This document shows positions 1 through 30,706 of a DNA stretch of 30,706 nucleotides, piece by piece. The DNA is from a virus. Below the pieces are notes generated by a model. The model searched no databases. It was not told the origin of the DNA and saw only the letters and a program-made list of their open reading frames with translations. The DNA is taken from positions 1-30,706 of the IMG/VR virus record IMGVR_UViG_3300030202_001801; one strand, 5' to 3'. Within the stretch, counting starts at the first letter, position 1. The number at the start of each line of letters is the position of its first letter. A program made the translations under genes and the position numbers.

Positions 1-385
1 CTTCTAATAAATTATTCTTAACTAATATTTTTTTATGTAAAGCCTCCATATTTTGATTCGCTATAGTAGATACAGTCCCATCTTTTTCATGATGAAAATA
101 AACAAAGAGTGCTTGAGGTATTCTCTTACCCACGTATCCTTTCTGCATCATTCTTAACCACATATCATAGTCTTCCCAACCCTTTAAATTTTCGTCATAA
201 TTTGATGCCTTGATATTTGGTTTCCAAATTGCGTTATAAATATTTTCATACGACCTACAAATATCATATTCTATGCGATTTATTTTTTTAGTCGAAAGCC
301 CATAACCAAGTATATCTTCAGGTAAATTTGCATCAATGTTTGATTGTTGTTTACGGGCAATAGCTCTCATAATAAATTGCTTCAT
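1..385 (-). CDS. Partial GT2-like glycosyltransferase, C-terminal part only (runs off left edge)
   Basis: I translated this by hand; 128 codons are open to the window edge. Residues about 69-77 read GWEDYDMWL, followed by a hydrophobic F-V-Y-F-H-H strand and then V-S-T. This matches the acceptor-side end of family 2 (GT-A) glycosyltransferases, where a GWED(Y/W)D motif carries the catalytic-base region. The ATG at 385 sits one base after the TGA of the upstream gene and has an AAAAGG ribosome site about 8 bases before it, so this looks like a genuine start. If so, the N-terminal nucleotide-sugar-binding half of a normal GT2 (about 100-150 residues with a DxD motif) is absent. It could be a remnant, a small acceptor-binding protein or half of a split enzyme. 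The GT2-like motif is clear; function is not. Confidence 0.6.
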   Translation of the reverse strand, partial: MKQFIMRAIARKQQSNIDANLPEDILGYGLSTKKINRIEYDICRSYENIYNAIWKPNIKASNYDENLKGWEDYDMWLRMMQKGYVGKRIPQALFVYFHHEKDGTVSTIANQNMEALHKKILVKNNLLE

Positions 386-386
386 T

Positions 387-1286
387 TCAAGCCTTTTCTT
401 TTGTTGGCTCTTCTTCTTTTGGATTTTGATTGCCCTGTTGGTAGCCATATTTAATTAAAATATCCTTTGGAACGTCAGTTTTATCGACTTCTGTTGGTTT
501 ACTTCCATAATTTGCTGACCAAAATCCCGATTTTGAAAAGTGAGAGACTCGCCTTTCCCACTCGCATATTTTTTGGATTGGTTTATCGCTATCAGGTGAA
601 CTATCGAAATCATTGTACCTTTCCTGGTTTAAGAAAGTAGATAGCATTAATATGTATTTTTGCTCAGTTTCCGCATTTTGCAAATTATATTGATTAACTC
701 CGTTGAGGATTACATCAAAACTAGTTCGTTGTAAACTTCTACGTAGAGCTAATTTAGAATTTGACTTACCTGATTTTTTACGCCAAAGACCCCAGACTTT
801 TTTGAAATTATTTTCAATATCCTTATCTAAATCCTGCCTTAAAGTTTTCTTCTTTTTAACACTTTTCTTTGTATTGTTAGTTTTTGTGTTGTGATTAGTG
901 TTATTTAGTGTTGTATGTGTATTTGTAAGTGATTGATTTAATTCATTTTCACTATCTTTTACTGTCCGTTTACTTTCCGTTTGTATTCCGTTTGCTAATC
1001 GTTTAGTTACCCTTTCTATTTCGTTTTGTACTCGTGTATTAACCAAATACTTACCATCAAATTTAAGTTTATTTTTGCTCACAAGTGCTAATAAATGTTT
1101 TCTTATGATATTTGGTTTAGTATTTAATGACCTCATTAGTCTTTCGTCTGTTGGCAATATTCCACCGCCTGATGAGTACATTAATGAAATAGCCTGAATG
1201 TATGTACCACACTCGCCACAGCTTAAACCAAAAGTACCGACAAGCCACTCATCGGGATTAAATTTAACATATCTGATTTTTGTCAT
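387..1286 (-). CDS. Phage replication initiator-like protein with DUF1376 (YdaU-like) N-terminus
   Basis: This 299-aa protein begins with a DUF1376-type module (about residues 1-95): a Y-V-K-F-N-P-D-E-W opening, a GLS..E.G.Y stretch, GGG.LP and a winged-helix-like segment. A polar Asn/Thr/Lys linker follows (about 100-150) and then a helical domain (about 150-235) with LWRKKSGK and FLNQERYNDF, the type of ending seen in phage O-like initiators and helicase loaders. Such proteins usually bind the phage origin and recruit the host replicative helicase. Its start overlaps the DnaA-IV-like gene by 23 bases, so the two are translationally linked. No Walker motif is visible, so it is not a helicase itself. 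The DUF1376 match is good; the exact replication role is inferred. Confidence 0.7.
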   Translation of the reverse strand: MTKIRYVKFNPDEWLVGTFGLSCGECGTYIQAISLMYSSGGGILPTDERLMRSLNTKPNIIRKHLLALVSKNKLKFDGKYLVNTRVQNEIERVTKRLANGIQTESKRTVKDSENELNQSLTNTHTTLNNTNHNTKTNNTKKSVKKKKTLRQDLDKDIENNFKKVWGLWRKKSGKSNSKLALRRSLQRTSFDVILNGVNQYNLQNAETEQKYILMLSTFLNQERYNDFDSSPDSDKPIQKICEWERRVSHFSKSGFWSANYGSKPTEVDKTDVPKDILIKYGYQQGNQNPKEEEPTKEKA

Positions 1287-1512
1287 TAATTGCTCCCTTC
1301 AAAGCTCTTAAAACTGTTGTTCTTTCCTTATTCATTATCTTTCCAATCTCACCATGAGATTTGCCTATATTCCATAATTTCTGATAGCAATACAACCTCG
1401 CACTTACAATAGACTTATCTTGTCTGTTGCCAAGCAAAGCTAAAACACTGGGTATATTAAACTTGTTAGTTGCTCTCTTCTTTAACTGTAGATAATTGTT
1501 GGTTGCATCCAT
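1264..1512 (-). CDS. Stand-alone DnaA domain IV-like DNA-binding protein
   Basis: This 82-aa protein matches the C-terminal DNA-binding domain of DnaA. Residues about 35-72 contain V-S-A-R....YC..KLWN.GKSHGEIGKIM followed by KERTTVLRA, which corresponds to the DnaA signature with H-T-T-V-L-H-A. The AAA+ ATPase and oligomerisation domains are missing. In DnaA this helix-turn-helix reads the DnaA box. Here it lies between an O-like initiator and a Hjc-like nuclease, so a role in marking the phage origin or competing with host DnaA at its boxes is plausible. AAAAGG lies 8 bases before the ATG. The domain call is fairly secure; the role is inferred. Confidence 0.68.
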   Translation of the reverse strand: MDATNNYLQLKKRATNKFNIPSVLALLGNRQDKSIVSARLYCYQKLWNIGKSHGEIGKIMNKERTTVLRALKGAINDKNQIC

Positions 1513-1819
1513 CCTCTTTACCTTTTAACAAATTTAAAAAGTCTGTGTTAAGTCTAGTGATAATTAAGGGTACATTTCGGTCTGATTTAGCAACAACAAA
1601 GTCGTTACCTTCAAGATATTCATAGATTTGTTTAAACCCTCTAGCCCTGACTTTACACTCAATCGTTTTTGGTTTTCCATTAATTGTAGTAATTAAATCA
1701 CCTTTGAGCCAAGTTGCACCTGATAGTGGTACTTTCTTGCTATCAAAACCATGACGTTTAAACATCTCGTTAATTTCTCGTTCAAACCTGTCCCCTTTTT
1801 GCTTACTTTTACTCGACAT
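1466..1819 (-). CDS. Hjc-like Holliday junction resolvase / PD-(D/E)XK nuclease
   Basis: This 117-aa protein is the usual size for archaeal-type and phage Hjc-like resolvases. It has K-G-D-R-F-E-R-E-I at residues 8-16 (first acidic residue, Glu13), S-G-A followed by G-D-L with Asp41, and I-E-C-K at 53-56 (Glu54, Lys56), which together give the E...D...ExK core of the PD-(D/E)XK fold. Such enzymes cut four-way junctions left by recombination-dependent replication, clearing branches before packaging. The gene overlaps the HTH regulator upstream by 11 bases and the DnaA-IV-like gene downstream by 47 bases. A general VRR-NUC-type or other DNA nuclease is the main alternative. Confidence 0.7.
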   Translation of the reverse strand: MSSKSKQKGDRFEREINEMFKRHGFDSKKVPLSGATWLKGDLITTINGKPKTIECKVRARGFKQIYEYLEGNDFVVAKSDRNVPLIITRLNTDFLNLLKGKEDGCNQQLSTVKEESN

Positions 1820-2087
1820 AATCAGGTCTTATAAGTTCTAATACTAAATCAATATCGTATAAATAATTTTTATCGGGGTAAACCTCTGTGTGCCACTGTA
1901 AAATTATATAAACCCAATGAAAAGGTATTCCACCACTCCCACCTGTTTTATCTTTAGGCATTTTCCACCGATAAATTTGACTCTCAGTAATCCCAAAACG
2001 GTCTTGTATTTTTTGGTTTCCTTTAGCAAAACTTCCATCACCTATATCCTCAACAATGGTTTTTGCCCACTCAGTTTTTCTATTCAT
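1809..2087 (-). CDS. Small HTH transcriptional regulator (Cro/CI-like position)
   Basis: This protein has 92 aa from the chosen ATG. The reading frame extends 19 codons further upstream, but that extension runs across the promoter region, whereas the ATG at 2087 has AGGAAA 8 bases ahead of it. Residues about 23-41 (QKIQDRFGITESQIYRWK) look like a helix-turn-helix: helix, turn at G-I-T, recognition helix S-Q-I-Y-R-W. The gene is first in the leftward operon, facing the rightward recombination operon, which is where a phage switch protein normally sits. It probably binds the near-palindrome at 2111-2138 and so controls itself and the opposite operon. No second repressor or integrase is seen, so lysogeny cannot be concluded. 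Confidence 0.62.
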   Translation of the reverse strand: MNRKTEWAKTIVEDIGDGSFAKGNQKIQDRFGITESQIYRWKMPKDKTGGSGGIPFHWVYIILQWHTEVYPDKNYLYDIDLVLELIRPDYVE

Positions 2088-2104
2088 TTTTTTTCCTAAA
2101 ATTG

Positions 2105-2133
2105 TTGACTTGCATTTTATACCACTGTATAAC
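2105..2133 (+). promoter_or_regulatory. Rightward sigma70-type promoter for the early recombination operon
   Basis: TTGACT (2105-2110) and TATAAC (2128-2133) are separated by exactly 17 bases, close to the bacterial sigma70 consensus. The promoter lies 36 bases upstream of the YqaJ start at 2169, with a GAAGGGAAG ribosome site between. It overlaps the leftward promoter and the near-palindrome. Confidence 0.68.
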
Positions 2134-2138
2134 ATACA
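2111..2138. promoter_or_regulatory. Candidate operator: 28-bp near-palindrome over both -10 elements
   Basis: The half-sites TGCATTTTATAC (2111-2122) and GTATAACATACA (2127-2138) are inverted copies matching at 10 of 12 positions, around a CACT spacer. The inner TTATAC/GTATAA pair is perfect. The element covers both -10 boxes of the divergent promoters, and the adjacent leftward gene encodes an HTH protein, so it is the most likely binding site for that regulator. Binding itself is inferred. Confidence 0.62.
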
Positions 2139-2144
2139 AATCAA
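2116..2144 (-). promoter_or_regulatory. Leftward sigma70-type promoter for the regulator/replication operon
   Basis: Read on the minus strand, TTGATT (2144-2139) and TATAAA (2121-2116) are separated by 17 bases and lie upstream of the regulator ATG at 2087. The two divergent promoters overlap almost completely, so they are likely mutually exclusive and jointly controlled. Confidence 0.66.
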
Positions 2145-2168
2145 ATTCTTTTGAAGGGAAGTTTTTAA

Positions 2169-3038
2169 ATGACTAAATCAATTATCGAATACACACCCAA
2201 TGACTGTAGGCAAGCACTCACTAATAATATAGCGAATGACCCTGCACGACTAGGTAAAGTAACAGCTTCAACAATTAAAGATATTTTAGGCTCAGTAGAA
2301 GAACAAAAAAGAGCAGAAAGAAAAATAAACCAAACACAAACACTACAAGAAATTGCAGAAATCGAAAACAATCCTAGAGTAATGATGGGTACATGGACAG
2401 AGTGTTTAAACAAACTCTTGTTAGAAAAGGAATTGTACATCAAAGTTAAAAATATAGAACCTTTTGTTCACCCTAATAATCCACTACACACCGCTAGTCC
2501 TGATGGGGTGGTTGAGGGTGCTGATGTATCAACTCTCGTAGAATGTAAGCATACAAGCAACTTTACTGCTGTAGATACACTCCATGCTAGATACTATCCA
2601 CAACTACAGTGGCAGTTATATGTTACAGGTTATGAGTTAGTAATTATGTCGGCAATATATGGAAATGACTACAGGTTGCCTGATAGTGTAACCTACGTGG
2701 AAAGAAATGAAGAATATATAGCTGAAATGGTCAGCAAAGTTAATGCTTGGTATGAAAAACATATTACCAATGATGAGCCTATTGTTGATGATGTTGCTGC
2801 ACCTCAATTTATTCCGTTAGATGACCGCCAGGACTACGATTACTCCACCAACAATGAGTGGGTTAATCATGCTGCAAATTATGTGATGTCAAAAAGTCAA
2901 TACGACTTACACAATACGAGCAAGAAAGAGCTTAAAAATCTTATTCCTAATGATTGTAAAACCATTGTTGGGGGTGGTGTCCAAGCAAAAATTAGTAAAA
3001 CAGGGCGAGTCACAATGAAGGAGATAACAAATGGATGA
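2169..3038 (+). CDS. YqaJ-family (lambda exonuclease-like) recombination nuclease
   Basis: This 289-aa protein has the YqaJ viral recombinase pattern in order: R-L-G-K-V-T-A-S at residues 27-34, M-M-G-T-W-T-E with Glu78, S-P-D-G-V-V with Asp112, L-V-E-C-K-H with Glu125 and Lys127, and Y-Y-P-Q-L-Q-W-Q-L-Y-V-T-G at 142-154. These are the metal-binding and catalytic positions of the PD-(D/E)XK lambda-exonuclease group, which digests one strand of duplex DNA from its end so that an annealing protein can load. It is the first gene after the rightward promoter. A candidate annealing protein and an SSB-like protein lie just downstream, as expected for a phage recombination pair. Confidence 0.88.
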   Translation: MTKSIIEYTPNDCRQALTNNIANDPARLGKVTASTIKDILGSVEEQKRAERKINQTQTLQEIAEIENNPRVMMGTWTECLNKLLLEKELYIKVKNIEPFVHPNNPLHTASPDGVVEGADVSTLVECKHTSNFTAVDTLHARYYPQLQWQLYVTGYELVIMSAIYGNDYRLPDSVTYVERNEEYIAEMVSKVNAWYEKHITNDEPIVDDVAAPQFIPLDDRQDYDYSTNNEWVNHAANYVMSKSQYDLHNTSKKELKNLIPNDCKTIVGGGVQAKISKTGRVTMKEITNG

Positions 3039-3201
3039 AAAAGTAATAAAGCAATTTAGCCATATAACTAAGTGGTTTACTAAAGCAGAAATTAAACAAT
3101 TATGTACCATGTTAATTGCACAAGATTTAGATGATGATGACAAAATCAATTTAATTTCAACTTTAATGAAAATAAAAAATGAGGTTAAGATTAATGAATA
3201 A
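3031..3201 (+). CDS. Small hypothetical protein, 56 aa
   Basis: I translated this by hand; it is short and overlaps its neighbours. The ATG at 3031 overlaps the end of the YqaJ gene (stop 3036-3038) and has a strong AAGGAG site 7-8 bases upstream, so translation is likely. The product is helical and charged, with an acidic D-L-D-D-D-D patch at about residues 32-37 and no membrane segment. It overlaps the next ORF by 8 bases. I recognise no family. Its position between exonuclease and annealing candidate suggests a recombination accessory role, which is only an inference. Confidence 0.6.
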   Translation: MDEKVIKQFSHITKWFTKAEIKQLCTMLIAQDLDDDDKINLISTLMKIKNEVKINE

Positions 3202-3361
3202 TCCTTTAGAAATTGCAGAGCAAATTAGAAGGCTCAATGAAGAAGGTTTAAACGAGCTTTGCCATATTTTATCTAATGACAACATGGCAGATAAAATGAG
3301 TTCAGCACTAAATGTAATTCATATTGAACGTAGCATACAGGAAGGAAATATAAATGAGTAA
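3194..3361 (+). CDS. Small hypothetical protein, 55 aa
   Basis: The frame can be extended five codons upstream, but the ATG at 3194 is preferred because GAGG (3181-3184) lies 9 bases upstream and the start then overlaps the preceding stop in the compact style of this operon. The product is one predicted amphipathic helical pair (E-I-A-E-Q-I-R-R-L-N-E-E-G followed by L-C-H-I-L-S) with no membrane segment. It ends 8 bases inside the next gene. Function is unknown. Confidence 0.58.
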   Translation: MNNPLEIAEQIRRLNEEGLNELCHILSNDNMADKMSSALNVIHIERSIQEGNINE

Positions 3362-3758
3362 AGAAATTCCCCAAAAAATGATTGAATTATTAAAATCAAT
3401 CGGAGAGACTAAACAGACTGCGACATGGGATTGTCATGGAACACCCGTTATTTTGCACAAAGCCATTGAAAAGATTGTAGAGCATTTGAATATTACTTTT
3501 GATGACTTTGTTTTTCACGAATTAAATTCAGAGAAAAAAATCGCAATAGTTTCTGTTCGTGGTCATTATGGTGATAGAACCTGTCAGACCACAGGTGAGG
3601 CAACACCTTACAATAATAAAAATGCCTTCACAGTTGCTATGGCTGAGAAAAGGGCAATAGATAGGTGTGTTCTTAAACTTATCGGATGTAGTGGCGATAT
3701 ATACAGCGAAATTGAAGCAGATGACTTTAAAAACTCTCGACCAAATATTAATCAATAG
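3354..3758 (+). CDS. Candidate single-strand annealing protein, 134 aa
   Basis: The N-terminal half contains WDCHGTPVILHKAIEKI, followed by a strand-rich segment (I-A-I-V-S-V-R-G-H-Y-G-D). The last third has N-A-F-T-V-A-M-A-E-K-R-A-I-D-R-C-V-L-K-L-I-G. A helix of the form A-x-x-x-A-x-x-R-A-x-x-R...L.G near the end, after a beta region, resembles the ending of Rad52/Sak-type and other phage annealing proteins. It lies two tiny genes after a YqaJ exonuclease and one gene before an SSB-like protein, the standard place for such a partner. Length is shorter than typical Sak or RecT (about 170-270 aa). GGAAGGAAATATAA gives a good ribosome site. The assignment rests mainly on context. Confidence 0.42.
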   Translation: MSKEIPQKMIELLKSIGETKQTATWDCHGTPVILHKAIEKIVEHLNITFDDFVFHELNSEKKIAIVSVRGHYGDRTCQTTGEATPYNNKNAFTVAMAEKRAIDRCVLKLIGCSGDIYSEIEADDFKNSRPNINQ

Positions 3759-3774
3759 TGAAAAGGAAATTAGA

Positions 3775-4209
3775 ATGAGCCAGTTCAAGCATAAGCCTAA
3801 TACCGGTAGTTTATTCTATCAGGAAGATAATAAAGGAAGCCCTAAACCAAATTGGAAGGGTAAAATTGTTATAGATGATGATGTTCTTAAAATGTTAATA
3901 GACGACCGAAAGACAAACGAAGAACCACCAATACTTAATTTAGCAGGATGGCAAGATGGCAATAATGCTAGAATTAATCTCAAAACATCTACCTGGAAAC
4001 CAGAACCCAAAGCAGACTTTAATTCACCGTCAAATAAAAAAAATATTTTAAAAGTAAAGGATGTCAATGAACTCAAAGACTACGATTTTTCTAAGGATAA
4101 CCAAGAAAAATTTGATGATGGTCTTAAGAGAAAGAAAGTTCCACTAACAAAAGACCCTAATGAAAGGTGGCAAGACGCAAAGGCTGACGACGAGATACCG
4201 TGGGATTAA
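3775..4209 (+). CDS. SSB-like single-stranded DNA-binding protein with acidic tip
   Basis: This protein has 144 aa from the ATG at 3775, which has AAAAGGAAAT 6-10 bases upstream. A longer frame starting inside the previous gene is unlikely. The N-terminal part has a K-P-N-T-G-S-L-F opening, a K-G-K-I-V-I strand and I-L-N-L-A-G-W-Q-D-G, typical of small OB-like phage proteins. The middle is charged and probably disordered. The last seven residues, DDEIPWD, closely resemble the acidic tip (D-D-D-I-P-F) by which bacterial SSB recruits partner proteins. It lies in the recombination operon directly after the annealing candidate. No classical SSB domain is recognised, so the call depends on tip, size and position. 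Confidence 0.5.
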   Translation: MSQFKHKPNTGSLFYQEDNKGSPKPNWKGKIVIDDDVLKMLIDDRKTNEEPPILNLAGWQDGNNARINLKTSTWKPEPKADFNSPSNKKNILKVKDVNELKDYDFSKDNQEKFDDGLKRKKVPLTKDPNERWQDAKADDEIPWD

Positions 4210-4629
4210 GTGGTTAAAGTAGTTCTACAAAGAAAGGGTTTAAGCCTTGTCCCTTCAGATGAAGCCTCCCAACAGGCTTTATCAAGGCTTAAAGCTGATG
4301 GTTACGTGGTTGCTCATATTAGTCAGCCACGTAACTTGAAGCATCATAGGTTGTTTTATGCACTAATGCGAAAAGTGTTTGAAAACCAAGAAAGATTTAA
4401 AACAATAGACGAAATGATTATTGCTATTAAAGTTGGTATTAAGCACTGTGACCAATACCCACTTAAAAATGGAAATGTTTGTTATATACCTAAATCCATT
4501 AGTTTTGAAAAAATGGAGCAATTAGAATTTAATGAATTTTTTGACAGAGCAATTAATCTAATTATTAAAGATATTATCCCTAATACTGATAAAAAGGAAC
4601 TTCTGGCAGAAGTTTACCAGATGTTATGA
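4210..4629 (+). CDS. DUF1367 (YbcN-like) phage protein
   Basis: This 139-aa protein starts with GTG immediately after the previous TAA. It resembles DUF1367/YbcN-type phage proteins: a short N-terminal strand-rich part, then Q-P-R-N-L-K-H-H-R-L-F-Y-A-L-M at about residues 40-54, then helices with F-D-R-A-I-N. Members sit in recombination/replication regions of lambdoid phages next to HNH/Ref-like genes, as here. They are associated with DNA transactions but have no firmly known activity. The next gene starts with an ATGA overlap. The start codon is inferred from the absence of an upstream alternative; the ribosome site is weak, suggesting translational coupling. Confidence 0.6.
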   Translation: MVKVVLQRKGLSLVPSDEASQQALSRLKADGYVVAHISQPRNLKHHRLFYALMRKVFENQERFKTIDEMIIAIKVGIKHCDQYPLKNGNVCYIPKSISFEKMEQLEFNEFFDRAINLIIKDIIPNTDKKELLAEVYQML

Positions 4630-4940
4630 TTATACGAGATAAGAAATGGCTTAAAGATGTCCATAGATTGCCCTGTGTTTGCACAAACCAACAAATAGGT
4701 ATTGTGGCTCACCATTTACTAAGATGCCCTTCACGCATAGGTTTATCGGGCAAGAGTGGCGACCAACATATTCTACCAATGACAGACGCAAAACATAAAG
4801 AATTACATAACATGGGAGATGAAATTAAGTTTTTTAAAAAACATGGAATTAAAGACCCTGTTGCGTTAGCAGAAAAGCTATATGAAAACAGAGAGTGTTT
4901 AAACAGTTGCATTATTGCAATCAATGAGGGGAGGTGGTAA
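4626..4940 (+). CDS. DUF968/Ref-like HNH nuclease
   Basis: This 104-aa protein contains V-A-H-H-L-L-R (His29, His30), G-L-S-G-K-S-G-D-Q-H (Asp46, His48) and D-A-K-H-K-E-L-H (His57, His61). This is the His-Me-finger arrangement of the DUF968/Ref group: metal-binding and catalytic histidines around a short beta hairpin, with a conserved G..GK.GD segment. P1 Ref is a RecA-directed DNA endonuclease; small phage relatives are thought to nick or cut recombination intermediates. It is shorter than P1 Ref, so it is a minimal nuclease domain. It overlaps the upstream gene by ATGA and the downstream ATG by one base (TAATG), showing tight coupling. Confidence 0.68.
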   Translation: MIIRDKKWLKDVHRLPCVCTNQQIGIVAHHLLRCPSRIGLSGKSGDQHILPMTDAKHKELHNMGDEIKFFKKHGIKDPVALAEKLYENRECLNSCIIAINEGRW

Positions 4941-5359
4941 TGACAATTTTTCACAAAGATAGAATGAAACAAATAGTAGATTTTAGTAATTTAAAAGTTG
5001 GTGGTTACACACCTACAGACATAGATTTTGTTATGGAAAAAAATAATAAATGGTGGGTATTTGGAGAAGTAAAAGTTCAAGGAACACCAATCACTAAAGG
5101 GCAAGATATATTGTATCAACGTCTTTGTGATAATTATTTAAAATTAAAAATACCATGTATGTATATTCTTACCCATCACAAGACACCTGTTAATGAAGTA
5201 ATAGATGTTGGTAGTTTGTTTGTAAGCATAGCAGAAATTGTTGCACCAAACAAAGCAGGTGTTTGGCAAAAAAAAAGATATATAGGCAACCATGAATTTT
5301 TTAAAGGTAAAACAATTTCTAAAATAGTAAATAGCTTTGCAAATAAGTTTGGAGATTAA
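4940..5359 (+). CDS. PD-(D/E)XK nuclease-like protein, 139 aa
   Basis: The ATG at 4940 overlaps the previous TAA, and a strong GGGGAGG site lies at 4928-4934; an in-frame GTG two codons earlier falls too close to that site. Residues 25-45 read P-T-D-I-D-F-V...K-W-W-V-F-G-E-V-K: an aspartate (27 or 29) on one strand and G-E-V-K (Glu43, Lys45) on the next, the compact core of PD-(D/E)XK enzymes. A helix with Q-D-I-L-Y-Q-R-L follows. It could be a small DNA nuclease for recombination, host-DNA breakdown or defence. No specificity region is seen. It precedes the MBL gene with a two-base gap. Confidence 0.55.
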   Translation: MTIFHKDRMKQIVDFSNLKVGGYTPTDIDFVMEKNNKWWVFGEVKVQGTPITKGQDILYQRLCDNYLKLKIPCMYILTHHKTPVNEVIDVGSLFVSIAEIVAPNKAGVWQKKRYIGNHEFFKGKTISKIVNSFANKFGD

Positions 5360-5361
5360 AA

Positions 5362-6582
5362 ATGACAGTTAAAATTACATTATTAGGTCATGCGTGTTTG
5401 CATATAGAAACACCAAAATTAAAGTTTGTAACTGACCCCTGGTTAGTTGGTAGTGCTTTTTGTGGAGGGTGGCAACCTGCATTAGTACCACCTGATAATT
5501 GGCAAGCAACAATTAATGATGTTGATTTTATTTATATAAGCCATAATCATAACGACCATTTAAATGAAAATACATTAGCATATATTCGTAAAGATATTCC
5601 TATGCTAATTCCTAATTTTCAAACAAAATCAGTTGAAAGACCATTAAGAAATTTAGGTTTTTATAATTACATACCCCTAGATTTTAATGTAGACCATATT
5701 GCAAAAGATTGTGTATTTAGAATTTACCCATCTGGCGATGAGAGAGATGATAGTGGTTTACTAATGGGTTATCAGAATTTTAAATTTCTTACATCTGTAG
5801 ATAGTAACAACTTAAACAATGGTTGGTTACCTGACAACATAACAGTTTATGCTAGTAGTTTTGCAGGTGGTGCTTCTGGTTACCCACTTTTATTTAATAA
5901 TAAAACAGAGCAGGAAAAAAATAAAATATTAAAAGATAATTTGCTAACATTAAAAAATAACGTAAAAGCAACCATAGAAAAAACCAAAGCAAAATATTAT
6001 TTACCGTATGCAGGGTTTAATTATATTAAAAATGATTACGTTAGAAAAACAGATATTTTATTAGATGTTAAAGATTATGAGGATAACAAATACCAGTTAT
6101 TACGTTCTGATTTGCATAATAAATGGACTTTTAAAACACCAACATTGGAATGTACTGCATCAAGTATTGTAAGACCAAAAAAACATGATAAAAAAAAGTT
6201 ACATAAAACACCACAAGATACATTTAGTTTAAAAGATACATATAAATATTTTGAAAATTCTAATTTTAAAAAAAACTTAAAATTATATTTAGATGTTGGT
6301 TTACCAGAATGGCATCAAATAGATTATAGTTTGTGTATTAATTTTGAAAACAATAGGATTGAACGAGTTGAAGAAAATTATAATGCACTAAATATAAAAG
6401 ACGAAAAAAACCCATGTTTATATTTATATGTAAATTGTAATGCTTGGAAATATATGCTTGAAAACAAAAGACCAATAGAGGACATATTTATTGGTAATGC
6501 TTGTCGTATAGACAGATACCCTGATAGTTATGATGTTGATAAAGATTTTTGGCATCATTTTTCAAACATTTATACAGGGTAA
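5362..6582 (+). CDS. Metallo-beta-lactamase-fold protein resembling CMP-N-acetylneuraminate hydroxylase (no Rieske domain)
   Basis: This 406-aa protein starts with ATG after a GGAG site 7 bases upstream. It opens directly with the MBL fold: L-L-G-H-A-C-L-H-I-E at residues 7-16, V-T-D-P-W-L at 23-28, and I-S-H-N-H-N-D-H with His61, His63, Asp65 and His66 as probable metal ligands. The G-H-A-C-L...T-D-P-W-L..G.AF..GW pattern is characteristic of the CMP-Neu5Ac hydroxylase (CMAH) branch, and the end (E-D-I-F-I-G-N-A-C-R-I-D-R-Y-P-D-S-Y) resembles the SCP2-like tail of that family. Vertebrate CMAH carries an N-terminal Rieske iron-sulphur domain that passes electrons; there is no room for it here, so hydroxylation cannot be assumed. 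It may act on a nucleotide sugar as a hydrolase or use another electron source. It looks more A-rich than its neighbours by eye (not computed). Confidence 0.65.
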   Translation: MTVKITLLGHACLHIETPKLKFVTDPWLVGSAFCGGWQPALVPPDNWQATINDVDFIYISHNHNDHLNENTLAYIRKDIPMLIPNFQTKSVERPLRNLGFYNYIPLDFNVDHIAKDCVFRIYPSGDERDDSGLLMGYQNFKFLTSVDSNNLNNGWLPDNITVYASSFAGGASGYPLLFNNKTEQEKNKILKDNLLTLKNNVKATIEKTKAKYYLPYAGFNYIKNDYVRKTDILLDVKDYEDNKYQLLRSDLHNKWTFKTPTLECTASSIVRPKKHDKKKLHKTPQDTFSLKDTYKYFENSNFKKNLKLYLDVGLPEWHQIDYSLCINFENNRIERVEENYNALNIKDEKNPCLYLYVNCNAWKYMLENKRPIEDIFIGNACRIDRYPDSYDVDKDFWHHFSNIYTG

Positions 6583-6625
6583 AGAAGAGGTTTAATATTA
6601 ATTAATCTACAGAAAGGAATTTAAA

Positions 6626-7264
6626 ATGGCAATTACAGAAATAGTTTTAACAGATAGTAATGGTAATGAAGAAGAAAGATTTATTAGCGAAAAAGCACAT
6701 AATAAAGCTATGAGAGAATATAGAAAAAATTATATGGCTTTTGATGTACCTAAACATTTAACTTTGGATTATTGCAAGCATATATGTATGGAGTTTACTA
6801 ATTGGACATGGCAAATAGGTTACGAATATCCTTTGTGGTATTATGGTCAAGGCACAAGAAAAGGGGAAGAGAATAAGAGAGGTCCAAGATATAACTTTGT
6901 TCACAAGGATGACGTAGATTTTGTAGTATTTCTCGGTCCTGAAAAATATTCCGATGTATTAAAAGGGCGAGCAAAAGGAGTACAAGCTGTTTATAAACCA
7001 TTAGCACAAATTGTATTTATGAAGTATTACCCTCGTGAAAAGCAAAAAAATTTATCTAAATACACTTATGATGAGCTTTTACAATATGCTAGAGTTTCAA
7101 AAAGTATAGAATTTAAAACAGTAGAAGAAATGATAGCACATATGGAAGGTTTCCTTGCTTCTTTGTCAACCATGAACGAGTGTTTTGTAAGCCTTCCAAT
7201 AATATTTCAAAAACTTGAAGATAAATATAACACTGATACTAAAAATATTACTCGCATATACTAA
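6626..7264 (+). CDS. Hypothetical protein, 212 aa, last gene of the early operon
   Basis: AGAAAGGAATTTAAA precedes the ATG, a good ribosome site. The protein is soluble and rich in Tyr, Lys and Trp, with F-T-N-W-T-W-Q-I-G-Y-E-Y-P-L-W-Y-Y-G at about residues 57-74 and D-F-V-V-F-L-G-P-E-K-Y at about 97-107. No signal peptide or membrane segment is seen. I recognise no family. It shares the A-rich composition of the MBL gene upstream and follows it after 43 bases, so the two may have been gained together. It is followed by the terminator at 7320-7358, marking the operon end. Confidence 0.6.
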   Translation: MAITEIVLTDSNGNEEERFISEKAHNKAMREYRKNYMAFDVPKHLTLDYCKHICMEFTNWTWQIGYEYPLWYYGQGTRKGEENKRGPRYNFVHKDDVDFVVFLGPEKYSDVLKGRAKGVQAVYKPLAQIVFMKYYPREKQKNLSKYTYDELLQYARVSKSIEFKTVEEMIAHMEGFLASLSTMNECFVSLPIIFQKLEDKYNTDTKNITRIY

Positions 7265-7319
7265 GTTTATACTTGTTTTTTTGTATTGTTTGTCATAATT
7301 TAGACTTTCTGTATTATCA

Positions 7320-7358
7320 AAAGGACGTGGTGTTATGCTTTCATCATGTCCTTTTTTT
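7320..7358 (+). terminator. Rho-independent terminator at the convergent junction
   Basis: Stem halves AAAGGACGTG (7320-7329) and CATGTCCTTT (7345-7354) pair over 10 bases with one G-U pair around a 15-base loop, and the T-run continues to 7358. It lies 55 bases after the last rightward gene and directly before the end of the leftward late block. On the opposite strand the hairpin is followed by only four T bases, so it may work weakly in both directions. Confidence 0.75.
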
Positions 7359-7359
7359 A

Positions 7360-7848
7360 TTAATACATTATATACATAGGTGAATAGGCTTGTGCCTTAA
7401 CAGTTACAAAGCCTACAATACCAAGAACTCCTGCAACTGCAATTACGATAAGACTAGCAATACCAATGTCTTTCCACATTTGTTCACGTTTAGCTAATTT
7501 TAATAATTCAGCTTTTTGTGCGGCACGACTACGAGCTATCTCAGCCTGGAGAGCCTCCCATGACCCTTTTTTTCCGTACAACTGGAATGCACTTCTTAAC
7601 TCATTTCTTAAATTATCTAATTCTTGTTTTTTAAAAAAGTTATCAATAGCTTCTGCTTCTGCACCACCAAGTTTAGAAAATATAGATTTCTTTTTTACTT
7701 CACTTTTTGCCTGGAGTGCTGCTTCACCTTTTGCGTATTTAGCTATTGAGCCTGACAGACTACTTATATCTTTACCAATTTTTACAGCAGACATAATAGC
7801 TGAATGAGCAGATTTAATTCCTGCAAAAGCTGTTAGAGGGTCAATCAT
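7360..7848 (-). CDS. Membrane-anchored helical protein, 162 aa (lysis-region or virion protein)
   Basis: The first ~120 residues are charged and helical (A-K-G-E-A-A-L-Q-A-K-S-E-V-K-K-K, A-E-A-E-A-I-D-N-F-F). A single strong hydrophobic segment at about 128-150 (I-G-I-A-S-L-I-V-I-A-V-A-G-V-L-G) is followed by a short tail ending M-Y-I-M-Y. There is no cleavable signal peptide. It is last in the late operon, with its stop directly beside the terminator, and follows the 70-aa membrane protein without a gap. A spanin-like or envelope-attached lysis role is possible; an inner-virion protein is the alternative. No family is recognised with confidence. Confidence 0.6.
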   Translation of the reverse strand: MIDPLTAFAGIKSAHSAIMSAVKIGKDISSLSGSIAKYAKGEAALQAKSEVKKKSIFSKLGGAEAEAIDNFFKKQELDNLRNELRSAFQLYGKKGSWEALQAEIARSRAAQKAELLKLAKREQMWKDIGIASLIVIAVAGVLGIVGFVTVKAQAYSPMYIMY

Positions 7849-8061
7849 TTACAATAACAAACCAATCACTATACCTAACGCTAAATTACCTGCACCAATA
7901 ATACCTACTGCTAACGGAAATTTTGACACAATGTAAATTAAATTATTTTTTCTGTTTTCAACATATAACTCTGCCATCTTAACAGCTTCAAATGCTTTTT
8001 CATCTAAAGTTGTTTGGTCTAACAATTCTTTGAAAAAAGTTCTTTCTGGTTTTTCTTCCAT
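7849..8061 (-). CDS. Small C-tail-anchored membrane protein, 70 aa
   Basis: The first ~40 residues are soluble and acidic (E-E-K-P-E-R-T-F-F-K-E-L-L-D). The last ~29 residues form a long hydrophobic stretch with G-I-I-G-A-G-N-L-A-L-G-I-V-I-G-L-L-L, rich in small residues, ending at the stop. GGAGATAGTT gives a good ribosome site. One glycine-rich segment at the extreme C-terminus suits a small holin-associated or pinholin-like protein, but the family is not recognised. Confidence 0.58.
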   Translation of the reverse strand: MEEKPERTFFKELLDQTTLDEKAFEAVKMAELYVENRKNNLIYIVSKFPLAVGIIGAGNLALGIVIGLLL

Positions 8062-8063
8062 AA

Positions 8064-8447
8064 CTATCTCCTAAATATTTTTTGTATGCCACGTACACCA
8101 AATGATGCACTAACAATAACTCCAAGTGTGTATTTATACCAATCAGGCATTAACTCTAATGCAATAAATCCTTCTCTTACTAATTCTCTTGCATCTTCAC
8201 CAAACCAAACTAAAATTATTGGTACGGTTAAAATCAAACATAAATATTCATCTTTAAAACTTGTTTGACTAGCTTCTGCCATAGTCTGTTCCCAAGTAAT
8301 CTCACCTGTAGCTAATTTTTCTTTTATACTTGCTTCAGCTTTAGCTTTAGCAACTTTAACTTCTGCATTTGCTTTTGTTGTTGCAACCTTGCCTTCCAAC
8401 CAAGTTCCTGCGAGATTAGCTATAGGACTTATTAATGCTCCTAACAT
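8064..8447 (-). CDS. Holin-like protein (GTA_holin_3TM-like), 127 aa
   Basis: The ATG at 8447 is chosen because AAGGAAATAATT precedes it; the frame stays open further upstream only across the neighbouring gene. Residues 1-15 are moderately hydrophobic, 20-62 form an Ala/Lys/Glu-rich helix (V-A-T-T-K-A-N-A-E-V-K-V-A-K-A-K-A-E-A), 68-82 is a membrane segment (Y-L-C-L-I-L-T-V-P-I-I-L-V-W-F) and 105-119 a second (Y-K-Y-T-L-G-V-I-V-S-A-S-F-G-V), preceded by L-M-P-D-W-Y. That W-Y..G...A.FG.R ending resembles the holin family first described in gene transfer agents. Located two genes after the endolysin, it is the best holin candidate. Confidence 0.6.
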   Translation of the reverse strand: MLGALISPIANLAGTWLEGKVATTKANAEVKVAKAKAEASIKEKLATGEITWEQTMAEASQTSFKDEYLCLILTVPIILVWFGEDARELVREGFIALELMPDWYKYTLGVIVSASFGVRGIQKIFRR

Positions 8448-8449
8448 AA

Positions 8450-8656
8450 TTATTTCCTTGAAGTGAAACCAAAATAAGCACCAACTACACCTGACATAGC
8501 TAAGTATTGTGTCATAATAATACTTTCTGCTTGTGCCATCCGTTCTGGATAAAATAGTGTAGCGATTGTAGTAGCAAGCATAGCAATCAATAAAGCCCAA
8601 CACATATAACGTCTGTTTTTCTGATAGCTTGCTTTATCAGGTACGTTTTCATTCAT
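8450..8656 (-). CDS. Two-helix membrane protein, 68 aa (second holin/antiholin candidate)
   Basis: The start is taken as the ATG at 8656; a TTG four codons upstream is possible. Hydrophobic segments lie at about 18-35 (M-C-W-A-L-L-I-A-M-L-A-T-T-I-A-T-L-F) and 46-63 (I-I-M-T-Q-Y-L-A-M-S-G-V-V-G-A-Y-F-G), joined by a short charged loop, with a basic end (T-S-R-K). Two membrane helices in under 70 residues is the class II holin layout. It overlaps the end of the endolysin gene by 8 bases and precedes the 127-aa holin-like gene by two. Which one is the true holin cannot be told. Confidence 0.6.
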   Translation of the reverse strand: MNENVPDKASYQKNRRYMCWALLIAMLATTIATLFYPERMAQAESIIMTQYLAMSGVVGAYFGFTSRK

Positions 8657-9104
8657 CTGGTAATCCAACTAATGTTGTTTTTCCGATTGTTAAAACTTCT
8701 CGTCTGTTATCTTCTGGAGAAACATAACTGACATGAACCCACCCTGCCATTGGGTCATCTTCTTTGTAGAACTCTAAAATGAGTTGGTCAAAATCTAAGT
8801 TATGATTTATCCATTGAGCTAGTTTTATATTGCTTACAGAAGGAACTTCTATATCTACTGCTTGCCCTTTAACGTGCTGTGATGTTGGTTTACTTCCAAT
8901 ATTAGTATTTAACTTTAAACATCTAAACCAACTTGACGGTGTAAAAGGAATACCGTAATTATTTCGAACAGGCTCTAGTATATTCTCTGCTACCAAGACA
9001 AGGTTTTTGGCTATTTCTGGTGGTGCTGTATTATCTATACCGCACCTGTCTGCGGTCATACTGCGACAAGCCTCTTGGATAGTAAAGTGTTTAGAAATTT
9101 TCAT
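8649..9104 (-). CDS. Endolysin, M15-type zinc D,D-/L,D-peptidase
   Basis: This 151-aa protein has the peptidase M15 zinc signature S-Q-H-V-K-G-Q-A-V-D at residues 75-84 (His77, Asp84) and a third ligand His124 in G-W-V-H-V-S-Y. The N-terminal part (F-T-I-Q-E-A-C, then P-V-R-N-N-Y-G-I-P, then W-F-R-C) is typical of the M15_3 branch of phage and cell-wall enzymes. It cuts peptide crosslinks of peptidoglycan in the periplasm at the end of infection. There is no signal peptide, so release needs a holin, and candidates follow directly. It overlaps the large upstream virion gene by 14 bases. Confidence 0.85.
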   Translation of the reverse strand: MKISKHFTIQEACRSMTADRCGIDNTAPPEIAKNLVLVAENILEPVRNNYGIPFTPSSWFRCLKLNTNIGSKPTSQHVKGQAVDIEVPSVSNIKLAQWINHNLDFDQLILEFYKEDDPMAGWVHVSYVSPEDNRREVLTIGKTTLVGLPDE

Positions 9105-10818
9105 CTTCTTGTCTTTCCATTTCTCTACCTAAAACATTTGAGCCTAACAATCCTCTCCCTGTTCTTCTTTGAAATGGTATATCTAAATAATTTCTATAAC
9201 GACCTGCCCGTGCTAAAAACCCTGCACCTGTTTGTGGTACGCTTAACAATAAAGAGGCTCTTCCTGGAGCAGACATTACTTGTCTTTGTATTGAGCCTGT
9301 AGCACCTTTAATTACAGGTATATCATCACTAAATTTACTTCCTAGTATAGTTGCTCTTATTTTATCACTAGGGTCTATTTCTCCTAAAGTTCGAAAATCT
9401 ATATCACTTGCTTCTGTACCAATACCGCTTTTTAATTTATCAAAAACTTGTTTATCAGTTTTTAATTGAACATAAGGCTCTAAGCCTAAATCAGTTTGAA
9501 CTCTTTGTTGAAAGTTAATTTTTTGTTGCTGTGCTGCTTTCCATTCAGAAAATTTTGGATTAATGGTTTTTATTTGGTTTTTTAATGTTTTACTTAACTC
9601 ACTTACTGCTGAATTAAGAGGACCAAACTCTGCACCAGGAATATTAACTTGTGATTCTTTAAAAACATCATTTATTTGTGTTCTTAATTGACTTATATTT
9701 TGCCAATCTTGCAAACCTGATTTTTTTGATGTTCTCTCTAAAAGATTATCAATTCGTTTAACAGCAGGATTATTTAGTAACGGAGAAGGTATTATTTCCC
9801 CAGTTATTATGTCTTTTTGCGATAAAGGTTGAGGTCTGGTTGGATTTTGTTTTATATCAGCCCAAACATCTAACACTTCATCCATATTTATAGTTTTTGG
9901 GGTAACTTTTCCAAACCCTATATCATATTCTTGACTTGGTTTTAATTTACCAATTTCTAAATTTTTTTCTTTTATTCTTTTTTGGTATAAATCTTTTGCT
10001 TTAGATAAAGTAACGCTTCCTTCTTCTGCATTTTTTATTCCCCTAATAAAAGAAGCATAAGGTTCAGATTGAAAAACTTTTGTTTTTCTGCCTATATCAT
10101 ACGCTTGTGCCATAGGCTTTTGAGTTAAAGCACTAAGAGTTGAAGTTGCAGTTGATTTTAAAAATGATGGTACTGTACTTGCTAGTCTAGTTGTTTGTAT
10201 AATAGGATTTATAAAATCGGATGCACTTTGAAGAGCATCACCTGATTTTGTAAAAATTTCTTGAGCTTTTTTTCTGCTTTCAGAAGGCTTTGTATTTTTA
10301 TTTAAAGACTTACCTAATTGTTTTCCGCTTTCTTTTAATACTGTACTTCCTAATGAGCCTACAAGAGATAAATCTAAAACAAATCCTACAGGGTCATCAC
10401 GAAAAGTTTTTTTTATGTTTTCTATACCACCAAGTCTTTCTTTGTAATAATCCACAAACCCTTTAGCTATTTCTTCTTTTTCAGTTTGTGTACCTGGAAT
10501 AAATGTTAAATAAGTCATACTTTCAGCAAAATCAACTAAACTTTCTGATGTTTCAACAGGGCTTGATAATGTTTGCCATATAGGCATTACAGTATTTTTA
10601 ATTGCTTGATAGGTGCTATTGTCAAGATTTGCAAAAGTTTGCCTAGAGTAATTTCGGTCTAACGCTATGGGTCTATCTGTTTGATTATTTAAAGAAGAAC
10701 TATCCTGATAATATTCTCTTTCTATATCTTCTAAAGTGTATTGTGGTCTATTTTCTGATTGATTATTAACAGGATTCCATTCTCTTTCTATATCTTCTAA
10801 AGTGTATTTATCAGCCAT
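9091..10818 (-). CDS. Probable ejection/internal virion protein, 575 aa, with N-terminal YTLEDIERE repeats
   Basis: The N-terminus has two copies of Y-T-L-E-D-I-E-R-E (residues 5-13 and 27-35), followed by a low-complexity linker. The rest is helical and Gln/Lys/Ser-rich, with a hydrophobic patch at about 148-165 (F-V-L-D-L-S-L-V-G-S-L-G-S) and a basic C-terminus rich in R-R-T-G-R-G and G-R. No enzyme motif was recognised. It sits between the 477-aa protein and the endolysin at the end of the virion genes, where short-tailed phages place DNA-ejection proteins that leave the capsid and bridge the envelope. That role is inferred from place, size and helical content. Confidence 0.5.
   Translation of the reverse strand: MADKYTLEDIEREWNPVNNQSENRPQYTLEDIEREYYQDSSSLNNQTDRPIALDRNYSRQTFANLDNSTYQAIKNTVMPIWQTLSSPVETSESLVDFAESMTYLTFIPGTQTEKEEIAKGFVDYYKERLGGIENIKKTFRDDPVGFVLDLSLVGSLGSTVLKESGKQLGKSLNKNTKPSESRKKAQEIFTKSGDALQSASDFINPIIQTTRLASTVPSFLKSTATSTLSALTQKPMAQAYDIGRKTKVFQSEPYASFIRGIKNAEEGSVTLSKAKDLYQKRIKEKNLEIGKLKPSQEYDIGFGKVTPKTINMDEVLDVWADIKQNPTRPQPLSQKDIITGEIIPSPLLNNPAVKRIDNLLERTSKKSGLQDWQNISQLRTQINDVFKESQVNIPGAEFGPLNSAVSELSKTLKNQIKTINPKFSEWKAAQQQKINFQQRVQTDLGLEPYVQLKTDKQVFDKLKSGIGTEASDIDFRTLGEIDPSDKIRATILGSKFSDDIPVIKGATGSIQRQVMSAPGRASLLLSVPQTGAGFLARAGRYRNYLDIPFQRRTGRGLLGSNVLGREMERQEDENF
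10713..10808. repeat. Perfect 30-bp direct repeat, two copies 66 bp apart
   Basis: Copies at 10713-10742 and 10779-10808 are identical over 30 bases and encode Y-T-L-E-D-I-E-R-E on the minus strand at the N-terminus of the 575-aa protein. The period is 66 bases (22 codons), so the frame is kept. Identity at the DNA level, not only the protein level, points to a recent duplication. Confidence 0.9.
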
Positions 10819-10826
10819 TTTAATTT

Positions 10827-12260
10827 TTAGCCTCCGAATATTTTTACTGATTGTGATTGTTCATTGAAATAATAATCTCCAGGTTTAACAGAGCCATTGT
10901 TTGCATCTTCAAGCATCTCGTTTGCATTTTTATATCGAGGCATTTTTAATCGTGTAAATATTGAAGGTACTTTTTCTTCAATATATTCTTCATAAGTTTG
11001 CCCTTTTTTGTTTTTTTCGTATTGATTTCTATTTATTCTATTCCACTCGTAAGTTTCTTTTGCAACATCTTTGTTATACTCTTGAACTGTTTTATATGCT
11101 TTTAATATAAAACGGTTTGCACCAGGAGTTTTAGATAAACCCATTGTTGCATCTACTAATTTTCGACTTTCAAAATCAGATTGAGGTCCAGAACTTTCTG
11201 CTCTCATAAAAGGAACAATCGCATTATGTATTGCACTAACAGCTTCTTGAGCAGTAGTCCCTTCTAAAAATCCCTCTTCTGGTAATCCTAAATCTACAAG
11301 TAAACTTTTAAATGGTAATAAAGTTGCTTCTAGTGGTCCTGTTAAATCTGGGCTTATTTTATACAATCTATCTAATGCTGCTTCCATTTGCTCTAGTTTT
11401 TGATACTGTGATTCATTACCTTCAACTCTTTTAGCTATAGATGTTAAGAAGGTTTGACCAATTTCTCTTTGTTTATTTTCTGAACTTTTGTAGTTAGGAA
11501 ATGTCTCTGATAATAATCTTTCTCTATTTTCATAAATTTCATTTAATTTCCTTCCTGCTGGTGTGCGGTCATAACGACTTACACCTTGATTTTCAAATTC
11601 AAAATCTTTTATTTTAGTATCTAAATTTTGTATTTGTACTTGTTGATTTTCAAACTCTGTGCTTGGTTCGTCTTTTGCATAAGGAATTAAAGCTGAACCG
11701 CTAAGTTCGTTTGCTACACTCATGTCGTTTAAATTTAAAGGTCTTGATTGTCTTGGTTCAAATTCAATCCCTCCAATAAGTAATGTTCCAGATGTAGGAT
11801 TCGTATAAGTTTTAAAATTAGGAGTTAAACTTTTTTGTGCTGTGTTTGGATTTAATTGCTTTTTTAATGCTTTTTTTTCAATATCGAACATAACTGGGCG
11901 AAGTTGAGGGTCTCTTTTAAAATCGCTAATCAGAGGATTTTCAAAATATTGTTTACTTGTAAGAAGTCTAGGCTCTTGTGCAGGTGGCGTTGGTTTTTGT
12001 CCTAATATTCCACCACCGACATTCATGCCACCAATTTGTTTTGGGTCTTGGTAATTATCTATTAAAGAATCTGGAGTAAAATCTGGTAACTCTATAGTTT
12101 TACGTGACTCAATATCATTTAAATTTAAAGTTCTTTTTAAACGATTTGCTTGAGTATTTACCATTTGATTGTCTTTTCTATTTTTAGCTTGTGCTTGTGA
12201 CCTGTTTAAAAGACCTCCTCCTAAAACTGAACCTAAAAATAATGCGAGTGGTGCTACCAT
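10827..12260 (-). CDS. Probable ejection/internal virion protein, 477 aa
   Basis: The N-terminus M-V-A-P-L-A-L-F-L-G-S-V-L-G-G-G-L-L is a short hydrophobic, glycine-rich segment followed by a basic, Gln/Asn-rich stretch. The remainder is polar and largely helical, with many Asn/Gln/Lys and coiled-coil-like parts around 200-300. No catalytic motif is visible. It lies between the 418-aa Gln-rich protein and the 575-aa protein, so three large helical proteins sit in a row, as in the ejection modules of podoviruses. The N-terminal segment could insert into a membrane during ejection. The assignment is by position and composition. Confidence 0.48.
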   Translation of the reverse strand: MVAPLALFLGSVLGGGLLNRSQAQAKNRKDNQMVNTQANRLKRTLNLNDIESRKTIELPDFTPDSLIDNYQDPKQIGGMNVGGGILGQKPTPPAQEPRLLTSKQYFENPLISDFKRDPQLRPVMFDIEKKALKKQLNPNTAQKSLTPNFKTYTNPTSGTLLIGGIEFEPRQSRPLNLNDMSVANELSGSALIPYAKDEPSTEFENQQVQIQNLDTKIKDFEFENQGVSRYDRTPAGRKLNEIYENRERLLSETFPNYKSSENKQREIGQTFLTSIAKRVEGNESQYQKLEQMEAALDRLYKISPDLTGPLEATLLPFKSLLVDLGLPEEGFLEGTTAQEAVSAIHNAIVPFMRAESSGPQSDFESRKLVDATMGLSKTPGANRFILKAYKTVQEYNKDVAKETYEWNRINRNQYEKNKKGQTYEEYIEEKVPSIFTRLKMPRYKNANEMLEDANNGSVKPGDYYFNEQSQSVKIFGG

Positions 12261-12286
12261 ATTATAATCCTATTTTTAATTTATAA

Positions 12287-13543
12287 TCAAAATCCTACTT
12301 TTGCATCAAACCCTGATGAAGAACCTGTTATAGTTTCATCAAACATTTTATTTTGCTCTAAATTATTTTGCTCTCCAAACCTTTGTGTTCCAAGTCCGAG
12401 AAGTTGCAGAGGTTGAGTAAATTGTCCTGTACCAAAGTCATAAAGTTGACCCATACCACTTTGACCTATTTGCTGTCCAAGTAAACCTAAACGTGCATAT
12501 TCTTGTGCTAATTTTGCATTTTGTTGTGCTAAACCTGATTGCAATCCATAACCACGTTCTCTTGCTTGAATAGCACCTAATCTTTGTTTATCGCCTTGAT
12601 ATGCTAAATCTGCATCTCGTAGTTTGCGATTCATAATGTTTTGTGCTGTTTGTTGTTGAGCAGTTAAACCTCTTGCTAGTTGGTCTCTTCCACCTGCTAA
12701 CATAGTGGCTTGGTTTAAACGGTCTGCTGTTAAGTCTCTTTGCAGTTGTGTTTCACCACCTCTTAACATTGTTGATTGGTCTGATATATCTGCTCTTTGA
12801 CCTAAATCTGCTTGGCGTGTAGCTGCACCTAAAGCTTGTTTATAGGCTTCTGACCTTAATTCTGCACCTAATCCACCTCTTTTTCTTGCAGTTTCAGCAT
12901 CTAATTGTGCATCATATAGCCCTTGTCTGCCCCCAAAAGCTCCAGCACCAGCTTGTCTTGCTCTTCTCATATTTGAGGCTCTATCAGCACCAACATCAAA
13001 ATCTTGTAATGAAGCATCTACTACTTCTTGCGTATAAGGGTCTTGAAAACGTGCTATATCCGCAGGGTCAATACCTCTTGTTTGCACTCTTTCTAAATAA
13101 GGGTCGATACTTTGGTCGCCTATTTGTTGCATATAAGGGTCTATATCACCTGCTCTGATTGCTTGTTCACGTTCATACAATTCTGGATAATTTTGTTCTA
13201 AACTACCCATAGTATAAGAACCTCTGTCCATATATCCACGATAATAGTCAGCACCTAAATCTTCAATTCCTTGACTTGCTCTTGTTAATTCTTCTGGTGT
13301 TCTACCTGTTGTTAAACTTTCAAGGTAATCCATACCTCTAGGTTGTTCACCTAATACTGCTAACTGCCTTCGTGTTGCCTCTTGTTGTGCAGGTGTTAAA
13401 CCAACACCAACTTGTTGCTCTATAGGTAATTCATTAACAGAAAAAGCCCTGTCATATATAGGCTCGTTAATAGGTCCAGATATTTCTGTCTGTTCTTTCA
13501 TTCCTGGACTATTTGCAACAGGCTCGCCTCTAAAAATTGCCAT
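12287..13543 (-). CDS. Probable ejection/internal virion protein, 418 aa, Gln/Arg-rich with helical repeats
   Basis: The middle contains D-P-Y-T-Q-E-V-V-D-A-S-L...R-Q-A-G-A-G-A-F-G-G-R-Q-G, a pattern common in virion proteins of marine phages. It is followed by alanine/glutamine-rich helices, including two adjacent 22-residue units that both contain T-M-L-x-G-G-x-x-Q-L-x-R-x-L-T-A. An I-D-P-Y/I-D-P-A motif repeats three times before that (about 135-165). The C-terminal part is Gly/Gln-rich with G-L-L-G-Q-Q-I-G. No enzyme motif is seen. Long amphipathic helices suit a protein packed inside the capsid or tail tip and ejected with DNA. The family resemblance is good; the role is inferred. Confidence 0.52.
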   Translation of the reverse strand: MAIFRGEPVANSPGMKEQTEISGPINEPIYDRAFSVNELPIEQQVGVGLTPAQQEATRRQLAVLGEQPRGMDYLESLTTGRTPEELTRASQGIEDLGADYYRGYMDRGSYTMGSLEQNYPELYEREQAIRAGDIDPYMQQIGDQSIDPYLERVQTRGIDPADIARFQDPYTQEVVDASLQDFDVGADRASNMRRARQAGAGAFGGRQGLYDAQLDAETARKRGGLGAELRSEAYKQALGAATRQADLGQRADISDQSTMLRGGETQLQRDLTADRLNQATMLAGGRDQLARGLTAQQQTAQNIMNRKLRDADLAYQGDKQRLGAIQARERGYGLQSGLAQQNAKLAQEYARLGLLGQQIGQSGMGQLYDFGTGQFTQPLQLLGLGTQRFGEQNNLEQNKMFDETITGSSSGFDAKVGF

Positions 13544-13546
13544 TTT

Positions 13547-14194
13547 TTATCTCCCTACTGAACTCATAGCTCTTAATCGAGCAAGTCTTTGTGATGCTTC
13601 TAATTGGTTTTTATCCATATCTGCAAAATCTTGTGCATAATCATAACCAGAATTTACATTTGATTGCGGTATAGATGCAGATGTATCTGCTCTAGGTTTT
13701 GTTTTTACTCCTTCGTCATCTCTAAACAACATACCTTCACCATAATTATTATATTGTTCATCTGTAGTTAGCTCTGGTATTAAAGAAAAAATTTCATTTT
13801 CTGGAATACCTGCTTCTCTAAATAAATTTACTTGTTCTTGTGTAATTCCCATACCTAGTTCTGGTAAATTTCCCATGTTTTCGAAACCACCACCTGTTAC
13901 CAAGTTTCCTAGCTCAGTTCCTACAGGAAACGTACCACCGTAATTATCTAAAGCAGGTGGTCCTAAATTACCTTGTGGTGAACGGTCTATTCCTTGCTTA
14001 TACATATCATTTACTGTACCACCACGAAAAGACTGACCAAAACCTATTAAATCAGCTAACTGACCATACATTCTCATCCAATCATCAGGAACTATTGGTA
14101 AACTTGTTTTATCTTGCTGTAAATTTTCTGAGCCTGTTTTTTCTGTTTTATCTTCTTTTTTTGAAAAACCTAAACTTAAACCTTTTACTCCCAT
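13547..14194 (-). CDS. Hypothetical virion-region protein, 215 aa
   Basis: The N-terminus is short, Lys/Glu-rich and probably disordered (K-K-E-D-K-T-E-K-T-G). A middle section with D-D-W-M-R-M-Y-G-Q-L-A-D-L-I-G-F-G-Q-S-F-R-G-G follows, then an Asn/Gly/Pro-rich section with E-A-G-I-P-E-N-E-I-F-S-L-I-P, and a helical end (L-E-A-S-Q-R-L-A-R-L-R-A). No membrane segment or enzyme motif is seen. It lies between the nozzle-like and the ejection-like genes with two- and three-base gaps, so it is probably a minor tail or internal virion protein. No family recognised. Confidence 0.55.
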   Translation of the reverse strand: MGVKGLSLGFSKKEDKTEKTGSENLQQDKTSLPIVPDDWMRMYGQLADLIGFGQSFRGGTVNDMYKQGIDRSPQGNLGPPALDNYGGTFPVGTELGNLVTGGGFENMGNLPELGMGITQEQVNLFREAGIPENEIFSLIPELTTDEQYNNYGEGMLFRDDEGVKTKPRADTSASIPQSNVNSGYDYAQDFADMDKNQLEASQRLARLRAMSSVGR

Positions 14195-14196
14195 TA

Positions 14197-16320
14197 TTAT
14201 CTTCTCCTATTAGTTGGGTTAATATCTATTGACGGAGTACCTTGTCTGTAAAAACTAGGTGCATCTGTAGCACTCCATTCTATTTTAGCTATTTGACCTG
14301 TTGCTCTAACATCAACACGCCCTGTATCATTTGTAATACTTTGTGAACTATAACTACGTTCATTTGTGCCTCTTGCATCTCTTATTTGCGTAGTAAAGGT
14401 TACGTTATAACCACCTTGTAAATCTTCTGCATCAGGATACATACCGTTAATAAGTAAATGTTGGTCGCCATCACTAATATCAAACCAACCACTTGTTAAT
14501 GACCAAGAACGTGCAGAGCCATCATCTGAATAGCCTTTTTCGTGAAACCAAATATTACCATCTGTATCTACTGCTAGTGGATATTGATAACTTCCTGCAT
14601 CACACCATGAAGTACGATTAAAATTGCCTAAACTCCATGTTCCATTTGCATAACTGTAAATAATATAACGAGATACTTCGTTACCATCTCTGCTATCTGG
14701 ATAACTCCACCATATTTCGTTATATGCTGAATTATGCCACGCATAAACTTTATCATGTTGAACCCAAGCTAAATTACTAAACATATTACGTCTTACAGAA
14801 CTTACTAATGGCTCAACTACACCATTACCATAAGCATAAAACTGTCCACTTGGACTAAGCCAATACAATTTTCCTCTTGCTTCACAAACTGCATTAGGTC
14901 CAATTAAACCACAACCTGTTCCTATAAGGTCAAAATTAAATACAGTTGCAGGGTCAGAGGTAAACCGCATTGAATAAACCATATCATTACCCAAAATAAC
15001 ATTTTCTGACCTTGTTGCTATTCCTCTAACAAGATGTGTTCCGTTACTTAATGTAAAATTACCTGCTAAATTTGCTGCTGTTCCTGTCCATGTCTGGTTA
15101 TTACCTGTATCTGTCCAAGAAACACGCAAGGGGTCATAATTACCATTACCATCTGTACTGCCAATCGCTACCAATATACGTTCTGGTGTAACAAACATAG
15201 AACCAACTTTTGCAGGTTGATTAGATATTAAGTTTGCACTCATTAAAGTTTTAACAGATACATTATCTATTGCACCGTTTAAACCACCTCCTGTAAATTT
15301 AAAAGACTGTGTACCACCGTTACCTGTATAAAATACTTCTTTATAAGTACCTGATGCTCCAATACCTGCTTTAATAGTTGTAGTACCCCAAAAAGCATAA
15401 ACAGAACCACTTGCAATACTTGTGTCAAAATCTAACATTGCCCAAGCACCTGCACTTAATGATATATTTTGTGATAAATCACTTGAAGCATTTGATGCTT
15501 TTACATCACTACCTGATGCTGTCCAACCACTACCAAATGTCCAATAAGAGCCAATAGTAGCAAAATCACCGTTAGTAATAGCTTCTGTTGCACTCGTTTG
15601 AGGCGACCACTCATAAATCTGACCTTCTCTTGGACACGCTAATAAATTTTGACCCCACTTAGCAAGTGTCCATGTTCTAGGAAATAAATCTAAATCTGTA
15701 CTTGGGCTTGCAAATCCGTCAGTACCAAAACCGCCAGTACCATACCCTAAACCACCAAGACCATTTTCTTGTCCAGGTGCTAAACCATATTCATAATCAA
15801 CAGTACCACCGCCTGTTGCTCCACTTGATGCTTCTGCGGTATGTGTAATTGTATAAGCATTTACACTTGTTACACCTACTACATGATATTCACCATTTAT
15901 TGTAATACCACCTACTGCACTTGCATTAGAAAATCTTACCAGTTGGTCTACAATTAAACCATGTCCTGTATCTGCTACTGTAACAGTTGTGCTTTCATTA
16001 ACAGTTGTAAAAGGATTAGTTAGTGTGCCTCTTTCTATAACTGGTGTTATAGTTAATAAATCACCATCATTATCCATAGCATATAAATCTGTGTTCGTAC
16101 CTATAGCAAGATATGGATTACGGTTATTATCACTCCAAGTCATCATACCTCTGGCTTTGCCAAATACACTTTTATTAGAGGCTTTTTCTTGACCACCTAT
16201 AGTTTCAGCTTTTCCGTTTACAAACCTTATTTTATCTGCATCAACAAAATAGTTTTCAGCAGTTAAAGGGCTGTCATCTGGATGTATTCCTGCTTGTATG
16301 CGAATTGCGGATAATGGCAT
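14197..16320 (-). CDS. Tail nozzle/hub-like protein, 707 aa (P22 gp10-type role)
   Basis: The first 60 residues (A-G-I-H-P-D-D-S-P-L-T-A-E-N-Y-F-V-D-A-D-K-I-R-F-V-N-G-K) resemble openings of podovirus tail hub/nozzle proteins. The body is strongly beta, with repeating blades ending in D-x-D-G-N-I-W-F or similar (N-R-N-P-Y-L-A-I-G, G-K-L-Y-W-L-S-P-S-G-Q-F-Y-A-Y-G-N-G). This suggests a beta-propeller like P22 gp10 or the SU10 nozzle, which closes the tail end and attaches fibres. A probable carbohydrate-binding-like insert lies at about 245-355 (Y-W-T-F-G-S-G-W-T...L-D-F-D-T). It stands after adaptor and fibre genes, as expected. The fold call is by eye. Confidence 0.6.
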   Translation of the reverse strand: MPLSAIRIQAGIHPDDSPLTAENYFVDADKIRFVNGKAETIGGQEKASNKSVFGKARGMMTWSDNNRNPYLAIGTNTDLYAMDNDGDLLTITPVIERGTLTNPFTTVNESTTVTVADTGHGLIVDQLVRFSNASAVGGITINGEYHVVGVTSVNAYTITHTAEASSGATGGGTVDYEYGLAPGQENGLGGLGYGTGGFGTDGFASPSTDLDLFPRTWTLAKWGQNLLACPREGQIYEWSPQTSATEAITNGDFATIGSYWTFGSGWTASGSDVKASNASSDLSQNISLSAGAWAMLDFDTSIASGSVYAFWGTTTIKAGIGASGTYKEVFYTGNGGTQSFKFTGGGLNGAIDNVSVKTLMSANLISNQPAKVGSMFVTPERILVAIGSTDGNGNYDPLRVSWTDTGNNQTWTGTAANLAGNFTLSNGTHLVRGIATRSENVILGNDMVYSMRFTSDPATVFNFDLIGTGCGLIGPNAVCEARGKLYWLSPSGQFYAYGNGVVEPLVSSVRRNMFSNLAWVQHDKVYAWHNSAYNEIWWSYPDSRDGNEVSRYIIYSYANGTWSLGNFNRTSWCDAGSYQYPLAVDTDGNIWFHEKGYSDDGSARSWSLTSGWFDISDGDQHLLINGMYPDAEDLQGGYNVTFTTQIRDARGTNERSYSSQSITNDTGRVDVRATGQIAKIEWSATDAPSFYRQGTPSIDINPTNRRR

Positions 16321-16643
16321 TAATCTTTAACCCACGCATTTAATAATGCAGTACGTTCGTCACTTGTCATAATACTTTTAGTAACAAGTGTAGATGTTAA
16401 ACTTTCTGTTAATGTCTTATCAAAAAATTTAGAACCTACATATCTTTCATAAGCATAGATAACATCACCATCAGAGCTGTCTTTCATAGCTTTTATAACA
16501 ACACCGTATCTTGTTGCAGTCAAACCACTTGCAAGCCAAGTGTCCATAAATTCAGTTTTAGTTAAACGTCTAGGAAATGTACCTGCATTAGACTTAGCTT
16601 GTGAATTATCTGGTGTTCCATTTTTGGCATAATATACGACCAT
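16320..16643 (-). CDS. Small tail-region hypothetical protein, 107 aa
   Basis: AAGGAAAAAC precedes the ATG. The sequence is mixed, with T-K-T-E-F-M-D-T-W at about 28-36 and an alpha-helical end. There is no membrane segment or enzyme motif. It shares a single base with the nozzle start downstream and follows the 204-aa protein by nine bases, so it is translated with the tail genes and may be an assembly factor or small tail-tip component. No family recognised. Confidence 0.52.
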   Translation of the reverse strand: MVVYYAKNGTPDNSQAKSNAGTFPRRLTKTEFMDTWLASGLTATRYGVVIKAMKDSSDGDVIYAYERYVGSKFFDKTLTESLTSTLVTKSIMTSDERTALLNAWVKD

Positions 16644-16652
16644 TGTTTTTCC

Positions 16653-17267
16653 TTATGCTATTTTTACACCCATGAGTGGTGCTTTGTTGTAATAAATTGG
16701 AGTAGGTGCTGATGATGGTAAACTTGCATACGAATGAGCTGCATACCAAACTGAGCCAACACCAAGTGAGCTTCCACCACTATTCCATGCAGAAACACCT
16801 TTATCTGTATCACCAAAATTTAATCCATAAGCCTGGAATGTAAGTGAAATTGAAGCGTTAGCAACTAAGCCTATCCAATAGACTTTCCCACCTTCTAGTG
16901 CTTGGTCAGTAATATCTGCTACACGAACATCACTTGTTCCATCTAATGCAATTTCGCCTGATTGTTGTAACAATGTATTAGGGACATTAACTGCTGTGCT
17001 GTCATAAATACCTATACGAATATCATCACCGCTATCACCCGTACCACTATTATCAAAAACTAAATGTGATATTGTGCAATCTTGTCGGCAATAAAATGGT
17101 GCTGCATAAATAAAATTAGCACTTACAGAATCAGATGTATAAAAATTACTGTTACCTGCCCACGTAGAATATAAACTGCCACTTGTATAACTAGCAGTTG
17201 ATTGTGAGGTATTTAACGGATAACCATTATAAGCTACGGATGGTGTTGTTGGTTTATGAATACCCAT
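16653..17267 (-). CDS. Beta-rich tail-fibre-associated protein, 204 aa
   Basis: The protein is Ser/Gly/Tyr-rich with alternating beta pattern; D-D-I-R-I-G-I-Y-D-S at about 104-113 and G-K-V-Y-W-I-G-L-V at about 147-155 resemble the jelly-roll-like modules of phage receptor-binding or tail-appendage proteins. There is no catalytic motif. It overlaps the 106-aa gene upstream by one base and belongs to a fibre block (17597-18475, 17267-17587, 16653-17267). A surface-glycan binding role is possible, but this is an inference. Confidence 0.5.
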   Translation of the reverse strand: MGIHKPTTPSVAYNGYPLNTSQSTASYTSGSLYSTWAGNSNFYTSDSVSANFIYAAPFYCRQDCTISHLVFDNSGTGDSGDDIRIGIYDSTAVNVPNTLLQQSGEIALDGTSDVRVADITDQALEGGKVYWIGLVANASISLTFQAYGLNFGDTDKGVSAWNSGGSSLGVGSVWYAAHSYASLPSSAPTPIYYNKAPLMGVKIA

Positions 17268-17587
17268 TAGGTTGTAGTCCTTTCAAGTCCATCAACAACT
17301 ACTGAAATATTTGTTGCTGAACCATAAGCCACAATAATTTGTGCAGTTTGCATATGGATTCCTGTTCGTTGAAAAGATTGGTTTCCTGCTAAACTGTAAT
17401 CGTATTCTATATACTCATCATTTGATGGTGTACCGCCATCTGCATTTGCTAAACGAACTGTGACAGCAGTTGCATTTCGGTTGCATACATTTACGTTTAC
17501 AAGTGCTTCTTTACCAGAGCCAACAGTATAAACAGAAGTGTTAGTAGTTGCTGATAAATCTGCTTTACCTAGTAATTTTAAACTCAT
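17267..17587 (-). CDS. Small beta-sandwich-like tail/decoration protein, 106 aa
   Basis: Repeated short beta strands (V-N-V-N-V-C-N-R, V-T-V-R-L-A, I-I-V-A-Y-G-S-A-T-N-I-S-V-V-V) and a polar composition suggest a single immunoglobulin- or jelly-roll-like domain. Proteins of this type and pattern (L-L-G-K-A-D-L-S-A-T-T-N-T-S-V-Y-T-V at the start) are common in marine phage virion blocks as fibre-associated or decoration proteins. It lies directly after the 292-aa fibre gene. Confidence 0.5.
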   Translation of the reverse strand: MSLKLLGKADLSATTNTSVYTVGSGKEALVNVNVCNRNATAVTVRLANADGGTPSNDEYIEYDYSLAGNQSFQRTGIHMQTAQIIVAYGSATNISVVVDGLERTTT

Positions 17588-17596
17588 ATTATTCTC

Positions 17597-18475
17597 CTAT
17601 AATGACATTGCATAAGACAATGCGTGTTCTTCAATGGTTGCAGGAACGGTTGCAGTTATTTGTAAAGTTTCATTACTTCCATCATTTAAAGTTGTTACGG
17701 TTATATTAGAACCTGCAACAATTTTGTTTTCAAGAAAGTTTGCAGTTGTATCATTACTTGATACTTTGCCTTTGTAATCCAAAGTTACACTACTCGCTAC
17801 AGTTAGTGTTTCATCTGCACCTGCACTTCCTACTGTTAATGTAATACCTGTACCTGCTTGCAAAGCACCACCGCCACCACCTAAAAATCTATTAGTAGTA
17901 TCAGCAGAAGTTACTTTAACTGTACCTGCGGTATTAGATGATGTACTTGCTGCAATAGCACTATCCATCTGACCTTTATTAACACCGTCACTGTCAGCAG
18001 TTCCTGTTGTTAAATTTAAAATCTTTCCTGCTAGTGTTAATGCACCATTTATTCTTGATGCACCTGCACTATATGTTCCGTAAGAATAAACATTAGAGCC
18101 ATTAGAAAATACATGAATTTGATGTCCTGTTGGTATTGCTATACCAGTTCCACTTGCAGTTTTTATAGTCAAATTTTGACCACAAACATTATAGACAAGA
18201 AAATGTTTTTCTACTGATGGAATTATAACATTTACTGCACTTGATAAACTACCAGTAAACCATAAAACTCTTTGTTTAGCCTGGTCGCTAACAGTATAAT
18301 TAGAAGTTGTAAGCGTGTAATCATCAGAATTGCTTAATGCTATAACCTCTACACCATCACTAATCTGGTCAACGCAATCTAATACTTCATTTAATTTAGT
18401 ATCACCCCATGTATTAACATTACTGCCCAATGATTGTTTTCTTAATCTATTTCTTGTTGTTGCTGAATCTGCCAT
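17597..18475 (-). CDS. Tail fibre-like protein, 292 aa
   Basis: The N-terminus (T-R-N-R-L-R-K-Q-S-L-G-S-N-V-N-T-W-G-D-T-K-L, spread over residues 7-28) is the type used by many marine phage fibres for attachment to the tail. The rest is Ser/Thr/Gly-rich with beta repeats, including F-L-G-G-G-G-G-A-L-Q-A-G-T-G-I-T-L-T-V and G-S-N-I-T-V-T-T-L-N-D-G-S-N-E-T-L, typical of trimeric fibre shafts. G-A-L-T-L-A-G-K-I-L-N-L matches the common fibre repeat module. No enzyme motif is seen. It likely takes part in host recognition. Confidence 0.65.
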   Translation of the reverse strand: MADSATTRNRLRKQSLGSNVNTWGDTKLNEVLDCVDQISDGVEVIALSNSDDYTLTTSNYTVSDQAKQRVLWFTGSLSSAVNVIIPSVEKHFLVYNVCGQNLTIKTASGTGIAIPTGHQIHVFSNGSNVYSYGTYSAGASRINGALTLAGKILNLTTGTADSDGVNKGQMDSAIAASTSSNTAGTVKVTSADTTNRFLGGGGGALQAGTGITLTVGSAGADETLTVASSVTLDYKGKVSSNDTTANFLENKIVAGSNITVTTLNDGSNETLQITATVPATIEEHALSYAMSL

Positions 18476-18483
18476 ATTTTTTC

Positions 18484-18717
18484 CTAGCTTACTGTTGCTC
18501 CATCTTTAACTCTTTTCCAATTACTACCATCACTTGTTGCAATCGTTCTACCGCCTGTTTCATTGGAAACTATAATTGCTGTATTAATAAATTCAGCAGG
18601 GTTAGGTAAATCAGCTACCAAGTAAGATTGTAACGGTAAAGGTCTTTGAAATTGTCGTTCTATAAATTTTGTTATTTCTATAGGGTCGTTTGTGGTTAAA
18701 GTTGCAAACTTTGTCAT
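18484..18717 (-). CDS. Small tail-region protein, 77 aa
   Basis: The C-terminal half (A-E-F-I-N-T-A-I-I-V-S-N-E-T-G-G-R-T-I-A-T-S-D-G-S-N-W-K-R-V) resembles the short segment found at fibre N-termini or in small phage tail proteins (S-D-G-x-N-W-x-R). It overlaps the adaptor gene by 4 bases (ATGA) and precedes the fibre by eight, so it may be a fibre-attachment protein. No membrane segment. Function inferred from place. Confidence 0.52.
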   Translation of the reverse strand: MTKFATLTTNDPIEITKFIERQFQRPLPLQSYLVADLPNPAEFINTAIIVSNETGGRTIATSDGSNWKRVKDGATVS

Positions 18718-19397
18718 GCAATAGCAACCTGCACACTAGCTCTTGTAGGCACTACACCAAAACGGGTAACTCTGTCATCTCTCATTAAATCAGCAAGTTT
18801 AGCATCATAATAACTTTCCCATATTTGGGTAGCATTATAATCTTGAACATACATACATAATTCAACCATTGATGCTCCAACATAAACACCTACACCATTT
18901 TCTAATAGCCAATTTGATGTTGTTGATGCTGATAATTTATCTAATGCTTTATAAAATATTATTCTAAGGTCATAAGCTGCATCTGGAATAGGTCGCAAAA
19001 ATGCTGTATTTGTTCCTACTATTGCATAGGCTTGTGGTTTTGAATTTGCTAAACCTGGAAACGTATTAAATAAACTATTTATATCACCATAACCTTGTAA
19101 AACTTGATAAGGATTTGTTGTGATAGCCATTGTTCGTAAAGCTAAAAACCCTGTTGGCATCGTAATTGTTTCTGTGCCACCTACTGTATTTACAGTATCA
19201 TCTACTGTTTCCATTTGTCCTATGCCACCTTTAGACATAAGGTCATTTTGTATTCTTTGTTCTGCTAATGATATTGCTCTTACTATTTGACTGTCTAAAG
19301 ATGTTGGCGAAAACGTAGTTACAGCATCCGATAAATCTGTTCTGTTAATAGTGTCAGCTAAATGTGCTTGTAAATCATTATAATTTTCAATACTCAT
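18714..19397 (-). CDS. Head-tail adaptor protein (P22 gp4/SU10-type)
   Basis: This 227-aa protein has a helical start with D-L-Q-A-H-L-A-D-T-I-N-R-T-D-L and I-S-L-A-E-Q-R-I-Q-N-D-L, then a central beta part with I-T-M-P-T-G-F-L-A-L-R-T, then A-F-L-R-P-I-P-D-A-A-Y-D-L-R-I-I-F-Y at about 130-147 and a helical C-terminus. This layout (D-F-L..R.......P.....Y.L...Y) is that of adaptor proteins that bind the portal dodecamer and seal DNA after packaging. It lies two genes after the capsid and before the fibres, as expected. It overlaps the 150-aa gene by 4 bases. Confidence 0.7.
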   Translation of the reverse strand: MSIENYNDLQAHLADTINRTDLSDAVTTFSPTSLDSQIVRAISLAEQRIQNDLMSKGGIGQMETVDDTVNTVGGTETITMPTGFLALRTMAITTNPYQVLQGYGDINSLFNTFPGLANSKPQAYAIVGTNTAFLRPIPDAAYDLRIIFYKALDKLSASTTSNWLLENGVGVYVGASMVELCMYVQDYNATQIWESYYDAKLADLMRDDRVTRFGVVPTRASVQVAIA

Positions 19398-19846
19398 ATT
19401 TCACGTTTCCTGTTGCCTATTTTATGAGGTACAGATTTTAAATATTTGTTATCAGGGTCATCTAAAATAGATAACATTTTCTTTTTGTCATACAAACCTG
19501 TTCTGGCTTCTAAACCTGATTGTTCTTTTAATTGATGATGTAGCATTTCGGGAATAGCATATTGTTGCACCATTTCCTTGCCTTTATAGCCATCAAAATT
19601 GTTTTGTTTTTCTTTGTTTAATCTAATTGCAGTTTTTGCAATTACATCAGGTAATACTTTACCTACAGTAACTTCTTTAGTTACATGATTAAATTCTAAG
19701 TATGTTTGTGTAAATGTTAATGGGTCTGTTTTTACATAAATAGACTGGTCTTTGTTTTTCTTTTGTAATTTAAAGTCACTTAAAATTGGATGACCCATAC
19801 CAAGTAAAGGTGCATCTTTTTGCACATCTTTGTTTTCAATTTGCAT
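19394..19846 (-). CDS. Hypothetical head/connector-region protein, 150 aa
   Basis: The sequence is basic and Lys/Gln-rich with L-G-M-G-H-P-I-L-S-D-F at about 15-25 and a helix M-V-Q-Q-Y-A-I-P-E-M-L-H-H-Q-L near 92-106. It follows the capsid terminator and overlaps the adaptor by 4 bases. No membrane or enzyme motif. It could be a connector or assembly factor; the family is not recognised. Confidence 0.52.
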   Translation of the reverse strand: MQIENKDVQKDAPLLGMGHPILSDFKLQKKNKDQSIYVKTDPLTFTQTYLEFNHVTKEVTVGKVLPDVIAKTAIRLNKEKQNNFDGYKGKEMVQQYAIPEMLHHQLKEQSGLEARTGLYDKKKMLSILDDPDNKYLKSVPHKIGNRKREI

Positions 19847-19848
19847 AT

Positions 19849-19881
19849 AAAAAAAAGGAGTAGGTTATTAGCCTACTCCTT
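19849..19881 (-). terminator. Terminator/attenuator directly after the major capsid gene
   Basis: On the minus strand, AAGGAGTAGG (19881-19872) and CCTACTCCTT (19864-19855) form a perfect 10-bp stem with a 7-base loop, followed by a run of T bases to 19849. It begins 25 bases after the capsid stop, so it probably lets the capsid be made in excess while some transcripts read through to the tail genes. Confidence 0.85.
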
Positions 19882-19905
19882 CCAGTTTAGGGGAGGGTTA
19901 TAAAA

Positions 19906-20901
19906 TTACGCTAAATTACTTACAAAAGCATGGGCTTTTGGCGCGCCAATTTTAAGTGTGTAATTTGCAAATATCATTTCTCGGTCTGCTAAACCTGTTG
20001 TTCCCAAAGGTCTGTTTTGCATAGGCTCTAAGAAAGCAACTTCTGCATACTTACTATCTACCATAAAGGCAGTTATATCTAAGAATGAAGTATCACTTGC
20101 CATTTGTCTATTTACAGTTACAGCCAATGAACCAAAGTCAGATAACCAACTTTCAACAGAACCAACTATAGTAGCAGCTTCTGTTTTGCTGATATTTTGT
20201 CTAACTTGTACTGCTCCACTAATTGATGATGCTAATGCAAGACCAGAAAAATCAATTTTCTTATCTGGAGATAGCATTACAAAATCAGGTGAACCACCAT
20301 CTATATAGGCTTCTTTTAAAGCACCATTAAGAATAGTAAGACTTAATGCTCTAACTGTACTAGCACTAAAGTTCCAAGCATCAGTACCATCACCAGTAGC
20401 AGCAGTAAATCTGTCTGTACCTGTGTTATCAGTGTTAGTGATATATGTTGCTAAACCAGAACATTGTGTAACAGTTAATGGTCCACCTGCAGCTTGTGCA
20501 TTGTTGTTAAGCAAAATTACTTCCATATCACGTTTAAGTTCTAATCCACGCAATAACCTTTGCTCGTCTAGTTCGTCATCAATTCCTGCGACATCAACAG
20601 CGTTAGCAGTTGTTGTTACAGCAAATGCTTTGTACGAAATAGCACATCTGTTTCCAATACGAGAACGTGCTGTAGCTGCTGTTGCAGATGGCTCGTCACC
20701 TTCTAATTGAAAGTTACTTGTACTTGGTGAAGCAAGTGTTTGAATTTGCCACTCAACATAACGGTTAGTTGCTCTTCCAGATGTAGAAATATTACTCTGA
20801 AAAGGTGTCTCTTCTGGGTCGATTCGGTAGACAATATCGGCGAGGTCCTCCCTTATACCTATCTGTGCAAAGGTATTTTGGGCATTTGTTGTCATAGCCA
20901 T
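19906..20901 (-). CDS. Major capsid protein (SU10-type, DUF5309-like)
   Basis: This 331-aa protein opens with N-A-Q-N-T-F-A-Q-I-G-I-R-E-D-L-A-D at residues 6-22, then I-D-P-E-E-T-P-F-Q-S, then an F-Q-L-E-G-D-E-P region and Y-K-A-F-A-V-T. This is the N-terminal pattern of the SU10 major capsid family, an HK97-type fold. The D-D-E-L-D-E-Q-R-L-L-R-G-L-E-L-K-R-D-M-E helix is the long spine helix. Several hundred copies form the icosahedral shell. Scaffold precedes it and a strong terminator follows it. Family identification is by conserved opening and position. Confidence 0.85.
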   Translation of the reverse strand: MAMTTNAQNTFAQIGIREDLADIVYRIDPEETPFQSNISTSGRATNRYVEWQIQTLASPSTSNFQLEGDEPSATAATARSRIGNRCAISYKAFAVTTTANAVDVAGIDDELDEQRLLRGLELKRDMEVILLNNNAQAAGGPLTVTQCSGLATYITNTDNTGTDRFTAATGDGTDAWNFSASTVRALSLTILNGALKEAYIDGGSPDFVMLSPDKKIDFSGLALASSISGAVQVRQNISKTEAATIVGSVESWLSDFGSLAVTVNRQMASDTSFLDITAFMVDSKYAEVAFLEPMQNRPLGTTGLADREMIFANYTLKIGAPKAHAFVSNLA

Positions 20902-20926
20902 GACGTTATTCTCCTAAATTAAAGTT

Positions 20927-21964
20927 TTATGATGTCTTACGCTGTGCTTTCATTAAAGCCATAGCGTTAGCTCGAGATGGGTTTTTATCAAAAGCCTCTT
21001 GTGCTGATGCTACAACACGATTTTTTCCTGCTTTTAGACTTGTTTTTGTTCCACCTTTTAGAACTTTTGGCTTTTTAACGACTTTTTTATTTGCAGTTTG
21101 AACTTTTGTTTTAGTTTCTGCAAATCTTCTTGCCATATCAAGTGCCATAATAGCTCTTGGGTCTGCTATATTATGAATTTCCTCTGCACCAAAACCTAAC
21201 TTTTCTAATGCAAAATTAGATGTTTTTGATAAATCAGATTCAAAAGTTTGTGCGTTTTTCCAATCTGGTCTATAAATACCAGACTGTAAATCGTTTACAG
21301 CATTTTGTTTTGATTTTTCAATTATATTAGATTGCTCTTGCTTTAATATAGCAACAGCATTTTGGCGTTCTTGTTTACGTTTATCATAATGTAGTTTTTG
21401 AACTTGCCATTCATTAGGGTTTGTTTGTGCAACTTGAACCCAATCTGGCTCTCTTTCTGGTCTCATTGATGCTAAAGCAGCATCTAAAGCAGTAATTCTA
21501 GCTTTTGCTTCCGATTCAACAGCTTTTCGTTCACTTGCGAGTTTCTGTGTCTTTCGGGTATAATCTGATTCTCGGAGATAACCTTTTTTGATGTCGTCAG
21601 CAGTTAAGGGTGTTCCGTCATCTAAAGTTAAAAGAACTCCGTTTGGCTCTTCTTCAACTTCTTCGACTTCTTCAACCTCTTCTGGACTTTCTTCTTCGGT
21701 TGCATCTTCGGGCGTTTCTTGTTCCTGCTCTTGAGCTTCTACAGTTTCTTCTTCAACAGCTTCTACTGTTTCTTCTTCTACTGCTTCTTCCTCTTCGAGT
21801 ACAGGCTCAGAAGTTTTTGTTGTTCGTGCTTTCGCCAAAGTACGACCTGCTTCTGAAACTTCGTTTTGTTCTGCTGTTCTTTTTGCTTGTAGTGCTTGCA
21901 CACCACCACGCAGAGACAGAGCATTATTATCTTCATTTGAAGATAAGGTCATGTTGTCAGACAT
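20927..21964 (-). CDS. Capsid scaffolding-like protein, 345 aa, very acidic N-terminal half
   Basis: Residues about 56-107 are almost entirely Glu/Val/Thr (repeats of V-E-E-E-T-V-E-A), then a G-V-L-L-T-L-D-D-G-T-P-L-T-A-D-D-I turn, then a long charged helical region, ending in a basic part rich in K-K-V-V-K-K-P-K. Scaffold proteins of SU10-like and T7-like phages have the same acidic-then-helical-then-basic layout and lie immediately before the capsid gene. They guide shell assembly and leave before DNA enters. The call rests on composition and place. Confidence 0.72.
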   Translation of the reverse strand: MSDNMTLSSNEDNNALSLRGGVQALQAKRTAEQNEVSEAGRTLAKARTTKTSEPVLEEEEAVEEETVEAVEEETVEAQEQEQETPEDATEEESPEEVEEVEEVEEEPNGVLLTLDDGTPLTADDIKKGYLRESDYTRKTQKLASERKAVESEAKARITALDAALASMRPEREPDWVQVAQTNPNEWQVQKLHYDKRKQERQNAVAILKQEQSNIIEKSKQNAVNDLQSGIYRPDWKNAQTFESDLSKTSNFALEKLGFGAEEIHNIADPRAIMALDMARRFAETKTKVQTANKKVVKKPKVLKGGTKTSLKAGKNRVVASAQEAFDKNPSRANAMALMKAQRKTS

Positions 21965-21983
21965 AAATACCTCTTATTTAATG

Positions 21984-22253
21984 TTAAAATGATGGAATAA
22001 ACCTCTTTTTAGAGGCAAATTCACGCTGTTGCTTGTCAGATAATTTACCGCCATGCAGTACAGCTTTTAGATGTTTTTCAACAACATCTATATCTTTATA
22101 TGCTTCCAGGTAACGATAGCGACCTAAATCATCTTTAGTGTCACATAATGATGCTTGTTGCATATAAGTTCTTTTTAGGACTTCAAAACTTTCCCAAATT
22201 GCAGGGTTACGTTCTGCATCTTTAGCCCATTGTAATCTTTCTTCTTCGGTCAT
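21984..22253 (-). CDS. Hypothetical helical protein, 89 aa
   Basis: The sequence is charged and helical (E-E-R-L-Q-W-A-K-D-A-E-R-N-P at 3-16, F-E-V-L-K-R-T-Y-M-Q-Q-A). Its start overlaps the TGA of the 57-aa gene (ATGA), and it precedes the scaffold by 19 bases. No membrane or enzyme motif. It may be an assembly or scaffold partner. Family not recognised. Confidence 0.55.
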   Translation of the reverse strand: MTEEERLQWAKDAERNPAIWESFEVLKRTYMQQASLCDTKDDLGRYRYLEAYKDIDVVEKHLKAVLHGGKLSDKQQREFASKKRFIPSF

Positions 22254-22423
22254 CCTCTACCACTATGCTTTCCGTTTTTGTTATACATAATTTCTAAATC
22301 TGATGATTGACCAGAGTAACCTCTTTCAAAAGGTTTTAATTGAACTTCTTGTGCCTTTAAAACTTCTTTTTCAAGGTTAGTCATTTGTCCACTACCTTGT
22401 TTTCGCATACCATATCCTGCCAT
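22250..22423 (-). CDS. Small protein, 57 aa, with an S-S-D-L-E...K-H-S-G tail
   Basis: I translated this by hand. AGGAGAAAAGTT precedes the ATG, a strong ribosome site. It begins M-A-G-Y-G-M-R-K-Q-G and ends Q-S-S-D-L-E-I-M-Y-N-K-N-G-K-H-S-G-R-G. The last 18 residues closely match the end of the 102-aa protein at 22693-23001, giving a paired set with the same tail. A TGA/ATG overlap (4 bases) couples it to the next gene. Function unknown; a short tail for docking to a common partner is a possibility. Confidence 0.68.
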   Translation of the reverse strand: MAGYGMRKQGSGQMTNLEKEVLKAQEVQLKPFERGYSGQSSDLEIMYNKNGKHSGRG

Positions 22424-22433
22424 AACTTTTCTC

Positions 22434-22661
22434 CTATTTGAATCTGTTTTCTTCTTGACTTAAAAATACAGGTGTTTCTTTACCTACATAAGCACCTTGA
22501 ACATTATATTCAAAGTATTCTTCTGCTTCTTCTTTATCCATACCGTCACGTTCCATTAAAATATCAATACATTTTTTACGGTCATAAATGGCTAAATGAT
22601 TGTTAAATTGATACCCATACCCGATTAGTGCATCTGTAAAACTTACCGCAAACATTGCCAT
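22434..22661 (-). CDS. Small conserved phage protein, 75 aa (EEAEEYFEYNV motif)
   Basis: A GGAGTAGTTATT site precedes the ATG. The C-terminal half contains M-D-K-E-E-A-E-E-Y-F-E-Y-N-V-Q-G-A-Y-V-G-K-E-T-P-V-F, spread over residues 41-66, a pattern seen in many marine phages as a small uncharacterised family. It is acidic and soluble. It lies among the basic small proteins between portal and scaffold. No function is known to me. Confidence 0.65.
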   Translation of the reverse strand: MAMFAVSFTDALIGYGYQFNNHLAIYDRKKCIDILMERDGMDKEEAEEYFEYNVQGAYVGKETPVFLSQEENRFK

Positions 22662-22692
22662 AATAACTACTCCAATCTACTAACAATTTTAG

Positions 22693-23001
22693 TCATCCTG
22701 GACCACTATGTTTTTTATTTTTATTAAACATACCTTCTAAATCAGATGATGTGCCTTTATACTCTTTACCTATGTTGTATTTATATTTTGCACCAAACGT
22801 AAGAGAAGGCACAAATTTATTTCCACCAATTCCTTGTTGTCTAAAAATATTAGCGTCTATAGATGGTCTTGGTTTTTTTACTGTATCAGGACCAAAAGGA
22901 ATATTGACTGTAACACCCCCAGAAGTTCCTGAATAACGAGATGGAAACCCTCCACTTAAATTTACTTGACCTGAAAGCCCACCTTTTTTAAATCCTGCCA
23001 T
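22693..23001 (-). CDS. Gly-rich hypothetical protein, 102 aa, sharing a C-terminal tail with the 57-aa protein
   Basis: Glycine-rich start (M-A-G-F-K-K-G-G-L-S-G-Q-V-N-L-S-G-G), beta-like middle (G-G-V-T-V-N-I-P-F-G-P-D, then S-L-T-F-G-A-K-Y-K-Y-N), and the end S-S-D-L-E-G-M-F-N-K-N-K-K-H-S-G-P-G, which is 13 of 18 identical to the end of the gene at 22250-22423. AAAAGGGAAAAAT gives the ribosome site. There is no membrane segment. The glycine-rich beta pattern suggests a structural protein, but no family is recognised. Confidence 0.6.
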   Translation of the reverse strand: MAGFKKGGLSGQVNLSGGFPSRYSGTSGGVTVNIPFGPDTVKKPRPSIDANIFRQQGIGGNKFVPSLTFGAKYKYNIGKEYKGTSSDLEGMFNKNKKHSGPG

Positions 23002-23012
23002 ATTTTTCCCTT

Positions 23013-23171
23013 TTATAAAAGTTGCTCCAATCCACTAGCAATAATAATTAAAATAGCCAAACCCCATAGCTTGCTATCTAAACGGTCTATTTTCTTTTCT
23101 ACATCAGCAAACCTTTTAGAACATTCATCCTCATGTTTTTCTAAAGCAGTTTGCAAATCTTTATTTCTCAT
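23013..23171 (-). CDS. XhlA-like small coiled-coil membrane protein, 52 aa
   Basis: I translated this by hand. Residues about 4-33 form a charged coiled coil (K-D-L-Q-T-A-L-E-K-H-E-D-E, then V-E-K-K-I-D-R-L-D), and 36-47 a hydrophobic segment (W-G-L-A-I-L-I-I-I-A-S-G). This is the haemolysin XhlA layout, seen in phage lysis-associated proteins. The start overlaps the previous stop (ATGA). It lies among head genes, about 14 kb from the endolysin, which is unusual for a lysis function. Other small membrane proteins of this shape exist, so XhlA-like is only a description. Confidence 0.55.
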   Translation of the reverse strand: MRNKDLQTALEKHEDECSKRFADVEKKIDRLDSKLWGLAILIIIASGLEQLL

Positions 23172-23419
23172 GCTCTATACCGTTTTGTTTTTTTAGCAAT
23201 TTTACGAGGTTGTTTGCTATGTTGTTTACCTTTTTTTGTATCTTCTCTTTTTTTGCGTGTTGTAGCTGCATATTCTTTTGCAGACATAGATTTAATAGCT
23301 TTTTCTGGTAAATATCTTTCCCCTGTTTCTGCAGAAGGTTTACCTGACTTTGTTTTCCATTTTTGTTTTGTCCATTTACTTAAACTTTTTTGCGACTTAG
23401 CTTTAGCCACGATAGCCAC
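23168..23419 (-). CDS. Basic conserved phage protein, 83 aa (DUF5872-like)
   Basis: The sequence contains S-K-W-T-K-Q-K-W-K-T-K-S-G-K-P-S at 14-29, T-G-E-R-Y-L-P-E-K-A and M-S-A-K-E-Y-A-A-T-T-R-K-K-R, a widespread small phage family. It is strongly basic. Starts are GTG at 23419 or GTG at 23410; GGGGGTGG just upstream favours the second. Likely to bind nucleic acid, given its charge, but this is inferred. It sits between the 62-aa basic protein and the XhlA-like gene. Confidence 0.68.
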   Translation of the reverse strand: MAIVAKAKSQKSLSKWTKQKWKTKSGKPSAETGERYLPEKAIKSMSAKEYAATTRKKREDTKKGKQHSKQPRKIAKKTKRYRA

Positions 23420-23591
23420 CCCCTGCTTTTTTATACTGTGACGCTAGGAGTTGAGCTTTTCTTGCAGACCATTGACCTGCTTTACCACCTTTTGTTCCTC
23501 TTTTAATCTTATTAAATAATCGTTTACGCATAGTAGGTTTTGTATAATTACCTGCTTCGTTTACACGACTTTTAGGCTTTTTCTTTACCAC
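23403..23591 (-). CDS. Basic small protein, 62 aa
   Basis: GTG start coupled to the previous stop (GTGGTAA). The end Q-W-S-A-R-K-A-Q-L-L-A-S-Q-Y-K-K-A-G-G-G-Y-R-G, spread over residues 40-62, is a common phage motif; with the K-R-L-F-N-K-I-K-R-G-T-K middle it looks like a small DNA-binding protein of the same group as its neighbour at 23168-23419. Highly positive charge. No firm family or function. Confidence 0.66.
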   Translation of the reverse strand: MVKKKPKSRVNEAGNYTKPTMRKRLFNKIKRGTKGGKAGQWSARKAQLLASQYKKAGGGYRG

Positions 23592-23869
23592 GCCTTACAG
23601 CTCCAATAACGAGCTGAAAATTTATCTTTAGCAGTATTACAATTATGTCTTGCTCTGAATGACTTACGCCTGGCAGGTTGGTCTTTTTTAATGGTCATGT
23701 TTTTATCGCCAAATCGTACAAGTTTTACCTGACTTCCTTTTTTAGCTAAAACTGCTGATTTTTTAGCTCCTTTAATAGACCTTTTCGGTTTATTATAACC
23801 AGTAAAAGATTCACCACGATACTGTAAACGACCAGAAGGTGTACGTTTTACTTGTGCTGTAGTTGCCAT
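23585..23869 (-). CDS. Basic conserved phage protein, 94 aa (DUF6321-like)
   Basis: This matches a recognisable phage family: V-R-F-G-D-K-N-M-T-I-K-K-D-Q-P-A-R-R-K-S (51-70) followed by F-R-A-R-H-N-C-N and a terminal A-R-Y-W-S-C-K-A-W. The two cysteines and a histidine (H-N-C, S-C) may bind metal. Start ATG at 23869 overlaps the previous TAA (TAATG). Basic charge suggests nucleic-acid contact or packaging; no function is established. Confidence 0.75.
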   Translation of the reverse strand: MATTAQVKRTPSGRLQYRGESFTGYNKPKRSIKGAKKSAVLAKKGSQVKLVRFGDKNMTIKKDQPARRKSFRARHNCNTAKDKFSARYWSCKAW

Positions 23870-24045
23870 TATGCTTTTCTTTTAATTTGAGCTTGAACAG
23901 TTTTTGTTAAATCTTTTAGATGAAATAACTTTTCGCTATTTTTTGTATGTCTTTTACCAGAGTGAATATCACCATTAGGCATTTTATGTGTACCACCAGT
24001 ATGTAAACGACCTTTTTTTGTATAATGTTTTACATTTCTACCCAT
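23869..24045 (-). CDS. Small His/Lys-rich protein, 58 aa
   Basis: I translated this by hand. Residues 1-38 read as a basic, His-rich stretch (K-H-Y-T-K-K-G-R-L-H-T-G-G-T-H-K, then I-H-S-G-K-R-H) with several H...H pairs, and the end is helical (L-F-H-L-K-D-L-T-K). It overlaps the Lys-rich 35-aa gene upstream by 8 bases and the next start by one. No family recognised. It could bind metal or nucleic acid. Confidence 0.6.
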   Translation of the reverse strand: MGRNVKHYTKKGRLHTGGTHKMPNGDIHSGKRHTKNSEKLFHLKDLTKTVQAQIKRKA

Positions 24046-24145
24046 ACATTTTACTCTTTGTAGATTTTTTCTTTTTTACAGTTTTTTTATTTTTTCTTTT
24101 TTTCTTTTTAGATACTTTTTTATCTTTATACATATAAGCTGGCAT
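24038..24145 (-). CDS. Extremely lysine-rich peptide, 35 aa
   Basis: I translated this by hand. GGAGATAATA precedes the ATG, a strong ribosome site. Sixteen of 35 residues are lysine, in two K-K-K-K runs, starting M-P-A-Y-M-Y-K-D-K-K and ending S-K-M-Y-G. Small proteins of the M-P-A/P-Y...K-K-K type occur in many phages. Such charge suits DNA condensation, capsid-interior binding or translation regulation. It could be argued to be a chance frame in A-rich DNA, but the ribosome site and coupling support translation. Confidence 0.55.
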   Translation of the reverse strand: MPAYMYKDKKVSKKKKRKNKKTVKKKKSTKSKMYG

Positions 24146-24154
24146 TATTATCTC

Positions 24155-24313
24155 CTAATACAATTTATTTTCTGGTGTTCTTCCATCTTCATAGGCTTCG
24201 TTAATGTGCGGTGTATCTGGGTTATCTGGAACAAAACGACCTTTATTGTTCTTTGCTCTTTTACCCAAAGGCTTACCAAATAAAAAGTTATTAATTTTAT
24301 TTAACCAAGTCAT
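24155..24313 (-). CDS. Small hypothetical protein, 52 aa, after portal
   Basis: I translated this by hand; AGGAGAATTT precedes the ATG. It begins T-W-L-N-K-I-N-N-F-L-F-G-K-P-L-G-K-R and has a C-terminal G-R-F-V-P-D-N-P-D-T-P-H-I-N-E-A-Y-E-D-G, a pattern seen in small marine phage proteins. It starts nine bases after the portal stop. Soluble; function unknown. Confidence 0.6.
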   Translation of the reverse strand: MTWLNKINNFLFGKPLGKRAKNNKGRFVPDNPDTPHINEAYEDGRTPENKLY

Positions 24314-24321
24314 AAATTCTC

Positions 24322-26550
24322 CTAATCAGGTATAATTCCTTGTCCAGAAGGTGCTTTTTTATCTATTGCATATTGCTCTAATCTTGCTTCAACTTCTAAT
24401 TCTTGCATTTTAGCCTGTGCATCAAGAGCTAATTTTTGTTGTTTTAATTCAGCATCTATAAGCATTTTTTCATACTGTAATTGTAGTTTTTGTATATCAG
24501 CAGGTGACATTTGTTGACCACTATCAGCAAGAACTTGTGCTTCTTTTAATGCTAATTCTCTTGCTTTTAATTGCAAGCCCATCATTTTAACCTGGAAGTC
24601 TTGTTGGTCTTTTTGCATTTTACGTTGAGCTTCCATTTGCTCGGCAGAAGGTGGTTTTTGTGGTGGTTGATAATCTACAGGTATTTCCCCAAAATACTGT
24701 TCTGGGTCTTTTATACCTGCTGTTTGAGCCATATCCTGCAATGCTCTTGAGTATTTATTAAGGTCAACTAACGGAGAAGATGTACCAAATTGACCTATAA
24801 TTGCTTCTTGTTTACCAACAATAGCATTAATCATAGCCATATCTCTGTCTCTGTTACCTGTTCCTAAACCTGTATCGATATTAACATCAACATCTTTAAA
24901 CATTTCCCATTGTCTAGGGTCTATAGCAATTTCCTGACCTGACATACGAATTATACGAGTAAAATCTTGATATTTAATAAGTTGTTTTAAAATACCTGCA
25001 AATAGCTTACGCATACCATTATCTGCCCACATACGAGCAATCATTTCTACTTTACCCAAACTTGAACTGTAAGCTATGTTAGCTGCGGTTGCAGTTTGAT
25101 TAGCTAAAGCATCAGGTTCTAATCCCATTGATGCTTTTGATACACCTGTACGTTTTTCTGCTTCTGTTTCAAAATGCGTCAGCATATTAAGAGCTTGTGA
25201 ACCAACAAAAGGAACTTGCATTTCTCTAATTGTATTTGCTCTTGTTACGTAAACGGGCGCGCCTGGTGAAAGGTTAGTCAACTGTTCGGGGTTTACTAAG
25301 TTGTCAAACACAACCTCTCTTTGGGGAGTCATAGATAAATAACCGCTATCAAGCATCATACGAGTAATAACTGTATTAGCTCTTTGTATTTCTACAAGGC
25401 TGTCAGCAGGACAACGACCAAAAAACAAATTAGGGATAGGTTCTGGGCAAAAATCAGCAAATACTATTTGGCAGTCATAGTGTTCCATAGTTAAGACTTC
25501 AACTACGTTTTCTCCACCACCGCATACAAAATACCAATCTCGTACACCTGTACCGTCATAATCACATTTTACAATACCTTCATGTACCAAGACTTCTCTT
25601 AAATTTGGGTCTGGGCTGTCTGCTCTGTTTCTTTCTCTGTAATACTCATCAAAAGAAGCACTTTGATAGGCTCTGTTTGTATATGTTGGCAAGTGAGCTA
25701 CAACATCAGGGTCATAACCCATTTCTATTAAATCACCTGCTCTTTTATAAGTTCTATGCGATTTTAATACAGCATCTTCTAGGTTTTTAGCATCCCTAGA
25801 AATAATAAATTCTTCCCACTCTATGTTTTCAAGTTTAATTGTACTTGTATTAACTGTTCTTTCAACTTGCAGGTCATGTTCTGTCATATTTACAGTGTTA
25901 CCCATAGGGTCTGGACCTTGAACAGATGTTGCTGTATGAGCTTTTACTTCTAACTCTGGATTTGCTTCAACCCGTTCTACAATATCAGCAAACTCCATGT
26001 CATTTAAACCTTCATAGGTTTCTTCTTCTGTTTTACTGCTTTCATCGTAATAAGACTTAACAACACCTACTTTTCCTACAAGTGCGTTCCATGCCCAATC
26101 TCTAATAATCATTTCACCTTGATTATCTTTGCGAAAAACACACTCGTTTACATAATGTGTTATAACTTCTGCTATTTTAGTATTTTGTTCGTTATTAGGT
26201 TCATAGATAGCTATGTATTTTCCTGCTGTAAACACACGCAATAAACTAGGTAACATCATGTTAATATATGTAGATACTGCTCTGTCTGTTACTCTTGAAC
26301 GACCTTCTGGACTTGGTAAATCATCCATAACACCACGATAGTATTCGTAAGCTGTTTCTCTATCATCAGCAATAAATTCAGACCCTTGTATATAGGTCAT
26401 AGCATCAGCGATTTCTGATGACAAAAGTTGTTTTAACTGCTCTTCAGTTATACCTTTATCTTCATCATTTTCTATTGTTTCAGTGACTTGCTCAATGCTT
26501 GCAACAGGCTCTTCAAGCATTTCATCATCAAAAATCTGGGGTTCTGCCAC
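24322..26550 (-). CDS. Portal protein, 742 aa
   Basis: Starts with GTG at 26550, overlapping the TAG of the upstream gene. It follows the 95-aa gene and large terminase and is of portal size. The sequence has a Y-E-Y-Y-R-G-V-M-D-D-L-P-S-P-E-G-R-S-R-V-T-D-R region (about 68-90), a long body with mixed helix and strand, and a C-terminal part from about 630 rich in Q/K/E that forms a long coiled coil (M-Q-K-D-Q-Q-D-F-Q-V-K-M). This is the dodecameric ring at the vertex, through which DNA is packaged and ejected, with the coiled coil probably forming the inner barrel. Portal identity comes from length, motif and gene order. Confidence 0.85.
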   Translation of the reverse strand: MAEPQIFDDEMLEEPVASIEQVTETIENDEDKGITEEQLKQLLSSEIADAMTYIQGSEFIADDRETAYEYYRGVMDDLPSPEGRSRVTDRAVSTYINMMLPSLLRVFTAGKYIAIYEPNNEQNTKIAEVITHYVNECVFRKDNQGEMIIRDWAWNALVGKVGVVKSYYDESSKTEEETYEGLNDMEFADIVERVEANPELEVKAHTATSVQGPDPMGNTVNMTEHDLQVERTVNTSTIKLENIEWEEFIISRDAKNLEDAVLKSHRTYKRAGDLIEMGYDPDVVAHLPTYTNRAYQSASFDEYYRERNRADSPDPNLREVLVHEGIVKCDYDGTGVRDWYFVCGGGENVVEVLTMEHYDCQIVFADFCPEPIPNLFFGRCPADSLVEIQRANTVITRMMLDSGYLSMTPQREVVFDNLVNPEQLTNLSPGAPVYVTRANTIREMQVPFVGSQALNMLTHFETEAEKRTGVSKASMGLEPDALANQTATAANIAYSSSLGKVEMIARMWADNGMRKLFAGILKQLIKYQDFTRIIRMSGQEIAIDPRQWEMFKDVDVNIDTGLGTGNRDRDMAMINAIVGKQEAIIGQFGTSSPLVDLNKYSRALQDMAQTAGIKDPEQYFGEIPVDYQPPQKPPSAEQMEAQRKMQKDQQDFQVKMMGLQLKARELALKEAQVLADSGQQMSPADIQKLQLQYEKMLIDAELKQQKLALDAQAKMQELEVEARLEQYAIDKKAPSGQGIIPD

Positions 26551-26837
26551 TATCTTGCACCCTTAAGAATTGAAGCAACTGTTACTGTAATGTTTGTTCC
26601 AGGATGTGATTTCATATATTCAACTATTTTTGGAATACTATTAACATGAGGAAGTTGGTCCTCTACAAGTGTTGCACCATTGCTAAATCGCCAATCAGTA
26701 CCTAATTTTTTTACCTTTAATCCTGCTAGGGCAAAACCCTCTGAAAGTGAGTTTGCTCTTCTGATAGGGTTTGGTGTAGGTTTTACAACAGGTTTAATTG
26801 TTGTTTTTCTTGCTGTTTTCTTTTTTACGCTATCCAT
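26550..26837 (-). CDS. Hypothetical protein, 95 aa, between terminase and portal
   Basis: The N-terminal 30 residues are Lys/Pro/Thr-rich and basic (K-K-K-T-A-R-K-T-T-I-K-P-V-V-K-P-T-P), and the rest is a small domain with L-K-V-K-K-L-G-T-D-W-R-F-S-N-G. It overlaps the terminase by 13 bases. A basic tail next to the packaging genes could contact DNA or portal. Family not recognised. Confidence 0.55.
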   Translation of the reverse strand: MDSVKKKTARKTTIKPVVKPTPNPIRRANSLSEGFALAGLKVKKLGTDWRFSNGATLVEDQLPHVNSIPKIVEYMKSHPGTNITVTVASILKGAR

Positions 26838-28138
26838 GATGTATTAAACTCCAATTCTTTGTATTTGTGTCTGCGTTTTAACCCTATAGCCATATATCTA
26901 AAGCTATCAGCAGCATGACTTGTCCAATCATGCAAAGGTCTATTTTTAAAGGCTTTGTTTTTATCATCAAAAGTACGTCTATATTGCTTTAAAGCCTCTA
27001 TGCCTCTTTCACACTTTTGTTTATCAAACCAACAACGATTTAAAATGCTTCTTGTTGCCTGTATTCCATCTTCCAAACTTAACTTTTCAGCCACTTTTGG
27101 TTCTATACCTAAATTTCTTAAAACTTCTAAACGACTTTTACCTGTACCAAGTTCTTTTACTTCAACATCATGGGGTAAAACATGAGTGCCATAATTATAA
27201 GGTTTATCTTTTAAAATTTTAACATAGTGGTCAAGACCAACACCTGATGCTTCATAATAATCTATAAGTCTTACTTCATTTCCAATCATTTGAATAAACC
27301 AGATAGCGGTACTATCACCAATCCCTAAATCCCAACTTGTGTGTACTTCATGGTCTTTTTCATAATGTATAAAAGTAATACGTTTTTCATCTTCTGCTTC
27401 CTTCATTTCCTCACCATAATATGCACCTTGAATTGCTGCTTCAAAGGAACACTCATATTCCTGTGCATACTGGTCCTCTGTTAAATCATGTTCAGCAGAT
27501 TCTAATTCTTCTGTATCTAAAATATTAGTTTTACTAGCTCTTAAAGTTGTATGAAACCAACCATCTTTTACTGCTTGCTCGTAAACTTTATAAAAATCGT
27601 TATGACCTCTTGGTGTACCTATCCAAACACACCATCCTTTACGGTCTGATAAAGCAGGGCGTATAACTTCCCAAATATTAGGGTTCATGTCTGCATATTC
27701 GTCTAAAATAATGCCATCATGGTAAATTCCACGCAATCTATTGACATTATCTGCACCATAAAGCCTAATTCTTGCTCCATTATGATAATCTATACGCAAT
27801 TCTGCTTCATTTATTGTACCACCAACTTTTTTTAATATTGGTGATGAATAACTTTTTAAATAATCCCATGCTATATCTTTTGCCATGTTGTAATGCGGTG
27901 CAACATAGCTAAAACGTGCTTTTTCTTTTTTTGTTTCTATTGCTTTTCTAACTAACTCAGTAACACAAGCAACTGTTTTACCTGCTCTTCTATGTGCAAC
28001 TATAACTCCGTATCTTTGTTTTCTATTATGAAAAGGTTTGAAAACTGCACGAGCTTTGTAGTTAATATCAATATTCAATTCTCTCAACGTCAATAACCTT
28101 TGTTTTATCTTCAATAGATTTTTTTTCGTTTTGTCCAA
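26825..28138 (-). CDS. Terminase large subunit, 437 aa
   Basis: Packaging motor with nuclease. Walker A A-H-R-R-A-G-K-T is at residues 48-55, Walker B I-I-L-D-E at 143-147, and a motif-III-like W-I-G-T-P-R at 172-177. The C-terminal nuclease starts near S-W-D-L-G-I-G-D at 268-275 (Asp270) and ends with H-A-A-D-S-F-R-Y (Asp411), two of the acidic metal ligands. There is no in-frame ATG near the start. The 5' end could be TTG at 28138, overlapping the small subunit by 71 bases, or TTG at 28087 with AAAGG 9 bases upstream. The enzyme cuts concatemers and pumps DNA through the portal. Confidence 0.93.
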   Translation of the reverse strand: MDKTKKNLLKIKQRLLTLRELNIDINYKARAVFKPFHNRKQRYGVIVAHRRAGKTVACVTELVRKAIETKKEKARFSYVAPHYNMAKDIAWDYLKSYSSPILKKVGGTINEAELRIDYHNGARIRLYGADNVNRLRGIYHDGIILDEYADMNPNIWEVIRPALSDRKGWCVWIGTPRGHNDFYKVYEQAVKDGWFHTTLRASKTNILDTEELESAEHDLTEDQYAQEYECSFEAAIQGAYYGEEMKEAEDEKRITFIHYEKDHEVHTSWDLGIGDSTAIWFIQMIGNEVRLIDYYEASGVGLDHYVKILKDKPYNYGTHVLPHDVEVKELGTGKSRLEVLRNLGIEPKVAEKLSLEDGIQATRSILNRCWFDKQKCERGIEALKQYRRTFDDKNKAFKNRPLHDWTSHAADSFRYMAIGLKRRHKYKELEFNTSWIA

Positions 28139-28478
28139 AATCTGCTATTACTTGGACATTTACATTACCTTTTACTTCGTGGTCTATATTTTCAGACCAT
28201 CCCATACGAGCTTTTGAATACCAAATACTTGCCTGTAAACTTTCTCCAGATTTAGCAGCTTCAATAATTGTTTTTCCAACTTCAAAATCTACTCTTTGCT
28301 TACCTACTTCTATTTCATAAGAGTAATGTTTTTCTAAAGTTTTTTTATCTATAGGTTTATTTGTTCTTTTATTAATAATCATTCTAGCGATTGCTGTAGG
28401 TTTATAACCTAAACTTGCTAAATAGATAACATCTTGTCTTTGTTGGTCATTTGGTTTGTATGGTGGTTGCCCTCTCAT
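28068..28478 (-). CDS. Terminase small subunit, 136 aa
   Basis: The N-terminal half is a helix-turn-helix: V-I-Y-L-A-S-L-G-Y-K-P-T-A-I-A-R-M-I at 17-34. It is followed by coiled-coil-like helices with E-K-H-Y-S-Y-E-I-E-V-G and a tail rich in V-K-G-N-V-N-V-Q-V-I-A, a pattern typical of small terminases, which bind the pac/cos region and activate the large subunit. It lies directly before the large subunit, overlapping it, and shares an ATGA with the DUF115-like gene upstream. Confidence 0.82.
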   Translation of the reverse strand: MRGQPPYKPNDQQRQDVIYLASLGYKPTAIARMIINKRTNKPIDKKTLEKHYSYEIEVGKQRVDFEVGKTIIEAAKSGESLQASIWYSKARMGWSENIDHEVKGNVNVQVIADFGQNEKKSIEDKTKVIDVERIEY

Positions 28479-29407
28479 GCTGCTTCCTTACCACACCATT
28501 TTAAATTTAACTCTGGATTAGCATGAAGCCCATATCCTGCTGCCAAACTTGGTAACAACCCTGTTCCATGAACTTCTATTTTTATAGGGTCAAATGCTTT
28601 CATTTGTATTAATTCTCCAATTTTTTCTAATAAACTTTCAAAATCCATACATTGTTTTGCCATGTGCGAATTTGTTTTAAACATCTCTTTGCCTAATTTA
28701 GACTGTAAGGCTACATCTCCCTCTCTGGCATCGGGGGGTTTTGGTTTATTATAAGCGTGTGCCTTGTCGTTCCGTAACGAACTGTCAAAACCAAATAAGC
28801 GAAAATCACGAAAACCCAACAAATAGCCAACGAGAAGAGACCGCAGACCAACTGTAGTAGGACCAGGGACAACTTTCCAAGTGCGATTAGCGAACTCTTC
28901 ATACAAAACTTTGCTCGGATATTCTTCACCGTAGTAATCAACTCCTGCGTGCCATAATATAATATTTGAACTTCTGAGGTTATCAAATACGGTGGGATGG
29001 CATTGTCCTGCAACCAGATATTTGCCTTTTTTATGTGGTTTTTGTACATAGTCAGCTACCCATTCTTTAGGGTCTAAGAGACAGCCATAATCAGGTTTTA
29101 TCTTTCTGGCAACCAAGTAATCGTGTGTTTTGTTACACGCTAAGATTTTGGCTTTCTTAGACATTTTTCTGATTGTAGCAAGGTCATCAGCAAGACTTGG
29201 ACCTCCACCACAGATTAAAAGTGTACCTTTTTCTGTATTTTGGTATTCAACTAAATCAGGAAGATTCCGTTTCATAATTGCTCTAGTTCTTTCAATCATT
29301 TCCCAAAAAAGAAGCCTTCCTGTGCCTTTTTTTTGCAAACTTGTCTCTTTTAGAGGTGTTTTAGCAAGTGTTTCTATTGTTAAGGCTGAGATAACACTGT
29401 CCTCCAT
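28475..29407 (-). CDS. DUF115 / MptE-like Rossmann protein, 310 aa
   Basis: The nucleotide-binding motif L-L-I-C-G-G-G-P-S-L is at 63-72, with I-L-A-C-N-K-T and K-I-K-P-D-Y-G following. V-G-L-R-S-L-L-V-G-Y-L-L-G-F-R-D-F-R-L-F-G-F-D lies further on. This is the DUF115/MptE-like fold (G-G-G-P-S-L; PD; G.R....LG....L.G.D), seen in bacterial Maf glycosyltransferases that attach nonulosonic sugars to flagellin and in pterin pyrophosphokinases. The short length fits the small versions found in phages. It overlaps the GT-B-like gene by 28 bases and the small terminase by 4. The substrate is unknown; a role in glycan modification is an inference from context. Confidence 0.72.
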   Translation of the reverse strand: MEDSVISALTIETLAKTPLKETSLQKKGTGRLLFWEMIERTRAIMKRNLPDLVEYQNTEKGTLLICGGGPSLADDLATIRKMSKKAKILACNKTHDYLVARKIKPDYGCLLDPKEWVADYVQKPHKKGKYLVAGQCHPTVFDNLRSSNIILWHAGVDYYGEEYPSKVLYEEFANRTWKVVPGPTTVGLRSLLVGYLLGFRDFRLFGFDSSLRNDKAHAYNKPKPPDAREGDVALQSKLGKEMFKTNSHMAKQCMDFESLLEKIGELIQMKAFDPIKIEVHGTGLLPSLAAGYGLHANPELNLKWCGKEAA

Positions 29408-30706
29408 CCAATAAGTTCCCCTTTTGGGTCTTTTGGAAATTTATTCTTATGAAATTCTGTAGGATTAAACAAAATTTGCTCATAAGCCTTTTTTAAATTA
29501 AAATTACAGTTAAAACTGTGTTTTTTCTGCAATTCTTTAATCGTATCAGGCAAGGTGACATCAGAGAAGTGAGGTTTTGCATGGGGAGTAGCATGATTTA
29601 CTTCGTTAAGTATATCTGATTGTACACCCTGCCCAATCTTTGCGGATAATCCATGTCCTCCTTCACCAAGCCTGACGGTAGGAATACCAGATAAAGTGGC
29701 TTCCAAGCCTGTTCCACATCCAGAAACATGAATTATACATTTAGAACTTTTTAATCTTTCTAAAAACGGTGTTCTGTCGTCTATTTCACCTAAACCTTCC
29801 CAAAAAGCAATATCTTCACTTGGATGACACCGTATAAGGGGGTTTTCAAGTTCGTCTATAGCCTTTCTGATTAACCCATATCCCTGTATTTCATGGGTTA
29901 TCTGATAAGCTAAAAAATCAAATGTTGTTTGTGACACGCCACCAAGTAATTTAACTGTTCCATATATCATTTCTTCAAATGAACGACCAAAGTTATTAAG
30001 TGTACCTGTCATGGTACAAATAACATCTCTTGTGCCTTTTTTCACATTTTTTGCTAAAAGGCTACGAGGGTTACCAGAAACAACAACATCTGCTTCAAAA
30101 TTTGTTAATATATCGTATAATTTTTTTTGTTCTTCTGAGTGTGCCAGTATTAAATCTGCATACTCTAAACATTGTTTATCAAGTGACGGTTTATACAACT
30201 CCATGAGGGGTTGCATAGGAAATAACTCTTCATCCATTAAACAGATTAAATGCCCTGCATTAATTGCTTCTGTAAATACACCTACATCCTGTGTATTAGC
30301 TGACTTCCATAAAACAACTCCAGGTGGTAAATCATGCCAGTTTTGCATCTGCCATCTATTACCAACAACAACTTTCCATCCTATCATTTGCTTGGCAAGC
30401 CATTCTCTTGAGGCTAACTCTCTTGCTGACACCTCTACAGGTAAATAAAGTATTTTTTCTACACGCCTGGTTTGTTTTTCAACCTTCTCGACTTTAGCTT
30501 TAGTTTGAGGCATATTTTCAAAACATCTTCTTAAAAGCCTTAAATAAAGACGTTCTGCCTCTTTTAAATCTAAATTTTTGAGTGTGTTCTTAGCTTTCTC
30601 TTCTAATTCTTTTAACTCTAAACTTAATATTTCTCTGGGTATAACAGCAAGTTTATTAAACTTATCTCTGTATTTTTGTCGGGTAGGGTCTGTTTCCTGC
30701 CATTTG
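29380..30706 (-). CDS. GT-B-like surface-carbohydrate biosynthesis protein (5' end beyond right edge)
   Basis: Counting from the Met at 30513, I-L-Y-L-P-V-E-V-S-A-R-E-L-A-S-R-E is at residues 21-37, L-P-P-G-V-V-L at 62-68, R-C-H-P-S-E-D at 228-234, and S-G-C-G-T-G-L-E-A at 264-272. These are the recurrent parts of the 'surface carbohydrate biosynthesis' GT-B-like family (an (L/Y)-P-V-E-x-x-x-R-E-L motif; a G-x-G-L-E-A donor-binding turn). The frame stays open another 64 codons to 30706, through a coiled-coil-like stretch (L-K-E-L-E-E-K-A), and no ribosome site lies before the Met at 30513, so the true start is probably outside the window. It likely transfers or builds a surface or virion glycan. 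Confidence 0.66.
   Translation of the reverse strand, partial: KWQETDPTRQKYRDKFNKLAVIPREILSLELKELEEKAKNTLKNLDLKEAERLYLRLLRRCFENMPQTKAKVEKVEKQTRRVEKILYLPVEVSARELASREWLAKQMIGWKVVVGNRWQMQNWHDLPPGVVLWKSANTQDVGVFTEAINAGHLICLMDEELFPMQPLMELYKPSLDKQCLEYADLILAHSEEQKKLYDILTNFEADVVVSGNPRSLLAKNVKKGTRDVICTMTGTLNNFGRSFEEMIYGTVKLLGGVSQTTFDFLAYQITHEIQGYGLIRKAIDELENPLIRCHPSEDIAFWEGLGEIDDRTPFLERLKSSKCIIHVSGCGTGLEATLSGIPTVRLGEGGHGLSAKIGQGVQSDILNEVNHATPHAKPHFSDVTLPDTIKELQKKHSFNCNFNLKKAYEQILFNPTEFHKNKFPKDPKGELIGWRTVLSQP

Follow-up and report, generated by a model that had tools for sequence, protein, structure and literature searches.

The window, that is, the whole stretch of viral DNA analysed here, comprises 30,706 bases (bases 1-30706 of a 35,028-base IMG/VR record). 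The virus is a marine-type bacterial one and SU10-like by its portal (5.9e-156) and major capsid (2.9e-70) proteins. An open reading frame (ORF) at 5362-6582 comes after an early operon with genes for a RecE-like exonuclease, a NinB/Orf-type protein, an HNH endonuclease, and a 141-aa protein, the last of which gave no family match. The gene directly upstream stops at 5359, two bases before the ATG; the frame of the ORF is intact and its ribosome site is good. The following features were assigned to the gene:

5351-5354, plus strand: GGAG, a site of ribosome-binding type, 7 bases upstream of the ORF's ATG
5362-6582, plus strand: CMAH-branch MBL/SCP2 protein without a Rieske domain (406 aa, 406 codons)
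5362-6141, plus strand: MBL (UlaG/CmlA-like) domain, residues 1-260 (Pfam, structure model, Foldseek, VIA-align)
5542-5559, plus strand: metal motif HNHNDH with H61, H63, D65, and H66, invariant in all relatives
5737-5754, plus strand: DERDDS, with D126 and the invariant R128, D130, and S131
5800-5802, plus strand: D147, the bridging-Asp position by alignment (column of CmlA D403)
5860-5886, plus strand: FAGGASGYP, the CMAH-branch signature
6013-6060, plus strand: altered loop, residues 218-233; the cellular G-x-F-x-E...RD...N-x-K-N is missing in both phage lineages
6217-6579, plus strand: SCP2-like C-terminal domain, residues 286-406

The ORF is AT-rich, with 27.6% G+C vs. 33.7% for positions 387-5359, which is consistent with an acquired gene. 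The neighbours of the gene have been exchanged between phages (L002 3778-4788; L003, downstream of the gene; L061 1-946). In L002, the place of the window's 212-aa gene, itself of no family, is occupied by a C5 cytosine DNA methyltransferase (PF00145, 6.6e-35). In L060, from a second phage lineage, the gene is followed by that for a 638-aa protein (1159-3075) which narrowly misses the cut-off for a GHKL/HSP90-type ATPase (HATPase_c, 1.6e-5). A reading of the ORF as a defence gene was dropped, as PADLOC gave no match.

An earlier note had likened the product to CMP-sialic acid hydroxylase (CMAH), citing the motifs GHAC, TDPWL, and SHNHNDH and an SCP2-like tail. All three motifs are found in the ORF, and the description of the tail was correct: folded separately, the C-terminal domain has sterol carrier protein 2 structures as its top Foldseek matches and also aligns with such structures at Z 9.3. 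The protein contains both this domain and the kept tail IG...R..P..Y...FW.HF. Pfam recognises the MBL domain only (Lactamase_B_3, 2.9e-7, above the cut-off). The structure model of the protein (mb10675de62b4) has a pLDDT of 88.4, and its top Foldseek match is the diiron oxygenase FrsH (5.6e-11). Similarly, a profile search of the PDB places FrsH (3e-14) and CmlA (1e-10) ahead of hydrolases. With residues 1-282 in VIA-align, UlaG-like hydrolases, NAPE-PLD, RNase J, and CmlA tie at a Z of about 20, so that the fold alone is no guide to chemistry. In the sequence profile alignment the columns of D126 and D147 lie near E377 and D403 of CmlA, and D126 is therefore a candidate third-site carboxylate ligand. 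In the CMAH branch, the last His of the canonical MBL set cannot be identified. No viral protein matching both domains was seen in BFVD.

Relatives were found by a FAGGASG[FY]P pattern scan of bacterial genomes followed by tblastn. The scan returned 35 stretches, 19 of them false, and L009 and L010 are false pattern matches; an earlier genome scan with a mixed alignment gave no relatives. The full-length relatives (best E 9e-76) share 26-38% identity with the phage protein over the full length, and the nearest are bacterial proteins with the layout of vertebrate CMAH. Their carriers include Marinimicrobia, Pelagibacteraceae, Prochlorococcus, Rhodobacteraceae, Lacimicrobium, Pontibacter, Chitinophaga, Helicobacter, Myxococcota, and Nitrospira, among others. 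Every intact cellular relative (n = 16) has the order Rieske-MBL-SCP2 with the Rieske domain at the N-terminus, as judged by Pfam Rieske matches and the motif CxH...CPxH. The same layout is reported for vertebrate CMAH, in which the Rieske domain occupies residues 6-112 (PMC9219854). The view of the bacterial relatives as true CMAH orthologues is based on layout, nonulosonate linkage, and motifs of mammalian CMAH. A mammalian CMAH fragment served only as a lead and a probe, and the verdict is independent of that comparison.

These full-length relatives of CMAH layout bear out the proposed membership in the CMAH branch. They rule out RNase Z, lactonase, or a plain UlaG hydrolase as the family, despite the tie in MBL fold. 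Loss of the metal ligands in homologues, which would have spoken against the proposal, is not seen, as the ligands are kept in all of them. We consider both the family membership and the loss of the Rieske domain near certain. CMAH-type genes occur in 1 of 395 Bacteroidia and in 4 of 369 genomes of a gammaproteobacterial sample, and the phage collection contained no relative of the phage protein. Two full-length CMAH-type genes are present in Helicobacter cynogastricus G004 (C5:13561-14787 and C1:94013-95254). A Halobaculum plasmid encodes a distant haloarchaeal MBL relative (L008 5007-6431; 22% identity, no Rieske match) that lies outside the CMAH tree.

The phage ORF begins at the first MBL strand, and only five in-frame codons precede the ATG, leaving no room for a Rieske domain. 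Neither the 35,028-base record nor any of four sister phage records gave a match to PF00355 (Rieske), even at E<=10. The possibility that the domain sits at another place in the phage was also rejected: the few CxH..CxxH scan matches fall outside the annotated frames and are backed by no family match. A frameshift concealing an upstream Rieske domain was rejected as well, the upstream ORFs being unrelated and variable between phages. Seven phage records span the early locus, and the gene occurs in all of them (7/7); phage records without it are, as far as checked, fragments that stop short of this locus. The Rieske domain is likewise absent from a second, diverged lineage (G789/G790; L061, L060), the TerL and portal proteins of the two lineages being only 64-69% identical. 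The complete copy in G789 has kept an N-terminal extension of 30-odd residues where the Rieske-MBL linker sits. In a midpoint-rooted tree of CMAH-type proteins, all seven phage copies group together in a single clade (100/98), nested among Rieske-bearing proteins and sister to a Marinimicrobia protein (98/91). Since the clade is single and nested in this way, the domain appears to have been lost once, in a phage ancestor, and the simplest reading of the sequences is a single loss before the two lineages split. Thus, the absence of the domain, already pointed out in the earlier note, is confirmed and turns out to be a derived loss in the phage clade.

The shortened gene is under selection. The dN/dS is about 0.17 overall, 0.15-0.24 across four phage copies, and 0.11-0.12 for the MBL half in pairs including the window copy. 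Occurrence in seven phage records at such a ratio means that the ORF is not a product of chance. Loss of an entire domain might suggest a decaying remnant, a 5'-truncated gene with no present function, but this is highly improbable: it is contradicted by the selection test (dN/dS about 0.17), and the gene has an intact frame in the phage records and a good ribosome site and is kept across two lineages with 64-69% TerL/portal identity.

From 16 Rieske-bearing proteins, 51 invariant residues were defined, of which the phage copies compared all retain 38, among them H61, H63, D65, H66, R128, D130, S131, and D147. Six are missing in both phage lineages: W38, an F and an E near 219-221 (in the loop after PYAG), N231, K233, and F379. 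These six may mark a Rieske docking face, an electron path, or the sugar pocket, and their loss may mean that the substrate has changed or that the point of electron entry is gone. That the electron domain is gone while the fold and selection are retained could also be explained by a sugar-nucleotide binder with a dominant-negative role, which would pair or compete with a host CMAH-type enzyme and block nonulosonate modification non-catalytically. We regard this as doubtful, since the phage copies have every putative metal-site residue unchanged, something that a pure binder would not require, and since few possible hosts have a CMAH-type gene (4/369 gammaproteobacteria).

The genomes of the cellular relatives point to sialic-acid-type sugars. 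A strong NeuB match (E<=1e-40) is present in 15 of the 16 carrier genomes first obtained and in all four carriers of the gammaproteobacterial sample (G005, G093, G142, and G205). Altogether, 18 of 19 distinct full-length carriers have strong NeuB vs. a background of 106/369 (29%) in the gammaproteobacterial sample. In 7 of the 19 (G005, G009, G010, G013, G014, G093, and G205), no more than 20 kb separate NeuB from the CMAH-type gene. Rough binomial estimates are 5e-8 for the linkage (with an assumed 2% chance per genome) and 2e-9 for the co-occurrence, but these figures are guides only, because the background is a single class and the carriers belong to many phyla. A nonulosonate link of the phage protein is likely. 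The lost residues W38, N231, K233, and F379, the position of the gene in a DNA-metabolism operon, and the existence of distant relatives of the NamH type (SCP2_Rv3818 plus Rieske) would suit a shifted substrate used early in infection, such as UDP-MurNAc as in NamH, a different N-acyl sugar, or some other phosphorylated metabolite. Such a shift seems unlikely, given that the phage clade falls within the N-terminal-Rieske, NeuB-linked branch and that the phage protein shares only about 24% identity with NamH-type proteins.

These phages also possess a second sugar-related module, found near the end of the window:

28475-29407, minus strand: MptE-like/Maf-type (PF01973) protein, 310 aa (Pfam 8.4e-21)
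29380-30513, minus strand: TIGR04396-like 'surface carbohydrate biosynthesis' domain (3e-23 to 1e-30, below the cut-off)

The module adjoins the terminase. Among PDB sequences, the PF01973 protein matches only 5mu5, a Maf glycosyltransferase (4.7e-8). Against the PseD model it gives 7e-8 and 31.5 bits vs. a cut-off of 670; with 310 aa it is far shorter than full Maf and has neither the length nor the score of a full Maf/PseD protein. PF01973 (Maf_flag10) is the central Maf domain and resembles the sialyltransferase Cst-II, and Maf enzymes transfer CMP-activated nonulosonates to flagellin (PMC11339370). The protein at 28475-29407 is accordingly a candidate user of CMP-nonulosonates. In L060, the CMAH-type gene and the Maf-type module are on one strand, with the module 3.2 kb downstream. 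The TIGR04396-like part forms the C-terminal half of a protein of roughly 730 aa, the N-terminal half of which lies mostly past the window (record 30662-31537). The end of the window coincides with a run of 10 N (30707-30716) that splits this glycosyltransferase/TIGR04396 protein; in most sister records covering it, a single frame of 731-790 aa encodes it.

It is mainly the co-presence of the Maf-type module that favours a CMP-nonulosonate as the substrate in the phage. The module is a circumstantial pointer, as PF01973 is also found in proteins with other functions, including other enzymes, and its co-occurrence with the CMAH-type gene within one virus group may reflect common descent. The idea that the protein acts on CMP-nonulosonates nevertheless gains support from the NeuB linkage of the cellular relatives and from the Maf-type gene of the phage.

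The best single guess, to which we give a probability of about 0.4, is that the phage enzyme is a hydroxylase acting on host CMP-nonulosonates with an outside electron donor. A phage ancestor would have acquired a CMAH-type gene (Rieske-MBL-SCP2) most like the present genes of marine Marinimicrobia and a gammaproteobacterium. The N-terminal Rieske domain would then have been lost, the MBL+SCP2 remainder staying under selection. The protein most likely still binds a host-made CMP-activated nonulosonic acid and would use the MBL metal centre to hydroxylate the N-acyl group of this sugar. A second protein, of the Rieske or ferredoxin type and provided by the host, would presumably supply the electrons, in a manner resembling the CmlA-type MBL oxygenases, which work without a fused Rieske domain. 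The altered sugar may pass to the phage's own Maf-type transferase or change the host surface.

Several observations stand against hydroxylation. According to the description in PMC9219854, the known CMAH needs both its Rieske group and cytochrome b5. Six invariant residues are lost in both phage lineages, and no phage gene was recognised as encoding a redox partner or a CMP-sugar synthetase. Furthermore, the canonical last MBL His cannot be identified, and the MBL domain ties with hydrolases (VIA-align Z about 20). The same substrate might instead meet a hydrolytic MBL centre, for example one that cleaves CMP-nonulosonates or removes the N-acyl group; less activated sugar would then change host surface or flagellar glycans during infection. 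MBL-fold hydrolases work without electrons, the HxHxDH ligands and D147 are kept, and the structural ties to hydrolases (Z about 20) also favour this reading. However, the sequence profile is nearest to diiron oxygenases, the missing last His also weighs against a hydrolase, and the CMAH family is not known for hydrolysis. We consider hydrolysis possible but rather unlikely.

Given that the Rieske domain was lost once and that nearly all of the catalytic core was kept, the virus probably alters sialic-acid-like sugars in an undescribed way. More speculatively, and with odds well short of even, these phages may own a nonulosonate branch, in which a Rieske-free CMAH-type oxygenase fed by host electron carriers is coupled to the phage Maf-type transferase, which would attach the altered sialic-acid-like sugar to virion or host proteins. 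If so, the altered sugar could, e.g., change receptors or avoid defence. The CMAH family makes the sialic acid Neu5Gc, and loss of CMAH distinguishes human sialic acid from that of most mammals. A natural, selected Rieske-free form offers a direct test of the MBL+SCP2 core on its own, and phage control of sialic-acid-like sugars is indicated for uncultured, probably marine, bacteria.

Among known systems, the UlaG/UPF0173 metal-dependent hydrolases share the MBL subfold with the phage protein (NF001911, 6.8e-8), but the match gives 32.3 bits vs. a cut-off of 144 and is limited to the first 76 residues. CmlA and FrsH, diiron MBL oxygenases, are the closest solved relatives by sequence and are also devoid of a fused Rieske domain, although their alignment to the phage protein is limited to the MBL half. 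They have an N-terminal domain of another kind, and their substrates are carrier-bound amino acids. In a more distant actinobacterial branch, the Rieske domain is at the C-terminal end and the SCP2 model takes its name from Rv3818, also known as NamH, the enzyme that hydroxylates N-acetylmuramic acid (PMC10050696). NamH has the same MBL and SCP2 core, with about 24% identity and a C-terminal Rieske domain, whereas the phage protein ends after the SCP2-like domain; the SCP2_Rv3818 model gave no match to it. On Nocardia/Rhodococcus plasmids, NamH-like genes (SCP2_Rv3818 plus Rieske) lie near a UDP-N-acetylmuramate dehydrogenase gene (L005 740-1780 and 6001-7554; L006 4751-5737 and 6001-7551). 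Both CMAH (PMC9219854) and NamH (PMC10050696) convert an N-acetyl group to N-glycolyl; hence, both known enzyme groups with the MBL/SCP2/Rieske set hydroxylate the N-acetyl group of a sugar.

A precedent for a Rieske-free CMAH was found neither in the phage collection nor in the open-access literature, both of limited coverage. With CMAH and its bacterial Rieske-MBL-SCP2 relatives, the phage protein shares the MBL + SCP2-like order, the metal-site residues, the motifs FAGGASG, SHNHxDH, and IGxxCR, and descent. In contrast to them, it has no N-terminal Rieske domain, has lost six family-invariant residues, and is encoded by a phage. As it lacks one defining feature of CMAH, the Rieske domain, it is best classed as a Rieske-free derivative of the CMAH branch rather than as a CMAH.
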